From Rhizobiaceae bacterium (lineage in GTDB: Bacteria > Pseudomonadota > Alphaproteobacteria > Rhizobiales > Rhizobiaceae): DNA of 58,477 nucleotides. Shown piece by piece: positions 1-58,477 of this stretch. The stretch spans positions 1 to 58,477 of the forward strand of contig JASJDO010000006.1 of the NCBI GenBank assembly GCA_030065115.1, in the 5' to 3' direction. Both the position numbers and the translations under genes were made by a program. Positions within the stretch are counted from its first letter, which is position 1. Every line of letters starts with the position of its first letter. The notes under the pieces were generated by a model. The model was not told where the DNA came from, made no database searches, and worked only from the letters and a program-made list of their open reading frames with translations.

Positions 1-113
1 TCATTGTTTCCCATGCCTTTGAAGGCATTGCTGGCCGACTGCGCATGAACCACCAGAGATGTCGCCAATAATAGGCTCGATGCAATTGCAAAACGCAACA
101 AATATCTAATCAT
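1..113 (-). CDS. lptA: LptA/OstA-family LPS transport protein, N-terminal part only
   Basis: Only the first 37 codons are inside the window; the frame runs off the left edge. The visible part is a signal peptide: a short basic start (MIRYLLR), a hydrophobic stretch, then a likely signal peptidase site after VVHAQ. The ATG overlaps the lptC stop by 4 bases (ATGA), so the two are probably translationally coupled. The identity comes from position, because rnd-lptC-lptA is a common alphaproteobacterial order and LptA is the periplasmic bridge that carries LPS from LptC towards LptD. The mature domain cannot be seen, so this is an inference from context. Confidence 0.6.
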   Translation of the reverse strand, partial: MIRYLLRFAIASSLLLATSLVVHAQSASNAFKGMGNN

Positions 114-841
114 TGGCTTGCCTCATCGCCTTTTTTGATTTCTTTCGGCCGTAAAGTCATTCGAACATTACCTTCAAATACCAAGCGGTCACCGCCATCC
201 TCAACCAACAGGCTGGCTGAAGAGATATCAGCCTGGGCACTGCTTGCCTTGATTGGCGAACTTGTCTGTAAGGTACCCTTGTCGATGTCCACATCAGCAT
301 CCTGAAGATAGATTTCCATACCGTCTGAGGTCTTAACCTCAACTGCTTTTGTCAAGACCAGCGTTTTGAAATCCGAGTCATAGACACCATTGCCGGCAAC
401 AATATTGGCAGAATGCTCGCTATCCATCGGCAATGTGGCAATAATCGATTGCAGTTCAACCACAGCAGGATTTTGCGCATCCTGTATTGCGCGAACCGCT
501 TTCAAACGATAGGGGCGCTGGTTTTCATCCATTCCATTAAGGTTTGGATTTTCCATGATGAGTTTGCCATCATTGACCTCAATATTGGCAATTTCGATAT
601 TTGGCAGAAACATCTTCTGTAGAACCAGGGTTCCTACAACGCCAAGAATCACAACAACACCAACAATTGGTAGCAATATTCTCAGAAAACGGACCCGGCT
701 TGTATGACGTGCGGCTTTCTCAAACTCGGCATCGCTTCTGTAGCCTGACAAAAATTCCAGATCATTGCCAATCTGTCCGCTATCACGGCTAGATGTGCGC
801 GGAGACTGAATAGGCATGCCGGGATGAACGAGTTTACTCAC
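110..841 (-). CDS. lptC: LPS export ABC transporter periplasmic protein LptC
   Basis: A 243-residue protein with one membrane anchor at about residues 50-75 (FLRILLPIVGVVVILGVVG), followed by a periplasmic beta-rich LptC/YrbK-like domain. In this family LptC links the inner-membrane LptBFG transporter to LptA during lipopolysaccharide export. The cytoplasmic N-terminus of about 50 residues is longer than in E. coli LptC, as is common in alphaproteobacteria. The start used is a GTG at 841; an in-frame ATG at 817 is an alternative, and neither has a strong Shine-Dalgarno sequence. It lies between rnd and lptA on the same strand. Confidence 0.85.
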   Translation of the reverse strand: MSKLVHPGMPIQSPRTSSRDSGQIGNDLEFLSGYRSDAEFEKAARHTSRVRFLRILLPIVGVVVILGVVGTLVLQKMFLPNIEIANIEVNDGKLIMENPNLNGMDENQRPYRLKAVRAIQDAQNPAVVELQSIIATLPMDSEHSANIVAGNGVYDSDFKTLVLTKAVEVKTSDGMEIYLQDADVDIDKGTLQTSSPIKASSAQADISSASLLVEDGGDRLVFEGNVRMTLRPKEIKKGDEASQ

Positions 842-914
842 AGGATATCATCACAATATTTCAAACGTGATACAAAGCGTTACCAAGCCATAGTGGCTAT
901 TTTCGGGCCAAGTA

Positions 915-1529
915 TCAACTGTGCGCGAATATATCGGTTTCTGGCCATCCTGCGAGATCCAACCGCGCACGGGTTGGCAGAAATTCAAAACAGGCCTTTG
1001 CAAGCTCTGAACGTTCTTCACGCAGCAGGCGTTGATCAAGATGTGCCCTTAATTCGTGCAAATGAAGGACGTCAGATGCAGCATACTCCAATTGCGCTTG
1101 CGTAAGTGTCTCTGCTGCCCAATCTGAACTCTGCTGTTGTTTGGAAATGTCAACACCAATCAGCTCGCGAACAAGATCTTTCAAGCCATGCCTATCTGTA
1201 TAGGTTCGGGTTAGGCGTGAAGCGATTTTGGTACAATATATTTTGGCGCAGGATATACCGAGCGCATGTTCTAAAACTGCAACATCGAACCGGGCGAAAT
1301 GAAAAATAATCGTGCGGCCGGGATCTTCAAGCAGCTTCTTGAGATTGGGTGCCTCGGTTTGCCCTTTTGCAATCTGGACGACATCGGCGGTCCCATCACC
1401 GGGTGAAAGCTGCACCACACACAAGCGATCCCGCAGAGGATTCAAGCCAAGAGTTTCAGAATCGACCGCCACGCTGTCTGCGTATCGGTCAAGATCAGGC
1501 AAATCACCTTTATGGAATCGTATTGTCAC
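915..1529 (-). CDS. rnd: Short ribonuclease D (DEDDy 3'-5' exonuclease)
   Basis: A 204-residue protein consisting of only the DEDD exonuclease domain. Exo I is visible near residue 23 (VDSETLGL, the D-x-E pair), Exo II around FHFARFD, and Exo III as YAASDVLHL near the C-terminus (Y-x3-D of the DEDDy subgroup). It lacks the HRDC domains of E. coli RNase D. This short form of about 200 residues is typical of alphaproteobacteria, where it sits upstream of lptC. The expected role is 3' trimming of structured RNA such as tRNA precursors. It lies 73 bases upstream of lptC on the same strand and may share its transcript. Confidence 0.9.
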   Translation of the reverse strand: MTIRFHKGDLPDLDRYADSVAVDSETLGLNPLRDRLCVVQLSPGDGTADVVQIAKGQTEAPNLKKLLEDPGRTIIFHFARFDVAVLEHALGISCAKIYCTKIASRLTRTYTDRHGLKDLVRELIGVDISKQQQSSDWAAETLTQAQLEYAASDVLHLHELRAHLDQRLLREERSELAKACFEFLPTRARLDLAGWPETDIFAHS

Positions 1530-1699
1530 GAATCAGCCTTTTGATTGAATGGGTTCTTGCTTTTATAATACGCTTTGTATTGTTGTACCATAGACGTACC
1601 AAAAACGGTTTATTAGTTCTTAACCCGAATCAATGCAATCTTTTCAGCAGCTGACACAGGGTGTTGTGAAGATCACCAAAACCGAAAATCAAGGATGAC

Positions 1700-1990
1700 A
1701 TGATTGATTTGAACAGCAGCGATTCAGGCAACGAGCGCCGAATAGCACCCAGAAAGAAAACTGAAGACCTCTCCAGTATTGTGGTCAATGTCAACGGCCG
1801 TATCATAACATGCATGGTTCACAATATTTCGGAAACCGGCGCCATGATACAAACCTCCACGCGGGAACTCCCGAAACGCTTTATTCTGGATAACCCTAAT
1901 GAAGGAATACGGCGCGCCTGTCGTGTAATCTGGTCGAAAGGCGATCTAACCGGCGTGGAGTTTTCAAAAGTCAGCCAAATCCGAACATGA
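1700..1990 (+). CDS. PilZ domain protein
   Basis: A 96-residue single-domain protein. The N-terminal part has the c-di-GMP binding signature ERRIAPRKK (RxxxR type), and a later stretch, HNISETGAMI, corresponds to the second PilZ motif (D/N-x-S-x-x-G). Such stand-alone PilZ proteins are c-di-GMP effectors, but the output is unknown here. An AAGGA ribosome site lies 5-9 bases before the ATG. It is divergent from rnd and alone on its strand, with dddP 88 bases downstream. Some alphaproteobacterial stand-alone PilZ proteins do not bind the nucleotide, so the binding claim is an inference from the motif. Confidence 0.85.
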   Translation: MIDLNSSDSGNERRIAPRKKTEDLSSIVVNVNGRIITCMVHNISETGAMIQTSTRELPKRFILDNPNEGIRRACRVIWSKGDLTGVEFSKVSQIRT

Positions 1991-2002
1991 CGCAAATACT
2001 AT

Positions 2003-2017
2003 AGTCAGGACGTGACT
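2003..2017. promoter_or_regulatory. AGTCA-N5-TGACT inverted repeat upstream of dddP
   Basis: A perfect 5-base dyad (AGTCA, GGACG, TGACT) lies in the 88-base gap between the PilZ gene and dddP, about 60 bases before the dddP ATG. The symmetry is seen directly. A role as an operator for a DMSP-responsive or other regulator is only a suggestion. Confidence 0.25.
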
Positions 2018-2078
2018 GGATATTTCTGAACGGTGTGGGTGGTTTTACGCTCATAATTGCAAAATTCGGAGATGAGCC

Positions 2079-3416
2079 ATGAATGTCGATACTGGATTTT
2101 CAATCCAAAACCGAAAAATCGATCCAGACAAAAAACCTTCGACGCGTCCGGACGGGTCACCAATCGACAATGATCGAATTGAAATCGGACCGACACCCCT
2201 TGCCTTTTTTGAATGGGAGCGGGTCGGAATTGCTGCACCGGATTTGGCCGGGATGCGCGAATATCGTCATGCACGCTTGGTCAATGAAATACGCAAAAGA
2301 GATTATGGCGCCGTTTTGATGACGGACCCACTCAACATCCGATATGCAACTGACAGCACAAACATGCAGCTATGGAATACGCATAATCCATTCCGTGCTT
2401 GTGCGGTATTTGCAGATGGCTACATGGTTCTTTGGGATTACAAGAACTCGATGTTTCTTGCGGATCACAATCCGCTAGTCAATGAAGTCCGCTCCGGGGC
2501 GTCAATGTTCTACTTTTGCAATGGAGATAAGGTCGTTGATGATGCAAACCTGTTTTCCCATCAGATCGCTGACCTGATGAAAGAGCATTGTGGGCAGAAT
2601 AACCGGATCGCCGTAGACAAGATCATGATTGCCGGGCTTCGAGCTCTGGAAGCACGAGGCCTTGAAGTGCATGAAGGTGAAGAGGTCACCGAAAAGGCCC
2701 GGGTCATCAAGGGGAAAGATGAAATTGCTGCAATGCGCTGCGCGGTTCATGCGTGTGAAAAGTCTGTGCGCGCAATGGAAGATTCCGCGTCAGCAGGAAT
2801 GACTGAAGATGACATCTGGGCAGTTCTTCATGCTGAAAACATAAAACGTGGCGGTGAGTGGATAGAAACGCGCCTTCTGGCATCAGGGCCACGGACTTTT
2901 CCATGGTTTCAGGAATGCGGCCCGCGGGTGATACAGGACAACGAGATCGTCGCCTTCGATACCGATCTTATCGGTTGCTACGGAATGTGCGTAGACATTT
3001 CCCGCACGTTCTTTGTTGGCGATGACGGCCCAACTGAAAAGATGAAGGAATATTACAAAATTGCCCATGATCATATCATGATCAACATGGATCTTCTTGC
3101 GCCAGGTGTTTCATTCAAGGAACTCACATTCGGAGGACACCAGTTGCCAGAGGAAGTTGTGCCCGGCCAATATAGTTGTCGTTTCCATGGTGTCGGGCTT
3201 TGTGATGAATGGCCATTGATTGCCTATGCCAAAGAGTATCGTGATGGAGCATATGATTATGAACTCGAACCCGGCATGATGCTTTGTGTCGAAGCGCTGG
3301 TTGGCTCGGAGGAAGCGGGTTTCTCGATCAAACTGGAAGATCAGGTTCTGATCACGGAAGACGGATATGAAAACCTGACGAATTATCCCTATGATGAACG
3401 GTTTCTGAAAAGCTGA
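2079..3416 (+). CDS. dddP: Dimethylsulfoniopropionate lyase DddP (M24 peptidase fold)
   Basis: DddP cleaves DMSP to dimethyl sulfide and acrylate in the cytoplasm using a di-metal centre built on the M24 aminopeptidase fold. This 445-residue protein has the family's usual length and hallmark segments such as TDSTNMQLWN (about 91-100) and HNPFRA. The metal ligands known from DddP structures line up: D294, D296, D306, H370, E405 and E420, with the proposed catalytic Asp at D376 in GLCDEWPL. The start has a GGAG ribosome site. No acrylate-use genes (acuI, prpE) or DMSP transporter sit next to it; it appears to be a single-gene unit. The alternative, a plain Xaa-Pro peptidase, is less likely given these hallmarks. 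Confidence 0.92.
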   Translation: MNVDTGFSIQNRKIDPDKKPSTRPDGSPIDNDRIEIGPTPLAFFEWERVGIAAPDLAGMREYRHARLVNEIRKRDYGAVLMTDPLNIRYATDSTNMQLWNTHNPFRACAVFADGYMVLWDYKNSMFLADHNPLVNEVRSGASMFYFCNGDKVVDDANLFSHQIADLMKEHCGQNNRIAVDKIMIAGLRALEARGLEVHEGEEVTEKARVIKGKDEIAAMRCAVHACEKSVRAMEDSASAGMTEDDIWAVLHAENIKRGGEWIETRLLASGPRTFPWFQECGPRVIQDNEIVAFDTDLIGCYGMCVDISRTFFVGDDGPTEKMKEYYKIAHDHIMINMDLLAPGVSFKELTFGGHQLPEEVVPGQYSCRFHGVGLCDEWPLIAYAKEYRDGAYDYELEPGMMLCVEALVGSEEAGFSIKLEDQVLITEDGYENLTNYPYDERFLKS

Positions 3417-3522
3417 CGCTTGGCACTACACACGTTGAAAGCCCTGCAGGTATCTTTTTTCGGCCATGGTTCGCGTTCAGAGTCCATTCAGCCTTTTTGG
3501 GGTAAGTTCGTCGACGCTCCGG

Positions 3523-3538
3523 TTAACGAAATCTTAAC
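3523..3538 (+). promoter_or_regulatory. Candidate CtrA box 1 (TTAA-N7-TTAAC)
   Basis: The sequence reads TTAA, seven bases, TTAAC, a full match to the alphaproteobacterial cell-cycle regulator CtrA consensus. It lies 47 bases upstream of the OmpA-like lipoprotein ATG and 16 bases from the second box. Confidence 0.6.
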
Positions 3539-3553
3539 TGGATTGTTAGAATC

Positions 3554-3569
3554 TTAACAAAGTTTTAAA
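3554..3569 (+). promoter_or_regulatory. Candidate CtrA box 2 (TTAA-N7-TTAA)
   Basis: A second TTAA-N7-TTAA motif sits just before the ribosome site of the OmpA-like lipoprotein gene. The nine-base word AATCTTAAC also repeats 20 bases apart (3530 and 3550), so the two half-sites are in helical phase. The pairing with box 1 makes a chance match less likely, though the region is AT-rich. Confidence 0.5.
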
Positions 3570-3584
3570 TTTAAGGGGAATTCC

Positions 3585-4250
3585 ATGAAACGCGGCGCAA
3601 TTCTGGTAGCAGGAACGCTTGCATTGGCGTCATGCTCAAGCACAACAGATACATTAACAGGTCGTCCTCAGGTTAACAACACAGCGGCAGGTGCAGGAAT
3701 TGGTGCGGCTGTTGGTGCGCTAGGCGGTCTGCTGATCGCCAAAGACAAAAGCGGTAGTGACCAACGCAAGTCAGCACTCATAGGCGCCGGTGTCGGTCTG
3801 CTTGTGGGTGGCGGCATTGGCGCTTACATGGATAAGCAGGAGCAGGAACTTCGCCAGCAACTGATCAATTCCGGAGTAAGTGTGTCACGCAATGGCAATG
3901 AAATCGTTCTGAACATGCCATCCAATGTAACCTTTGCAAGCGGACAGGATTCACTCAATGCGAATTTCTTCCCGGTCCTGAATTCAGTTGCAATCGTGCT
4001 CAACAAATATCCGCGCACGCTGCTTGATGTAGATGGCCATACCGACAGTGTGGGCGATGACTTCTCTAATCAGGCACTTTCCGAGCGTCGAGCCGTAACC
4101 GTAGCGCGCTATCTGAATTCGCAACAAGTGGATAGCCGCCGTCTGCGCATCATCGGCTTTGGGGAAACTCGACCGATTGCAGATAACGCAACGGATGCTG
4201 GACGTGCAGCAAACCGTCGGGTTGAGGTTCGTATTTCACCGCTTACCTGA
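3585..4250 (+). CDS. OmpA-family outer-membrane lipoprotein with glycine zipper
   Basis: A 221-residue protein with a lipoprotein signal peptide ending in the lipobox LASC, so the mature protein should start at the Cys near residue 17. A glycine-zipper region follows at about residues 35-85 (repeats of GAGIGAAVG and GAGVGLLVGGGIGAY), then an OmpA C-terminal peptidoglycan-binding domain at about 105-221 with DGHTDSVG and AANRRVEVRI. The expected role is tethering the outer membrane to the cell wall, like Pal/YiaD proteins. An AAGGGGAA ribosome site precedes the ATG. Two CtrA-like boxes lie directly upstream, and a hairpin at 4307 follows the gene. Confidence 0.9.
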   Translation: MKRGAILVAGTLALASCSSTTDTLTGRPQVNNTAAGAGIGAAVGALGGLLIAKDKSGSDQRKSALIGAGVGLLVGGGIGAYMDKQEQELRQQLINSGVSVSRNGNEIVLNMPSNVTFASGQDSLNANFFPVLNSVAIVLNKYPRTLLDVDGHTDSVGDDFSNQALSERRAVTVARYLNSQQVDSRRLRIIGFGETRPIADNATDAGRAANRRVEVRISPLT

Positions 4251-4306
4251 TCGGCAGAACAGCAGAGCTCCTTCAGCGAGAACTGCTTACCGAAAAAGAG
4301 AATTTG

Positions 4307-4341
4307 AACCCATATCCCCGGGGGGGGGTATGGGTTTTTAT
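4307..4341 (+). terminator. Rho-independent terminator after the OmpA-like gene
   Basis: The inverted repeat AACCCATA (4307-4314) and TATGGGTT (4329-4336) forms an 8-base stem. It can extend inward through CCCC pairing with part of a run of nine G bases, and is followed by a T-rich tract. It lies 57 bases after the OmpA-like gene and 120 bases before the next gene. Confidence 0.7.
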
Positions 4342-4460
4342 TTATGAGTTCAAAAAGATCAAAAATAATTTGTATTGAAACCCAAGATTGCTTCACAAAA
4401 GCTTCGTAAATCTGTCATACAGAGACGGCGAATCTTATTTCGATTGCAGGGAATAGCAAC

Positions 4461-5360
4461 ATGCCTAGGGCAGCGGTCAATAATACGATTGAGTTTACCT
4501 ACTCCACGCCTAATCACACACTACCTCAACGCAGTTTCATCAAAACGATAGAGGCGATTGGTGGTCAACGGAAACTAAAAGGATTGTATGAACAGTTTCT
4601 CGGCGAAGATGGCGAAGCTCGGGATTTTTTTCAATCCGCTGTTGATTTGCTACGGCTTGATATCCGAGCCAATGAAGAGCCCCTGAAAAATGTGCCTAAA
4701 GATGGGCCAGTTTTGTTCATCGCAAACCATCCTTACGGCGTTCTGGATGGAATAGTTCTGACCTGGTTGGCACGCAAAGCGCGCCCGGATGTAAAGGTCA
4801 TGGCAAACCACGTCCTGTGTCAGGCACCTGACGCCAAAGGCGCGCTGCTTCCCGTTGATTTTTCGCATACCAAAGAAGCACTTCAAACCAATATGGCGAC
4901 CCGTAAGGAGGCGATCGAAACTTTAAATGAGGGTGGGGCGATCGGCATTTTTCCCGCAGGCGGCGTTGCAGTGAGCGAAAAACCGCACAAGGGACCGGCA
5001 GTTGATACAAACTGGCATCCTTTTGCCGCCAAACTGGTTCGGAAAACCAATGCTACCGTGATACCTGTTTATTTTGGCGGGCAGAATTCCCGGCTGTTTC
5101 AAATTGCCAGTCACTTCAGTGCGACGCTTCGCCTGGCATTGTTCTTCTTCGAAACTGCCCGTAGGATTGGCAGTGAAGTGGAGTTTGCGGTAGGCGAACC
5201 GATCACCCCCGACGAGATCGCGTCGATCCCGGATCGCGACGAGTTGATGCGTACACTTAGGATGCGAACTTATAATCTTGCGACCAACCTGAAAACACCG
5301 AAGACCGGGCATCCCCGCTATGATCGTGAATTTGAATTTCCCGATCGCATGAAGTTCTGA
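4461..5360 (+). CDS. Lysophospholipid acyltransferase-family protein
   Basis: A 299-residue soluble or peripheral protein of the LPLAT superfamily, nearest by eye to the putative-hemolysin/COG3176-type acyltransferases. The signature FIANHPYGVLDG (about residues 86-97) is the HPxGxxDG variant of the catalytic H-x4-D motif seen in that branch, and GGAIGIFPAGGVA matches the phosphate-binding motif III. It would transfer an acyl chain to a lysolipid or lipid precursor, but the acceptor is unknown. The ATG has an AGGGA ribosome site. It is monocistronic, and arsC converges from the other side 15 bases away. An ornithine-lipid-type role is possible but not supported by neighbours. Confidence 0.8.
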   Translation: MPRAAVNNTIEFTYSTPNHTLPQRSFIKTIEAIGGQRKLKGLYEQFLGEDGEARDFFQSAVDLLRLDIRANEEPLKNVPKDGPVLFIANHPYGVLDGIVLTWLARKARPDVKVMANHVLCQAPDAKGALLPVDFSHTKEALQTNMATRKEAIETLNEGGAIGIFPAGGVAVSEKPHKGPAVDTNWHPFAAKLVRKTNATVIPVYFGGQNSRLFQIASHFSATLRLALFFFETARRIGSEVEFAVGEPITPDEIASIPDRDELMRTLRMRTYNLATNLKTPKTGHPRYDREFEFPDRMKF

Positions 5361-5375
5361 TCTCAAAACACAACT

Positions 5376-5777
5376 CTACCTAGAGGATATTTTCTCACCA
5401 TCTTCCTTGATGAACTCTGCTGGCGGATTTCCAAGAAGAGAGAAAACTTCTTCAGATGGGCGACACAGTTTCACGCCCTTTGGGCTGCAGACAATCGGCC
5501 TGTTCACCAGAACGGGATGTTCCAGCATCGCGTTGAAAATGCTTTCATCTGAAACATCGTCGTCCAGTAAACCCAATTCTTCCGCAGGTGATTTTGTGGT
5601 CCGAAGCGCTTCACGTGGAGTCAAATCAGCGGCAGCGAAGAGTGCAAGCAGTTGCGGTCTTGTCCAACCGTCTTTCAGATATTCAATGACGACATAGTCC
5701 TCATCAGTTTGCCTGATAATTTCCAGCGTGTTTCGGGAGGTTCCGCAATCAGGGTTATGATGGATCACTATCGTCAC
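5376..5777 (-). CDS. arsC: Arsenate reductase, glutaredoxin-coupled ArsC
   Basis: A 133-residue ArsC/Spx-fold protein that reduces arsenate to arsenite with glutathione and glutaredoxin. The catalytic Cys is at residue 11 in HHNPDCGTSRN, with the arginine-bearing segments ALRTTKSP and VLVNRPIV as in E. coli ArsC. The start chosen is the GTG at 5777, because it overlaps the aqpS stop by four bases (GTGA) and gives the family's normal N-terminus. A longer reading from 5951 would add residues with no resemblance to ArsC. Coupling to a MIP channel gene matches the rhizobial aqpS-arsC arrangement. Confidence 0.9.
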   Translation of the reverse strand: MTIVIHHNPDCGTSRNTLEIIRQTDEDYVVIEYLKDGWTRPQLLALFAAADLTPREALRTTKSPAEELGLLDDDVSDESIFNAMLEHPVLVNRPIVCSPKGVKLCRPSEEVFSLLGNPPAEFIKEDGEKISSR

Positions 5778-6445
5778 GTCTTGCTTCTTCCAAATTGCCA
5801 ATTGCAATACGCGAGAGCACTGATGGCTCCGATCAATTGTGCAATTATGAACAGTGGCACATTTGACGGTAGAATCCCTGTGAATGTGTTGGAAAACGAT
5901 CGGGCGATGGTAACCGCCGGATTGGCAAAGGATGTGGAAGCCGTGAACCAATAAGCTGCGGTGATGTATAAACCAACAGCAGAGGGTACGAATTCAGGCC
6001 GTGACTTGAGCGTGCCCAAAATGACCATCACTAGGCCGAATGTAGCCACCAGCTCCGCAAACCATTGATCAGGCCCGGTTCTGACTTTTTCAGACACTTG
6101 AAACAGGTCAAGACCAAACATTGCATGAGCCGCCCATACTCCGACTATGCCACCCAAAATCTGAACGGCAATGAAACCTATGGATTCGGACGTTTCCATC
6201 TCGCCTTTGAGACGGAAAACCAGTGTGACTGCCGGATTGAAATGCGCGCCGGAAACCGGCCCGAACAGGGTGATCAGCACAGCCAGAATAGCGCCAGTTG
6301 GTATGGTGTTTCCGAGCAAGGCAATCGCTGTGTTACCATCTGCCAAAGCCTCACCCATAATTCCTGAACCAACGACAGTTGCCAGCAGAAGGGCTGTCCC
6401 GACAAACTCGGCGCCAAGCCTTTGTGCATCATTATGGTCAGACAT
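5774..6445 (-). CDS. aqpS: Aquaglyceroporin, AqpS-like arsenite channel
   Basis: A 223-residue MIP-family channel with six predicted membrane helices and both pore motifs visible: GAHFNPAVTL in the first half and SFANPAVTIARSF in the second. In Sinorhizobium meliloti the channel AqpS replaces an arsenite pump and lets arsenite made by ArsC leave down its gradient. The direct coupling to arsC here supports the same role. No arsR-type repressor or arsH was found nearby, and the gene sits 71 bases after a carboxymuconolactone-decarboxylase-like gene on the same strand. A general aquaporin is the alternative. Confidence 0.85.
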   Translation of the reverse strand: MSDHNDAQRLGAEFVGTALLLATVVGSGIMGEALADGNTAIALLGNTIPTGAILAVLITLFGPVSGAHFNPAVTLVFRLKGEMETSESIGFIAVQILGGIVGVWAAHAMFGLDLFQVSEKVRTGPDQWFAELVATFGLVMVILGTLKSRPEFVPSAVGLYITAAYWFTASTSFANPAVTIARSFSNTFTGILPSNVPLFIIAQLIGAISALAYCNWQFGRSKT

Positions 6446-6516
6446 TATTCATCATCCGAGTTGTTTGAAAACTGATAAATCAACTTTCATGACAGTCTGA
6501 TGACAGAACTTTCAGA

Positions 6517-6912
6517 TTATAACTGGCCTGCTTCTTCAAGCACTTTTCGGGCCACACGGAAGCACTCAAGCCCCATGGGAACACCGCAATAAATCGCTAC
6601 TACATGGACGATTGCGCGGATCTCTTCTTTGGTGACCCCGTTATTCAATGCACCCCTGCAGTGAATTTCCCACTCATGCATGCGGCCGAGCGCCCCAATC
6701 ATGGAAAGATTCATCATGGAACGGGTTTTAGCGTCAATGACATCATCCCCCCATCCGAAGCCCCAGCACCAGGCGGTCATCGCTTCCTGAAACGGGCGAG
6801 TAAAATCGTCAGCAGCAGCCAGATTTTTCTCAACATATTCGCCACCCAAGGTGGATTTGCGCTGCTCCAGCCCCTTTAAAAAGAGGTCTTCATCAAAGAT
6901 ATTGCTCGTCAT
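6517..6912 (-). CDS. Carboxymuconolactone decarboxylase-family protein
   Basis: A 131-residue single-domain CMD/AhpD-like protein, PcaC length. The core is seen in FGWGDDVIDAKTRSMMNL, RMHEWEIHCRGALNNGVT and EEIRAIVHVVAIYCGVPM; the CxxC of AhpD is absent, so a peroxidase role is unlikely. It is the last gene of the nine-gene amine operon, 32 bases after the dehydrogenase. In such operons CMD proteins are usually hydrolases, decarboxylases or isomerases acting on a pathway intermediate. True protocatechuate-pathway PcaC is unlikely because no other pca gene is present. Its reaction here is unknown. Confidence 0.8.
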   Translation of the reverse strand: MTSNIFDEDLFLKGLEQRKSTLGGEYVEKNLAAADDFTRPFQEAMTAWCWGFGWGDDVIDAKTRSMMNLSMIGALGRMHEWEIHCRGALNNGVTKEEIRAIVHVVAIYCGVPMGLECFRVARKVLEEAGQL

Positions 6913-6944
6913 TTCAATTTTTCCCGATCATCAATGCGCTGGTA

Positions 6945-7877
6945 TCAGGAGCGCAGTTTTCTGGTCGACTTCAACATAGCTGTAATCAATGCATCCCGGG
7001 TAGTAGAAAGTTCATCCACACCCGCTTTTCCTGCTTCATCGCGCACCCCATCACTGAGGATTTGCGCAACATTCGGATTTAGTCGTGGATTACCGAGATC
7101 ATCCCACCATCGATTGAAACTAGGGGTATAGCGTTCACAAAATGCATCTAACCCACCTTCTCCGGCGCCTAAGTGAAACAACATGGTAGGTCCCATGGCG
7201 GCCCAACGAAGCCCCGGCCCTGACCAAACTGCCTTATCGACATCCTCAACAGAAGCCACTCTTTCATTCACGAGATGAATTGCTTCGCGCCACAATGCGG
7301 CTTGTAGGCGGTTTGCAACATGACCCGGCACTTCCTTGTTAACGCGGATTGTCACTTTACCCACAGACTTATAGAAATTTTCCCCTATCTCCAAAACATC
7401 CTCATCTGTTTTCTCGTTTGCGAGTAATTCAACCAGCGGAATAAGATGAGGAGGGTTGAACGGATGACCCAGAATAAAGCGCGACGGGTTTGACCAACCC
7501 GCCTGCATCTCCTTGACCATAAGCCCAGATGCAGACGAGCAAACAATTGCTTCAGGTTCCAGGCGAGATTCGATCTCGGCAAAGGTTGCATGTTTTATCT
7601 CAATACGTTCGGGCACATTCTCCTGAACAAAACCGCAACCCTCTACTGCATCTCCAGCAGAGTCGAAAAATTGTAGCGTGCCCTTTCTGCCTTCAACCGC
7701 AAGACCGAGCTCCAACAGGGTGGGCCATGCATTTTCCACATACGCCTCCACATCGTTCCGAGCCGTTAGCGAAATATCAAAAACATTCACATCCTTACCC
7801 GCCGCAAGGAACAGGGCGGTCCAACTGGCGCCAATAACGCCGGCGCCCAAAACGGCGGTTTTTTGAATGTCACTCAT
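6945..7877 (-). CDS. L-carnitine dehydrogenase-like 3-hydroxyacyl dehydrogenase
   Basis: A 310-residue NAD-dependent dehydrogenase. It has an N-terminal Rossmann motif GAGVIGASW (residues 11-19), the catalytic-His segment GHPFNPPHLIPLVEL, and the C-terminal helical 3-hydroxyacyl-CoA dehydrogenase domain. This family includes L-carnitine 3-dehydrogenase, lambda-crystallin-like enzymes and hydroxybutyryl-CoA dehydrogenases. The BKACE gene upstream acts on 3-keto acids and cleaves 3-dehydrocarnitine in carnitine degraders, so a carnitine-type substrate is the best guess. The ATG at 7877 overlaps the SDR stop by one base (TGATG). No fused thioesterase domain is present, unlike in some carnitine dehydrogenases. 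Confidence 0.78.
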   Translation of the reverse strand: MSDIQKTAVLGAGVIGASWTALFLAAGKDVNVFDISLTARNDVEAYVENAWPTLLELGLAVEGRKGTLQFFDSAGDAVEGCGFVQENVPERIEIKHATFAEIESRLEPEAIVCSSASGLMVKEMQAGWSNPSRFILGHPFNPPHLIPLVELLANEKTDEDVLEIGENFYKSVGKVTIRVNKEVPGHVANRLQAALWREAIHLVNERVASVEDVDKAVWSGPGLRWAAMGPTMLFHLGAGEGGLDAFCERYTPSFNRWWDDLGNPRLNPNVAQILSDGVRDEAGKAGVDELSTTRDALITAMLKSTRKLRS

Positions 7878-8620
7878 CAAAATAATCCCGGATTAAGAGG
7901 GGAGGCGGCGGTCATCCCACCATCAAGTGTGTAGCATTGTCCGGTTGCAAAGCTTGAAGCATCGCTCGCCAACCAGACTGCCATGGCAGCAATATCTTGC
8001 GGCTTTCCAAAGCGGCGCATGGCGTGGCGTGACAAAGCATCTTCTTTTGCCTTCACGGGATCATTTGCCAGATCAAAGCCAGCGTCCAGCATCCCGGTTT
8101 CAATCCAGCCAGGACAAATCGCATTGCAACGAATGTTCGGCCCATGATCAACCGCAATGGAGCGCGTTAAACCATGAACAAATGCTTTGGATGCGTTGTA
8201 TAGCGCCATGGAAGGATCCGCCACTTTACCGGAGATCGATCCTATGTTGATGATCGATCCGCCCCCATTCATCTTCGGAATAAAGGCACGGCACAGGTTG
8301 AATACGCCCTTTGCATTGGCACCGATGACCAGGTCCCAATCCGTATCACTGCTTTCCGTAACTGTCTTTTCAACCTGAATGCCCGCATTGTTTACAAGAA
8401 TATCGCAGGCACCAAACATTTCCGCAAACCGAGTAACGCCTTGGCTGTCAGACACATCCAAAGTCTGCCAATCGACTATGTCCGGTAAATCACCGGGGCG
8501 TTGCCCACGACCACAGGTTACAACCTTGGCATCTTCCGCAATAAATGCATCAACGATGCCTCGGCCAATACCCTGTCGACCGCCGGTTACAATCGCTGTC
8601 TTTACTGCAAGAACACCCAT
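7877..8620 (-). CDS. SDR-family oxidoreductase (classical)
   Basis: A 247-residue classical short-chain dehydrogenase: cofactor motif TGGRQGIGRG near the N-terminus, NNAG at about 83, the catalytic Ser in INIGSISG, and Y-x3-K in YNASK. The C-terminus ends with the usual YTLDGG segment. It is the seventh gene of the amine operon, two bases after the aldehyde dehydrogenase gene and overlapping the next gene by one base. It probably oxidises or reduces a hydroxy/keto intermediate, but the substrate cannot be read from sequence. It differs clearly from the second SDR in the operon (11551-12330), so the two are likely to act at different steps. Confidence 0.88.
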   Translation of the reverse strand: MGVLAVKTAIVTGGRQGIGRGIVDAFIAEDAKVVTCGRGQRPGDLPDIVDWQTLDVSDSQGVTRFAEMFGACDILVNNAGIQVEKTVTESSDTDWDLVIGANAKGVFNLCRAFIPKMNGGGSIINIGSISGKVADPSMALYNASKAFVHGLTRSIAVDHGPNIRCNAICPGWIETGMLDAGFDLANDPVKAKEDALSRHAMRRFGKPQDIAAMAVWLASDASSFATGQCYTLDGGMTAASPLNPGLF

Positions 8621-8622
8621 CG

Positions 8623-10041
8623 TTAATGTGCAACCATGACATGGCGGATGGCTGTGTATGCGTCCAGTGAATAGACTGACATATCACACCCTGTCCCTGA
8701 ACCTTTCATGGCAGCCCATGGCATCTCCGGAGTACCAACGCCATGGGTATTCACCCAAGTGAACCCGTATCTTAGCGAAGAAGAAACGCGCATTGCCCGG
8801 CCCACGTCAGCGGTAAATACTGAAGACGCCAGGCCATAGCGGCCTGCGTTCGCTGTGTTGATTGCTTCCTCTTCGTTCTTGAAACGGGAAATGGTCACCA
8901 CAGGACCAAAGACTTCATTGGTTGCAATATCTGCCTTATTGTCCACATTTGCGACGATGGTCGGATCATAGAAAAAGCCCGGACCTTCACCTGATTTTCC
9001 GCCGCAAACAATATCGCTTGAACTACGCGCTTTATCCACAAATGCTGCCACGCGCTGGCGCTGAATATCACTGACAATCGGCCCCATTTCAGTGCCTTCT
9101 TCTTTTTGCTTACCGACCTTGATTTGCTTGACCTGATCTTCAATGGCAGCAACCAGCTTCTCATAAACACCCTCAGAAGCCATAACGCGACACGGTTGTG
9201 CACAATCCTGTCCGGCATTGAAAAACGAGCCATAACGAACCGTCTCAGCCACCGCATCGATATCCGCATCGTCAAACACAATGACAGGCGCTTTACCGCC
9301 GAGCTCAAGATGCACATGGCGAATTTGGTTGGATGCTGCCCTCATCGCAGCCATCCCCGTTTGTGGCGAACCGGTTATGGAAATTGCCTCTGCTTGCGGA
9401 GAATTGATCAGACGGTCGCCGACAGTGGCACCCTCGCCATGGATGACATTCAGCACACCCTTTGGCAGCACATCAGAAAGCAGTTCTGCAGCGCGGAGCG
9501 TGGAAAGAGGGGTGATTTCCGATGGCTTGAGCGCGACTGTGCACCCGGCAGCCAAAGGTGCGGCAAGCTTCCATGAGGCCATCATCAATGGATAGTTCCA
9601 TGGCGCAATGGCGGCGACCGGTCCAACCGGATCGCGCCGGATCATGGAGGTATGGCCTTCAACATATTCACCTGCCGCAGACCCGGACATGGTGCGTGCA
9701 GCACCTGCAAAGAAGCGGAACGTATCAATGGTCAGCGGCATCTCGTCATCATGTGCAGACGGCCAAGGTTTACCTACATCAAGGCTTTCCAATTCCGCTA
9801 ACTCCTGTGCGTTTTCTTCCAGAACATCAGCGATTTCCAGCAATAGCGCTGAACGTTCAGCAGGCGTTGTCTTTCGAAACGTTTCAAATGCTTCTTCCGC
9901 ACCACGGATGGCTGTGTCTATTTGCTCGTCGCTTGCTTCGTTTACTTGAGCTATTTCTGCACCCGTTGCCGGGTCGATAATCGGCAATGCTGCTCCTGCA
10001 CCTTCAACAAGCTCACCATTTATCAGTAATTTGGTTTGCAT
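8623..10041 (-). CDS. Aldehyde dehydrogenase, PatD/betaine-aldehyde type
   Basis: A 472-residue NAD-dependent aldehyde dehydrogenase. The nearest family by eye is 4-aminobutyraldehyde dehydrogenase (PatD/YdcW): ESLDVGKP, SMIRRDPVGPV and IAPWNYPLMMASWK are typical. The catalytic Glu is in HLELGGKAP and the catalytic Cys in NAGQDC. These enzymes oxidise amino- or trimethylamino-aldehydes to the acid, which fits a quaternary-amine pathway. The start is the ATG at 10041, preceded by a strong GGAGGAGAAG site; a longer reading to 10074 would lack one. It lies 49 bases after the BKACE gene. Confidence 0.88.
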   Translation of the reverse strand: MQTKLLINGELVEGAGAALPIIDPATGAEIAQVNEASDEQIDTAIRGAEEAFETFRKTTPAERSALLLEIADVLEENAQELAELESLDVGKPWPSAHDDEMPLTIDTFRFFAGAARTMSGSAAGEYVEGHTSMIRRDPVGPVAAIAPWNYPLMMASWKLAAPLAAGCTVALKPSEITPLSTLRAAELLSDVLPKGVLNVIHGEGATVGDRLINSPQAEAISITGSPQTGMAAMRAASNQIRHVHLELGGKAPVIVFDDADIDAVAETVRYGSFFNAGQDCAQPCRVMASEGVYEKLVAAIEDQVKQIKVGKQKEEGTEMGPIVSDIQRQRVAAFVDKARSSSDIVCGGKSGEGPGFFYDPTIVANVDNKADIATNEVFGPVVTISRFKNEEEAINTANAGRYGLASSVFTADVGRAMRVSSSLRYGFTWVNTHGVGTPEMPWAAMKGSGTGCDMSVYSLDAYTAIRHVMVAH

Positions 10042-10090
10042 CTTCTCCTCCGATTTTTTGCCGCTACAGGCCACACTCTGCGTTGATTTT

Positions 10091-11023
10091 CTAGAACTTC
10101 ACCCGATCTCCGCCCTTCAGAGCAAGCCGTTCACGCGCTTCATCCGGTGTTGCAACCGTCAGTCCCAGATTTTCAATGATTGACCTGATTCTGGTTACTT
10201 GTTCAGCGTTTGAAGTCGCCAGTTTTTTCGGCCCGATGTAAAGCGAGTCCTCGAGCCCAACCCGCAAGTTTCCACCCAACATTGCGGATTGCGTTGCAAA
10301 CGGCATTTGGTGACGGCCTGCTGCCAGAACCGACCACTCATAGTTCTCTTCTCCAAAAAGCTTGTTTGCGATGGTGTGCATGTGCATCAGGTTATCAAGG
10401 TCAGCACCTGCACCGCCCAGTATGCCAAAGACCATCTGAATAAAAAATGGCGGCTTGATCAGCCCTTTATCGACGAACCATTTCACATTGTAGAGGTGAC
10501 CAAGATCGTAGCACTCAAACTCAAATTTTGTGCCGTGCCCCTCACCCAATTCTTTCAAAGCATATTCAATGGTTCGGAATGTGTTGGGAAAAATGAAGTC
10601 TTTGGTCATTTCCAAAAAAGGCTCTTCCCAATCATGCTGCCATTCGGAATGTTTTTCCAGCATCGGGAAAATACCAAAGTTCATGGATCCCATGTTCAGC
10701 GATGCCATTTCCGGGCTGGCTGTTGTTGCAGCCAACAGCCGCTCATCCATGGTCATGCCCAAACCACCACCTGTAGAAACATTAATCACCGCATCGCTAG
10801 ACTGTTTGATAACCGGCAAAAACTGGTTGAAAATTTCAGGTCTTGGATCAGGCTTTCCTGTTTCAGGGTCACGCGCATGCAGATGAATGATGGAAGCTCC
10901 TGCTTCAGCTGCTTCGATGGATGCCGTTGCAATCTCGGCTGGCGTTATCGGCAGGTGCGGCGACATGGTTGGCGTGTGAATGCCGCCAGTTGGTGCGCAG
11001 GTGATGATTACTGATTTTGACAT
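10091..11023 (-). CDS. Beta-keto acid cleavage enzyme (BKACE, DUF849 family)
   Basis: A 310-residue TIM-barrel protein of the BKACE family, whose founder is 3-keto-5-aminohexanoate cleavage enzyme (Kce). These zinc enzymes condense a beta-keto acid with acetyl-CoA to give acetoacetate and a new CoA thioester. The metal-binding HLHARDP motif (IIHLHARDPETG, about residues 45-56) and the N-terminal ITCAPTGG are visible. In carnitine degraders a BKACE turns 3-dehydrocarnitine into betainyl-CoA, and the dehydrogenase downstream could supply that substrate. The exact keto acid is not readable from sequence. Confidence 0.9.
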   Translation of the reverse strand: MSKSVIITCAPTGGIHTPTMSPHLPITPAEIATASIEAAEAGASIIHLHARDPETGKPDPRPEIFNQFLPVIKQSSDAVINVSTGGGLGMTMDERLLAATTASPEMASLNMGSMNFGIFPMLEKHSEWQHDWEEPFLEMTKDFIFPNTFRTIEYALKELGEGHGTKFEFECYDLGHLYNVKWFVDKGLIKPPFFIQMVFGILGGAGADLDNLMHMHTIANKLFGEENYEWSVLAAGRHQMPFATQSAMLGGNLRVGLEDSLYIGPKKLATSNAEQVTRIRSIIENLGLTVATPDEARERLALKGGDRVKF

Positions 11024-11026
11024 TAC

Positions 11027-11554
11027 TTATCCCTTCAACTTGGCAAGTGCACGCTGAGCACGACGCGCTACTGATTTCCGGGTTTCAGAAGACAATCGCT
11101 CGAGGTGTGGCATCAACCAAGCCTGCAAATCCGCATTATCCTTCGCCAGACGGGCCAAATATTCGATTGAATTGTTCAGAACGATCCAGTCATCATTATT
11201 AGCAAGATTGCGTTTTACGAGCGCCAGTGCCTTCGACTTTTGATCGGAGGTCATTGCGGCTTCTGCGCCCTCAAACAGCTTCGGCAAAGTCCATTGGGCT
11301 GATGGCTGGTCCAATTCTCCAATTTCATTGATCAAACGGTCAATGAAAGGGACAAGCAATTCTGGTTGCTCGGCTTGTACGCGGCGCATGGCATTGGAGA
11401 CGCGAAGACGAACTACCTCGTCCTCGCTGGAATAACAGTCATAGAGTTCTGAAAACCGTCTGCCATCAGCCAAGACAATATCAACAACCTCAATTGTCCT
11501 GCCCAATGAATTGGGATGACCGCCAGTTAACATTTCTTCAAATTCGTTGATCAT
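11027..11554 (-). CDS. HEAT-repeat-like protein of unknown function
   Basis: A 175-residue all-helical protein with no signal peptide and no catalytic motif that I recognise. Repeating helix pairs such as VVRLRVSNAMRRV, AQWTLPKLFEGAEAAM and WIVLNNSIEYLARLA suggest a short HEAT/ARM solenoid. The ATG at 11554 overlaps the preceding SDR stop by four bases (ATGA), which argues for a real, coupled gene. Its position inside a catabolic operon suggests a scaffold or a chaperone for one of the enzymes, but this is a guess. The C-terminus is rich in Arg and Lys. Confidence 0.75.
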   Translation of the reverse strand: MINEFEEMLTGGHPNSLGRTIEVVDIVLADGRRFSELYDCYSSEDEVVRLRVSNAMRRVQAEQPELLVPFIDRLINEIGELDQPSAQWTLPKLFEGAEAAMTSDQKSKALALVKRNLANNDDWIVLNNSIEYLARLAKDNADLQAWLMPHLERLSSETRKSVARRAQRALAKLKG

Positions 11555-12330
11555 AGCTTCATCTGCTGTACTTGGGCGGAAAGCCCGCCATCGATTACCC
11601 AAAGCTGGCCCGCCGCATAACGTGCTTCGTCAGAGGCAAGCCAATTCACCAGATTGGCGATATCTTCAGGTTTTCCGTAGGTCCGCATGGGATGGACGTC
11701 GCGCACTGCCTGTTGCAACGTTTCAATATTGCCACCGCTGCCGCCTGAGCCATCGCCTTCAAAGAAAGATTGCAGCATGGGCGTGTCGACATAACCGGGA
11801 CAAATTGCATTGACGCGAATGCCTTCCGGCCCATGGTCACAGGCCATGGCTTTGGTCAGCGCATGGACCGCGCCTTTGGTCGCGCAATAGGCGGCAAGAC
11901 CGGGGTCCGCGATATATCCATCATAAGAACCAAAGTTTATGACTGAAGAACCGTTTGAGTTTTGTTCGGCGGATTTTCGTAACAAAGGCAGGGCATATTT
12001 TGATGTCAGGAACATGCCCGTCACATTGATCGCAAATATCCGATTCCACTGCTCCAGCGTCGTGTTCTCAATCGTCTCTTCGATCTCAATGCCCGCCGCA
12101 TTGACAAGAATATCCAGTTTGTCCCAACGATCACCCAAACTGCTGAATGTTTTAAATACACCAGCTTCATCTGTGACATCAAACTTCACGAATTCACCGG
12201 CACCACCATTATCAGACAGGTCGGCTGCAACAACCTCTGCCCCTTCACGTTCAAACCGCTCACAAATCGCAGAGCCAATCCCGCCGGTACCGCCCGTCAC
12301 AAACGCCGTTTTCCCCTCCAAGACTCCCAT
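11551..12330 (-). CDS. SDR-family oxidoreductase (classical)
   Basis: A 259-residue classical SDR with TGGTGGIGSA, NAAG (replacing the usual NNAG), the catalytic Ser in NFGSYDGY and Y-x3-K in YCATK. D at about residue 37 (AADLSD) suggests NAD rather than NADP. The ATG at 12330 shares one base with the Rieske gene stop (TGATG), and its own stop overlaps the HEAT-like gene. A 3-hydroxybutyrate-dehydrogenase-like or hydroxy-amine dehydrogenase role is possible. It is the third gene of the operon, directly after the oxygenase. Confidence 0.88.
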   Translation of the reverse strand: MGVLEGKTAFVTGGTGGIGSAICERFEREGAEVVAADLSDNGGAGEFVKFDVTDEAGVFKTFSSLGDRWDKLDILVNAAGIEIEETIENTTLEQWNRIFAINVTGMFLTSKYALPLLRKSAEQNSNGSSVINFGSYDGYIADPGLAAYCATKGAVHALTKAMACDHGPEGIRVNAICPGYVDTPMLQSFFEGDGSGGSGGNIETLQQAVRDVHPMRTYGKPEDIANLVNWLASDEARYAAGQLWVIDGGLSAQVQQMKL

Positions 12331-13469
12331 CAAACAACTGCCTTTTTGTAGTGATCGAGAACAAGACCGTGAAAGTGATGCACCGCATGTTCCGATTTTC
12401 CGGAGCCATCGGGATCATGCACGATCCGGCCCTGATCAAAGGCCGGCGTATTCATGCCGCGCTGGACGCTCTCAACCAGATTGATGTCTTCCACCTGAAG
12501 CACTTCATCCAGATATCGAATGGCTTCTTTCTCTGTTTCATCAGGTTCTGGGGTTTCCAGATAAAAGTCATAGGTTTCGTAGGTAAGATCAGGACCAGCA
12601 GGAATGATGTTCAATACAATCATGGAAGACCGGCCCGGATATCGCATCAGACAGGTGGTTGGCCAAAGCCACCAGACCGCATGAGTTCGAACAGTAGCAT
12701 TTGAAACATCATAAGCGGCATTTGGTGAATTGCCTGCATCAGCCATGTGACTGGAATAAATGCCGTGCGTGGTCACCTTATAAGTGTCCATGTCGACCAG
12801 TTCGCAAAAATCCTTGTGAGCAGTTGGGCAGTGGTAACATTCAAGAAAATTGTCGACGACATTCTTCCAGTTCGACTTGATCTCATAAGTCAGACGATGT
12901 CCGAAGGTGAGTTGATCGATATCCGGTGCCCAATGACGTATTTCAGTCTCCAGGTCCCCAGATTGCTCGTGCAAAGACGATGCATTGGGATCGAGATTTA
13001 CGTAAATAAACCCGCAGAACTCCTCGACCTGAACCTGATCCAGGCAAATGTTTTCCAGTTTGAATTCTTCCAGATGTTCTGTGTGTGGTGCACGCGCAAG
13101 TTGCCCATCAAGCTTGTATACCCAAGCGTGGTAGGGACACATGATGCGGGTGGTGTTGCCATCGCCGGAGAGAAGTTCATGCGCACGATGTTTGCAGACA
13201 TTGTAGAACGCGCGCAGTTCACCATCGCGGTCACGTACAACTGCAATCGGCTTCCCCGCAATCTGAACGGTAGTATAAGATCCTGGCTCTCTTACCTTTT
13301 CTACGTGACACACCCACTGCCAAGACCGGGCGATGACCGCTTGCTGATCAAGATCAAACCATCGAGGATCGACATAAGCCTCAGCCTTCAAAGAAAATGA
13401 CCTTCTCGGATTGTCGTCATAGCCTCCCGCCAATCGCGAAAAATCTTCAGAACCAAGGCTTATTGTCAT
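12330..13469 (-). CDS. Rieske oxygenase alpha subunit, CntA/YeaW-like
   Basis: A 379-residue oxygenase that resembles carnitine monooxygenase CntA/YeaW and stachydrine demethylase more than GbcA. The Rieske [2Fe-2S] ligands are C92-x-H94 and C111-x2-H114. The mononuclear iron ligands are H213, H218 and D328, with the bridging acid of this subfamily as Glu (E210 in NFLECYHC). Such enzymes hydroxylate next to a quaternary ammonium group and release trimethylamine or an N-methyl as formaldehyde. No reductase (CntB-like ferredoxin reductase) is encoded in the window, so electrons must come from elsewhere. It lies 11 bases after the sulfatase gene. Confidence 0.9.
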   Translation of the reverse strand: MTISLGSEDFSRLAGGYDDNPRRSFSLKAEAYVDPRWFDLDQQAVIARSWQWVCHVEKVREPGSYTTVQIAGKPIAVVRDRDGELRAFYNVCKHRAHELLSGDGNTTRIMCPYHAWVYKLDGQLARAPHTEHLEEFKLENICLDQVQVEEFCGFIYVNLDPNASSLHEQSGDLETEIRHWAPDIDQLTFGHRLTYEIKSNWKNVVDNFLECYHCPTAHKDFCELVDMDTYKVTTHGIYSSHMADAGNSPNAAYDVSNATVRTHAVWWLWPTTCLMRYPGRSSMIVLNIIPAGPDLTYETYDFYLETPEPDETEKEAIRYLDEVLQVEDINLVESVQRGMNTPAFDQGRIVHDPDGSGKSEHAVHHFHGLVLDHYKKAVV

Positions 13470-13480
13470 GACAATCTCCG

Positions 13481-15010
13481 TCAGTCTTTAACCGGGGGAT
13501 AGCGGAATCTGGCATCCGCAACCGCCCAGTCCATGTGATTACGTACATATTGCTGCGAAGCGTCTGAAGGCGGATTATAGTCCCAGGCTTCGCCAGCGCC
13601 CGCCTCCATTGCTGCATGAAGGGCGCGGCGCGATTTTTGTGTCTTGATGACGTTTTCCCGCAAGGTATCACTGTCCCAGCGCTCAGCAACTTCGGCAGCA
13701 AATTTGTCAGCAATCCCAGAATAATCCGGATCGGAGGCAAGGTTCACCTTCTCGAGTGGGTCTTTGGAAATGTCGTATAGTTGTGCTGGATCGGGATCAC
13801 AATGAATGTATTTGTATTGTCCCCGCCGGATCATAAACACCGGCCATGGGGTCATCTCTGCACAATATTCGCCGATTGCTTCGTCAACCGTATCTTTCCT
13901 GCCCCGGGCGAGCGGCATCAGACTGCGACCATCAATGGGCTCACCCAGATCGTTTTCACTGCCTCCTGCAATGTCGATGAAAGTCGGCAACATATCCACG
14001 AGGGAACATGCGTTTTGAGCGGACCCAGTCGCGACGCCCGGCCCAGCCATGATCAAAGGAATGCGCGCGGAATGCTCAAAGAAATTCATTTTGAACCACA
14101 AACCACGCTCCCCAAGCATGTCACCATGGTCAGCGGTTACAATGATGATTGTATTTTCCAACTCATCAATTTCTTCGAGTGTTTTAACCAGCGAGCCGAT
14201 TTTGCTGTCAAAGTAGCTGACATTTGCCAGATAAGCTCGACGCGCGCGACGCACTTCTTCATCGGTCAGAGGAATGTAACTTGCTTCGATACCGTCCATG
14301 ACACGGCGCGCGAAAGGATCCTGCTCTTCCGGTTGCAGAACGTATTCGGGCATATCAATTTCATCATCAGAATAAAGATCCCACCACTCTGGTCTCGCCA
14401 CATAGGGGTCATGAGGATGAATGAAACTGGCAATCATCGCAAAGGGGGCATCTTTACCGGTTGTCTTGTCCCGCGCATAATCGAATAGCCAGCGTTTTGC
14501 AGCAAACTCCACTTCGTCATCATAGTCGATTTGATAAGTCGCGCTGGCAACGCCACTTTCCTTGACGGTCTGCATGTTGTGATACCATTTATCGATTCGC
14601 TCATCATGCGCTTCCCAATCCGGCGTCCAAGCAAAATCGGCTGGATAAATGTCCGTTGTCACTCGATCCTCAAACCCGTGTTTTTGGTCTGGCCCCACAA
14701 AATGCATTTTACCTGAGAGGCATGTACGATATCCAAGCGCTTTGAGATAATGGGCGAACGTAGGCACTGTAGCCTTGAATTCCGACGCATTGTCATAGGC
14801 CGCAATCCGGGAAATCAATTGGCCAGACATGAAGGCAAAACGAGACGGGGCACAAAGCGGCGAGTTGCAGTAGGCCGCGTCAAAGCGCATTCCTTTAGCA
14901 GCAAGCGCGTCCATGTGTGGGGTTTTTACTATCCTGTGCCCGTAACATCCGGTGAAGTGTGGTGCCAGCTGATCGGCCATAATGACCAGAATATTGGGTT
15001 TTGATGCCAT
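13481..15010 (-). CDS. betC: Choline-sulfatase-like sulfatase (BetC family)
   Basis: A 509-residue type I sulfatase. The formylglycine site is C53 in LCAPSR (C-x-P-x-R), with metal ligands in MADQ near residue 13 and in TADHGDMLGERGLWFK. Long stretches match Sinorhizobium BetC by eye, for example SGKMHFVGPDQ, TTDIYPADF and the C-terminal choline-sulfatase tail VRNHMD. BetC hydrolyses choline-O-sulfate to choline and sulfate in the cytoplasm, and no signal peptide is seen. The start is the ATG at 15010 with a GAGGAG site. It is the first gene of the operon, but no betA/betB/betI follows, so the true substrate may be another sulfate ester. Confidence 0.85.
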   Translation of the reverse strand: MASKPNILVIMADQLAPHFTGCYGHRIVKTPHMDALAAKGMRFDAAYCNSPLCAPSRFAFMSGQLISRIAAYDNASEFKATVPTFAHYLKALGYRTCLSGKMHFVGPDQKHGFEDRVTTDIYPADFAWTPDWEAHDERIDKWYHNMQTVKESGVASATYQIDYDDEVEFAAKRWLFDYARDKTTGKDAPFAMIASFIHPHDPYVARPEWWDLYSDDEIDMPEYVLQPEEQDPFARRVMDGIEASYIPLTDEEVRRARRAYLANVSYFDSKIGSLVKTLEEIDELENTIIIVTADHGDMLGERGLWFKMNFFEHSARIPLIMAGPGVATGSAQNACSLVDMLPTFIDIAGGSENDLGEPIDGRSLMPLARGRKDTVDEAIGEYCAEMTPWPVFMIRRGQYKYIHCDPDPAQLYDISKDPLEKVNLASDPDYSGIADKFAAEVAERWDSDTLRENVIKTQKSRRALHAAMEAGAGEAWDYNPPSDASQQYVRNHMDWAVADARFRYPPVKD

Positions 15011-15030
15011 GTAAGCGTTTCTCCTCAAAG

Positions 15031-15041
15031 GTCAGTCTGAC
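15031..15041. promoter_or_regulatory. GTCAG-T-CTGAC palindrome in the betC/regulator gap
   Basis: A perfect 11-base inverted repeat lies in the 87-base divergent gap between the sulfatase gene and the GlxA-type regulator, about 20 bases before the sulfatase ATG. It is short, but it is the only clean dyad in a gap that must hold both promoters. Confidence 0.25.
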
Positions 15042-15097
15042 AAAGATTTGCGAAAATATTTGACTTTTTTAGCCATCTGCTTTTGATTTTTCGCCAT

Positions 15098-16111
15098 ATG
15101 AGTAATGATCCAACCTTTCGCGAATTCACAATAGGCATGCTGTTGTTCGATGGGTTTAATTCCCTGGCAATGCATGCGTTCATCGATCCCTTTCGGTCAG
15201 CCAACTATTTGCGGGGTGAGTCCTTGTATCGATGGGAATTCATCGGCTTCGAGGCCGATTGTGTGACAGCAAGCAATGGTCTGACCATCTCCAGCCTCAA
15301 AACCCATCCGGATATATCGGAACCTCTTGACCTGCTGGTGGTCAATGCAAGTTGGGGCGTAAGCCACCTTAAATCTCCTAAACTCCTTAGCTGGCTCAGA
15401 GATCAATCCAGCAGGGGTGTCACACTTTGCGGCCTCGATACCGGGGCATTCATTTTGGCCTTTGCGGGTTTGCTCAAAGGTCGGCGGGCAGCGGTTCACT
15501 ATGAGCACATCGCCGCCTTTCGTGAGCTGTTTCCCGATGTCGCCATGGGGGAAGAGATGTTCATCGTCGATGGTGATCGGCTGACCTGTTCCGGAGGATT
15601 GGCCTCCAGCGATCTGGCGCTTGAGATCATCCGGCTTCAGCAAGGAATGGAACTGGCCAATGCATCGGGCAGATACATATTTCACGAGCGTCTTCGCAAC
15701 GGTGACGAAGGTCAATTGTCGGAACATCAGGAGCCTGTTGGTTATGCCGCGCCCGAGAAACTGCGGGAAGCCATTATCCTGATGGAACGCACTCTTGAGC
15801 AACCGCTGGATATTGGCGAAGTGGCAAAGACGGTTGGTATTTCGCAACGCCAACTGGATCGCTTGTTCAACAAACACACCGGCGTGTCTCCCGTCAGGTA
15901 TTATCTGGACGTTCGACTTGATCGGGCACGTGGACTGGTCACACAGACCGAGCTGCCAATCTTAACCGTTGCTGTTGCATGCGGTTTCAGTTCAAACGCA
16001 CAGTTCAGTCGCACCTACCGAAAACGGTTTGGCATCTCTCCAAGTCAGGATCGCATTGAGGGCAGAGTGCCGTTTCAGTTTCGATCGTTCCCGAGTCATG
16101 CCGGTGTTTAA
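15098..16111 (+). CDS. GlxA-family AraC-type transcriptional regulator
   Basis: A 337-residue regulator with an N-terminal DJ-1/PfpI-like sensor domain (about 10-185, for example [20 protein letters not shown]) and a C-terminal AraC helix-turn-helix pair (about 220-320: [18 protein letters not shown] and [20 protein letters not shown]). This architecture is that of GbdR, CdhR and SouR, which sense glycine betaine, carnitine or dimethylglycine. It is divergent from the nine-gene amine operon, so it probably activates that operon. The ATG at 15098 is used; a TTG 15 bases upstream is possible. Its stop shares the bases TTA with the ureG stop on the other strand. Confidence 0.88.
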
Positions 16112-16710
16112 AGACCGCCCTGTTCTTTAAGAAAACTCACGACCTCGCGGCAGGCATCGCCTCGTTTTGCATCTGTAAACACAAATGGCTTGTCCCCGCG
16201 TTGAATGTTTGCATCGCGGTCCATGACATCAAGATCGGCCCCAACATAAGGAGCGAGGTCCTTTTTGTTGATGATCAACAAATCAGACCGCGTGATACCC
16301 GGACCGCCCTTGCGCGGAATTTCTTCGCCCTGACAGACAGAGATCACATAAAGGGTGATATCCGCGAGTTCCGGCGAGAATGTTGCTGCCAGATTGTCAC
16401 CTCCGGATTCGATAAACACCACATCCAAATTGGGATGCGTGTTGTTGAGATCAGCAATCGCCCGCAAGTTGATCGAGGCATCTTCACGAATGGCGGTATG
16501 CGGGCATCCGCCCGTCTCAACGCCGATTATGCGGTCTGAAGTTAACGCCTGCATGCGCACCAGTGCATCACGATCTTCCTGCGTGTAAATGTCATTGGTT
16601 ACCACACCAACTGAATACTCATCCCGCATTGCTTTGCAAAGTTCAGCCGTGATGGTGGTTTTGCCAGACCCTACAGGGCCACCGATACCAACTCTCAGTG
16701 GGCCGTTCAT
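16108..16710 (-). CDS. ureG: Urease accessory GTPase UreG
   Basis: A 200-residue SIMIBI-class GTPase that delivers nickel to urease together with UreD, UreF and UreE. The Walker A motif [10 protein letters not shown] is at residues 9-18. The CPH nickel site is visible in [16 protein letters not shown], and the guanine-specificity NKKD in [12 protein letters not shown]. It is the last gene of the urease operon. Its stop overlaps the stop of the convergent regulator gene by three bases, with no space for a terminator between them. Confidence 0.97.
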
Positions 16711-17084
16711 TCGTTTTCTCCGAATATTTCCAAGGCTGAATTGAGAGCATTAATGGCAGCCGGAAATCCTCCATACAGGGCCATTTGCCAAATTACTTCT
16801 CCAATTTCTCGCTCTGAAGCACCTGCTTTCAATGCGCCTTCAATGTTGACTTTCAATTGGGGTTTCGTTTGCCCGCCCAAAGCTGTAAGTGCCGCAATCG
16901 TCGCCAAATACCGGGTTTTCAAATCAAGGCCTTCACGAGCATATTGCTGTCCATAGGCAAAATCGACAATCGATCGCGAAAGCCCCGGAACAATTTTACC
17001 GTAACGTTTCTCGAGAGCTGCTTCCATGCCGGGATTGAGTTCTTCAGAAAGCAGCTTTCCCTGCTCATAAGTATCATTGCTCAA
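16707..17084 (-). CDS. Carboxymuconolactone decarboxylase-family protein in urease operon
   Basis: A 125-residue CMD-like protein ([38 protein letters not shown], and [20 protein letters not shown]). It has no CxxC, so it is not an AhpD peroxidase. It is encoded between ureF and ureG with 4-base overlaps on both sides, so it is translated with the nickel-insertion proteins. The start appears to be a TTG at 17084 overlapping the ureF stop; the first in-frame ATG is about 20 codons inside and would cut the domain. CMD proteins are not standard urease accessory factors, and the role is unknown. Confidence 0.8.
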
Positions 17085-17734
17085 CTTCTAAATATCCTGC
17101 TTGGTAAGGTTTCGTGCTGCATGGCGGTGATGTCTGCCATGATCGTATTGCTGCCAAGATCATCAAGAGAAGAAGTCGCGGCACGTTTGGAAACATCGAC
17201 AATATTTTCCTCGAGTTGTGCGAGCACTTCAACGCCACCCTGCTGCCCCAATTTCATCAACCGTAAAGCAGCCTGAACCTGATTGGAAACATAGGCATGA
17301 AGATAAGCGGCGAGCGTGGTCTCCAATTCGATATCAAGTCTTCCAGCAACTGCCCCAACAGCCACTGACAACGGACAATTATCAGGCAAATCGATTTCGC
17401 ACCAAGCCTTGCTTGCAAGCACAAAGGCTGAACCTTGCGCAGTGGTTTCGAGATGACGTGGGCCCGAAAAACTCATGGCTTCGGTCAACTCTGCCAGCTC
17501 TACCAATGCTCCATTGTCCGCATTCATTCGCCAGCTCTCAGCCAACAAGACCGCATCATTCCAACCGGATCCGCTGGTCAGTACTTCGGCAATCCAACTC
17601 GCCAATTCTTCTTTCGATGCCACTAATCCTTTGGCAATGGTAGCTTCCAAACCGTGACTGTAGCTAAACGCTCCTGTCGGAAATGCCGGTGACAGCCACG
17701 TTTGAAGCCGGATAAGCGATTGGAGATCAGTCAT
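17081..17734 (-). CDS. ureF: Urease accessory protein UreF
   Basis: A 217-residue all-helical urease chaperone component that acts in the UreD-UreF-UreG complex and gates GTP hydrolysis by UreG. The typical N-terminal motif [17 protein letters not shown] is present, as is the C-terminal tail with [14 protein letters not shown]. The ATG at 17734 overlaps ureE by 8 bases and gives the usual family start; a longer reading to 17851 lies wholly inside ureE and is not needed. The stop overlaps the CMD gene by four bases. Confidence 0.95.
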
Positions 17735-18182
17735 GATTGTGCCCATGTGAGTGATGCGAATGCCCGCCATAAGCACCGCCTTCGGGATCAAACGATGCGG
17801 TGATTTCAGTAACAGTCGCCCCAAGCCCTTCCAGCATATCCTTGATGACATGGTCCTGCCTTATGCGCAGATGGTCTTCCAGAATTTGGGTTGGGAGATG
17901 CCGATTACCCAATTGCCACGACAGCTGAAGAAGGTGGTGAGGGTCTTTGGCACGTACCTCATAAAGCGCCTCAGGTTCGGCAATCACCTCAATGATACGA
18001 CCATCATCAAGCTCAATCCCCTCGCCATGCCGCAGCAACCGCGCTTCGGGCAGGTCCAGCAAAAACTCGATACCACCATCTGACACCATCTTAACACGCC
18101 GACGATGACGGGCTGTTTCATCCAGCGTAATAGTGTCAACCGGATGGTGTGTATGGGAATGAATGGTGGAGGCGGTGGTCAT
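17727..18182 (-). CDS. ureE: Urease accessory nickel metallochaperone UreE
   Basis: A 151-residue UreE with the N-terminal peptide-binding domain and the C-terminal metal-binding domain (residues about 70-140, with NRHLPTQI and DHVIKDML). The C-terminus is His-rich ([13 protein letters not shown]), and a second cluster SHTHHP is near the N-terminus. Both can bind nickel for delivery to the UreDFG complex. The start is the ATG at 18182; the GTG at 18185, which overlaps the ureC stop, is an equally possible start. It overlaps ureF by 8 bases. Confidence 0.95.
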   Translation of the reverse strand: MTTASTIHSHTHHPVDTITLDETARHRRRVKMVSDGGIEFLLDLPEARLLRHGEGIELDDGRIIEVIAEPEALYEVRAKDPHHLLQLSWQLGNRHLPTQILEDHLRIRQDHVIKDMLEGLGATVTEITASFDPEGGAYGGHSHHSHGHNHD

Positions 18183-18184
18183 CA

Positions 18185-19897
18185 CTAAAACAAAAAATAC
18201 CGCTGTGCCATGGGCACTACATCTGCTGGTTCGCAGGTGAGCAATTCTCCATTCGCGTGGACTTCATAGGTTTCCGGATGCACGTCAATTTCTGGTGTTA
18301 GATCATTCAGTACCATCGCAGATTTGCCAATGCCGCCACGCGTGTTTTCAACTGCAAGCAAGCGTTTTTCAACACCAAGCTTGGAACCGAGATCATCTTC
18401 CTTGGCTGCTTTGGAAACAAAGGTCACGGATGAATTGGTCAGCGACTTGCCGAACGCACCAAACATGGGCCGCATGTGAACGGGTTGCGGTGTTGGGATA
18501 GACGCATTCGGATCACCCATGGGAGCAGCCGCAATTGTGCCACCAATTAAAACCATGTCCGGCTTTACGCCAAAGAATGCCGGAGACCACATGACAAGGT
18601 CAGCTCGCTTTCCGACCTCAAGCGAGCCGATATGCTTGTCGATGCCGTGAGCAATTGCTGGGTTGATGGTATATTTTGCTATGTAACGGCGGACACGAAG
18701 ATTGTCATTATCGCCCTGCTCATCCGCCAGCCTACCACGCTGACGTTTCATTTTGTCAGCCGTCTGCCAGGTACGGATCAAGACCTCACCGACGCGTCCC
18801 ATTGCCTGACTGTCCGATGCGATGATGGAGAAAGCACCCATGTCATGCAGAATGTCTTCAGCGGCAATCGTCTCCTTGCGGATGCGGCTTTCAGCAAAGG
18901 CCACATCTTCCGGAATGTTGTTGTCGAGGTGGTGGCACACCATCAGCATATCGAGATGCTCATCCAATGTGTTGACTGTGTAAGGCCGTGTCGGGTTGGT
19001 GGACGATGGCAATACGTTGTCCAGCCCACACACCTTGATGATGTCCGGCGCATGACCGCCACCAGCACCTTCTGTATGGAACGCGTGAATGGTGCGGCCA
19101 TCAATCGCCTTGATCGTGTTCTCAACAAAGCCGGACTCGTTCAGCGTATCGGTGTGGATCATGACTTGAACATCATAGTCATCAGCAACCGACAGACAGC
19201 AATCAATCGCACCGGGGGTCGTGCCCCAATCCTCATGCAGTTTCATGGCGCAAGCACCGGCCTTCACCATTTCTTCCAAAGCTGCCGGCAAAGACGCATT
19301 GCCCTTACAGGAAAGGCCAATGTTCATCGGGAAGGCATCCATGGATTGGATCATCCGCCCAATATGCCACGGGCCGGGAGTGCAGGTCGTCGCCAGCGTC
19401 CCGTGTGCCGGACCCGTTCCGCCACCCAGCATGGTCGTGACGCCAGACATCAAGGCTTCTTCAATCTGCTGCGGGCAAATAAAGTGAATGTGGCTGTCAA
19501 ACCCGCCAGCGGTGACAATTTTACCCTCACCCGCAATCGCTTCTGTGCCTGGCCCAATGATGATATCGACATCAGGTTGCGTATCCGGATTTCCCGCCTT
19601 GCCAATGGCCGCGATCTCGCCGCTTTTGAGGCCAATATCCGCCTTGTAAATTCCAGTGTGGTCGACAATCAACGCATTGGTGATCACCGTATCCACTGCA
19701 CCTTCTGCGCGGGTGATCTGACTTTGGCCCATGCCGTCACGAATGACCTTACCACCACCAAACTTTACCTCTTCGCCATAGGTGGTCAGGTCTTTTTCAA
19801 CCTCAATGAAGAGTTCCGTATCCGCAAGGCGGACTTTGTCACCGGTCGTGGGGCCAAACATATCTGCATAGGCAGCTCTTGAAATGGATGCCGGCAT
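18185..19897 (-). CDS. ureC: Urease alpha subunit UreC
   Basis: The 570-residue catalytic subunit of urease, which hydrolyses urea to ammonia and carbamate. Bacterial UreC is about 567-572 residues, so it is full length. The nickel-site residues are visible: HIH in the [10 protein letters not shown] segment, the carbamylated Lys in [10 protein letters not shown], the His in MIHTDTLNE and in [13 protein letters not shown], and the Asp in SDSQAMGR. The flap Cys/His is in MVCHHL. The ATG shares one base with the ureB stop. It lies in the order ureDABCEF-CMD-ureG, typical of alphaproteobacteria except for the inserted CMD gene. Confidence 0.99.
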
Positions 19898-20202
19898 TAT
19901 ACGTCTCCCATGATCATCTGATTAAACCCGTAGATTTTGCGACCACCTGCCAGCGGCACAAGGGTCACATCGCGGGCCTGTCCGGGTTCAAAGCGCACAG
20001 CGGTACCAGCCGCAATATCCAGCCGCATGCCTTTTGCAGCTTCACGGTCAAACTCAAGACCTGAATTGGTTTCAAAAAAATGGTAATGGCTACCCACCTG
20101 CACGGGTCGGTCACCCGTGTTCGCGACTTTCAAGGTCACGGTTTCCGCGCCTTCATTTAGGACAATGTCGCCATCGGCAATGATCATTTCTCCGGGTATC
20201 AT
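19897..20202 (-). CDS. ureB: Urease beta subunit UreB
   Basis: A 101-residue small urease subunit with the diagnostic MIPGEM start, [11 protein letters not shown] and the C-terminal GGRKIYGFN. It packs with UreA and UreC in the (ABC)3 enzyme. The separate UreA and UreB are the usual arrangement in proteobacteria, not the fused form of Helicobacter. It lies 9 bases after ureA and overlaps ureC by one base. Confidence 0.98.
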
Positions 20203-20211
20203 GTCGGCCTC

Positions 20212-20514
20212 CTAGCGAATGGGTTCGTGCACAGTGACAAGCTTCACACCGTCGGGAAACGTTGCTTCTACCTGTATGTCGTGGATCATTTCAGGGATGC
20301 CTTCCATCACTTGGCCCCGTGTGATGACGTGGGCTCCGGTTTCCATCAGATCAGCCACGGAGCGGCCATCGCGTGCACCTTCCACAACGAAGTCTGTGAT
20401 CAGTGCAATGGCTTCCGGGTGATTGAGCTTCACACCTCGCTCCAGCCGCTTGCGAGCAACTTCCGCCGCCATCGCAATAAACAGTTTGTCTTTTTCTCTT
20501 GGGGTCAGGTGCAT
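20212..20514 (-). CDS. ureA: Urease gamma subunit UreA
   Basis: The 100-residue urease gamma subunit with the typical start [20 protein letters not shown], the segment [21 protein letters not shown], and the C-terminal [16 protein letters not shown]. It is the usual family length. It lies three bases after ureD and nine bases before ureB. Confidence 0.98.
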
Positions 20515-20517
20515 GGG

Positions 20518-21366
20518 CTATATCCTCCAAACGCGTGGCAATTCCTGGTCCCGCAGAACTTTCAGAACCGGTATCAATGCCTTTCGCAATTCATACGTAT
20601 CAGACGCCAGAATGCGCCCAGTGATTTTTCCTTCAAATGCGCTGAACCCGGCAGTATCCGAACTGCAAGCTGCTCGCATCTTGTCCGCAATAGGTGACAA
20701 CGCCTCATCATCCAGTGGACACAAAAACAAAAGACTGGTGGCTGCACGAAGATTATCGAAACCAGCTGTGGAGTTATTCAAACCTTCCAGCCTGAGATCA
20801 TCCGCAAAGACGAGTTTGCCAGATTGACGGACACGCCAGCGATCATGGAACTGAACTTTCTTAAGCTCTTCGCCCATGGCTTCACGACCCAGCATGATGC
20901 TTTCGATTGCAAGCAATTCCGCGCCTTCATCCATTTCAACATCAAAGCTACGCGCGAGGGCAGAACCATCATAAAGAATGGTTTCTTGAGGAAGCCAATG
21001 CAGGGTACTGCTGGCCGCCAGATTTATCGACGTTTGAACATGCGCAGTGCCAGAGGAGGATTCATAGGATTTTTCACAGGCCTGCGTCGTGGCGACTACC
21101 TCGCAACTCTCGCCCAGGCGAACATGCCAACCCAATTGATCACCACCCGTCAGACCACCTGCGGTGTTGATCAATACGGCTTCCAGCTGCCCACCGTAAT
21201 GTTTGGGAAACCTGATTTTGGCACTACCCTGCTGATACAGCCGATCAAGCGATGTTTTGGCACCATTGTGTTTGAAGGAAACAGCCGCAGCCGCATCAAC
21301 CCTTTGGTGACGCCTGGTGTGACTGGCGGTCAGCCCAGAATCAGACGGAGAGGTGCTTGCGTACAT
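20518..21366 (-). CDS. ureD: Urease accessory protein UreD
   Basis: A 282-residue beta-helical urease chaperone (UreD/UreH) that binds the apo-enzyme and recruits UreF and UreG. Family motifs include LINTAGGLTGGDQL and the region VATTQACEKSYESS, with LHWLPQETILYDGS and FHDRW following. The ATG at 21366 lies inside the end of urtE (26-base overlap), so urea uptake and hydrolysis genes are translated from one message. Confidence 0.95.
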   Translation of the reverse strand: MYASTSPSDSGLTASHTRRHQRVDAAAAVSFKHNGAKTSLDRLYQQGSAKIRFPKHYGGQLEAVLINTAGGLTGGDQLGWHVRLGESCEVVATTQACEKSYESSSGTAHVQTSINLAASSTLHWLPQETILYDGSALARSFDVEMDEGAELLAIESIMLGREAMGEELKKVQFHDRWRVRQSGKLVFADDLRLEGLNNSTAGFDNLRAATSLLFLCPLDDEALSPIADKMRAACSSDTAGFSAFEGKITGRILASDTYELRKALIPVLKVLRDQELPRVWRI

Positions 21367-22036
21367 TTTTCTTGTCCAGATCGCTTGCAGGTCCGTGATG
21401 AACCATCATGCCACGATCCATAATATAGACATCATTTGCAAGCTGGCGACAAAAGTCGAGATATTGTTCCACAAGGATGATCGCCAAACCGGCAGTGTCT
21501 CTCAAATATTCTATTGCCCGTCCAATATCCTTGATGACCGAGGGCTGAATGCCCTCGGTCGGTTCGTCGAGCACCAAGATCTTGGGGCGCATGACCAGTG
21601 CTCGGCCGATTGCTAATTGTTGTTGCTGTCCACCGGAGAGATCACCGCCCCGTCGCCCAAGCATTTCACCCAAGACTGGAAACAGTTCAAACACCTCAGG
21701 TGGGATATTTCGCTGATCTCGGGGTAACAGGGAATATCCGGTTTCAAGGTTTTCCTTCACGCTCAACATGGGAAATACATCGCGGCCTTGTGGCACATAA
21801 GCAATGCCACTTGCCGCACGCAAATGAGGTGCTGATTTCGCAAGTTGAGCGCCATCAAACTCTATTTCCCCTCCGGAAATTGCATGATGTCCCGTGATGG
21901 CTTTCAAAAGCGATGTTTTGCCGACACCATTCCGCCCCATTACACATGTGACTGATGCCGGTGCGGCTTCGAGCGATACATCATACAGAATTTGCGCAGC
22001 TCCGTAGTGGAGATTGATGCCGGAAACCTTCAGCAC
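21341..22036 (-). CDS. urtE: Urea ABC transporter ATP-binding protein UrtE
   Basis: A 231-residue LivF-type ATPase: Walker A GRNGVGKTS, signature LSGGQQQQLAIGRAL, Walker B ILVLDEPTEGIQPS. The phrase EPTEGIQPSVI is typical of UrtE. It energises urea import with UrtD. It lies 12 bases after urtD and overlaps ureD by 26 bases, and is the last transporter gene. Confidence 0.96.
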   Translation of the reverse strand: MLKVSGINLHYGAAQILYDVSLEAAPASVTCVMGRNGVGKTSLLKAITGHHAISGGEIEFDGAQLAKSAPHLRAASGIAYVPQGRDVFPMLSVKENLETGYSLLPRDQRNIPPEVFELFPVLGEMLGRRGGDLSGGQQQQLAIGRALVMRPKILVLDEPTEGIQPSVIKDIGRAIEYLRDTAGLAIILVEQYLDFCRQLANDVYIMDRGMMVHHGPASDLDKKNVRKHLSV

Positions 22037-22048
22037 ACCAAATCCTCC

Positions 22049-22789
22049 CTATCGCCCAAGGTAAACATCGATCACCTCCTGATTATTCGTAACGTGATCA
22101 AGACTGCCTTCCGCCAACACAGAACCTTCATGCAACACGGTGACCCGGCACTCCAGACTTCTGACAAATTCCATGTCATGTTCCACCACCACCACGGCAT
22201 GATCCTTCGCAAGCTTTTTCAGAAGTTTTACGGTTTTCTTGCGTTCATCACCCGTCATCCCCGCGGCGGGTTCATCAACCAGCAAGAGCCGCGGATTTTG
22301 TGCAAGCAGCATACCGATCTCGAGCCATTGCTTTTGACCATGAGAAAGTTCACCAGCCAGTCGAGAAATCTCAGCCGACAGGCCAATATCAGTGGCGATG
22401 TTGGCTACTTTGTTCCTGTCATCTTCGCTATAATGATAAAACAGCGTCTTAAGCGGACCGCGATCATTTTGCAGCGCCATCATCAGATTGTCTTCAACGC
22501 TCTGATCTTCAAAAACGGTTGGACGTTGAAATTTTCGCCCAACACCCATGCGTGCGATATCAGACTCTGAACGGCGAAGAAGGGAAGTGTTTTTCTCACC
22601 CCACAAAACATCACCACTGTCTGGACGGGTTTTACCCGTGACAATGTCCATAAAGGTTGTTTTGCCTGCACCATTTGGACCAATGATAGCCCGCAATTCC
22701 TGGTCCCCAATTTGAAAACTCAGATTGTTGATCGCCTTGAACCCGTCAAAAGAAACCGAGATTTGATCTACTTCAAGAAGGCTATCCAT
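22049..22789 (-). CDS. urtD: Urea ABC transporter ATP-binding protein UrtD
   Basis: A 246-residue LivG-type ATPase: Walker A GPNGAGKTTFMD, the Q-loop region GRKFQRPTVFE, signature LSHGQKQWLEIGMLL (SHGQ variant, usual in UrtD), and Walker B LLLVDEPAAGM. The ATG overlaps urtC by 8 bases. Confidence 0.96.
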   Translation of the reverse strand: MDSLLEVDQISVSFDGFKAINNLSFQIGDQELRAIIGPNGAGKTTFMDIVTGKTRPDSGDVLWGEKNTSLLRRSESDIARMGVGRKFQRPTVFEDQSVEDNLMMALQNDRGPLKTLFYHYSEDDRNKVANIATDIGLSAEISRLAGELSHGQKQWLEIGMLLAQNPRLLLVDEPAAGMTGDERKKTVKLLKKLAKDHAVVVVEHDMEFVRSLECRVTVLHEGSVLAEGSLDHVTNNQEVIDVYLGR

Positions 22790-24011
22790 CGTCTGGCTCC
22801 TTCTTGCTTGTCAGCAGATCAAACAACCCGCCAAGTCCGTTGGGTGCGTAGAGCGTGGTCGCAACAAAGGTGAGGCCCAATAGCACAAGCCACCAGTCGA
22901 CCCATTGAATGGTATAAAACCCGAGCGAAATGTTGGGAATTTGTCCACCCGTGAACATGGAAGACAAAAGCGACACAAAGGCTGCGCCGATGACCGAACC
23001 ATACAACCGACCGCGCCCACCAATCGCAACCCATACCGCAAGATAGATGGAAGCAATCGGCGCGATCTCTGCAGGATTTATGATACCAGCCTGCGGATAG
23101 TAAAGCGCGCCAGCAATACCTGCCATTATGGCGGTTAAAACGAAAACAAACAGCTTGTAACCTTCAACATTGTATCCGAGGAAACGAACACGGCTTTCGT
23201 CATCGCGGATTGCTCGAATGATGTTTCCAAACTTCGATTCCACAATCAGTTTGATGACCAAGTACGAGGTTCCAAGCGCAAAGGCTGAGGCCCATAGAAA
23301 CCAGACAGACACAACAGCTTGTGGTGTTTCTTCCAGGCCAGGCAGGTTTTGCAAACCGGAGAGACCATTGTTACCGCGCAACCCGCTGTCGTTCTGGAAC
23401 AGGTACAGGGCGAGTGCCAGGGTCATCGCCTGGGTGAGGATTGAGAGATAAACACCCGTCACACGACTGCGGAACGCTAACCAGCCAAAGACCAGTGCCA
23501 GAATTCCAGGAACAAGAATGACCAATGCAAGCTGCGCCCAAAAACTGTGTGCAAACGCCCAGACAAGAGGAAACTCGGAACCACCCACAACACCGAATAT
23601 TTGAGTCCCGATGGCTTCATGTATCTCCCCGGGCGTCATTGGCAATGCTGCAGCTTCGCCCGCTTTGATGATGATCAACTCGGTTCGGGCATACATCAAC
23701 CACATGCCAATCATGTAGCCACCTAATCCAAAGAAGGCAAAATGACCCAAGCTCAGAATACCGCAATAACCCCAGAGCAAGTCCATCGCTAATGCCACAA
23801 GACAGAAGCACAATGTCTTTCCTAGGGTTTTTACCAGACTGGTTGAGATCAATCCCAGGCCAAACCCCTCGCTCAGAATTGTGATCGCTATGGTGAAACC
23901 CGCAAGAAGGCAAAGGAAGACAAGCGTTGATGGATTTCGCATCAGGAAGCGGGTCAAGGGTCCACCAAATTCCTGTTTTGGTGCTGGCTGGGTAAGAGTG
24001 ACTTCTGACAT
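22782..24011 (-). CDS. urtC: Urea ABC transporter permease UrtC
   Basis: A 409-residue LivM-type permease with about ten predicted membrane helices. Family segments include CGILSLGHFAFFGLGGYMIGMW and IRDDESRVRFLGYNVEGYKLFVF. A periplasmic loop around residues 120-150 is usual for UrtC. It partners UrtB in the membrane. It starts immediately after the GNAT gene stop with no gap, and overlaps urtD by 8 bases. Confidence 0.95.
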   Translation of the reverse strand: MSEVTLTQPAPKQEFGGPLTRFLMRNPSTLVFLCLLAGFTIAITILSEGFGLGLISTSLVKTLGKTLCFCLVALAMDLLWGYCGILSLGHFAFFGLGGYMIGMWLMYARTELIIIKAGEAAALPMTPGEIHEAIGTQIFGVVGGSEFPLVWAFAHSFWAQLALVILVPGILALVFGWLAFRSRVTGVYLSILTQAMTLALALYLFQNDSGLRGNNGLSGLQNLPGLEETPQAVVSVWFLWASAFALGTSYLVIKLIVESKFGNIIRAIRDDESRVRFLGYNVEGYKLFVFVLTAIMAGIAGALYYPQAGIINPAEIAPIASIYLAVWVAIGGRGRLYGSVIGAAFVSLLSSMFTGGQIPNISLGFYTIQWVDWWLVLLGLTFVATTLYAPNGLGGLFDLLTSKKEPDDG

Positions 24012-24491
24012 TTAGGTCTCTTCCCGGTCTTCAAGTTTCAAAGTCATGAAAACACTGTGTGGGTCCAACTCGTACTCGCCGAAAGGTTCTGTTTCGACAA
24101 AACCGCAGGCCGCGTACATTTTACGGGCGGATGCAAAGTCTGAATGTGACCCAGTTTCGAGCCACAAGGCGGAGTAATTGCGTGACTTTGCTTCGTCCAT
24201 GATCACTTCAAGTATGCGCCGACCAATCCCCAAACCACGCGTTTCTTCCAAGGTATGCATGGATTTGACTTCGCCGTCCGTTGGCGAAAGCTCTTTCAGC
24301 GCGCCCATCCCGACGACCTGTTGGTCACTACTAGCCTGCCAAACTGTGATGTTGTTTGAGGCAAGTTCCGCAATGGGTAAACGGTGACAACTTTCAGGGG
24401 GTGACAGCGCGTCACAAAACAATGTGTGTGCTGTCACCAAAGCAGCAAATTCCTCGGAGACCAGATCTGCGTGTTCAATGAATATACTCAT
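24012..24491 (-). CDS. GNAT-family N-acetyltransferase inside the urt operon
   Basis: A 159-residue GNAT acetyltransferase. The acetyl-CoA binding motif A is in LEETRGLGIGRRILEVIMDEA (R-x2-G-x-G/A), preceded by the strand VKSMHTL and followed by ALWLETGSHSDFASARKMYAACGF, the usual motif B. It most resembles the small PhnO/YafP-like enzymes. It sits exactly between urtB (one base gap) and urtC (no gap), so it must be translated from the urea transporter message. Urea operons do not normally hold an acetyltransferase here. The acceptor is unknown. Confidence 0.88.
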   Translation of the reverse strand: MSIFIEHADLVSEEFAALVTAHTLFCDALSPPESCHRLPIAELASNNITVWQASSDQQVVGMGALKELSPTDGEVKSMHTLEETRGLGIGRRILEVIMDEAKSRNYSALWLETGSHSDFASARKMYAACGFVETEPFGEYELDPHSVFMTLKLEDREET

Positions 24492-24492
24492 A

Positions 24493-26520
24493 TCACGCCT
24501 CCGCAGCCCGACCTTTGAGGGCGATGATGCCTCGCGGACGGAACTGAATGAAAATGATGATAATGATGATCATATAGGTCTGGGCTGCAAGCGTATTTGA
24601 CGGGTTGAAACTCTCAATCAGCTTTTGGAAAATCCCGATCAACCCCGCGCCTGCCAGTGTACCCCAAATGTTGCCGACGCCGCCTATGACAACTGTCATG
24701 AAGCTTTGAACAATGTAATCGCTGCCCAGTTCGGATGTCACTTTCGCGTAGAGCCCGATCGCTACGCCTGCAATTCCCGCAATTCCGGAGCCAAGACCAA
24801 ATGTCAGCATATTGATCCGGTCCGGGTTGATACCCATGGAAGCAGCCATACGCGGATTCTGAACCACTGCCCGGGTTTCAAGGCCGAGACGGGTTTTGTT
24901 CAAGGTCCACCACAGGCCAACGAAGAACAAAATGCTTAATCCAAAGATCGCAATTCGTATCCAACTGATCGAGACCACATCATTTATGACCAGTGCGCCG
25001 TCTAGCCAATCGGGTGCTGTCAAAGGACGAGCCTGTGTTCCGAAAATGTTCTTTGCCAATTGTTGTAGAGCGATCGAAACACCGAAGGTTGCCAGCAGCG
25101 TCTCAAGAGGCCGGTCATATAAATGCCGGATCACCAGTCGTTCCAGAGCCACACCAGCGGCAAACGTCACAGCGAAGGCGACCGGAATCGCGACGATAAT
25201 CGACAGTGTATAATTGGTGATAAACTGCTGGACGACGTAACCTGAATAGGCGCCCATCATGATAAATTCGCCATGGGCCATGTTGATCACACGCATCACA
25301 CCAAAGGTAATGGCCAGCCCGATGGCTGCGAGAAAATAGATCGAGGCAAGGCTGATGGCATCCAGTGCCAAATCCAGAAACGTGTTCCAACGAACTGATG
25401 CATTGATTTGCCCCAGCGTGTTCCGTACAGCGTCTGTGACATTGGAATCGGGTTCATCAAACCGTGCGAAGAAAACATGTTCAGATACTGCGGCTTCAAT
25501 ATCTGAACGGCTCGGCGATGGTTCCGCAACACCGGTCAATACAAGATCGGAATAGGCTGCATCGCGGCGCTCCTCTGTGTTGAGGCTCGCGATTTCATAT
25601 CGCCCCACCATGCCGTCCTTGATGTTCTTGACGATTGTATTATCGCGCTCCTGCTTGGTAACAATTGCAGGAGCAGCGCCCGATTTGACCAGCATCAGAT
25701 AGGCTTCATCCAAGTCCAGTTCAGGCCTAACTTCAGAAAACCATGACAAAACTGACGGGCTTATGGCAGAGGCATCAGACCCAATTCCAGTTTCTCCAGG
25801 GATAATGATACGGGCAATATTTGCATCTTCCGGTAGCTGGGAAGCGACCTCAAGTTTGCTCGCCAAAAGCGGATTGAGGTTGGCTCTCACTTCAAGATTG
25901 AGGTCACCGGCAAAGCTGTTAATTGCTTCTATCCGTTCTTCGGGTGTTTCGCCGAACTGCATCGTAAGAAGGCGTTCGAGTTGGATGAAACCCGTTTTGA
26001 GTTCCAGATCTGTCTCAGTCTCAACCGCATTGCGTAGGGCCGGCAAATGTTCCGGTTTCGCGTCTCGAGAGATGCTTTCCAGACTAGCGCGTCGAACTGC
26101 CAGATCGGGACTTACAAGCCTGAATTGTACTAATGCAGAACCAAGGAGCTTACGCACGCCACTGTTGGGTTTGATCTGCTTGATGTCACGCTTACCAGCT
26201 TCACCGATTTTCTCACCTGTTACCACATCGATAAGCGTGTAAGTTTTTTTGTCTTCGGTGGTCACATAGAAGAAACGGTTATCTTCCTTTCGAAACCAGA
26301 GAGATTTTTCCTGCCAGTTCGACAAGAACTCCTGTGCATTTTCAAAGCCACTTGCCTGAATTGCTTCAAGGACTGGAGTGACCGTCTTTACGGAACTTCG
26401 TTGGATAAGTTTGAAGTCGCGTTCCAGAACTTCAGCGAATTTTTCGGGTGATGCATTTGCTGGTGCCACAAAGTAGGCAAGCAGGATCAAAGCACTCAGA
26501 ATGCTGGCAAGACGCGACAT
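24493..26520 (-). CDS. urtB: Urea ABC transporter permease UrtB with large periplasmic domain
   Basis: A 675-residue LivH-type permease. Residues 1-29 form a signal peptide (ending PANAS). About 30-385 is a predicted periplasmic, HEAT-like helical region, and about 390-675 is the membrane domain with the MRVINMAHGEFIMMGAYSGY segment characteristic of UrtB. Many UrtB proteins carry an N-terminal extension, often giving about 520-550 residues, so this one is unusually long. The start is the ATG at 26520. It lies 61 bases after urtA and one base before the GNAT gene. Confidence 0.93.
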   Translation of the reverse strand: MSRLASILSALILLAYFVAPANASPEKFAEVLERDFKLIQRSSVKTVTPVLEAIQASGFENAQEFLSNWQEKSLWFRKEDNRFFYVTTEDKKTYTLIDVVTGEKIGEAGKRDIKQIKPNSGVRKLLGSALVQFRLVSPDLAVRRASLESISRDAKPEHLPALRNAVETETDLELKTGFIQLERLLTMQFGETPEERIEAINSFAGDLNLEVRANLNPLLASKLEVASQLPEDANIARIIIPGETGIGSDASAISPSVLSWFSEVRPELDLDEAYLMLVKSGAAPAIVTKQERDNTIVKNIKDGMVGRYEIASLNTEERRDAAYSDLVLTGVAEPSPSRSDIEAAVSEHVFFARFDEPDSNVTDAVRNTLGQINASVRWNTFLDLALDAISLASIYFLAAIGLAITFGVMRVINMAHGEFIMMGAYSGYVVQQFITNYTLSIIVAIPVAFAVTFAAGVALERLVIRHLYDRPLETLLATFGVSIALQQLAKNIFGTQARPLTAPDWLDGALVINDVVSISWIRIAIFGLSILFFVGLWWTLNKTRLGLETRAVVQNPRMAASMGINPDRINMLTFGLGSGIAGIAGVAIGLYAKVTSELGSDYIVQSFMTVVIGGVGNIWGTLAGAGLIGIFQKLIESFNPSNTLAAQTYMIIIIIIFIQFRPRGIIALKGRAAEA

Positions 26521-26581
26521 AAAATGGGGTTCCAAGTCAAGTAGGAGAGGCGCTGGGCCTCTCCATGATTATTGTCTGCGA

Positions 26582-27850
26582 TCAGTAGTTTGATTTCAGC
26601 TGAACACAGGTGCTTGTTTCTGTGTTGTACATGCCGCAACCAAGATCTTTCCAGTCTGATTTGAGAACTGCTGATTCCGGCAGGAAGTCTGTCCAGGCAT
26701 CGCCCGGTACTTCTGCGGTCTGGCTGATGATGTCGAATTGACCATCTTCCTGAATTTCACCAATCAGAACAGGTTTTGCCAGATGGTGGTTTGGCAGCAT
26801 AACTGCTGTTCCACCAGTCAGATTTGGAAACTCCTGACCGTACATTGCCGTGCGGACTGCATCAACGTCAGTTGTACCGGCTTTTTCAACAGCGTTTACC
26901 CACATGTTGAAGCCGATATAATGCGCTTCCATTGGATCATTGGTTACGCGCTCATCACCCATGCGGGCTTTCCAGCTTTCGATGAAAGTGCCGTTTACCT
27001 CTGTATCGGCTGACTGGAAGTAATTCCATGCAGCCAGATGACCAACGAGGTTTGTAGTGTCGAGACCTGAAAGCTCTTCTTCACCCACGGAGAAAGCTAC
27101 AACCGGAATATCGTCTGCAGAAACACCTGCCGCAGCCAACTCTTTGTAGAAACCGATATTCGCGTCACCATTAATCGTGGAGATGACGCCCACCTTCTTG
27201 CCATCAGCGCCGAGTGCAACCACGTCAGCAACGATTTTTGACCAGTCGGAATGACCGAACGGTGTGTAGTTGACGAAAATGTCGTCTTCCTTGATGCCTT
27301 TATCGACAAGGTATTGCTCAAGAATTTTGTTGGTTGTACGTGGGTAAACATAGTCCGTACCGAGGAGCGCGAATTTCTCAACACCAAGCTCTTCAAGGTA
27401 ATAGTCGGTTGCAGGAATCGCCTGCTGGTTTGGCGCAGCACCAGTGTAGAATACGTTCTTGGATGATTCCTCACCCTCATACTGGACAGGATAGAACAAC
27501 AGGCCGTTGAGCTCCTCGATCACAGGAAGTACGGACTTGCGTGAAACAGATGTCCAGTTTCCGAAAATCACATCCACATTGTGGACGGTCAGCAGTTCGC
27601 GCGCCTTTTCAGCAAACAAAGGCCAGTCAGAGGCAGGATCGACAACAACAGGCACCAGCTTCTTGCCCATGACACCGCCTTTTTTATTCTGCTCATCGAT
27701 GAGCATCAGCATGGTGTCTTTAAGGGTGGTTTCAGAGATCGCCATCGTGCCGGATAGCGAGTGCAGAATACCTACCTTGATTTCTTCAGCCAGCGCAGCG
27801 ATCGGTGTCGCGATGGATATGGCTGCAGCGAGTGCCAGTTTTTTCAACAT
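26582..27850 (-). CDS. urtA: Urea ABC transporter substrate-binding protein UrtA
   Basis: A 422-residue periplasmic binding protein with a signal peptide (MLKKLALAAAISIATPIAA, cleavage after ALA) and a mature start EEIKVGILHSLSGTMAIS typical of UrtA/FmdD. Other family markers are NWTSVSRKSVLPVIEE and YVYPRTTNKILEQYL. It captures urea (or a short-chain amide) for UrtBCDE. The start is the ATG at 27850, since a longer reading to 27916 would put extra charged residues before the signal peptide. It is the first gene of the urt-ure operon. Confidence 0.96.
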   Translation of the reverse strand: MLKKLALAAAISIATPIAALAEEIKVGILHSLSGTMAISETTLKDTMLMLIDEQNKKGGVMGKKLVPVVVDPASDWPLFAEKARELLTVHNVDVIFGNWTSVSRKSVLPVIEELNGLLFYPVQYEGEESSKNVFYTGAAPNQQAIPATDYYLEELGVEKFALLGTDYVYPRTTNKILEQYLVDKGIKEDDIFVNYTPFGHSDWSKIVADVVALGADGKKVGVISTINGDANIGFYKELAAAGVSADDIPVVAFSVGEEELSGLDTTNLVGHLAAWNYFQSADTEVNGTFIESWKARMGDERVTNDPMEAHYIGFNMWVNAVEKAGTTDVDAVRTAMYGQEFPNLTGGTAVMLPNHHLAKPVLIGEIQEDGQFDIISQTAEVPGDAWTDFLPESAVLKSDWKDLGCGMYNTETSTCVQLKSNY

Positions 27851-28154
27851 GTTAGTGGGCCTTTCCCTATTTAGTAATTTTTTGGCGAAGCGATCTCGCC
27901 TAAATCTTTGGGACATTTGTAAAGATCACAAACATCCTCCCTCCAAGATGGATGGGAAAAAACCAGATCAGAGTGATGCTGTCTGCTGTTAAAAAGGCGA
28001 TATTCCGTTGCAAAAAAAGCAACACATTTTTTCGATTTGCTGGAAAAACAATTCACCAGACAGAAAGAACGCCAACCGAACGTCGAAAAGTCAGGTCAGA
28101 TTCAAGTCCTTCACTCAATCTTTTGAAACGGTAAAATTGGGAAAGAACTGTTTC
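27851..28154. other. 304-base gap upstream of urtA, no gene seen
   Basis: This gap between the SDR gene and urtA must hold the urt-ure promoter. I see no convincing coding frame, and no sigma-54 -24/-12 element (GG-N10-GC) placed sensibly for urtA. The one clear symmetrical element is GTTGC-A7-GCAAC at 28007-28023, a 5-base dyad around a run of seven A bases, of unknown role. Confidence 0.5.
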
Positions 28155-28952
28155 TCAATCACGGTCTTTCCTCATTTTAAGCATCATCATGCGAAAATAG
28201 AATTCGGGAAAGAACCGGTTTACCCGCCAAGCCAGTTTCGCGATCCGACCTACGGGAATATAGGTTTTGTTCCTTCGCACTCCAGCCATGATCGTTTCTG
28301 CTGCATCCTTGGGGGACATGTAGTCCACCCCGTCCGTAGCCGACCCCGGCCTTGCGATCCCACCCTCTTCGTGTTCGGGATTATCAATATTTGTCGCAAC
28401 AAAGGACGGGGCTGCTATTGAAACTGTCACGCCATGGTCAAGCTCCTCTGCCCGTAGCGACTTGAACAGCCCTTCCAATGCATGCTTACTGGCAGAATAA
28501 GCCGTCCGATGAAACAATGGAGAAAAACCAGCAACCGAGGACACGGCCAAATGCATCCCGTGGGCGGCGCGAACTGGGGCAATCATCTCACGAAGAATGT
28601 AAAGCGCACCAAAATAATTGACATCAAAAACCTTCTTGTGCGCTGCTGTAGGTTCTTCGGTCAATTCGCCAATCTGGGTAATGCCGGCATTATAGATAAC
28701 CAGATCAATGCGAGGGCATCGGCTCTTTAGCTCCTGGCAATTTTGTATAACACTGGCTTCATCAGTCAGATCACACCCGAAAAATGATACGGATTGCCCA
28801 GCGAAACGCGGCCTTGCCGCATCCGATCGCTTGCCAGGCAAATCAAAGATTGAAACCTGCCATCCATCCTGCACCAAAAGTTCTGTAAGGGCGATCCCCA
28901 AACCTCCAGCACCACCCGTAATGACCGCGATCTTCTTGCCAGTGTCAGTCAT
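28155..28952 (-). CDS. SDR-family NAD(P)-dependent oxidoreductase
   Basis: A 265-residue SDR with the cofactor motif TGGAGGLGIAL near the N-terminus, NAGI, the Ser in AVSSVAGF, and Y-x3-K in YSASK. A hydrophobic, basic C-terminal tail (RVNRFFPEFYFRMMMLKMRKD) suggests membrane association, as in hydroxysteroid- or retinol-dehydrogenase-like SDRs. The ATG at 28952 overlaps the epimerase stop by four bases. It is the last gene of the FMO-BASS-epimerase-SDR unit. Confidence 0.88.
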   Translation of the reverse strand: MTDTGKKIAVITGGAGGLGIALTELLVQDGWQVSIFDLPGKRSDAARPRFAGQSVSFFGCDLTDEASVIQNCQELKSRCPRIDLVIYNAGITQIGELTEEPTAAHKKVFDVNYFGALYILREMIAPVRAAHGMHLAVSSVAGFSPLFHRTAYSASKHALEGLFKSLRAEELDHGVTVSIAAPSFVATNIDNPEHEEGGIARPGSATDGVDYMSPKDAAETIMAGVRRNKTYIPVGRIAKLAWRVNRFFPEFYFRMMMLKMRKDRD

Positions 28953-29890
28953 AAACCAGCATGCTCCTGCCAAAACTTAAAAACCTCAAGTGAGGTCTTT
29001 TCCGGAACATACCCAAATTCCCGCTTGAGCCTGGTGTTATCAAGAACCGGACGAAACTGAAGAAACCGGACTTGCTCAGGCCCGTACCGTGACAAACCAA
29101 GTGGTGAAGCAATTGCAAGAAGTGCTTTCAACAGCCAGGACGGAAACCGCATCAGCGGCTTTTTCAACAACGCTGCAATATCATGCATGCCCAGTGCGCC
29201 ATCCCCGGCCACATTGTAGATTCCAGGTTTGCCCTCGTCGCAAGCATGAAGAATGATCTTTGCCAAATCTGCATCCCAAATAAAAACGAACGGACTGTCG
29301 GTTTCGCGCAGAGACAACAAACGCGGCTTGTGAAACAGCGCTGTAATCTGGTTTTCTATCCCGACTCCCAAAATGGTTCCGACCCTCAAGACGACTTGCT
29401 CAAGTTCAGGATTGCTGGCTCGCAGATTTGCCAACATCTCTTCAACCAACCGTTTGTGATATGAATACGGGAACTCGTAGTTTCCCCTGATTGGAGCATC
29501 TTCTGCCAATGGCACCGAGTTTTCCGGATGATATCCGTATGCAGCGCCTGAACTCGTGACTACAAGTCGCTTCACGTCAAATTCCAGGCAGGCATCTATG
29601 ATGTTGCGGGTTCCGTTTACATCAACATCATAAGCAAACTCTCGACCTGATCCTTTCGGCGGCGTTACGATTGAGGCCAGGTGAACCACAACTTCAGGCT
29701 TACATTTTGAAAATAAGTCCCGAACCATCTCCTGATCGCGAACATCCAATACATAATAACTTATCTCATCGGGGAGATCATGGATCTCGGTCACATCGCT
29801 GACAGACACAACAAATCGATCCTTTGGCACACTTGAAATGAGCGCCTGGCCCACATGACCTGCTGCACCAGTGATTAAGACCCGCTTCAT
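28949..29890 (-). CDS. NAD-dependent epimerase/dehydratase (extended SDR)
   Basis: A 313-residue extended SDR: NAD motif GAAGHVGQ at residues 8-15, the catalytic Ser region VVTSSGAAYG and Y-x3-K in YSYHK. The C-terminal substrate domain has no distinctive sugar-nucleotide signature. The family includes UDP-sugar epimerases and 3-beta-hydroxysteroid dehydrogenase-like enzymes; with an FMO, a BASS transporter and another SDR as neighbours, a hydroxy-lipid or terpenoid substrate is as likely as a sugar. It overlaps its neighbours on both sides by four bases (ATGA). Confidence 0.85.
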   Translation of the reverse strand: MKRVLITGAAGHVGQALISSVPKDRFVVSVSDVTEIHDLPDEISYYVLDVRDQEMVRDLFSKCKPEVVVHLASIVTPPKGSGREFAYDVDVNGTRNIIDACLEFDVKRLVVTSSGAAYGYHPENSVPLAEDAPIRGNYEFPYSYHKRLVEEMLANLRASNPELEQVVLRVGTILGVGIENQITALFHKPRLLSLRETDSPFVFIWDADLAKIILHACDEGKPGIYNVAGDGALGMHDIAALLKKPLMRFPSWLLKALLAIASPLGLSRYGPEQVRFLQFRPVLDNTRLKREFGYVPEKTSLEVFKFWQEHAGL

Positions 29891-30822
29891 TCCTGCAGCC
29901 CAGTGGTTGAATAGGCTGAGCTCCTGTCAGCAGGTTTTCTCGCCATGAACAATGCGAGGCTAAGACCGCTAATCGCGTGCCATATTCCCCAGAACGCCGC
30001 GACCACTGCCATACCACCCAGTCCGTCGAAAAACGCAAAAATCAGGATCAATCCCAGTCCGGAATTCTGAATACCGGTTTCGATTGTAATCGAGCGCCGG
30101 TCAAATTCACTCAATCCGACCAGCCGGGCTGTGATGTTGCCTAGAAGTAGAGCGATCGTATTGTGGGCAATCACCAACAGTGCGACTGCTCCAGCGAGTT
30201 GCAGGAAAAAACTCCAGTTCGCTGCCAGTGCCAGAACAATGAATGCCACAAAAATACACATAGAAAGCATCTGCAGCGGCTTGCGCAGCCTGGCTGACAA
30301 TTCCGGAAGACGTATGTTGCAGATTATCCCTAAGCACAATGGCAGGATCAGCATGAACAGGACCGTTATGGCAACCTGAACCGGATCGATTGCCGTCTTT
30401 TGCAAGATCGCGGCAGTGGGTTCATACAGTCCGGCCCAAAAAGCGGTGTTAAGCGGGGTCATAAATATCGCGGCAACAGTAGCAAAGGCTGTCAATGTTA
30501 CCGAAAGAGCTGCGTTTCCACCCGCTCGATGTGTAATGAAGTTCGAAATATTTCCCCCGGGACATGCCGCAACCAAGATCATTCCCAATGCTATCGAGGG
30601 ACGTGGATCTGTTAGGACTACAAGCACAAATGTCGCAGCAGGCAACACTAGAAATTGTGATACAACACCTGCGATCACCGCTCTGGGTTGCCGGACAATT
30701 TGCTGAAAGTTCTCAGGCCTCAAATCAAGCGCAATCGAGAACATAACAATTGCTAGAATCGCGTTCAGGAGCGTGAGGGAGTTTGGCGAAAAGTTCAGAA
30801 CTACACTGTCTATGTCTGCCAT
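29887..30822 (-). CDS. Bile acid:sodium symporter-family (BASS) transporter
   Basis: A 311-residue membrane protein with 9-10 predicted helices. BASS signatures are visible: the segment VAACPGGNISNFITHRAGGNAALS (crossover motif region with GGNxSN) and TIETGIQNSGLGL (ETGxQN). Known members move bile acids, pantoate, pyruvate or other organic anions with sodium. The ATG at 30822 has a GGGGGAA site directly upstream. It lies 19 bases after the FMO gene and overlaps the epimerase gene by four bases, so it probably imports or exports the unit's substrate. Confidence 0.9.
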   Translation of the reverse strand: MADIDSVVLNFSPNSLTLLNAILAIVMFSIALDLRPENFQQIVRQPRAVIAGVVSQFLVLPAATFVLVVLTDPRPSIALGMILVAACPGGNISNFITHRAGGNAALSVTLTAFATVAAIFMTPLNTAFWAGLYEPTAAILQKTAIDPVQVAITVLFMLILPLCLGIICNIRLPELSARLRKPLQMLSMCIFVAFIVLALAANWSFFLQLAGAVALLVIAHNTIALLLGNITARLVGLSEFDRRSITIETGIQNSGLGLILIFAFFDGLGGMAVVAAFWGIWHAISGLSLALFMARKPADRSSAYSTTGLQE

Positions 30823-30841
30823 GTTCCCCCCAATCAAATTT

Positions 30842-32167
30842 TCAAGACGATACCTGGCTCAGCGCCTGTATTTTTTTGTTCACAGCATTTCGATATGTGG
30901 CTTTATCCACATAGTAAGCCATGCGCGGCAGATCGATATAGTTCATACCGCCTGTCAAACGCTCAAAGCGCTCCCGCTTCTCTTGCTGGATTTGTTTTGA
31001 TTCGGGATGACTTTTTTCAAGCCCTTTGATGTATCTGGCGACCATTTCAACCTGCTCATGGCGCCCCTGCCAGCCAAGCCCGGCCGCTTCAATCATACCC
31101 AGAACAAACACATCATCGCGCTCTGGATGCATACAATTCATATACAAATTCGGCGCATCACCATCCCAGTTCAGCAGCTTCTTTTCGATGAACGGATAGT
31201 GCAGTTTATAGCCAGTTGCAGCCACAATCATATCAAACTCTGCGCTTGACCCATCAACAAAATGAACCGTATTGCCTTCAAATCGATCGATGTCGCCATG
31301 AACCTTGATGTCGCCATGACCCGCGTGAAACAGGATTAGCGAGTTGACGATCGGATGGCTTTCGTACAATTGATAATCCGGCTTGGGAAAACCGTATTTC
31401 TGAGGGTCGCCGACAAACCAGCTCAAAATCATGCTGTCGATCTTCCGCTTGAGCCACATAGGCAGTTTGATCAGACCCCCCATAGTGTCAGCCGGCTTGC
31501 CAAACACATATTTGGGCACAAAATAGTATCCACGCCGCATTGAGATGTCACAACTTCTGCCATGGTGGATCGCATCAACGGCAATATCGCAACCCGAATT
31601 TCCCGCGCCAATGATGAGAACGCGCTTGTCGGCGAATTGTCCGGGATAACGATATTCGCTGGAGTGGATCAGTTCGCCGGCAAAATCACCTTTGAAATTT
31701 GGCAGATTGGGCTCGGAGAGCGTGCCATTGGCAATCAACACCCCGCGAAACTCGGCAGTCTCGATCTTTCCAGCTTTTGATTTCCATGAGACCTGCCAGC
31801 CCTCACCTTCTGCACCTATCGGTTCGACTTTGACAACCTCAGTTTCAAATTTGAAACCGCTGGTTATCCCGAAATGATCTGCAAAATTCCTGAAGTAGTT
31901 TTTCAGCTCTGTATGAGAGGGGTATTCCGCGACAGTCTCATCCATTGGAAAGTCGGTGAACTCGGTCATCTTTTTGGAAGAGATCAGATGAGCAGTCTCA
32001 TACATGGTCGATTTGGGACCATCGATATCCCAAAGACCCCCAACGCCGTTGTTTAGCTCGAACCCTTGCCAGGGGATATTCAGTTCGTTGAGCAGTTTTG
32101 CCATGGCCAATCCAGTCGGACCAGCACCAATAAGCGCAAACCGGGTTCGGGTTTCTTCTTGCTTCAT
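30842..32167 (-). CDS. Flavin-containing monooxygenase (group B, FMO-like)
   Basis: A 441-residue NADPH- and FAD-dependent monooxygenase. The FAD motif GAGPTGLAMAK is at residues 14-24, the NADPH motif GAGNSGCDIAVD is in the middle, and an FMO-type fingerprint occurs around FKGDFAGELIHSSEYRYP. It resembles FMOs that oxygenate soft N or S atoms or ketones more than bacterial trimethylamine monooxygenase, whose N-terminus differs. The neighbours (BASS transporter, epimerase-like enzyme, SDR) are encoded on the same message. Substrate unknown. Confidence 0.88.
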   Translation of the reverse strand: MKQEETRTRFALIGAGPTGLAMAKLLNELNIPWQGFELNNGVGGLWDIDGPKSTMYETAHLISSKKMTEFTDFPMDETVAEYPSHTELKNYFRNFADHFGITSGFKFETEVVKVEPIGAEGEGWQVSWKSKAGKIETAEFRGVLIANGTLSEPNLPNFKGDFAGELIHSSEYRYPGQFADKRVLIIGAGNSGCDIAVDAIHHGRSCDISMRRGYYFVPKYVFGKPADTMGGLIKLPMWLKRKIDSMILSWFVGDPQKYGFPKPDYQLYESHPIVNSLILFHAGHGDIKVHGDIDRFEGNTVHFVDGSSAEFDMIVAATGYKLHYPFIEKKLLNWDGDAPNLYMNCMHPERDDVFVLGMIEAAGLGWQGRHEQVEMVARYIKGLEKSHPESKQIQQEKRERFERLTGGMNYIDLPRMAYYVDKATYRNAVNKKIQALSQVSS

Positions 32168-32237
32168 CTAATGTTTATTCCGCTCAAACCGCCTCAACCA
32201 AAAACCCAACCGTTTGTTTCCGCATCAATTCCTACCA

Positions 32238-32969
32238 TTATTCAAAATCAACGTTCTTGTGCACATGTTCAATCAAGGCTGAAGCCTGTCGATTGCACTT
32301 TTTCTCAACGAGCCAACCCAACACTGCTCCCGGACCTGCAGCTGACAGTGAAGCAGGTGCCACGTGAACTTCGAAATCCCGTAATTTACCTCCCATGCCA
32401 ACAATCATTTTGCCACTTTCGATTTCAAAAGAGCTGGGAAGTGTGAGAAGACTCTCACCTTCGTCCCAAGCCAATCCTCTCACACTGCCGGACGCGCTTC
32501 GAACCGACACCTCTTGAGAGGTTTTCGCATCACGGCGCCACAGGACCAGCTTTGTTGGTATTGTGCAACGCGGCCCGGAACTGTCTACACTCACATGCCA
32601 CACCCCGGGAGCAGTCGGCGCATCACCTGAAAGATTACGGGAAGCGCCGAAAACTTCTGTGCGCGCGTCAGGCTGTCCAAGTGCTACCTTGACTGTGTTC
32701 CAATTGCTCATGGCCTGATTTTCACTTACCTCGCCTGTTTTTGACAAAGCAACGTTTTCAACAGCCCCTGATATGACCTGCATCTCGCCTGCTTTGGATA
32801 GGAGCGTGATGCGCGCGCCTTCGGCAAGCGTAATCGGCTCAGTGCCATCCAGACGTTGACCCGGTTCAAATGCATCCGTACCGCTGACCGCAACGACAAT
32901 GACTTCACCATGGCTCGCTGTCGTGAAGCAACCCAAAGCAATCAACAGTGCCAAAACCCATTTTCTCAA
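32238..32969 (-). CDS. Exported protein of unknown function, FecR-like N-terminal region
   Basis: A 243-residue protein with a signal peptide (MRKWVLALLIALGCFTTASHG). The mature N-terminus (LAEGARITLLSKAGEMQVISG) recalls the FecR/peri-plasmic SH3-like fold found beside CHASE2 cyclases, but the rest is not recognised. The start chosen is a TTG at 32969, because it has an AAGGAG site eight bases before and begins the signal peptide. A longer reading to 33134 would overlap the cyclase gene and spoil the signal sequence. It follows the cyclase by 28 bases, so it is likely to act with it. Confidence 0.7.
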   Translation of the reverse strand: MRKWVLALLIALGCFTTASHGEVIVVAVSGTDAFEPGQRLDGTEPITLAEGARITLLSKAGEMQVISGAVENVALSKTGEVSENQAMSNWNTVKVALGQPDARTEVFGASRNLSGDAPTAPGVWHVSVDSSGPRCTIPTKLVLWRRDAKTSQEVSVRSASGSVRGLAWDEGESLLTLPSSFEIESGKMIVGMGGKLRDFEVHVAPASLSAAGPGAVLGWLVEKKCNRQASALIEHVHKNVDFE

Positions 32970-32997
32970 GAACTTTGCTCCTTGAAATCTTTCGAGA

Positions 32998-34944
32998 CTA
33001 TTTTTCCCACATCGTGACCTGTGTATCAACAGCACCGTTTCTGAGACGTTCGAGATGAAAGCGTGTGGGTCCATCACCAGTGTTAAGGCTTGCCACTTCC
33101 GCAAACGCATTGGTTGCGCCGGGATCTGCGACACTCAGAAGCTGAAACGCCCCCAGATATTTTTTCATCCAAGGCGAATTCATGGTGTCTTTGGAGCATG
33201 GTTCAAAACATGCAATCGCAGAATCCCGCCCTTTCAGAACCAGATTCCCTAGTGGGCGAAACAAGGAGTTGTCACATTCATCAACAATCGCTGCACTGAC
33301 GCAAATTCTGGTTCCCAAATGACGGTTCGCACCTTCAAGACGGGCAGCGATATTTACCGTGTCGCCTATCCCGGTATAGTCAAAGAACCGCTTACCGCCA
33401 AAGTTTCCAATCACGGCATCTCCCATATGCAAGCCGATTCGGGTAACCCCTAGCGGTATTCCCCGATCATTAAGTGTTTTTCTGAAGCCTTCGCAATATG
33501 CATCAATGGCCAGAGCCAGTTTCACTGCGTTCGCTGCTTGATTGTCATCGATCTCCGGCGCGCCGAAGAAGCAAACCACCGCATCTCCGATAATCTTGTC
33601 AATAGTCGCGCCATGCTCGGTGATCAGTTCACACATATTGTCGAGATACTCATTTAGCAGTGAGCCCATCTGATCTGGTGGCAACGATTGGGAGAGGCTT
33701 GTAAAGCCTTCCAGATCAGTAAACAGATACGCGACTTTTCTTTTTTCTCCGCCCAGTGAGAGCTTGATCTTGCCACTTGTAAGCTGCCGTACCACCGACT
33801 TGCTGACATATTGAGAAAATGCGGTTTCGAGAAATTGCCTTTCCGATCTATCCTGCCACCACCTGAGAAGAGAAGCCAATAATGCAGCGGAAAATACGGC
33901 AATCGGCGGACCCGCAAGAGGTAGCAAGAGAACATCCGCTGCAAGCAGAAAATAGCCGATCAGAACATACAATCCGGTCGCCAGAATCAGGCCGAAGAAA
34001 ATAAACCGCGGCCTGGATATACGGACGACTGCAGCAATGGAAAGCACAGCAGCCAACCCGATGAATATCCCACGCAGAAACCAGTTAAGTGTGGGCAACG
34101 AGCGACCTGTCAAAATCTGATGGAGAATATGTGCGTGAACCTCAACACCCGGCAGTGACGCGTTGGCGACCCCCAAAGGTGGCAAATGTCTGTCGCTAAA
34201 GGGGATATCTGTTCCAATAAGAACGATTTTGCCAGAAAACCATTCATCAGGAAGGAGATTGACCGTATGTGCAGGATATTTTGGAAATGCTGAAGGGCTA
34301 TCATCCGCTACCGATTTGTACAGAATTCTGCCGGGTCTGGCCTGATTCGAAACCCTGTTTCCCGCCAGAATTTCTGTGAATAGAGGCACGGGCCTGCTCG
34401 CATTATCCAAAATCGTCGGAATGTGCCTGACTGCGCCATCGATAGTATCGCTTTCCAGTACGATAGAGCCTGACAACCGGTCATTTAATACACCTTCCAA
34501 ATAAGTGAGCTGTGACGAAGTCAATCCATTTCCGGCACCTGCACTTGCCAGAACAATTGGAGCGCCAGCACCATCGATCGCCTCAAAGAGTTTCTGGTCT
34601 TTTTCGGGATCACTGGGGCTATCCAGTAGAATGTCGAGGCCTATCCGCTTGGGCGCTTTGGCATCGAGTGCACCTATCAAATCTGCAAGAAACCCGCGAT
34701 CGATAGGTGAGCGATACGGGAATTGGGCAAGCGTTTCTTCCGTAATAACAACAATGACAATTTCTTGTTCGGCGGGCTGTATTGACTTCTGGTTCTGCAT
34801 CACAAGCAAATCGCCGATTACCAGATCAAGTCTGTTCGAAACGACTATTGCAACTGCAACCGCCATCAGTGCTGCTGTCAGCCAATACAATCTCTGCCAA
34901 CCGTCAGTTGGCTTCCTTGAATTTTCTGAACTAAAAAGGGACAT
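32998..34944 (-). CDS. CHASE2-domain adenylate/guanylate cyclase
   Basis: A 648-residue membrane sensor. An N-terminal helix (about 18-37) is followed by a periplasmic CHASE2 domain (about 45-290), three membrane helices (about 295-375) and a class III cyclase domain (about 405-580). The metal-binding Asp residues are in LFTDLEGFT and KIIGDAVVCFFG, and the transition-state Asn/Arg in DTVNIAARLEG. CHASE2 should sense a periplasmic signal and set cyclase output; whether it makes cAMP or cGMP cannot be decided. It lies between the caspase-like gene and the small exported protein. Confidence 0.9.
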   Translation of the reverse strand: MSLFSSENSRKPTDGWQRLYWLTAALMAVAVAIVVSNRLDLVIGDLLVMQNQKSIQPAEQEIVIVVITEETLAQFPYRSPIDRGFLADLIGALDAKAPKRIGLDILLDSPSDPEKDQKLFEAIDGAGAPIVLASAGAGNGLTSSQLTYLEGVLNDRLSGSIVLESDTIDGAVRHIPTILDNASRPVPLFTEILAGNRVSNQARPGRILYKSVADDSPSAFPKYPAHTVNLLPDEWFSGKIVLIGTDIPFSDRHLPPLGVANASLPGVEVHAHILHQILTGRSLPTLNWFLRGIFIGLAAVLSIAAVVRISRPRFIFFGLILATGLYVLIGYFLLAADVLLLPLAGPPIAVFSAALLASLLRWWQDRSERQFLETAFSQYVSKSVVRQLTSGKIKLSLGGEKRKVAYLFTDLEGFTSLSQSLPPDQMGSLLNEYLDNMCELITEHGATIDKIIGDAVVCFFGAPEIDDNQAANAVKLALAIDAYCEGFRKTLNDRGIPLGVTRIGLHMGDAVIGNFGGKRFFDYTGIGDTVNIAARLEGANRHLGTRICVSAAIVDECDNSLFRPLGNLVLKGRDSAIACFEPCSKDTMNSPWMKKYLGAFQLLSVADPGATNAFAEVASLNTGDGPTRFHLERLRNGAVDTQVTMWEK

Positions 34945-35003
34945 GCTACATCCGGTGTAGTGGCAAATGATGTGTCATGCTCAGCAAACCCGTAGAGTTT
35001 GAC

Positions 35004-37169
35004 CTAATTTGGCACATCAAACCGAACAATCTCCGACTGTGTGCCGTCAGCATATTGCAATTGCACAGTCATAAATTTCGTCGCCAACGGAATGTCTGCA
35101 TGGACTGTGGAACCCGGACCCGAAGACGGTATTGCATGGGGATCACCGGGATCACACACTCCAATTTCAAATGTCTGGTCCGGACTGTCTTTGTCGACGC
35201 CGTAATTCACAACATCAATCGCGCAACGGTAACTGATCAGATGAGTGAAATAGACCAATTGCCGACCATCCCATAAACGGTAGCTTAGCCAACCATTGGT
35301 GAATTGCTCCAGAATGTTTTTTTGCGAAGCAACCAACGCAAGAGCCGGATCAAAAGCTATGGAAAACGGGCCCTGCGTTTCGCCGCGAATGTCGGTATAT
35401 TGGACCTCGATATCCGTCTTTCCAGCAGTGCCCGGGAGCTCGACAAACGGTACTGGTATCGGCTGTCCTGTGGTTGGATCAAGAGCGCCTTGCATAAAGC
35501 CGGTGGAGCGAAATTCCTTCCCGGGCATTTTGACAAATATCTCACGCGTACGATCTGCAATGGACATATTCAGCATCCAGCCCTGATTGCTGCGTATGGG
35601 ATTGAGCGTGATGGGATTTCGCAATGCTTGTGTGTTCAGGAAAGACAGGGCCGCGAGTCTTGATTTTGCGTCATCAATGCGTTCAGCAGCCATTTGCTGA
35701 TCGATAAAATATCTCAGATATTGTCCGTCATCGACGCTTGCCATGAATTGGTTCAATAGCTCCAGCTCTTTTGTTTTATCCGCAAGCGATTGCTGTCCCA
35801 GCCGAACCAAAGAGTATTCAAGACTGAGCTCATAATAGGCTGGTGAAAATTCAGGATATGCCTGAATAAAGCTGGTAAGTCGACGCAACCGTTCTTCGGG
35901 TTCTTGCAGCAATATCTCGGCAAAAACCGTCGTTGGATCCCGTTTGCCTTGTGCCAAAGACCGATACACCTCTCGTGCACCAGCACGTCCTTCCTGGACT
36001 TTGAGCACAGCCTGAAACCTGAGGTGAGGATCAATCTGGCGTTCCTGAAAAGCGAAGTACTTCAGATAATCCTGCCTCGCTTTGGGGTAGTCACCCTTGA
36101 TCTCTCGAAGCCGTGCATTTGCATAATATTCATGCGGTCGCTTGGGGTTTTCAACGAGCAATGACCGGCTCTGTATTCTGGCAAAAAGCTTCTCAACATC
36201 GCTACCGGCTGATGAGCCGATGCTGGCCAGGCGGGATTTGGCGAGTTCAGAGAATGCGCCGTTCGGGAACCTGTCTAGATATGCCTGAATTTGCTGCGCG
36301 TCATCACTGTCTTTGACATCATTCCAGAATTGCAGTTCCAGCTGAACTGCATTTTCTGAACGGGAAGCATTCCCGGCATCGCTCTGATCCGCCACATCTC
36401 CGGGGATCAAGACAATATTTGTGGTGAGTGAAGAATGGTCCCAGGGCACTTGCACGCCATTAGACACATCCACAACCTCACGGCGCACACGTTTGAACAC
36501 GGTTTCAAGTGTTGCACCGGGCACCAAAATCTCACGTGAGATGGCAGCGGTGTAAGGGCTGTTCAAACCCTTTCCGTCACTGGCTGTGCTTCCTGGCGCA
36601 GTTGCAAAGGATATATAGCTGCCTCGAGGAGTGCTGTTAAGCAGCGCAAAACCGCCCCCTGCATTGCCCCCTGAACGCTTTAAAGCTGTGTTTCTGCAGG
36701 CATCGAAAATTACAATATTTGCGCCATCATGCGCTGCTTCTACCGTGGAGAGCACCCAGTCAACGGACAACGCCTCAAACTCCGCGTCCACTTCATCCTG
36801 CAAGTCAGCATTGAGCGGGGCGAGGTAGTTCCTGCCTCCAGCCTCAAATCCATGTCCTGAATAATACACCGCGGCGATTGATCCATCACCAGCTTCTTCA
36901 AGTTGCCTGGCAAAATCGCGAACAGCGCGTTTCATTTTTCTCAGATCAGCGTTCAACACAACTTCCGTTGCAAATCCCACCTTTTTGAAGCTTTCGCTGA
37001 TCAGAACTGCATCGTTTACCGGGTTCCTGAGGGGCTGCATGGTTTTGCTTTGGTATTCAGCGTTTCCGATGACGAGAGCAAGGCGCTCTCCCGCTGATGC
37101 AGAAATTACAAAAGTCAGCGCCAAAACCAATTGCAATACCAGAATACAGAATGCTTTCATCCAGCTCAT
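35004..37169 (-). CDS. Secreted caspase-family (C14) protein
   Basis: A 721-residue protein with a signal peptide (MSWMKAFCILVLQLVLALTF, cleavage near SASA-GE), so the peptidase domain should be periplasmic. The caspase catalytic dyad is H106 in VYYSGHGFEA and C158 in IFDACRNTA. The domain starts at LALVIGNAEYQ. The middle part contains tetratricopeptide-like and repeated helical segments; the last 180 residues are beta-rich and hold no family I recognise. Members of this group cleave after Arg or Lys, but targets in bacteria are mostly unknown. It is the first gene of the caspase-cyclase-exported-protein unit, 59 bases before the cyclase. Confidence 0.88.
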   Translation of the reverse strand: MSWMKAFCILVLQLVLALTFVISASAGERLALVIGNAEYQSKTMQPLRNPVNDAVLISESFKKVGFATEVVLNADLRKMKRAVRDFARQLEEAGDGSIAAVYYSGHGFEAGGRNYLAPLNADLQDEVDAEFEALSVDWVLSTVEAAHDGANIVIFDACRNTALKRSGGNAGGGFALLNSTPRGSYISFATAPGSTASDGKGLNSPYTAAISREILVPGATLETVFKRVRREVVDVSNGVQVPWDHSSLTTNIVLIPGDVADQSDAGNASRSENAVQLELQFWNDVKDSDDAQQIQAYLDRFPNGAFSELAKSRLASIGSSAGSDVEKLFARIQSRSLLVENPKRPHEYYANARLREIKGDYPKARQDYLKYFAFQERQIDPHLRFQAVLKVQEGRAGAREVYRSLAQGKRDPTTVFAEILLQEPEERLRRLTSFIQAYPEFSPAYYELSLEYSLVRLGQQSLADKTKELELLNQFMASVDDGQYLRYFIDQQMAAERIDDAKSRLAALSFLNTQALRNPITLNPIRSNQGWMLNMSIADRTREIFVKMPGKEFRSTGFMQGALDPTTGQPIPVPFVELPGTAGKTDIEVQYTDIRGETQGPFSIAFDPALALVASQKNILEQFTNGWLSYRLWDGRQLVYFTHLISYRCAIDVVNYGVDKDSPDQTFEIGVCDPGDPHAIPSSGPGSTVHADIPLATKFMTVQLQYADGTQSEIVRFDVPN

Positions 37170-37268
37170 ATCTTCCCTCACCCAAATGATGGGAGTATGC
37201 CCCCTATTTTTGACATGCGTCAATGATGCATCCAAAAGCTGGCAATCGCTCATCTCGCAACTGAACCC

Positions 37269-38795
37269 TTATGACAGAATGCCTGCGAGATGTATTCTCT
37301 GGATCTTGCCTGAAGGTCCCTTGGGAAGTTCAGGCAATAAATGGATCCGATCCGGGCATTTGAAAGCACCCAATTTCTCACGGCATATTTCGAGTAAATC
37401 TTCAGCAGTTGTTGCTGAGCCTTCGGATAATTTCACACCTGCCTCGACACGTTGACCATAATCGTCACAAGAAACTCCGAACGCTGCCGCTTCAACAACG
37501 TCCGGGTGCGAATATAGTGCTTCATCAACTTCACGCGGTGCTATGTTTTCTCCACCCTTGATTATCAGCTCTTTCAAACGGCCGGTCACGTAGACATAAC
37601 CATCTGCATCCATTCGCCCAAGGTCACCCGTCTTTAACCAACCTGAGCGCGTGACCGCTTTCGCGGTTGCCTCCTTATTTTTGAGGTATTCGCGGAGGAG
37701 ATTTGGGCCGCGAACCAAAATCTCGCCCTCTTCATTTCTCGGCACTTCGATCTGATCAGCGTCACCAATCATAACCTCATTTCCAAATGCAATTCCCGGT
37801 GACCCAATTTTTCGCACCGCAGGCGGAAGTGGATTGGAAAGAATTTGAGCAGCTGTTTCCGTAAGACCCATGGTCTCGATGATCGGAATTCCAAACCGCT
37901 TTTCAAAAGCGGAATGCATATCAGGAGAGAGCGGTGCTGAGGCCGAACGACCAAAACGCAAATAATTGGTGCCCGTTCCATCGCCACTCGGCAACTCGGT
38001 ATTGTGCAGGAGATAAGAGATTTGTGTTGGCACCACAGAAAACCATGTGCACTGTGTTTCCCAAATGACCTCCCAGAACGAAGAAACAGAAAACCTCGGC
38101 GGAATAACGAGCGATCCTGCAGAAACCAGGGAACCCATAAGGGAAACACAAAAGGCATTAATATGATAAAATGGCAGGACACAAAGGCCGCGATCTTTTG
38201 AGCTCAACTGATGCGCTTGCGCTGTATTCTCGCCACCGCTCAGCAAACTTGATTGCGTGTGCAATACGCCTTTTGGGCGACCGGTAGTCCCAGAAGTATA
38301 CATCAAGAGGCCGTCAAAATCGGCTTCAGGCTCTGCGAGCAAACCATCAGTATTTGGTGCGACAGAGAACTGCTCCAGATCGAGAATTACCGGTGGATTC
38401 TCCAAACTTGATGTGCAGGCTTCAACAAGGCCTTTTGCTTCCTCATCTGCTATGACCAGATTTGCCTCGGAATGTTCCAAAACGTATTCAATCGTACTGG
38501 AACCAGCCACCAGGTTGATCGCTGTCGCAAGATAACCGCCATACAAAATACCAAGAATGGTGATCGCGCCATCTATACTGTTTGAAAATGCATAGGCAAC
38601 TGGCTCCCCGGGCATTCTGCCTTTGTTTGCAATTACCTTTGCAACTGCAACAGCGCGCTCACGGGTTTGGCGGTAAGTCAATGTCTCACCAGTTATTGGA
38701 TCAATCAAATGCGCCTGATCCGGGCACTCATCTGCGATACCATCCAACAGGGAGCGTATGGTCGGCCCTTGATGTGGCACTGGCGCGACACTCAT
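37269..38795 (-). CDS. sauT: AMP-forming acyl-CoA ligase, SauT-like
   Basis: A 508-residue ANL-superfamily ligase. The P-loop YTSGTTGRPKGV is at about 166-177, the hinge is in LKTGDLGRMDADGYVYVTGR, and the catalytic Lys is K497 in PSGKIQRIH. It makes an acyl-CoA from a small carboxylate and ATP. With an acylating aldehyde dehydrogenase next to it, the pair matches SauT-SauS, which activate sulfoacetate to sulfoacetyl-CoA and reduce it to sulfoacetaldehyde. Another short carboxylate (for example malonate-like or methylated acids) is possible. The ATG overlaps the dehydrogenase stop by four bases. Confidence 0.75.
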   Translation of the reverse strand: MSVAPVPHQGPTIRSLLDGIADECPDQAHLIDPITGETLTYRQTRERAVAVAKVIANKGRMPGEPVAYAFSNSIDGAITILGILYGGYLATAINLVAGSSTIEYVLEHSEANLVIADEEAKGLVEACTSSLENPPVILDLEQFSVAPNTDGLLAEPEADFDGLLMYTSGTTGRPKGVLHTQSSLLSGGENTAQAHQLSSKDRGLCVLPFYHINAFCVSLMGSLVSAGSLVIPPRFSVSSFWEVIWETQCTWFSVVPTQISYLLHNTELPSGDGTGTNYLRFGRSASAPLSPDMHSAFEKRFGIPIIETMGLTETAAQILSNPLPPAVRKIGSPGIAFGNEVMIGDADQIEVPRNEEGEILVRGPNLLREYLKNKEATAKAVTRSGWLKTGDLGRMDADGYVYVTGRLKELIIKGGENIAPREVDEALYSHPDVVEAAAFGVSCDDYGQRVEAGVKLSEGSATTAEDLLEICREKLGAFKCPDRIHLLPELPKGPSGKIQRIHLAGILS

Positions 38796-40222
38796 TTCCC
38801 AACCCGCTCCCAGTAATCACCAAAAATCTCTTCAACGGATGGTTCATTGACAGGAATGGTGCGCACCACTTTGGTGACATTCATCAAATGCCTATGATTG
38901 AAGTTTTCATCAATTGAATTGCCGCCCCAGGAACCGCATCCCATGGAGAGTGAAAACGGCATGCCATTGTCAAAGGCACCTCCGGTTGCGAAACAATGCG
39001 CCTGATTAACAATGACACGACATGTCGGGATGGTCTCGCCCAACAAGAGTGCTCTTGTATCATCCGTAGTATGTAGCCCGATCGAATGACCCGCACCCTG
39101 ATGATCTAAAACGCGGGATGCTATATTTCGCGCCTCTACGAAGTCTTTGGCAAAATAAATCGTGGTCACGAGCGATAATTTCTCACCGGATTCCGGATAT
39201 GCGGAACCGATGCCTTCGCCTTCAATGAGCAGGAATTTTGCGCTTTCAGCGCGATCGACCTCAATTTCGGCAACATCGATAACCTGATCAACATCCCTTG
39301 CGATCATATGCCGGTTTAGACCACCATTTTGAAATAAAGCATCTTTGAGCTTGGTGGCATTGGCTGTGTCGAGCAGGCGGCCACCCGCTTCATCCAAAGC
39401 TTTGAGAAAATCATCCCGGATTGCATCTACGACAACAAGCACATTTTCCGAAGAGCAGGAGGTGGCATTGTCAAACGTCTTGGAAGCAGTGATCTTCTGC
39501 GCAGCATCCACAACGTCTGCTGTTTCATCGATGATGACTGTCACGTTTCCTGCACCAACACCAATAGCGGGCGTTCCAGAAGAATATGCGCGGTGTACGT
39601 TGTTCTGACTTCCGGTTACCACCAATACATCGACTGTTTCCATCAACCGCTGAGCTTTGACTTTTGAAACAGGCGCTGGAACCATCTGCACGAGGTCCCG
39701 ATCCAAACCGATTTTATCGAATTCTACGTGCATATACCCAAGCAGCTTTTCACAAACCGCAGCACCTTTGGGTGACGGAGAGAGAATGATTGCATTCCCG
39801 CATTTGAGCGCATTGACCACGTTGTTCGTTGGGGTTGCAACGGGATTGGTTGACGGGACGACAGCACCAACGACGCCCACGGGCCGCGCGATCTCTGTTA
39901 TTCCGGTCTTGGGATCATCTCCAATAATGCCACAGGTCTTGGCGTTTTTAATGTCCCGCAACAATCCCAAAGTCTTGCGATGATTCTTGGTGATTTTGTC
40001 TTTGACATTGCCAAGCCCGGTGGTTGCAACAGCCATGGTGGCAAGTTCTTCGTTGCGTGCAGCGTCCATCAGTGCCCACGCTGCAGCCAATGCGGCATTG
40101 TCATATCGCTCCTGAGAGCCATTTTCTTCAAAAGCCTTTTGAGCGGCACGCGCCCGCGCGACGAGATCGTCCACGATTTGGGCTTCTGCCTCTTCGGGCA
40201 TTATTACTGCTGACATACTCAT
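38792..40222 (-). CDS. sauS: CoA-acylating aldehyde dehydrogenase, SauS-like
   Basis: A 476-residue acylating aldehyde dehydrogenase of the EutE/SauS type. It has the CoA-type motif PSTNPVATPTNN and the catalytic Cys at C256 in NATSCSSEN. No Glu general base typical of non-acylating enzymes is seen. SauS reduces sulfoacetyl-CoA to sulfoacetaldehyde, which Xsc would then split; Xsc is not in this window. The start is an ATG at 40222; an ATG six bases downstream (40216) has better ribosome-site spacing. It lies 46 bases after tctC and overlaps the ligase gene by four bases. Confidence 0.78.
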   Translation of the reverse strand: MSMSAVIMPEEAEAQIVDDLVARARAAQKAFEENGSQERYDNAALAAAWALMDAARNEELATMAVATTGLGNVKDKITKNHRKTLGLLRDIKNAKTCGIIGDDPKTGITEIARPVGVVGAVVPSTNPVATPTNNVVNALKCGNAIILSPSPKGAAVCEKLLGYMHVEFDKIGLDRDLVQMVPAPVSKVKAQRLMETVDVLVVTGSQNNVHRAYSSGTPAIGVGAGNVTVIIDETADVVDAAQKITASKTFDNATSCSSENVLVVVDAIRDDFLKALDEAGGRLLDTANATKLKDALFQNGGLNRHMIARDVDQVIDVAEIEVDRAESAKFLLIEGEGIGSAYPESGEKLSLVTTIYFAKDFVEARNIASRVLDHQGAGHSIGLHTTDDTRALLLGETIPTCRVIVNQAHCFATGGAFDNGMPFSLSMGCGSWGGNSIDENFNHRHLMNVTKVVRTIPVNEPSVEEIFGDYWERVGK

Positions 40223-40268
40223 CTCTTTTGGAGTTGCCGGACGGGAATCCGCCCGGCAGATATTTCAT

Positions 40269-41240
40269 TTAGAGGCCTGCAAGAAGCTCTGTCAGGGTTT
40301 CCTGACGTTTTTCCCACATTGCCTGAACTTCAGCACGGCTCATGATTTTCATTGGAGAGCCACCTGCTTTCATGCGCTTCACCACGCGGGCATTTGCAAA
40401 CATTTCCGGGACCTTTGCAGAAAGCTTGTCGATCACTTCCTGCGGAGTTCCCTTTTTGACCATGAGACCACGGAAATTGACTGATGCATTGTCGACATCA
40501 TAACCGGATTCCATCAGTGTCGGAACATCAGGCAGGAACTCGGCACTGCGTTCAATATCCGCTACTGCAAGGATTTTGACATTACCAGCTTCCCGTGCGC
40601 GGAATGCATCAGACAAGTTGTTGATACCGCCAACAACATCACCGGCAATCACGGCTTTCATTGCTGCCGCGCCACCCCCTTTGGTTGGGATATAGGCAAA
40701 TTTTGCTTCTGTGGCCTTCTCGAGCTGAAGTGCTGCGATGTGGTGCCCAACAAACAAACCGGCACCCGACAGGGTCGCCTTTCCAGGATTGGCCTTTGCA
40801 TAGTCAACAAGTTCCTGAATTGTATTGAACTGACTGTCTTTGCCTACAACCACAACTGCAGGGTCTGCACCCCAATTGGCGATGGGTTCAAAACTGTCTT
40901 TCGAATACTGAACACCGCCCTTGATTGATTGGGCAATAAAATGGGGAATGTTATAGGCCGATAGCGTGTAACCATCTGCTTCGGCTTCCGTAGCAAACCA
41001 GTTCCATCCAACACGCCCACCGGCGCCGGGCTTGTTCACAATATACATCGGTTGTCCAAGAACATCTTCATTGCCGGCAACCATGGTCACAATTCGGGCC
41101 TGAAAATCAGTCGCCCCACCCGCGCCATAAGATACCGCCACTCCTATTGGGCGCTCAGGATAACCTTCAGCCAGTGCCACCGTGGCTGTCATCGCCAAAC
41201 CGGCAAATCCAACAAGCAGTGATTTAATCAGTCTATTCAT
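40269..41240 (-). CDS. tctC: Tripartite tricarboxylate transporter binding protein (TctC/Bug)
   Basis: A 323-residue periplasmic binding protein with a signal peptide (MNRLIKSLLVGFAGLAMTA, cleavage after ALA) and the Bug-family start YPERPIGVAVSYGAGGATD. It captures a carboxylate and hands it to TctA/TctB. Bug proteins bind many carboxylates, including sulfonated ones, so the ligand cannot be read from sequence. It lies 28 bases after tctB. Confidence 0.9.
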   Translation of the reverse strand: MNRLIKSLLVGFAGLAMTATVALAEGYPERPIGVAVSYGAGGATDFQARIVTMVAGNEDVLGQPMYIVNKPGAGGRVGWNWFATEAEADGYTLSAYNIPHFIAQSIKGGVQYSKDSFEPIANWGADPAVVVVGKDSQFNTIQELVDYAKANPGKATLSGAGLFVGHHIAALQLEKATEAKFAYIPTKGGGAAAMKAVIAGDVVGGINNLSDAFRAREAGNVKILAVADIERSAEFLPDVPTLMESGYDVDNASVNFRGLMVKKGTPQEVIDKLSAKVPEMFANARVVKRMKAGGSPMKIMSRAEVQAMWEKRQETLTELLAGL

Positions 41241-41268
41241 GTTTTCCTCCCTTGAATAACTGTTCTGT

Positions 41269-41730
41269 TTAAAACCAAATCCCGCGCGGCGTTTGCACCT
41301 TCAGAAGCATTGCAAACAGACCGTAGATTACGAGCATAAAAATTGCCGTGACGAGAATACGTTTGATCCAACCGCGAATGTCTCTCAGCGGTACCGAATC
41401 GTAAATCGTGAAAACCGTCAGAAACGCTATCGTTGATGCGAAATAGAAACCCAGCGATTTTGCGGCAAAAAACACATAAACAGCCATCACCACAAGGCCC
41501 GGAACTATGTTGATAAAGCTGGTCGAGTCCAACCCTTCTCCAACTTTTGCCATTCCGGAAATGGCACGGATAAAGTTCCACACTGCCAAGCCGATGAAGA
41601 AGATCGCAATCAACCGCGGAAATAGGAAGGCGTCGGCGGGCTGCTGTGTAAAGCTGATCCAGGTCACAATAACGGCAACGAACAGAACAATACCAGATGA
41701 TACAATATGCTGCAGGCGTGAAGCGGTCAT
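41269..41730 (-). CDS. tctB: Tripartite tricarboxylate transporter small subunit (TctB)
   Basis: A 153-residue membrane protein with four predicted helices, the size and topology of TctB (DUF1468): SRLQHIVSSGIVLFVAVIV, LFPRLIAIFFIGLAVWNF, INIVPGLVVMAVYVFF and ILVTAIFMLVIYGLFAM. The ATG overlaps the tctA stop by four bases. It pairs with the large TctA permease. Confidence 0.88.
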   Translation of the reverse strand: MTASRLQHIVSSGIVLFVAVIVTWISFTQQPADAFLFPRLIAIFFIGLAVWNFIRAISGMAKVGEGLDSTSFINIVPGLVVMAVYVFFAAKSLGFYFASTIAFLTVFTIYDSVPLRDIRGWIKRILVTAIFMLVIYGLFAMLLKVQTPRGIWF

Positions 41731-43238
41731 GATCGCGCCTCCATCGGTTTGGAAGACTTGCCATGCACCATGTTAGACCAGAAACTGTAAGCGACTGATG
41801 CAACAACCAGGAAAATGAGGAACATGTTAAGTAAACCAGTCATGAAATAGACTATGGGTCCATCCTGCGCCTGCGCAATCAAAGAGCCCGTAGTAAAGTT
41901 GGATTCGGCGATCGGACCCAAGATCAGGCCAAGCACTAGTGGCGCTGCGGAAAAGCCGAATTTTTCAAGAAAGAACATTCCTATCCCAAGCGAAAGCATG
42001 ATGTAGACATCACCCATCGATTGCTGGACTGAATAGGAACCAAATAACGCGAGGACCATGACCGCAGCCGCCATTATGGGGACCGGAGCACGTGCAATCC
42101 TTGCCGCCCAGGCAGCCGTGTAGATACCAAAAATCACCATAAGGATTTGCCCTATCAGCATGGAGTTTATGAACGTCCATGCAACTTGGGGGTGATTGTC
42201 AAATAGATCGGAGCCTGGGAAAATTCCGTGAATGATGAGCCCACCCAGAAGAACCGCAGCGGTCGGGCTACCCGGTATCGAAAGGGTCAGCAGCGGAACC
42301 AGTGAAGGACCGACCATGGCATTGTTGGCAGATTCCGCCGCGATAATTCCTTCTGGATGTCCCGTTCCAAACTTCTCCTTTTTGGGTGAAAACTTCCTTG
42401 CCTGATCATACGCCACCAGACCTGCGATTTGTCCGCCAACGCCCGGAATGATGCCAATTATACTACCAAAGATTGTACCGATTGAGAGAGATCGCATGCT
42501 TTGGCCCAGTTCGTGAATGGACGCGAGAAGCGATTGTTTGGGCACTTCGATTGCTTCAATGGCGGCATTTGCGCGACCCTTCGCAAACATTTCCATGACC
42601 TGCGGAATTGCAAACAGGCCAATCAAGGCCGGAATAATATGAATGCCGCCAGCCAAAGCATCCGCGAAGATAAACCTCTGAGCGCCGAGATTGTCGTCAA
42701 AGCCAATCATTGAGAGCCATAGACCAATGCAGCCAGACAAGAGCCCTTTCACAAATGACTTGGAATCCAGAGAGCCAATGACAGTGACCCCGAGAATGGC
42801 CATCCAGAACAGATGAGAGTAACTGAATGCCAAAGCCCATTGGGCAAGAACCGGCGTGAGGAAAATAAGTAACAAAACACCGATAACACCACCAACGCCG
42901 GACGCAAGGAATGAAAGATGGAGCGCTCTTGCGCCTTCACCTTTCTTTGCCATGGCATTGCCATCCAGCGATGTGGCAATATTTGCGGGAGCGCCGGGTA
43001 TCTTCAGCAGAATGGCGCTGACTGCTCCTCCCGCTACGGTTGAAGTATAGGCAGCGCCCAGCAGAATGAGACCCTGCGCCGGTTGCAGGTGAAATGTGAA
43101 GGGAATCAGCAGTGCAACAGCCATGGTCGGTGACAGGCCCGGCGTGGCACCGAGAATAAGTCCGCCTATCGTTCCGCCAAGCAGCAGCATAAATGAGACA
43201 GGCTCAAAGACGCCACCAAAATAGCCCAAGAATTCCAT
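41727..43238 (-). CDS. tctA: Tripartite tricarboxylate transporter large permease (TctA)
   Basis: A 503-residue permease with about 11-12 predicted helices and the TctA repeats GATPGLSPTMAVALLIPFTF and IPGVGGQIAGLVAY, plus the internal repeat SIPGSPTAAVLLGGL. The ATG at 43238 has a GGAGGAAAG site; a longer reading to 43289 would cross the LacI operator. It is the first gene of the transporter-sauST unit, divergent from the LacI-family gene. Confidence 0.92.
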   Translation of the reverse strand: MEFLGYFGGVFEPVSFMLLLGGTIGGLILGATPGLSPTMAVALLIPFTFHLQPAQGLILLGAAYTSTVAGGAVSAILLKIPGAPANIATSLDGNAMAKKGEGARALHLSFLASGVGGVIGVLLLIFLTPVLAQWALAFSYSHLFWMAILGVTVIGSLDSKSFVKGLLSGCIGLWLSMIGFDDNLGAQRFIFADALAGGIHIIPALIGLFAIPQVMEMFAKGRANAAIEAIEVPKQSLLASIHELGQSMRSLSIGTIFGSIIGIIPGVGGQIAGLVAYDQARKFSPKKEKFGTGHPEGIIAAESANNAMVGPSLVPLLTLSIPGSPTAAVLLGGLIIHGIFPGSDLFDNHPQVAWTFINSMLIGQILMVIFGIYTAAWAARIARAPVPIMAAAVMVLALFGSYSVQQSMGDVYIMLSLGIGMFFLEKFGFSAAPLVLGLILGPIAESNFTTGSLIAQAQDGPIVYFMTGLLNMFLIFLVVASVAYSFWSNMVHGKSSKPMEARS

Positions 43239-43280
43239 GTTTGCACTTTCCTCCAACCAAAACGGTAATGAATGAAAATA

Positions 43281-43302
43281 AAAATGCAAACGTTTTCATT
43301 TT
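43281..43302. promoter_or_regulatory. LacI-family operator between tctA and the regulator
   Basis: The stretch AAAATGCAAAC and its partner GTTTTCATTTT form a 22-base dyad centred on CG, matching at 10 of 11 positions. Its core TGCAAACGTTTTCA fits the LacI/GalR consensus TG-x-AA-x-CG-x-TT-x-CA. It lies 25 bases before the regulator ATG and 43 bases before the tctA ATG, so binding could block both promoters. Confidence 0.8.
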
Positions 43303-43326
43303 GAACTGATATTGCTAGGCTCGGGC

Positions 43327-44361
43327 ATGTCGAAGAAACGAACCAGGTCTAGAAAAGGTGCTCCGGGCATTGTTGATGTTGCCAGCAGGGCCGGTGTCTC
43401 TCCAGCGACGGTGTCCCGCTTCTTTAACTCGCCAGACGTGGTGAAAGGACCAACACGCAAAAGGATCGAAGATGCTGCAACGGAACTGGGTTACATCAGA
43501 GACCGAATGGCCGGCACACTTCACAACCGATTTTCCGGCACTTTCGGGCTGATCGTTCCGACCATTGACAATGCCATTTTTGCGGAAATGATCGAGGCGT
43601 TTTCCACGACATTACAACAGCAGGATCGAACCATGCTCATCGCCGCGCATGGGTATGACCTTGATCTGGAGGTCGGGATCGTAAGATCTTTGTTGGAAAG
43701 GCGTATTGATGGTATCGCACTGGTCGGCTTTGATCATGACAGTGTGGCACTCAACATGCTTTCACAACGGGAAATCCCTGTGGTTTCTATCTGGAATTAC
43801 GCTCAGGGTTCTGGTCTTCCGTGTGTTGGCGCGGACAATCAACTGGCAGGATATCTGGTCACTGAACACCTTGTCGCACTTGGGCATAAGGACATTGCAT
43901 TTGTGTTTCCAGATACGCAAAACAATGATCGCGCGCGGGATCGATTGGAGGGCGCAATTGACGCACTTAAATCCCAGAACATTGCTCTCGATCATCAAAG
44001 AATTCTTAGCTGCCAATACGATCTTGGCGAAGCAAAACGGCTTGGAGAACAATTGCTAGCGTTGGATCGCCCCACTGCAATTGTATGTGGCAATGACGTG
44101 ATTGCCCTTGGCATGGTTTTCGCTGCCAATCGCCTTGGACTATCCATTCCGGAAGATGTGTCGATTGCCGGAATTGGTGATTTTCGCGGATCTGAACACC
44201 TTGAACCCGGACTGACAACGGTTCGTTTGCCCGCGAAACGAATTGGCAAAGTGGCTGCTGAAACGTTGCTCCGCATGAGCGAGACCGGATTGCTGCCCAA
44301 CCCCTTGAACCAGGCTTTGCCATTGGAACTCAAAATCAGGGGCTCAACCGGAAATCCCTAG
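43327..44361 (+). CDS. LacI-family transcriptional regulator
   Basis: A 344-residue regulator. The N-terminal LacI helix-turn-helix is at about 15-65 (IVDVASRAGVSPATVSRFFN), followed by the periplasmic-binding-protein-like effector domain (GTFGLIVPTIDNAIFAEM, GADNQLAGYLVTEHL, DRARDRLEG). It most resembles the GntR-type branch of LacI regulators. It is divergent from the tctABC-sauST unit, with a matching operator in the gap, so it probably represses that unit until its substrate appears. The ATG at 43327 is used; a TTG at 43312 is possible. Confidence 0.92.
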   Translation: MSKKRTRSRKGAPGIVDVASRAGVSPATVSRFFNSPDVVKGPTRKRIEDAATELGYIRDRMAGTLHNRFSGTFGLIVPTIDNAIFAEMIEAFSTTLQQQDRTMLIAAHGYDLDLEVGIVRSLLERRIDGIALVGFDHDSVALNMLSQREIPVVSIWNYAQGSGLPCVGADNQLAGYLVTEHLVALGHKDIAFVFPDTQNNDRARDRLEGAIDALKSQNIALDHQRILSCQYDLGEAKRLGEQLLALDRPTAIVCGNDVIALGMVFAANRLGLSIPEDVSIAGIGDFRGSEHLEPGLTTVRLPAKRIGKVAAETLLRMSETGLLPNPLNQALPLELKIRGSTGNP

Positions 44362-44483
44362 TTTGACTATGATCGCATGTATCCTCCGTTTCAATCAAAG
44401 AGTTCGGCAGACGCTGTTGGAAAATCCGGGGTTTCTGTTAAGCTGAATTCAAGTGTTTGCTACGCTGGGTTTGAGGGTACGAA

Positions 44484-45224
44484 TTGAGCAGCCAAAAACG
44501 GCAAGATATCCATAATTCTGAAATTCCACTCGTTTGTCTTTCGTGCGAAGCCAGACATGGCGGCATCTGTGGCGCTTTGGAGCCAAGCCAACTCTTGGAG
44601 TTGAGCAAGCATACCACTCGCACGGCTCATGAACGCGATAAGGATTTGTCGGTGTCCCAGTCTGATCCGGACGTTTTCTCAAACATACTTGGTGGTGTGG
44701 TCAAGCTAATGAAGATCATGCCTGATGGCAGGCAGCAAATTGTTGGCTTGCAATTCGCACCTGATTTTCTTGGTAGGCCGTTTTCTGACAGCTCGGACCT
44801 GATTGCTGAGGCGGCGACAGACATCCGTCTTTGCTCGTTTCCAAAACGGGTGATTGAAAAAATTCTTAAAGAAACCCCTGAAATGGAGCACAGGCTCCAC
44901 GAGCAGCATATGCGGGAACTTGATGAGGCCCGGGATTGGATGCTGACGCTTGGCCGCAAGACAGCGATAGAAAAAGTTGCAAGTTTTATCCTGATGCTGG
45001 TTTCGCATATAGACCCGGAAAAAGGATCGGAAATCGCTGATATTGAAATTAGCCTGCCACTAAAACGTGCCGATATTGCTGACTATCTGGGTTTAACCAT
45101 TGAAACTGTCAGCAGACAAGTCACCAATCTACGCAAGAAAGGTGTGATTGCCATCAATGACCGAAAATCGATCATTGTTGTAAATAAGGATCGATTGGAA
45201 ACAATTGCGAATCAGGGAGATTGA
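44484..45224 (+). CDS. fnrL: Crp/Fnr-family oxygen sensor FnrL/FnrN
   Basis: A 246-residue oxygen-responsive activator. The [4Fe-4S] ligands are C18, C21, C29 and C117, the FNR arrangement (C-x2-C-x7-C plus a distant Cys). The C-terminal helix-turn-helix is in ADIADYLGLTIETVSRQVTNLRKKG with the E-x2-SR recognition helix of FNR-type proteins, which read TTGAT-N4-ATCAA. The start appears to be a TTG at 44484, since no in-frame ATG precedes the Cys cluster; a GAGGG site lies upstream. It converges on hemN and should control the cco and hemerythrin-hemN promoters. Confidence 0.9.
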   Translation: MSSQKRQDIHNSEIPLVCLSCEARHGGICGALEPSQLLELSKHTTRTAHERDKDLSVSQSDPDVFSNILGGVVKLMKIMPDGRQQIVGLQFAPDFLGRPFSDSSDLIAEAATDIRLCSFPKRVIEKILKETPEMEHRLHEQHMRELDEARDWMLTLGRKTAIEKVASFILMLVSHIDPEKGSEIADIEISLPLKRADIADYLGLTIETVSRQVTNLRKKGVIAINDRKSIIVVNKDRLETIANQGD

Positions 45225-45243
45225 TAGACAATTTCTTCTAACA

Positions 45244-46586
45244 CTAAACAGCCTTTGAATAGGTCGATACACCGGAACTCAAATAGGCATCAAACTTGGC
45301 AGCAATCATTCTCACATAATCTTGTCTGCCAGGTAATATTCGCAACATGCCATTGTGAAGTTCACACAGGCCATATTCGTCGTCCTCGGCAACCCTCTCC
45401 ACTTCCTTGACATACGCAATTGCTTCGGCGCCATATTTTTTAAGAGGTCGATGGGATCAATTTGGAAGTTGCACATGAGTTTCTCAATCATGTATGCGCG
45501 TATTTGATCATCAGACGAGAGCACGAAACCGCGTTCCGCGACGCTTTTTTTGTCAGTCACCAACCTCATGTAATTACCCGTGGCAACCGTGTTTTGAACA
45601 TATGCTTTGTCGCTGCTGCTAATCGATGAAGCGCCAAATCCAAGTAAAAGGTCAGCACGGTCAGTTGTATATCCTTGAAAGTTTCTGCGAAGAGTAAGAT
45701 TGCGTTTTGAGATTGCCAGCGCATCTGCCTTTTTGGCGAAATGGTCTATACCGACAGCTTCATAACCTGCATTCAATATTTCGGCTCTTGCAGCTAAGGA
45801 TTGTTCAATGCGCTCAGCATCCTCAGGTAGGTTTCGCACATCAATCAGGTTCTGATGTTTTTTAATGGAGGGCACGTGAGCATATCCAAAAAGAGCGATC
45901 CGGTCTGGATCCATGCTGAGTATTTGCCGTATTGTTTTCTTGATTGAATTCTTCGTTTGAAACGGAAGGCCATACAGGGCATCGATGTTTAGCGAAGAAA
46001 TACCAGCTTCCCTAAGTCTTTCCACAAGCTCCCATGTATCTTCGAAGCTCTGAGGTCGATTGATCGCATCTTGTACGATCGGGTTAAAGTCTTGAACACC
46101 GAGGCTTGCCCGTGTCATTCCCAAGCAGGCAAGGGCTTCGATCATTTCTTCTGACGTGTCGTTTGGATCTACTTCTACGCTGACTTCGGTACTAGGCAAA
46201 AACCTAAAAACTTTTTCCAGTACCTCGCTTAAGAGTTTTGCTTCAACCGGTTTCAACATGCTGGGTGAACCGCCGCCAAAGTGTAGCGAAGCGATTTTCG
46301 GTTTTATTCCTATTCTGCTGGAGAACTGATTGATTTCTTCGATAAGTGTATCGACATATATTTTGATCGGTTCGTATTTCAATGTATGTTTTGTATGGCA
46401 ACCACAAAACCAACACAGCCGATCACAAAACGGAATATGAATATATACTGATACTGGATTCTCATTGTCGACTGATGAAAACAGAATTGATTGAGCTTCC
46501 TTTGCAGAATGGCGATTGAAATGCGGGGCCGTCGGATAACTGGTATATCGCGGCAGCTGTGGAAGCTTGCGGGGAAGTCTGTTCAT
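45244..46586 (-). pseudogene. hemN: Oxygen-independent coproporphyrinogen III oxidase, apparent frameshift
   Basis: A radical SAM enzyme that makes protoporphyrinogen without oxygen. The cluster ligands are C54-x3-C58-x2-C61 followed by C63, with the typical start LPRYTSYPTAPHF and the GGGSPS motif. The reading frame stops early at 45312 after 424 residues, and the last 41 residues do not look like HemN. Reading one base back in the run of six A bases at 45436-45441 restores the family C-terminus (YGLCEL, MIAAKFDAYL, YSKAV) up to a stop at 45244. A missing A would explain it: a real mutation, a sequencing error, or a slippage site. The ATG overlaps the hemerythrin gene by four bases. Confidence 0.85.
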
Positions 46587-47029
46587 TGTATTTCGCGTAG
46601 TTTTGGAAGTAAGTGCTCGGTTTCAAACGCAATGTGGCGACGCAAGCCCTCAAAGAAACCTCGAAGCATATAGGATATCTTGCCAATATTTGCTGATTCC
46701 GGATGGCGGATCAGCTGACGCAAATACAAGCTGATATCTTCTGCAGAGCTTTCGTCTTCCCAATGTTCAAACTTTAACCGCTCTATGCTCTTCGATATCT
46801 CTTCCTCAGAGGCAGCAGTGGGAACCAGCAGGGGAAAGAGTTCCTGTTCTTCAAATCTGTGCGCAGACCTGACTGCCGGATAGAGTTGCCAAGCGATGGA
46901 TAGGCACTCCTGTCGATCGTATTTGTCTGGCAGATCATCAGCAATTTTTTCCAGCCGCTCACACAATTCAAGCTGCGACTTGTGATGTCCTCGTATCTTA
47001 TCTTCCAGCGTCAATGCTTGTGCGTTCAT
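46583..47029 (-). CDS. Hemerythrin HHE-domain protein
   Basis: A 148-residue four-helix protein with the iron-binding HHE pattern: GHHKSQLELC, RSAHRFEEQELFPLL, FEHWEDES and HIAFETEHLLPKL. Such proteins bind a di-iron centre and sense or handle oxygen or nitric oxide. The ATG at 47029 has a GGAG site; a reading starting at 47071 is possible but lacks one. It overlaps hemN by four bases and faces an FNR box, so it is probably FnrL-controlled and made under low oxygen. Confidence 0.85.
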   Translation of the reverse strand: MNAQALTLEDKIRGHHKSQLELCERLEKIADDLPDKYDRQECLSIAWQLYPAVRSAHRFEEQELFPLLVPTAASEEEISKSIERLKFEHWEDESSAEDISLYLRQLIRHPESANIGKISYMLRGFFEGLRRHIAFETEHLLPKLREIQ

Positions 47030-47122
47030 CAAAATGCTCCATCCAACTTTCTTCTCCTGATAGTGGACCAAAAACGACGGGCTCCCTTGTTTAATTGATA
47101 TGCGATTATCTCGAACGTTTCC

Positions 47123-47136
47123 TTGATCCAGATCAA
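47123..47136. promoter_or_regulatory. FNR/FnrL box between hemerythrin-hemN and ccoN
   Basis: TTGATCCAGATCAA is a perfect TTGAT-N4-ATCAA FNR box. It lies in the 182-base gap, with its centre about 82 bases from the ccoN ATG and about 100 bases from the hemerythrin ATG. It may serve one promoter or both. Confidence 0.85.
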
Positions 47137-47211
47137 AGAAGTTGCAGTGGCAATATGCGACTTCTTCTGCGTGGCTCTGTGCCCGAATTCTGAATCTTCA
47201 GGGGAAGACGT

Positions 47212-48828
47212 ATGAGAAATATTTCTGAGGTTATGTTGGTTGGGCTTGCTGCATTCTTTGCATTGTTGGCTTCAGCCTTTGCAGTTGACAGCCTGTTTCA
47301 AACCCATATGGCGATTTTGTGCTTTATACTTGCTGGCAGCACGATCATCTTGTTACGACGCGTGGAATTTGCCAGTCCCGATGGTTCCTTCCCCGAACCA
47401 GACACATCGGGCTACATGGACGAGGTTATCCGCTATGGCGCGATCGCAACGCTTTTCTGGGGCATCGTTGGGTTTCTGGTTGGTGTCGTAATCGCAGCAC
47501 AACTTGCATGGCCCGAACTCAATCTCGAGCCTTATCTCAACTTTGGGAGATTGAGACCCCTACACACATCCGCTGTCATATTTGCATTTGGCGGCAATGC
47601 ACTTCTTTGTACCAGTTTCTACGTGGCTCAACGAACCTGCCGCGCCCGCCTTTTTGGGGGTGATCTCGCATGGTTCGTCTTTTGGGGCTACCAGTTGTTT
47701 ATCGTCATGGCCGCAACCGGCTATCTGCTTGGTATTACCCAATCCAAGGAATACGCTGAGCCTGAATGGTATGTTGACCTATGGCTGACAGTCGTCTGGG
47801 TTGCTTATTTGATTGTCTTCATGGGCACGATTGTTCGACGCAAAGAACCTCACATCTATGTGGCAAACTGGTTCTATCTCTCATTCATCATTACAGTAGC
47901 CATGCTGCATGTCGTCAATAATGCTGCTGTTCCGGTATCGTTTCTTGGTACGAAAAGCTATGTGGCGTTTGCAGGCGTTCAGGATGCCCTTACCCAATGG
48001 TGGTATGGCCATAATGCGGTAGGCTTTTTCCTGACTGCAGGCTTTCTGGGCATGATGTATTATTTTGTGCCCAAGCAGGCTGGGCGCCCGGTTTACTCTT
48101 ACCGCTTATCAATCATTCACTTCTGGGCTCTCATCTTTCTATACATCTGGGCTGGGCCGCACCATCTGCATTACACAGCCTTGCCTGATTGGGCGCAAAC
48201 CCTTGGCATGGTCTTCTCCATCATGCTGTGGATGCCCTCCTGGGGCGGTATGATCAACGGCCTGATGACCTTGCAAGGTGCCTGGGACAAGCTGCGTACG
48301 GACCCGATCCTGAGGATGTTTGTGATCAGTCTTGCCTTCTACGGCATGTCGACCTTCGAAGGTCCCATGATGTCGATCAAGTCCGTAAACTCGCTTTCCC
48401 ACTATACCGACTGGACCATTGGGCATGTGCATTCCGGCGCACTTGGGTGGAACGGAATGATCGTTTTTGCTTCACTCTACTATCTCGTGCCCAAGCTTTG
48501 GAACAAGCAGAGTCTGTATTCACTCAAGCTAGTCAACTGGCACCTGTGGCTCGCTACTCTGGGCATTGTAATCTATGCCGCTGTGATGTGGGTGGCAGGC
48601 ATTACCCAGGGCCTGATGTGGCGCGAGTACGACGATCAGGGTTTCCTTGTAAACTCGTTTATCGAAACGGTTTCAGCCATTCATCCTGAATATGTGATGC
48701 GCACGTTTGGTGGCCTGCTTTACCTCTCTGGCGCGCTGATCATGGCTTACAACATATGGCGCACAATCCGCGGAGATGTGCCGGAAACCGTCCAACAAGA
48801 TCAACCCTCTGCCGTTCCGGCCGAATAA
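47212..48828 (+). CDS. ccoN: cbb3-type cytochrome c oxidase subunit I (CcoN/FixN)
   Basis: A 538-residue heme-copper oxidase subunit with 12 or more predicted helices and the catalytic heme-copper centre of the high-affinity cbb3 oxidase. Visible markers are [19 protein letters not shown] (low-spin heme His), [37 protein letters not shown] (CuB and crosslinked Tyr region), [12 protein letters not shown] and [14 protein letters not shown]. It is the first gene of ccoNOQP-ccoGHIS. An AGGGGAAG site precedes the ATG, and the FNR box lies upstream. Confidence 0.97.
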
Positions 48829-48839
48829 GGAGAAACGAT

Positions 48840-49571
48840 ATGTCTTTTCTCGATAAGCACCAAAAGCTTGAACGCAACCTGAGTCTGATGTTTGTTGGTT
48901 CGTTACTGGCAGTATTGGTCGGTGGCATAGTGGAAATCGCACCACTCTTTTATGTCAAGAACACGATTGAAAAAGTGGAAGGCATGCGTCCCTATACGCC
49001 GCTCGAACTGGCGGGACGCGATATTTACATCCGCGAAGGATGCTATGTTTGCCATAGCCAAATGATCCGTCCATTCCGCGATGAGGTAGAGCGCTACGGG
49101 CATTACTCACTGGCAGCCGAGAGCATGTATGACCACCCTTTCCAATGGGGTTCCAAGCGAACCGGACCCGATCTGGCGCGTGTTGGTGGTCGTTATTCTG
49201 ACGAGTGGCATGCGCAACATCTCAAAGATCCTAAAAGCGTTGTCCCTGAATCAATCATGCCAAAATACTCTTTCCTTGCTAATGCGGAAATCAAACCCGA
49301 ATCCGTAACCGGTCATTTAAAGGCTAATGCCGTGGTCGGTGTTCCGTACACCGAGGAGATGATTGAAAATGCTGTTGCCGATCTCAAAGCACAAGCCGAT
49401 CCAGATGCTGATACTGACGGTTTGGAAGAGCGATATCAGAAAATCAGCATTCGCGACTTTGACGGCAACCCTGATGCCTTGACCGAACTCGATGCGCTTA
49501 TTGCCTATCTCCAGATGTTGGGCACATTGGTTGATCTTGAAGCATACAAACAAGAAGAGAACCTGAGGTAA
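48840..49571 (+). CDS. ccoO: cbb3-type cytochrome c oxidase subunit II (CcoO/FixO)
   Basis: A 243-residue monoheme cytochrome anchored by one N-terminal helix (about 18-38). The heme site is C68-x2-CH in [13 protein letters not shown], and the axial Met is in [10 protein letters not shown]. It passes electrons from CcoP to CcoN. The ATG at 48840 has a TAAGGAG site; an upstream reading from 48756 falls inside ccoN and is not needed. Confidence 0.96.
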
Positions 49572-49575
49572 GAGT

Positions 49576-49737
49576 ATGGATTACAATCTTTTCCGAGAAC
49601 TCGCTGACAGTTGGGGGCTGGTTTATCTCTTCGCCCTGTTCGTGGGCGTCATCTTCTTCACCTTCCGCCCTGGATCTCGCAAGAAGGCAGACGAAATTGC
49701 AAAAATTCCCTTCAAGGAGGATCAATCAAATGGCTGA
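49576..49737 (+). CDS. ccoQ: cbb3-type cytochrome c oxidase subunit CcoQ/FixQ
   Basis: A 53-residue single-helix protein (MDYNLFRELADSWGLVYLFA, then FVGVIFFTFRPGSRKKADEI), the usual size and shape of CcoQ, which stabilises the cbb3 complex. It is too short for most gene finders but has the exact place (four bases after ccoO, 8-base overlap with ccoP) and typical RPGS end of the helix. Confidence 0.9.
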   Translation: MDYNLFRELADSWGLVYLFALFVGVIFFTFRPGSRKKADEIAKIPFKEDQSNG

Positions 49738-50599
49738 TCGCGAGATTGACGAAGCCACTGGCGTCGAGACCATGGGGCATGAGTGGGATGGCATCAAGGA
49801 ACTCAACAATCCATTGCCGCGTTGGTGGCTTTGGACCTTCTATGCGACGATCCTGTTTTCGATTGCATACATGATCTACTATCCCGCAATTCCGCTTTTG
49901 GAAGCGTCCACTCCCGGCATTTCCGGGCAAACAAATCGCACTGCACTCAAGGCTGAGATTGCCGAAGCAGATGCTGCCAAAGCCGGATTGGTGAAGCGAA
50001 TTGCCGAAAGTAATCTTGAAACCATTCGAAGCACAGACGAGCTTGCCCGTTTCGCAGTTGCAGGTGGTGCTTCGGCATACAAGGTCTATTGCTCACAATG
50101 CCATGGTTCGGGAGCACAAGGCGGTCCGGGATATCCCAACCTCAATGACGATGACTGGATTTGGGGCGGTGATCTTGAAGCAATCTACACATCAATCAAA
50201 CACGGCATCAGAAATGGCGAAGACGATGATGCTCGCGACAGTCTGATGCCTGCATTTGGCTCAGATGAGGTTTTGGAACTGGATGAAATCAGGCAGGTTG
50301 TTCAATATGTTTTACAGGTCTCTGGCCAGGAACATGATGCGGAACGGGCTGCACTTGGTGCGGAAATATTCGGTGACAATTGCGCGGCCTGCCATGGTGA
50401 CAACGCTGCCGGCGATCAAGACATTGGCGCGCCCAATCTGGCTGATGCGATCTCACTATACGGTAACAGCGCCGAGCGTTTGGAAGCACAAATCTACAAT
50501 CCACAACATGGTGTGATGCCTGCTTGGCAGACACGTCTCTCTGACGAAACGATCAAGCAATTGGCAGTCTTTGTCCACAGTCGTGGTGGCGGTGAGTAG
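49730..50599 (+). CDS. ccoP: cbb3-type cytochrome c oxidase subunit III (CcoP/FixP)
   Basis: A 289-residue diheme cytochrome. One membrane helix (about 33-52) is followed by two c-type heme sites, C121SQCH and C218AACH, with axial Met residues in SLMPAFGS and GVMPAWQ. It accepts electrons from periplasmic cytochrome c. The ATG at 49730 lies just after an AAGGAGG site and overlaps ccoQ by eight bases; the N-terminal motif HEWDGIKELNNPLPRWW is standard for CcoP. Confidence 0.96.
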   Translation: MADREIDEATGVETMGHEWDGIKELNNPLPRWWLWTFYATILFSIAYMIYYPAIPLLEASTPGISGQTNRTALKAEIAEADAAKAGLVKRIAESNLETIRSTDELARFAVAGGASAYKVYCSQCHGSGAQGGPGYPNLNDDDWIWGGDLEAIYTSIKHGIRNGEDDDARDSLMPAFGSDEVLELDEIRQVVQYVLQVSGQEHDAERAALGAEIFGDNCAACHGDNAAGDQDIGAPNLADAISLYGNSAERLEAQIYNPQHGVMPAWQTRLSDETIKQLAVFVHSRGGGE

Positions 50600-50610
50600 A
50601 AACCCTTGTG

Positions 50611-52221
50611 ATGGCCAAAGTGAACATCATCGACACAACCCTTGGCAACGTTACAACTCCACTACCAGGTGATGGGGTTGAGCGAATCGATGCAGAAGCG
50701 GTTAACTCGAAGGAAAATCGCTCGCTTTACGAAGCGCGCAAGAAAATTCATCCACAACGGGCCACTGGTACTTTCAGGAAGTTCAAGTGGATCGTGATGA
50801 TCATTACACTTGGTATCTACTATCTGACTCCATGGATCAGATGGGAGAGGGGGCACGGTTTGCCGGATCAGGCTGTATTGCTCGATCTGGCAAATCGTCG
50901 TTTCTATTTCTTCATGATTGAGATTTGGCCGCATGAGTTCTTCTATGTGGCCGGAATGCTGGTTATGGCCGGGATTGGCCTGTTTCTGGTAACCTCTGTC
51001 CTTGGCCGTGCATGGTGTGGGTACACCTGTCCGCAAACAGTGTGGGTGGACCTCTTCCTGGTGGTTGAGCGTTTTTTTGAGGGTGACCGAAATGCCCGCA
51101 TAAAGCTGGATGCCAGCCCGTGGTCTTCTTCGAAACTGTATAAGCGGGTTGCGAAACATACCGTATGGATTGTCATATCGGTGCTCACTGGCGGCGCCTG
51201 GATTTTTTACTTTGCCGATGCCCCAACATTGTTGTCAGACTTTGTCGCAGGAAATTCTGCCTATGTCGCCTATGCAACTGTCGGCATCCTGACGGCCACA
51301 ACATATGTATTTGGCGGCCTGCTACGAGAACAGGTGTGCACCTACATGTGCCCATGGCCGCGCATTCAGGCAGCGATGCTTGATGAGAAATCCCTGACGG
51401 TGACCTATAATGACTGGCGCGGTGAACCACGCTCCCGACATGCAAAAAAGATGCGCAAGGACGGTGTTCCCACCGGAGATTGCGTCGATTGCAATGCCTG
51501 TGTTGCTGTTTGTCCAATGGGGATAGATATCCGCGACGGCCAGCAGATGGAGTGCATCACTTGCGCTCTTTGCATTGATGCTTGTGATAATGTCATGTCC
51601 AAGCTGGGCCTTGAAAAGGGGCTTATTGCCTATGCAACGCTGGAAGATTATGAAGCAAATATGGCGCTTGCAGGAGCGGGCAAACACATTTCCGAACCCG
51701 TTATCACGCCAGAAAACGTTCGAGACAAAGCCGGCAAGCTCTCTGAAAAAGTCTCAAGTTTTTCACCAAAGGTGTTCTTACGCACAAGAACCCTGATTTA
51801 TCTCGGGATATATGCAGCGATCGGTATTTTCATGATCACACATCTTACCATGCGTGATCGACTGGATGTGAAGGTATTGCATGACCGCAATCCGCAATTC
51901 GTGGTGCTCAGTGATGGCTCAATTCGCAATGGATACGAGGTGAAAATTCTCAATATGAAAGGCGAAGCGCAACAGTTTCTGATTACTGTTGGCGGTCTAA
52001 GGGGGCCATTGATTTCCGAAGCTGGTTCCAAAGGTATTCCGCGCAATTGGCTGGCAACTGAAGTTCAACCCGACCAAACCCGTGCAATCAAGGTGTTCCT
52101 GACCATGCGGCCGGACCGGATTTTCCAATCCTCAACTCCGTTCACGTTTACTGTCTCACAGATGGGCAGCACCGACCAGAAAACCGTCAAAACCATTTTC
52201 AACTCAGCTCTGGAGAACTGA
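50611..52221 (+). CDS. ccoG: Cytochrome oxidase accessory ferredoxin CcoG/FixG
   Basis: A 536-residue membrane ferredoxin needed for copper handling during cbb3 assembly. Five or so predicted helices flank the motifs CGYTCPQTVWVD and CTYMCPWPRIQ. Two [4Fe-4S] sites follow: CVDCNACVAVCP and CITCALCIDACD. The ATG at 50611 is used; a GTG three bases upstream is possible. An immunoglobulin-like domain closes the C-terminus (about 415-536). Confidence 0.96.
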   Translation: MAKVNIIDTTLGNVTTPLPGDGVERIDAEAVNSKENRSLYEARKKIHPQRATGTFRKFKWIVMIITLGIYYLTPWIRWERGHGLPDQAVLLDLANRRFYFFMIEIWPHEFFYVAGMLVMAGIGLFLVTSVLGRAWCGYTCPQTVWVDLFLVVERFFEGDRNARIKLDASPWSSSKLYKRVAKHTVWIVISVLTGGAWIFYFADAPTLLSDFVAGNSAYVAYATVGILTATTYVFGGLLREQVCTYMCPWPRIQAAMLDEKSLTVTYNDWRGEPRSRHAKKMRKDGVPTGDCVDCNACVAVCPMGIDIRDGQQMECITCALCIDACDNVMSKLGLEKGLIAYATLEDYEANMALAGAGKHISEPVITPENVRDKAGKLSEKVSSFSPKVFLRTRTLIYLGIYAAIGIFMITHLTMRDRLDVKVLHDRNPQFVVLSDGSIRNGYEVKILNMKGEAQQFLITVGGLRGPLISEAGSKGIPRNWLATEVQPDQTRAIKVFLTMRPDRIFQSSTPFTFTVSQMGSTDQKTVKTIFNSALEN

Positions 52222-52225
52222 TGTA

Positions 52226-52735
52226 ATGACTACGACAATACCAAATAATCACGTTCCGCAGTTTACAGGCAAGCATATGATACTGGTGATGGTCTGTTTC
52301 TTTGGCGTGATCATCATTGTGAATTTTACGATGGCATATCTGGCATCCAACACCTGGACAGGTCTGGTTGTGAAAAACACCTATGTGGCCAGCCAACACT
52401 ACAACGAGACACTGGAAGCTGCCGAAAAGCAGAATGCACTCGGACTTGGTTCGAAGATATCCTATCATAAAAACCAGCTGGTTTTTTCCATCTATGATCG
52501 CGACGGAAAACAGGTGTCTATTGCCAATCCGACATTGAAGATTGGTCGCCCGGCATTTGAGCAAGCAGATCAAGTCATGAGTTTCTTGCCCGGAAAGAGT
52601 TTTTCAAATCATATCCCAATTCATCTCAAGCCTGGCGTTTGGGCATTGACCATCACCGGTGAAGTGAGCGGGGAACCCTACCGCCGTGATGCACGAATGT
52701 TCGTAAATAGCGACAATGTTGGAGCCATCGAATGA
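52226..52735 (+). CDS. ccoH: cbb3 oxidase assembly protein CcoH/FixH
   Basis: A 169-residue membrane-anchored FixH-family protein: one N-terminal helix (about 15-40, MILVMVCFFGVIIIVNFTMAY), then a periplasmic domain with the typical NTWTGLVVKNTYVASQHYN and GVWALTITGEV. It helps assemble the oxidase with CcoI. It lies four bases after ccoG and overlaps ccoI by four bases. Confidence 0.95.
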   Translation: MTTTIPNNHVPQFTGKHMILVMVCFFGVIIIVNFTMAYLASNTWTGLVVKNTYVASQHYNETLEAAEKQNALGLGSKISYHKNQLVFSIYDRDGKQVSIANPTLKIGRPAFEQADQVMSFLPGKSFSNHIPIHLKPGVWALTITGEVSGEPYRRDARMFVNSDNVGAIE

Positions 52736-55038
52736 CCTGCTGCGCCGCCGCAATCAGCAGTCCCGAACTTTGCAGAGAAACACTGCAACGGACTCGCACG
52801 CTGGAAGAGCAACGAATTGTTTTGGCTTCAGTCCAGCTTTCCAACGGCTGCTACAAGACGGACTTTATCGTTCCGACAATGCATTGTGTCGCTTGTATTG
52901 GCACAATTGAACGCGGGCTTGCTGACATCGCCCCTGTCAAGCAAGTCCGCGCAAATCTCTCGCTTTCAACCGTTAGCGTGACATGGGATCCTGCCCAAGG
53001 AGATGGATGCGATATCACTGACGCGTTGCATCGACTGGGTTTTGAACATCACTTGTGTGACATTTCCGACACTAAAAAAGAGAAAAACAGCGAAACCAAG
53101 AACTTATTGATCGCACTTGCTGTAGCAGGATTTGCTGCGGCAAACGTCATGCTTCTTTCCGTTTCTGTCTGGTCCGGAGCAGACGCAGAAACCGCTCAAC
53201 TGTTTAACCTGATTGCCGGACTGATTGCCGTCCCGACCGTTCTCTTTTCAGGTCGCCCGTTCTTTCGATCGGCACTAATGTCATTGTCCGGTGGTCGCTT
53301 GAACATGGATATTCCTATTTCACTGGCGGTCATTCTAGCCCTTGGGATGAGTGTATTCGAAAGCATGTCAGGCGGCATCGAAACCTATTTTGATGCAAGT
53401 GTGACCCTCTTGTTCTTTCTGTTGATCGGAAGATATCTAGACCATCTCATGCGCCAGAAAGCACGCGGAGCTGTGGAACGTCTCGCACACCTCTCATCCA
53501 AGTTTGGCGTACGAATATTGCCAGACAAGAGCACTGTTCAACTTCCATTGAAAGACATCAAACCAGGCATGACACTGAGAGTTTTTGCGGGCGAACGTTT
53601 TCCCGTAAACTGTATGATCGTAACCGGCACCACTGACATCGACTGCGCGCATGTGACCGGCGAAAGTGAACACCTGACTGTAGCTGAGGATAGTCTGGTT
53701 GAAGCAGGCTCGCTAAACCTTTCCGCCAGTGTTGATGTGAAAGCCACTTCCGATGCCGAGAATTCATTCTTAGGCGAGATGCGACGGATGATTTCAGAAG
53801 CGGAAAACGGTCGAAGCAGCTATTTGCGAATTGCCGATCGCATGGCACAGATCTACGCACCGGCCGTTCACTTATTGGCATTTGTCGCCTTTTTGGGATG
53901 GATAATTGTTTCAGGGGGAGATTGGCACTTTTCCATTTATACGGCGATTGCAGTTCTTATCGTCACATGCCCCTGTGCACTTGGTCTTGCAGTTCCGGTG
54001 GCGCATGTAATCGCTGCAAACCGTCTGATGCAAGATGGCGTTTTGATGCGTGATGGCTCAGCACTGGAACGCCTGGCTGAAGTCGATACGGTGATCTTCG
54101 ACAAAACCGGTACATTGACCGTGGGAGAGCCTAGGGTGACGAGGGTGTTGGGTGACACAGCATCCCGTGAACCACTCATCAAGACACTGGCTGACAATTC
54201 TTCGCATCCCATTTCCAAAGCAGTTGCTAGCAGGTTTTTTGAAGCAGTATCTGTTGAACTCTCTGATCTCTCTGAACAGCCTGGCAAAGGAATCGAAGCG
54301 CGACACCAAGGAAAGCTTGTGCGCCTGGGAAAATCGAATTGGGTGGCTGAAATTGCGACTTCGCTGACATCACGAAATGAGGAACATTCTGTTTCCTTTG
54401 CAGTGGAAGGTCGTGAAATGGTGCATTTCGATACGCATGACGTCCTGCGTACAGGTGCCAAAGAATGCATTAAAGCGCTCGAGAGCAGTGGCTTAACCAC
54501 GGAAATGCTGTCCGGTGACCTTGCGTCGAAGGTTTCCAGGATCGCGGCAGAAGTCGGAATAGATGAATACCGGCACCGCCAAACACCACGGCAAAAAATT
54601 GATCGTATCAATGCACTTCAATCACAAGGCATCAAGCCATTGATGGTGGGCGACGGTATTAATGATGCGCCAGCACTTGCCGCAGGTCATGTTTCCTTCG
54701 TGCCCGCTTCAGCTTCCGATATCGGGCGTCAATCGGCGGATTTTGTGTTCACAAGGCCGTCTCTCATTGCAATACCGAATTCTTATAAGATTGCTCTTCA
54801 GACCGGAAAGATTGTGCGCCAGAATTTTGGTCTGGCGATCGCATATAATTGTATTGCGGTCCCACTTGCCATGGCAGGATTCGTGACGCCTCTGATTGCC
54901 GCCATCGCAATGTCGGCGTCTTCCATTCTTGTGGTGGCAAACAGTTTCCGTATCAATTTTCAAAACCATGAATCACATGGTGAGCCGCAAGAGAAGAATA
55001 AGGCAGATGCATTAAGCTACCGGAGTACCGCAGCATGA
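52732..55038 (+). CDS. ccoI: Copper P-type ATPase CcoI/FixI
   Basis: A 768-residue P1B-type ATPase that exports copper for cbb3 assembly. An N-terminal heavy-metal domain has the metal site CVAC at 52-55. The membrane metal-binding CPC is at about 413-415 (TCPCALGLAVP), the phosphorylated Asp at about 457 (DKTGTLT), and the hinge is MVGDGINDAPAL. Unlike CopA, it is a slow exporter. The N-terminus carries extra Cys residues (MTCCAAA), typical of FixI. It overlaps ccoH and ccoS by four bases each. Confidence 0.96.
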   Translation: MTCCAAAISSPELCRETLQRTRTLEEQRIVLASVQLSNGCYKTDFIVPTMHCVACIGTIERGLADIAPVKQVRANLSLSTVSVTWDPAQGDGCDITDALHRLGFEHHLCDISDTKKEKNSETKNLLIALAVAGFAAANVMLLSVSVWSGADAETAQLFNLIAGLIAVPTVLFSGRPFFRSALMSLSGGRLNMDIPISLAVILALGMSVFESMSGGIETYFDASVTLLFFLLIGRYLDHLMRQKARGAVERLAHLSSKFGVRILPDKSTVQLPLKDIKPGMTLRVFAGERFPVNCMIVTGTTDIDCAHVTGESEHLTVAEDSLVEAGSLNLSASVDVKATSDAENSFLGEMRRMISEAENGRSSYLRIADRMAQIYAPAVHLLAFVAFLGWIIVSGGDWHFSIYTAIAVLIVTCPCALGLAVPVAHVIAANRLMQDGVLMRDGSALERLAEVDTVIFDKTGTLTVGEPRVTRVLGDTASREPLIKTLADNSSHPISKAVASRFFEAVSVELSDLSEQPGKGIEARHQGKLVRLGKSNWVAEIATSLTSRNEEHSVSFAVEGREMVHFDTHDVLRTGAKECIKALESSGLTTEMLSGDLASKVSRIAAEVGIDEYRHRQTPRQKIDRINALQSQGIKPLMVGDGINDAPALAAGHVSFVPASASDIGRQSADFVFTRPSLIAIPNSYKIALQTGKIVRQNFGLAIAYNCIAVPLAMAGFVTPLIAAIAMSASSILVVANSFRINFQNHESHGEPQEKNKADALSYRSTAA

Positions 55039-55178
55039 ATCATCTTCTGGTTCTCATTCCCATTGCCTTGGGTCTCGGCTTTTTTGGGCTACTTGCATTC
55101 ATCTGGAGCTTGAAGTCAGGTCAGTATGACGACCTTGATGGCGCAGCAGAACGCATCCTTGAAGACGAAAATCCGTGA
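55035..55178 (+). CDS. ccoS: cbb3 oxidase maturation protein CcoS/FixS
   Basis: A 47-residue single-helix protein (MNHLLVLIPIALGLGFFGLL, then FIWSLKSGQYDDLDGAAERI), typical CcoS with the SGQYDDLDG motif after the helix. It is needed for cofactor insertion into the oxidase. Its ATG overlaps the ccoI stop by four bases; it closes the cluster. Confidence 0.92.
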   Translation: MNHLLVLIPIALGLGFFGLLAFIWSLKSGQYDDLDGAAERILEDENP

Positions 55179-55183
55179 TTCAA

Positions 55184-55197
55184 TTGATCCAGAGCAA
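55184..55197. promoter_or_regulatory. FNR-like box upstream of the universal stress protein
   Basis: TTGATCCAGAGCAA matches TTGAT-N4-ATCAA at nine of ten positions, with the centre 63 bases before the universal stress protein ATG. The first nine bases equal those of the perfect box upstream of ccoN. Confidence 0.5.
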
Positions 55198-55253
55198 AGA
55201 TCGCAAGCAAAACTCGATTTAGTTTTGATTTACACATCGGAAAGGAGACGCAG

Positions 55254-55664
55254 ATGTTCAAGAGAGTGTTGATACCTGTAGATATTGCTCACACAGAGAA
55301 GGCTGCTGAAATGGTTGAGGCTGCTAAACGTGTTGCCAACGACGAAACCCAGTTTGTCATTGCCAGCATTATTCACTCCGTTCCTGCACTTGCGGAACTT
55401 TCTGTACCGCAAGAATATTTTGATATGGCAGAAGAAGAGGCGCGGAAAACACTAACTGTGATCGCAAAGGAAAACGGTCTGGACGCGAAAATTGAACTCA
55501 GGGTCGGGCAACCTGCCAATGACATTCTAACGATGCAGAAAGAATTGGATATTGATCTTGTGATCATAGGTTCTCATAAACCGGGTTTGCAAGATTATTT
55601 CCTGGGCTCCACAGCCTCACGTGTAGTGCGCCATGCACAATGTCCTGTGTTGGTGATGCGCTAG
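55254..55664 (+). CDS. Universal stress protein (UspA family)
   Basis: A 136-residue single Usp domain: strand start FKRVLIPVDIA, and the ATP-binding G-x2-G-x9-GS pattern in GSHKPGLQDYFLGSTASRVV, ending CPVLVMR. It should bind ATP. Usp genes are often placed after cbb3 oxidase genes and made under low oxygen, and a near-FNR box lies upstream. An AAAGGAG site precedes the ATG. Confidence 0.93.
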   Translation: MFKRVLIPVDIAHTEKAAEMVEAAKRVANDETQFVIASIIHSVPALAELSVPQEYFDMAEEEARKTLTVIAKENGLDAKIELRVGQPANDILTMQKELDIDLVIIGSHKPGLQDYFLGSTASRVVRHAQCPVLVMR

Positions 55665-56440
55665 ATTTTGGAGACAAAACCCTGAAGATCAAAGCAGCAA
55701 CACTTGATGATTTACGCTACGCTCTTTCCATGGGTGCGCGCGATTTTGCCCGCGCGCCCCTGTTTGGACTGTTCTTTGGAGGATTCTTTGCACTGGGCGG
55801 AATAGCCCTAACATATGGCATCTTTGTTCTTGGCATTTTATGGCTTGCATATCCCCTGATCATTGGATTCTCATTGATCGGACCATTTATCGCTACTGGT
55901 TTATATGATGTGAGCCGGCGGCTGGAGGCAGACCAGTCACTAAATTGGCCAGACATTTTGCTCGTGATCTGGAAGCAGCATCGCCGCGAGTTTGGCTGGA
56001 TGGCTTTCGTAACACTGTTTATTTTCTGGATCTGGATGTATCAGATCAGGACGCTTGTTGCTGTATTTTTCGGATCATCCGGTTTCGCCAGCCTTGAACG
56101 TTTTCTGGAGGCGGTTTTCACGACGGATACCGGACTGACATTCCTTATCGTCGGACATCTAGTCGGGGCAGTGATCTCCCTGATTCTCTTCTCGCTCACG
56201 GTTATTTCGTGCCCGTTGTTGCTTGATCGCAATATCGATTTTGTTACCGCAATGGTGACCAGTATCCGTACAGTTCTGGCTTCACCGATTGTGATGCTTG
56301 GGTGGGGCAGCTTTGTGGTTGTTTGCGTGTTGCTTGCTGCAGTCCCCGCATTTGCTGGTCTGCTGGTGGTTTTACCCGTTTTGGGTCACGCTACCTGGCA
56401 TCTCTATAAAAGACTGGTTTCGGATCAATCCTCGACGTAA
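55640..56440 (+). CDS. DUF2189 integral membrane protein
   Basis: A 266-residue protein with about six predicted helices and the DUF2189 pattern (ATLDDLRYALSMGARDFARAP, LIGPFIATGLYDVSRRLE, SCPLLLDRNIDFVTAM). The ATG at 55640 lies inside the end of the Usp gene (25-base overlap); a later non-ATG start near LKIKAATLDD, after a GGAGAC site, would also fit the family. DUF2189 proteins have no known biochemical role but often lie near cytochrome oxidase genes. Confidence 0.85.
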   Translation: MSCVGDALDFGDKTLKIKAATLDDLRYALSMGARDFARAPLFGLFFGGFFALGGIALTYGIFVLGILWLAYPLIIGFSLIGPFIATGLYDVSRRLEADQSLNWPDILLVIWKQHRREFGWMAFVTLFIFWIWMYQIRTLVAVFFGSSGFASLERFLEAVFTTDTGLTFLIVGHLVGAVISLILFSLTVISCPLLLDRNIDFVTAMVTSIRTVLASPIVMLGWGSFVVVCVLLAAVPAFAGLLVVLPVLGHATWHLYKRLVSDQSST

Positions 56441-56579
56441 GTAGTGCAATGATCCGGTTGACGAAGGATCAGGTCATATACTTCTGCTGAAAACCTTGCC
56501 GGCGCAGATACCAACGCCGCTGTTTGCAGTAAAGCCTACATCGCAACCATCGGGGTGGAAAATAAATATCGCTTCTCAC

Positions 56580-57614
56580 TCAGTTGAAGGCGATCTGGGT
56601 TTTCATGGCCTGGCTTCTGTCGCCTGCCAACTCAAACCCTTTTACCGCATCTTCCAGAGGTACTGTATGAGAGATCAGGGGCTTCACATCAATCATGTTT
56701 TTTCGCATCAGATTAACTGCTATTTCGAATTCCTCGTGAAAGCGGAATGATCCGCGCAAATCAAGCTCCTTGGCGGTTAAGGCCTGCATGGGCAGGTTCA
56801 TGTCACCACCAAGTCCGAGTTGAACAACAACACCACGAGGGCGCATAGCAGCAATGCCACTGGCAAGGGCAGGTGCAGCGCCTGAACACTCAAACAAAAT
56901 GTCAAAATACCCTTTGCCTTGCTGATATTTATCAAGCTTCTCAGCAGAGGTCGCCATATTAATCGCTTCATCTGCACCAACCTTGGAAGCGAATGCCAAT
57001 GCTGAATCCACCAGATCAGTAATTATAATTTCTCCGGCTCCCGCTGCTCTTGCAGCAAGAACACACAACGTTCCGATTGGCCCGGACCCCGTAATCAGAA
57101 CACGTTTTCCAACAAGTTCACCGGCACGGCGCACACCATGCAAACACACAGATAATGGTTCAGCCATTGCAGCTTCGGCAGCGGTTAATCCTTCAGCTTT
57201 GACGCACTGACTTGCATCAGCAACAAGCATTTCCCTGAACGCACCCTGTATGTGTGGAAATGGCATTGCGGACCCGTAAAACCGCATGTTTTCACAGTGA
57301 TTGCGTTGGCCCTGGGCGCAATATTGGCAATGTCCGCAAGGTCTTGAAGGAGAAACCGCGACCAGATCACCGACATTCAGATTCGTGACACTATCACCAA
57401 GTTCCACAATATGGCCAGATACTTCATGACCGAGAACCATCGGTTCTTTCAGTCGAATGGTGTCGCCAATTCCACCATGGTTGTAATAGTGCAGATCAGA
57501 ACCACAAATGCCACCGGCAGCCATTTTCACAAGAACCTGCCCCTCTCCCACGGCGCTGACAGGGGTATCCTCGATACGCAAATCCTTCGCTTTGTGAATA
57601 ACAAGTGAACGCAT
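56580..57614 (-). CDS. idnD: L-idonate 5-dehydrogenase, zinc MDR family
   Basis: A 344-residue zinc alcohol dehydrogenase-type enzyme. The catalytic zinc ligands are in GGICGSDLHYY and GHEVSGHI, the structural zinc site has four Cys in CGHCQYCAQGQRNHC, and the NAD motif is GSGPIGTL. The HYYNHGGIGD segment is typical of L-idonate dehydrogenase, which oxidises L-idonate to 5-keto-D-gluconate. It lies nine bases after idnO, which takes the keto product further. Confidence 0.88.
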   Translation of the reverse strand: MRSLVIHKAKDLRIEDTPVSAVGEGQVLVKMAAGGICGSDLHYYNHGGIGDTIRLKEPMVLGHEVSGHIVELGDSVTNLNVGDLVAVSPSRPCGHCQYCAQGQRNHCENMRFYGSAMPFPHIQGAFREMLVADASQCVKAEGLTAAEAAMAEPLSVCLHGVRRAGELVGKRVLITGSGPIGTLCVLAARAAGAGEIIITDLVDSALAFASKVGADEAINMATSAEKLDKYQQGKGYFDILFECSGAAPALASGIAAMRPRGVVVQLGLGGDMNLPMQALTAKELDLRGSFRFHEEFEIAVNLMRKNMIDVKPLISHTVPLEDAVKGFELAGDRSQAMKTQIAFN

Positions 57615-57623
57615 GTCTTTTCC

Positions 57624-58391
57624 TTACAAGCTGGCCGTAATGCCACCATCAACATAAATCGTCTGACCATTAACGAACTCTGATGCCGCCGAACTCAGAA
57701 AAACGCAAGCGCCTACCAGTTCTTCGACTTTGCCCCAGCGACCTGCCGGTGTACGCTTTTCGAGCCATGCACTGAACTCTGGATCAGCGACCAATGCTGC
57801 GTTGAGCGGAGTATCAAAATACCCGGGTGCAACGGCATTGCAATTCAGGCCATATTTGGCCCAATCTGTCGCCATCCCCTTTGTTAGATTGCCAACTGCA
57901 CCTTTGGTGGCAGTATACGGTGCAATTCCCGGACGGGCCAAAGACGTTTGAACCGAAGCTATGTTGATAATCTTACCCTTGCCTCGTTTGATCATGTGAC
58001 GAGCACACGCTTGCCCAACACTGAATACCGATGAAACATTCGTTGCCAGAAGTTTGGAGAACATGTCTTCGGGAAAATCCTCTAAGGGCGTTCTAAATTG
58101 CATACCTGCATTGTTTACCAATATATCAATTGAACCGTCATCTGCTTCGAATTTATCAATTGCTTCACTCACTGCAGCATGATCAACGGCATCAAATGGA
58201 AGCTCGTGAACTATTGCTCCTTGAGAACGCAATTCATCGGCAGCTTTGGACAGTTTTGCTGTGTCTCTGCCATTCAGGATGATTGCAGCGCCGGCTTCAG
58301 AGAGGCCCTTTGCAAGAGCAAATCCAATCCCTTGTGAAGAGCCGGTGACAAGGGCAGTCTTCCCCTCCAGATCAAACAGTTTTTGAGACAT
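57624..58391 (-). CDS. idnO: Gluconate 5-dehydrogenase, SDR family
   Basis: A 255-residue classical SDR: TGSSQGIGFAL, NNAG, the Ser in INIASVQ, Y-x3-K in YTATK and the C-terminal YVDGG. The segment MQFRTPLEDF (after NNAG) is typical of gluconate 5-dehydrogenases, which reduce 5-keto-D-gluconate to D-gluconate. With idnD downstream, the pair converts L-idonate to gluconate. Confidence 0.88.
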   Translation of the reverse strand: MSQKLFDLEGKTALVTGSSQGIGFALAKGLSEAGAAIILNGRDTAKLSKAADELRSQGAIVHELPFDAVDHAAVSEAIDKFEADDGSIDILVNNAGMQFRTPLEDFPEDMFSKLLATNVSSVFSVGQACARHMIKRGKGKIINIASVQTSLARPGIAPYTATKGAVGNLTKGMATDWAKYGLNCNAVAPGYFDTPLNAALVADPEFSAWLEKRTPAGRWGKVEELVGACVFLSSAASEFVNGQTIYVDGGITASL

Positions 58392-58412
58392 TTTGGTTTT
58401 TTCCTGTTTTTG

Positions 58413-58477
58413 TTATCCGCGACCGATGAATGGCATAGCAGTTGCCATTACGGTGATAAACTGAACATTTGCTGATA
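58413..58477 (-). CDS. C-terminal tail of an unknown gene, cut by the right edge
   Basis: A frame enters from the right edge on the minus strand and ends with a TAA at 58413, giving the tail VQFITVMATAMPFIGRG. Only 20 residues are visible. From the idn context it could be the end of a TRAP or other transporter permease, but too little is present to decide. It ends 21 bases before idnO. Confidence 0.35.
   Translation of the reverse strand, partial: SANVQFITVMATAMPFIGRG

Follow-up and report, generated by a model that had tools for sequence, protein, structure and literature searches.

Algae and plants use quaternary amines and the corresponding sulfate esters as major osmolytes that contain nitrogen and sulfur. 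The described systems closest to the locus studied here are the bet operon (betI-betC-betA-betB; S. meliloti, R. pomeroyi), the cdhABC carnitine pathway (carnitine 3-dehydrogenase, BKACE and betainyl-CoA thioesterase) and the Rieske-type carnitine monooxygenase CntA/CntB (YeaW/YeaX). In choline sulfatase, Glu386 reads the quaternary ammonium group (PMC5870055). For CntA-like Rieske oxygenases (group Va), the roles of a pi-cation aromatic residue and a bridging Glu have been described; in the sections of that paper used here, the group Va substrates are carnitine, choline and benzalkonium, with no C3 hydroxylase among the enzymes, and demethylating group Vb enzymes carry Asn at the aromatic position (PMC7948474). 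An active-site grouping of beta-keto acid cleavage enzymes (BKACEs) includes a group for positively charged substrates (dehydrocarnitine) (PMC4922564). The physiological substrate of BKACE15 is given as unknown, with a gene context said to suggest aromatics, in the part of the source drawn on here (PMC11961710).

The window, the whole stretch of DNA analysed, comprises 58,477 nucleotides of a Rhizobiaceae contig (JASJDO010000006.1, assembly GCA_030065115.1). As the first-pass annotation had described, nine tightly packed minus-strand genes lie behind a divergent GlxA-type regulator: nine ORFs, all open, span 6517-15028 (BetC ATG at 15010), neighbouring genes being separated by roughly -4 to +49 bases if likely start codons, picked by eye, are used. 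Pfam and NCBIfam agree with its family calls for eight of the nine ORFs, the exception being the HEAT-like ORF, for which the profile search gave no family above cut-off. The features are as follows.

15083..16111, plus strand: divergent GlxA/GbdR-type regulator with an AraC HTH (HTH_18, 85 bits)
13481..15010, minus strand: BETC, predicted choline-sulfatase-family sulfatase of a distinct clade (TIGR03417, 708 bits, cut-off 433)
12330..13469, minus strand: RIE, CntA-like (group Va) Rieske oxygenase alpha subunit (Rieske/Ring_hydroxyl_A; solved relative CntA 6y8j)
11551..12333, minus strand: SDR1, short-chain dehydrogenase, partner of RIE (Pfam/NCBIfam)
11027..11554, minus strand: HEAT-like all-helical protein, a local addition whose ATG at 11554 overlaps the stop codon of SDR1
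10091..11023, minus strand: BKACE, near BKACE15 and 3E02 (PF05853; NF053538)
8623..10041, minus strand: ALDH of aminobutyraldehyde/betaine-aldehyde type (NF010000; ATG at 10041 within an ORF open from 10074)
7877..8620, minus strand: SDR2, short-chain dehydrogenase (Pfam/NCBIfam)
6945..7880, minus strand: HCDH, 3-hydroxy acid dehydrogenase, kin of carnitine dehydrogenase and lambda-crystallin (3HCDH; 311 aa)
6517..6912, minus strand: CMD, PcaC-like carboxymuconolactone decarboxylase family, a local addition (PF02627, 66 bits)

GbdR (NF052371) is the best model for the regulator, which scores 277 bits against a cut-off of 480. CMD likewise stays below the cut-off of TIGR02425 (119 vs 156 bits), and the single-sequence fold of the HEAT-like protein consists of helices only, at low confidence (pLDDT 60). 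Promoter and terminator scans gave counts like those of shuffled sequence (9 vs 9.0 and 8 vs 10.3). A dddP gene is located some 3 kb past the operon; DMSP-related use, checked at the window locus only, was not kept.

Rieske genes with 76-93% identity to RIE mark 80 loci in GTDB genomes at which the gene cluster recurs, so its clustering is not a matter of chance. Partners were counted at the 61 homologous loci with enough flanking sequence (full-context loci): SDR1 and SDR2 are each present at 60 of these, HCDH at 57, BKACE at 47, BETC at 46 and ALDH at 41, with a regulator homolog (at least 44% identity) at 55. Sulfatase, Rieske oxygenase and BKACE, the combination singled out in the first-pass annotation, co-occur at 35 of the 61, all eight genes are present at 29, and gene order is largely conserved across loci. 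The linkage also holds in all six annotated plasmid loci inspected, and the operon occurs in records named Rhodobacterales and Rhizobiales as well as on a Pseudomonas plasmid. The operon is a genuine unit, found again in many bacteria of sea and soil, and very probably serves to degrade a positively charged, choline-like compound together with its sulfate ester. Its proposed nine-gene extent has to be trimmed: at the thresholds used, the HEAT-like and CMD genes were found at none of the 80 other loci (CMD relatives of only 33-34% identity lie near two, L038 and L042), so that the recurring unit consists of seven genes and the regulator. Within this unit BKACE is missing from 14/61 and ALDH from 20/61 full-context loci, and nine of the 16 genomes with a BKACE-less locus have no BKACE match elsewhere at E 1e-60; neither enzyme is therefore obligatory. 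Smaller linkages are found off the locus, namely BETC with BKACE (L163, L164), BETC with SDR2 alone (L162) and HCDH adjoining BKACE without a RIE ortholog in two of ten HCDH contexts (L202, L206). These pairs, with the co-occurrence across taxa, bear out the functional linkage that had been proposed.

BETC passes the choline sulfatase equivalog TIGR03417 and is 47% identical to S. meliloti choline sulfatase. The choline sulfatase catalytic set (Asp14, Cys54, His104, His201, Asp296, His297 and Lys309) and Glu386 are all kept in the window BETC (in its own numbering, Cys59, His206, Lys313 and Glu391, the last equivalent to Glu386) and in 69/69 operon-type BETC sequences. The C-terminal tail departs from the choline sulfatase pattern, with Leu499, Asp500, Leu502 and Arg507 corresponding to Trp, Ala, Ala and Arg. 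Position 499 (Trp501 in the window) is Trp in all 69 operon-type sequences, and the six canonical choline sulfatases all have Leu at both 499 and 502. Judged by its sequence, BETC is a clade of its own within the choline-sulfatase family, with an altered substrate tunnel; since the tunnel Leu499 is Trp in every operon-type member, the ester may not be choline-O-sulfate. BETC is the genome's only BetC above cut-off (assembly rated 94% complete). The reported absence of betA and betB holds for the nine operon genes and the regulator, which is why the standard choline-sulfate pathway was rejected for this locus, but not genome-wide for betA, which is encoded on another contig (853 vs a cut-off of 732).

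RIE has CntA (6y8j) as its closest solved relative (E 5e-79) and is 36-38% identical to CntA-type enzymes. Residues F208, E210, H213, H218 and D328 are present in 87/87 sequences, F208 and E210 representing the aromatic residue at CntA position 203 and the bridging Glu205. This group Va pi-cation aromatic, together with the Glu386 equivalent of BETC, supports the quaternary-amine theme of the first-pass annotation. The carnitine pocket of CntA is largely replaced: Phe258, Asn270, Tyr295, Tyr315 and Phe319 become Thr or His (alignments differ), Met, Tyr, Leu and Leu, with one of five kept, and the resulting pocket is nearly invariant, its sole variation being Leu/Ile in 5/87 sequences. RIE also falls far below the glycine betaine monooxygenase GbcA model (NF058607, 154 bits over the N-terminal half vs 670) and carries Phe, not Asn, at 203. 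No electron-donor reductase (CntB-like) was found among the window operon genes.

BKACE matches PF05853 (352 bits, cut-off 24.8) and NF053538 (3,5-dioxohexanoate:acetyl-CoA; 509 vs 430), a model whose name refers to a keto acid without charge. It is 62% identical to 3E02 and 58% to BKACE15 (P. denitrificans, 8RIO), retaining the catalytic Glu171 and Arg254 of the latter, compared with 40% to the BKACE of a separate carnitine cluster (L123) in the same genome; overall identity thus gives no support to a 3-dehydrocarnitine-type assignment. The carnitine-dehydrogenase identity of HCDH did not stand, since the protein lacks a thioesterase domain and scores below both carnitine 3-dehydrogenase models (NF005471, 252 vs 414; NF005716, 235 vs 592). 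Because the separate cluster does meet the carnitine 3-dehydrogenase model (719 vs 592), and because HCDH, BKACE and the RIE pocket are unlike the carnitine type, carnitine was dropped as the leading substrate. ALDH meets the aminobutyraldehyde dehydrogenase model NF010000 (665 bits vs 615), with 1wnb as its best solved relative; SDR1 and SDR2 matched no solved structure at the strict E-values of 1e-50 and 1e-45.

Some of the loci are flanked by ABC transporters of choline/betaine type. At three plasmid loci their binding proteins score 48-60 bits against a choline model cut-off of 379, and the one compared with solved structures (L036) is nearest to 4xz6, which we take to be the TMAO-binding protein TmoX; they were accordingly rejected as ligand reporters. 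Downstream of its operon, Pseudomonas MPC6 encodes a VanB-type reductase, a protein homologous to the thioesterase portion of carnitine 3-dehydrogenase (112 bits, profile positions 345-492, the end of that dehydrogenase) and a choline-binding protein above the TIGR03414 cut-off. At L125, relatives of RIE (48%) and an SDR (47%) lie beside a choline/betaine-type transporter and apparent sarcosine oxidase genes, named by eye. Directly after a trimethylamine monooxygenase gene (Tmm; 816 vs 675) in the 1.4-Mb genome G030 comes a RIE relative (41%); the window's genome encodes a 65% homolog of that monooxygenase. Across the operon genomes, 32/78 have Tmm, compared with 28/120 in one family (p 0.011, unmatched background), and none was found over cut-off in the other 46 (one of these, G305, has Tmm split over two contigs); this weak enrichment was rejected as proof of trimethylamine release.

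The best explanation, for which as a whole we judge the chances evenly balanced, is that the operon's products form a single aerobic route for the breakdown of a trimethylammonium alcohol and, with BETC, of its sulfate ester, and that RIE-SDR1-SDR2-HCDH form the core with BETC, BKACE and ALDH as modules gained or lost, the most economical substrate candidate being choline-O-sulfate or one of its near homologs. BETC would cleave the sulfate ester by hydrolysis, as its family and quaternary-amine glutamate suggest. RIE, served by an electron donor encoded elsewhere, would then grip the ammonium head via F208 and oxygenate the carbon chain, by analogy with CntA most likely at the carbon adjoining nitrogen, yielding trimethylamine and an aldehyde. 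SDR1, SDR2 and ALDH would oxidise the resulting alcohols and aldehyde, in an order that we infer, after which HCDH could convert a beta-hydroxy acid to a beta-keto acid and BKACE, with acetyl-CoA, could give an acyl-CoA and acetoacetate, the pairing resting on their linkage. The GbdR-like regulator, by family and position, probably exerts control. Since choline offers no beta-hydroxy acid for HCDH and BKACE, these steps do not close as one balanced choline pathway; a charged acyl-CoA of betainyl-like type is what the Pseudomonas thioesterase speaks for, and an uncharged keto acid what the BKACE model speaks for. Also weighing against the route are the genomes in which Tmm or BKACE was missing at the cut-offs used, the Trp at position 499 of BETC and the lack of a RIE reductase in the window operon. 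Of the single route first proposed, the linkage and the quaternary-amine theme stand, and the carnitine-type HCDH and BKACE, the nine-gene extent and an obligatory BKACE and ALDH are not supported.

We consider it unlikely, though it fares best among the alternatives, that a carnitine analogue is instead shortened to a betaine, with SDR and ALDH producing a gamma-butyrobetaine-like acid, RIE hydroxylating C3 with the amine kept, HCDH and BKACE forming a betainyl-type CoA and a thioesterase freeing that betaine. The aminobutyraldehyde class of ALDH, the kinship of HCDH with carnitine dehydrogenase, the MPC6 thioesterase homolog and an HCDH-BKACE pair mirroring the genome's own carnitine cluster are all consistent with this; however, HCDH fails the carnitine models, BKACE is distant from the carnitine-cluster enzyme, the group Va enzymes described in the sections of PMC7948474 used here include no C3 hydroxylase, and the thioesterase is present in one of the six annotated plasmid loci. 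Improbable, too, is a scavenging island of separate quaternary-amine enzymes under a common regulator: BETC, BKACE and ALDH do come and go among loci, and of seven operon-type BETC genes located off the locus four stand without an operon-gene ortholog alongside, but the largely conserved gene order, the nearly invariant RIE pocket and the loci holding all eight genes oppose it. The least probable reading is a funnel to glycine betaine, in which BETC and the dehydrogenases supply choline-derived betaine, carnitine-like acids enter via HCDH and BKACE, and RIE stands in for GbcA or MtgBCD in demethylating glycine betaine to dimethylglycine, since the GbdR-like regulator (below cut-off) and the sarcosine oxidase neighbourhood of L125 are outweighed by the Phe where group Vb enzymes have Asn (PMC7948474, same sections), the GbcA score and the lack of a role for SDR1 and SDR2, the most conserved partners.

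The operon brings known enzyme families together in a new way, and no published description of the gene set was found in titles or abstract openings among the matches listed for open-licence PMC. More tentatively, it may represent a widespread aerobic pathway not described before: enzymes of a new choline-sulfatase-like clade would release a quaternary-amine alcohol, from which a new Rieske subgroup would remove trimethylamine, the leftover carbon being finished by a dehydrogenase and acetyl-CoA-dependent beta-keto acid cleavage. Its presence in both roseobacters and rhizobia hints that one such osmolyte has a fate still to be mapped, possibly as a trimethylamine source. It also offers three recognisable subfamilies for assay (Rieske, sulfatase and HCDH) and places in a concrete physiological setting a type of BKACE for which the part of PMC11961710 drawn on here gives the natural role as unknown.

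Compared with the bet operon, the locus shares the fGly cysteine and the quaternary-ammonium glutamate but is without betA, betB and betI, and its BETC, a separate clade by sequence with Trp/Ala in the tunnel tail, is linked to a Rieske oxygenase, SDRs, HCDH and BKACE. With CntA/CntB it has in common the Rieske alpha subunit, the pi-cation aromatic, the bridging Glu and the Fe triad, whereas RIE has Met, Leu and Leu for Asn270, Tyr315 and Phe319 and no CntB-like reductase accompanies it in the window operon. A beta-hydroxy acid dehydrogenase, a BKACE and a GlxA-type regulator are common to this operon and the cdhABC pathway, although HCDH meets neither carnitine 3-dehydrogenase model and BKACE reaches only 40% identity. 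It is with BKACE15 and 3E02 that the window BKACE shares the catalytic Glu171/Arg254 and the higher identities of 58% and 62%, respectively.

The operon is real and conserved, and among the open PMC papers listed in literature searches no title or abstract opening presents its gene set. In the window, nine closely packed minus-strand ORFs at 6517-15028 run in the order choline-sulfatase-family gene (BETC), CntA-like Rieske oxygenase alpha subunit (RIE), short-chain dehydrogenase SDR1, HEAT-like ORF, beta-keto acid cleavage enzyme (BKACE), aldehyde dehydrogenase (ALDH), short-chain dehydrogenase SDR2, carnitine-dehydrogenase-related 3-hydroxy acid dehydrogenase (HCDH) and carboxymuconolactone decarboxylase family gene (CMD), beside one divergent gene:

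15083-16111, divergent from the nine minus-strand ORFs: GlxA-type regulator

Family models agree with the first-pass annotation for eight of the nine ORFs; the HEAT-like ORF matches no family model above cut-off, and its predicted fold is all-helical at low confidence (single-sequence prediction, pLDDT 60). Its probable start codon (ATG, 11554) overlaps the stop codon of SDR1 (11551), the same arrangement as in coupled operons. About 3 kb past the operon's 3' end lies dddP, encoding a DMSP lyase (2079-3416, plus strand; 747 against a model cut-off of 600). By eye, a small minus-strand ORF (16707-17084) between apparent ureG and ureF genes of a urease cluster encodes a second CMD-resembling protein near the operon's CMD gene; urease alpha is at 18185-19897.

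A RIE scan of GTDB contigs returned at least 80 loci at 76-93% identity, among 444 stretches encoding some relative. A gene was scored as present when its identity to the window's protein passed a threshold, and the counts cover the 61 of 80 loci whose Rieske gene is flanked by at least 3.5 kb upstream and at least 7.5 kb downstream (19 loci were excluded). SDR1 and SDR2 each recur in 60/61, HCDH in 57/61, GlxA in 55/61, BKACE in 47/61, BETC in 46/61 and ALDH in 41/61, with all eight recurring genes present in 29/61. The first-pass annotation was thus right to link these genes, and the neighbourhood check that it named finds BETC, RIE and BKACE together in 35/61. Its count of nine genes does not hold, since the HEAT-like ORF and CMD pass the thresholds in 0/61; CMD relatives at 33-34%, under threshold, lie near two loci (L038 and L042). 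RIE orthologs are rare across a broad sample of the source's class, with one in 288 other genomes (G176, 74%; next best 48%), and genome G429 carries another complete copy without BETC (L200, genes at 48-76%). A plasmid collection contains 41 records that match, 10 of them at 60-80% identity to RIE. The six viewed (hosts Roseovarius, Shinella, Mesorhizobium, Pseudomonas sp. MPC6, Alisedimentitalea and Ruegeria) all carry GlxA, RIE, HCDH and two SDR genes, with BKACE and ALDH in 5/6 each and BETC in 3/6. IS30, IS66 and IS6 genes near the operon on the Roseovarius (L034), Mesorhizobium (L036) and Pseudomonas (L037) plasmids are in keeping with transfer between lineages.

Among 20 genomes with a BETC-less locus, seven encode an operon-type BETC (59-75%) elsewhere, 12 have copies solely at the canonical level (44-50%), and one has no BETC anywhere at the threshold used. 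Five of the 20 hold both types; in a sixth, G336, the second copy (38%) is interrupted by a stop. Two of the seven off-locus operon-type genes adjoin BKACE (L163, L164) and one adjoins SDR2 (L162); the other four have no operon-gene ortholog alongside, one of them (L160) having an SDR at 31%. Ten contexts of HCDH relatives include BKACE adjacent in two (L202, L206), the full operon in one (L200) and no BKACE in seven. In 16 genomes with a BKACE-less locus, two have an 85-86% ortholog elsewhere, five only 51-67% relatives and nine no BKACE at E 1e-60; BKACE is therefore linked to the operon yet dispensable.

BETC passes the choline-sulfatase model (708 against a cut-off of 433) and is identical to the Sinorhizobium meliloti choline sulfatase at 238 of 503 residues. 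All 69 of 69 operon-type sequences retain the residues that serve as metal ligands, nucleophile and acid, together with the equivalent of Glu386, which recognises the quaternary ammonium (PMC5870055). Leu499 of the canonical tunnel-lining tail is replaced by Trp, and Leu502 by Ala or Val, in 69/69, whereas the six canonical sequences compared have Leu at both. Operon-type BETC forms a single clade (support 0.996) in a tree with just those six, one as root. Because Glu386 is kept and the tail residues are changed, the substrate is likely a quaternary-amine sulfate ester, and choline-O-sulfate itself is less certain.

The carnitine-like roles first proposed for HCDH and BKACE were not borne out. 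HCDH scores under the cut-offs of both carnitine-dehydrogenase models, and in a separate cluster of the same genome (L123) a carnitine 3-dehydrogenase that does score over cut-off lies with a BKACE and a regulator of the GlxA type. The window BKACE, which retains Glu171 and Arg254, is 40% identical to that carnitine-cluster BKACE, 62% to 3E02 and 58% to BKACE15, which accepts beta-ketohexanoate, 3,5-dioxohexanoate and malonate semialdehyde and whose natural role is unknown (PMC11961710). The family is divided into charged- and uncharged-substrate groups (PMC4922564), and the closest relative with a known activity suggests a beta-keto acid without charge, in which case the amine may already have left before the BKACE step; counting against this, the gene after the Pseudomonas operon copy encodes a homolog of the thioesterase portion of carnitine 3-dehydrogenase. 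A balanced route from choline through both HCDH and BKACE could not be drawn up, so the substrate would have a longer chain than choline, or these two enzymes would take another input. Enzyme classes, conserved linkage and quaternary-amine recognition residues are legible in the sequences; we infer the order of steps, the identity of the acid, the regulation and a C-N cleavage by RIE. The available portions of two accounts treat betABC in roseobacters, with no mention there of a Rieske enzyme (PMC4744692), and R. pomeroyi proteomes on choline, carnitine and glycine betaine, naming BetABC, CdhABC and MtgBCD (PMC12478193).

In G030, a 1.4 Mb genome that looks SAR11-like, L129 7982-10653 encodes trimethylamine monooxygenase (Tmm; 816 against 675) and, immediately after it on that strand, a CntA-like Rieske oxygenase (41% to RIE), a candidate for a trimethylamine-forming step; an apparent sarcosine oxidase gene lies near the pair. 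The window's genome also encodes a homolog of this Tmm at 65% identity (TRIMETHYLAMINE). Among 78 genomes from the 80 operon loci, Tmm is over cut-off in 32 (21/41 chosen for varied gene content and 11/37 others; G305, split across two contigs, scored as absent), a weak enrichment over 28/120 in one Ruegeria-containing family (p 0.011), an unmatched background that may include operon genomes.

The window's genome encodes further Rieske oxygenases of the RIE type:

L120, 9102-10334: Rieske oxygenase
L121, 9790-10956: Rieske oxygenase; the gene adjoins choline/betaine-type ABC transporter genes
L122, 8969-10048: Rieske oxygenase; neighbouring genes resemble those for hydroxyproline-betaine epimerases

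Relatives at about 41-48% to RIE have pocket sets that differ from that of RIE, one of them shared by L120 and L129. The nearest solved protein to RIE is CntA, in which Tyr203 is the pi-cation aromatic (Phe allowed) and Glu205 the bridging residue; enzymes carrying this aromatic are assigned to group Va, which acts on carnitine, choline and benzalkonium, whereas demethylating group Vb enzymes have Asn in its place (PMC7948474). The aromatic, Glu205 and the iron triad are retained in 87/87 RIE sequences. Compared with the CntA pocket, Tyr225 and Tyr295 are unchanged, whereas Asn270 becomes Met and Phe319 Leu in 87/87, Tyr315 becomes Leu in 82/87 and Ile in five, and the Phe258 position is Thr by one alignment and His by another.
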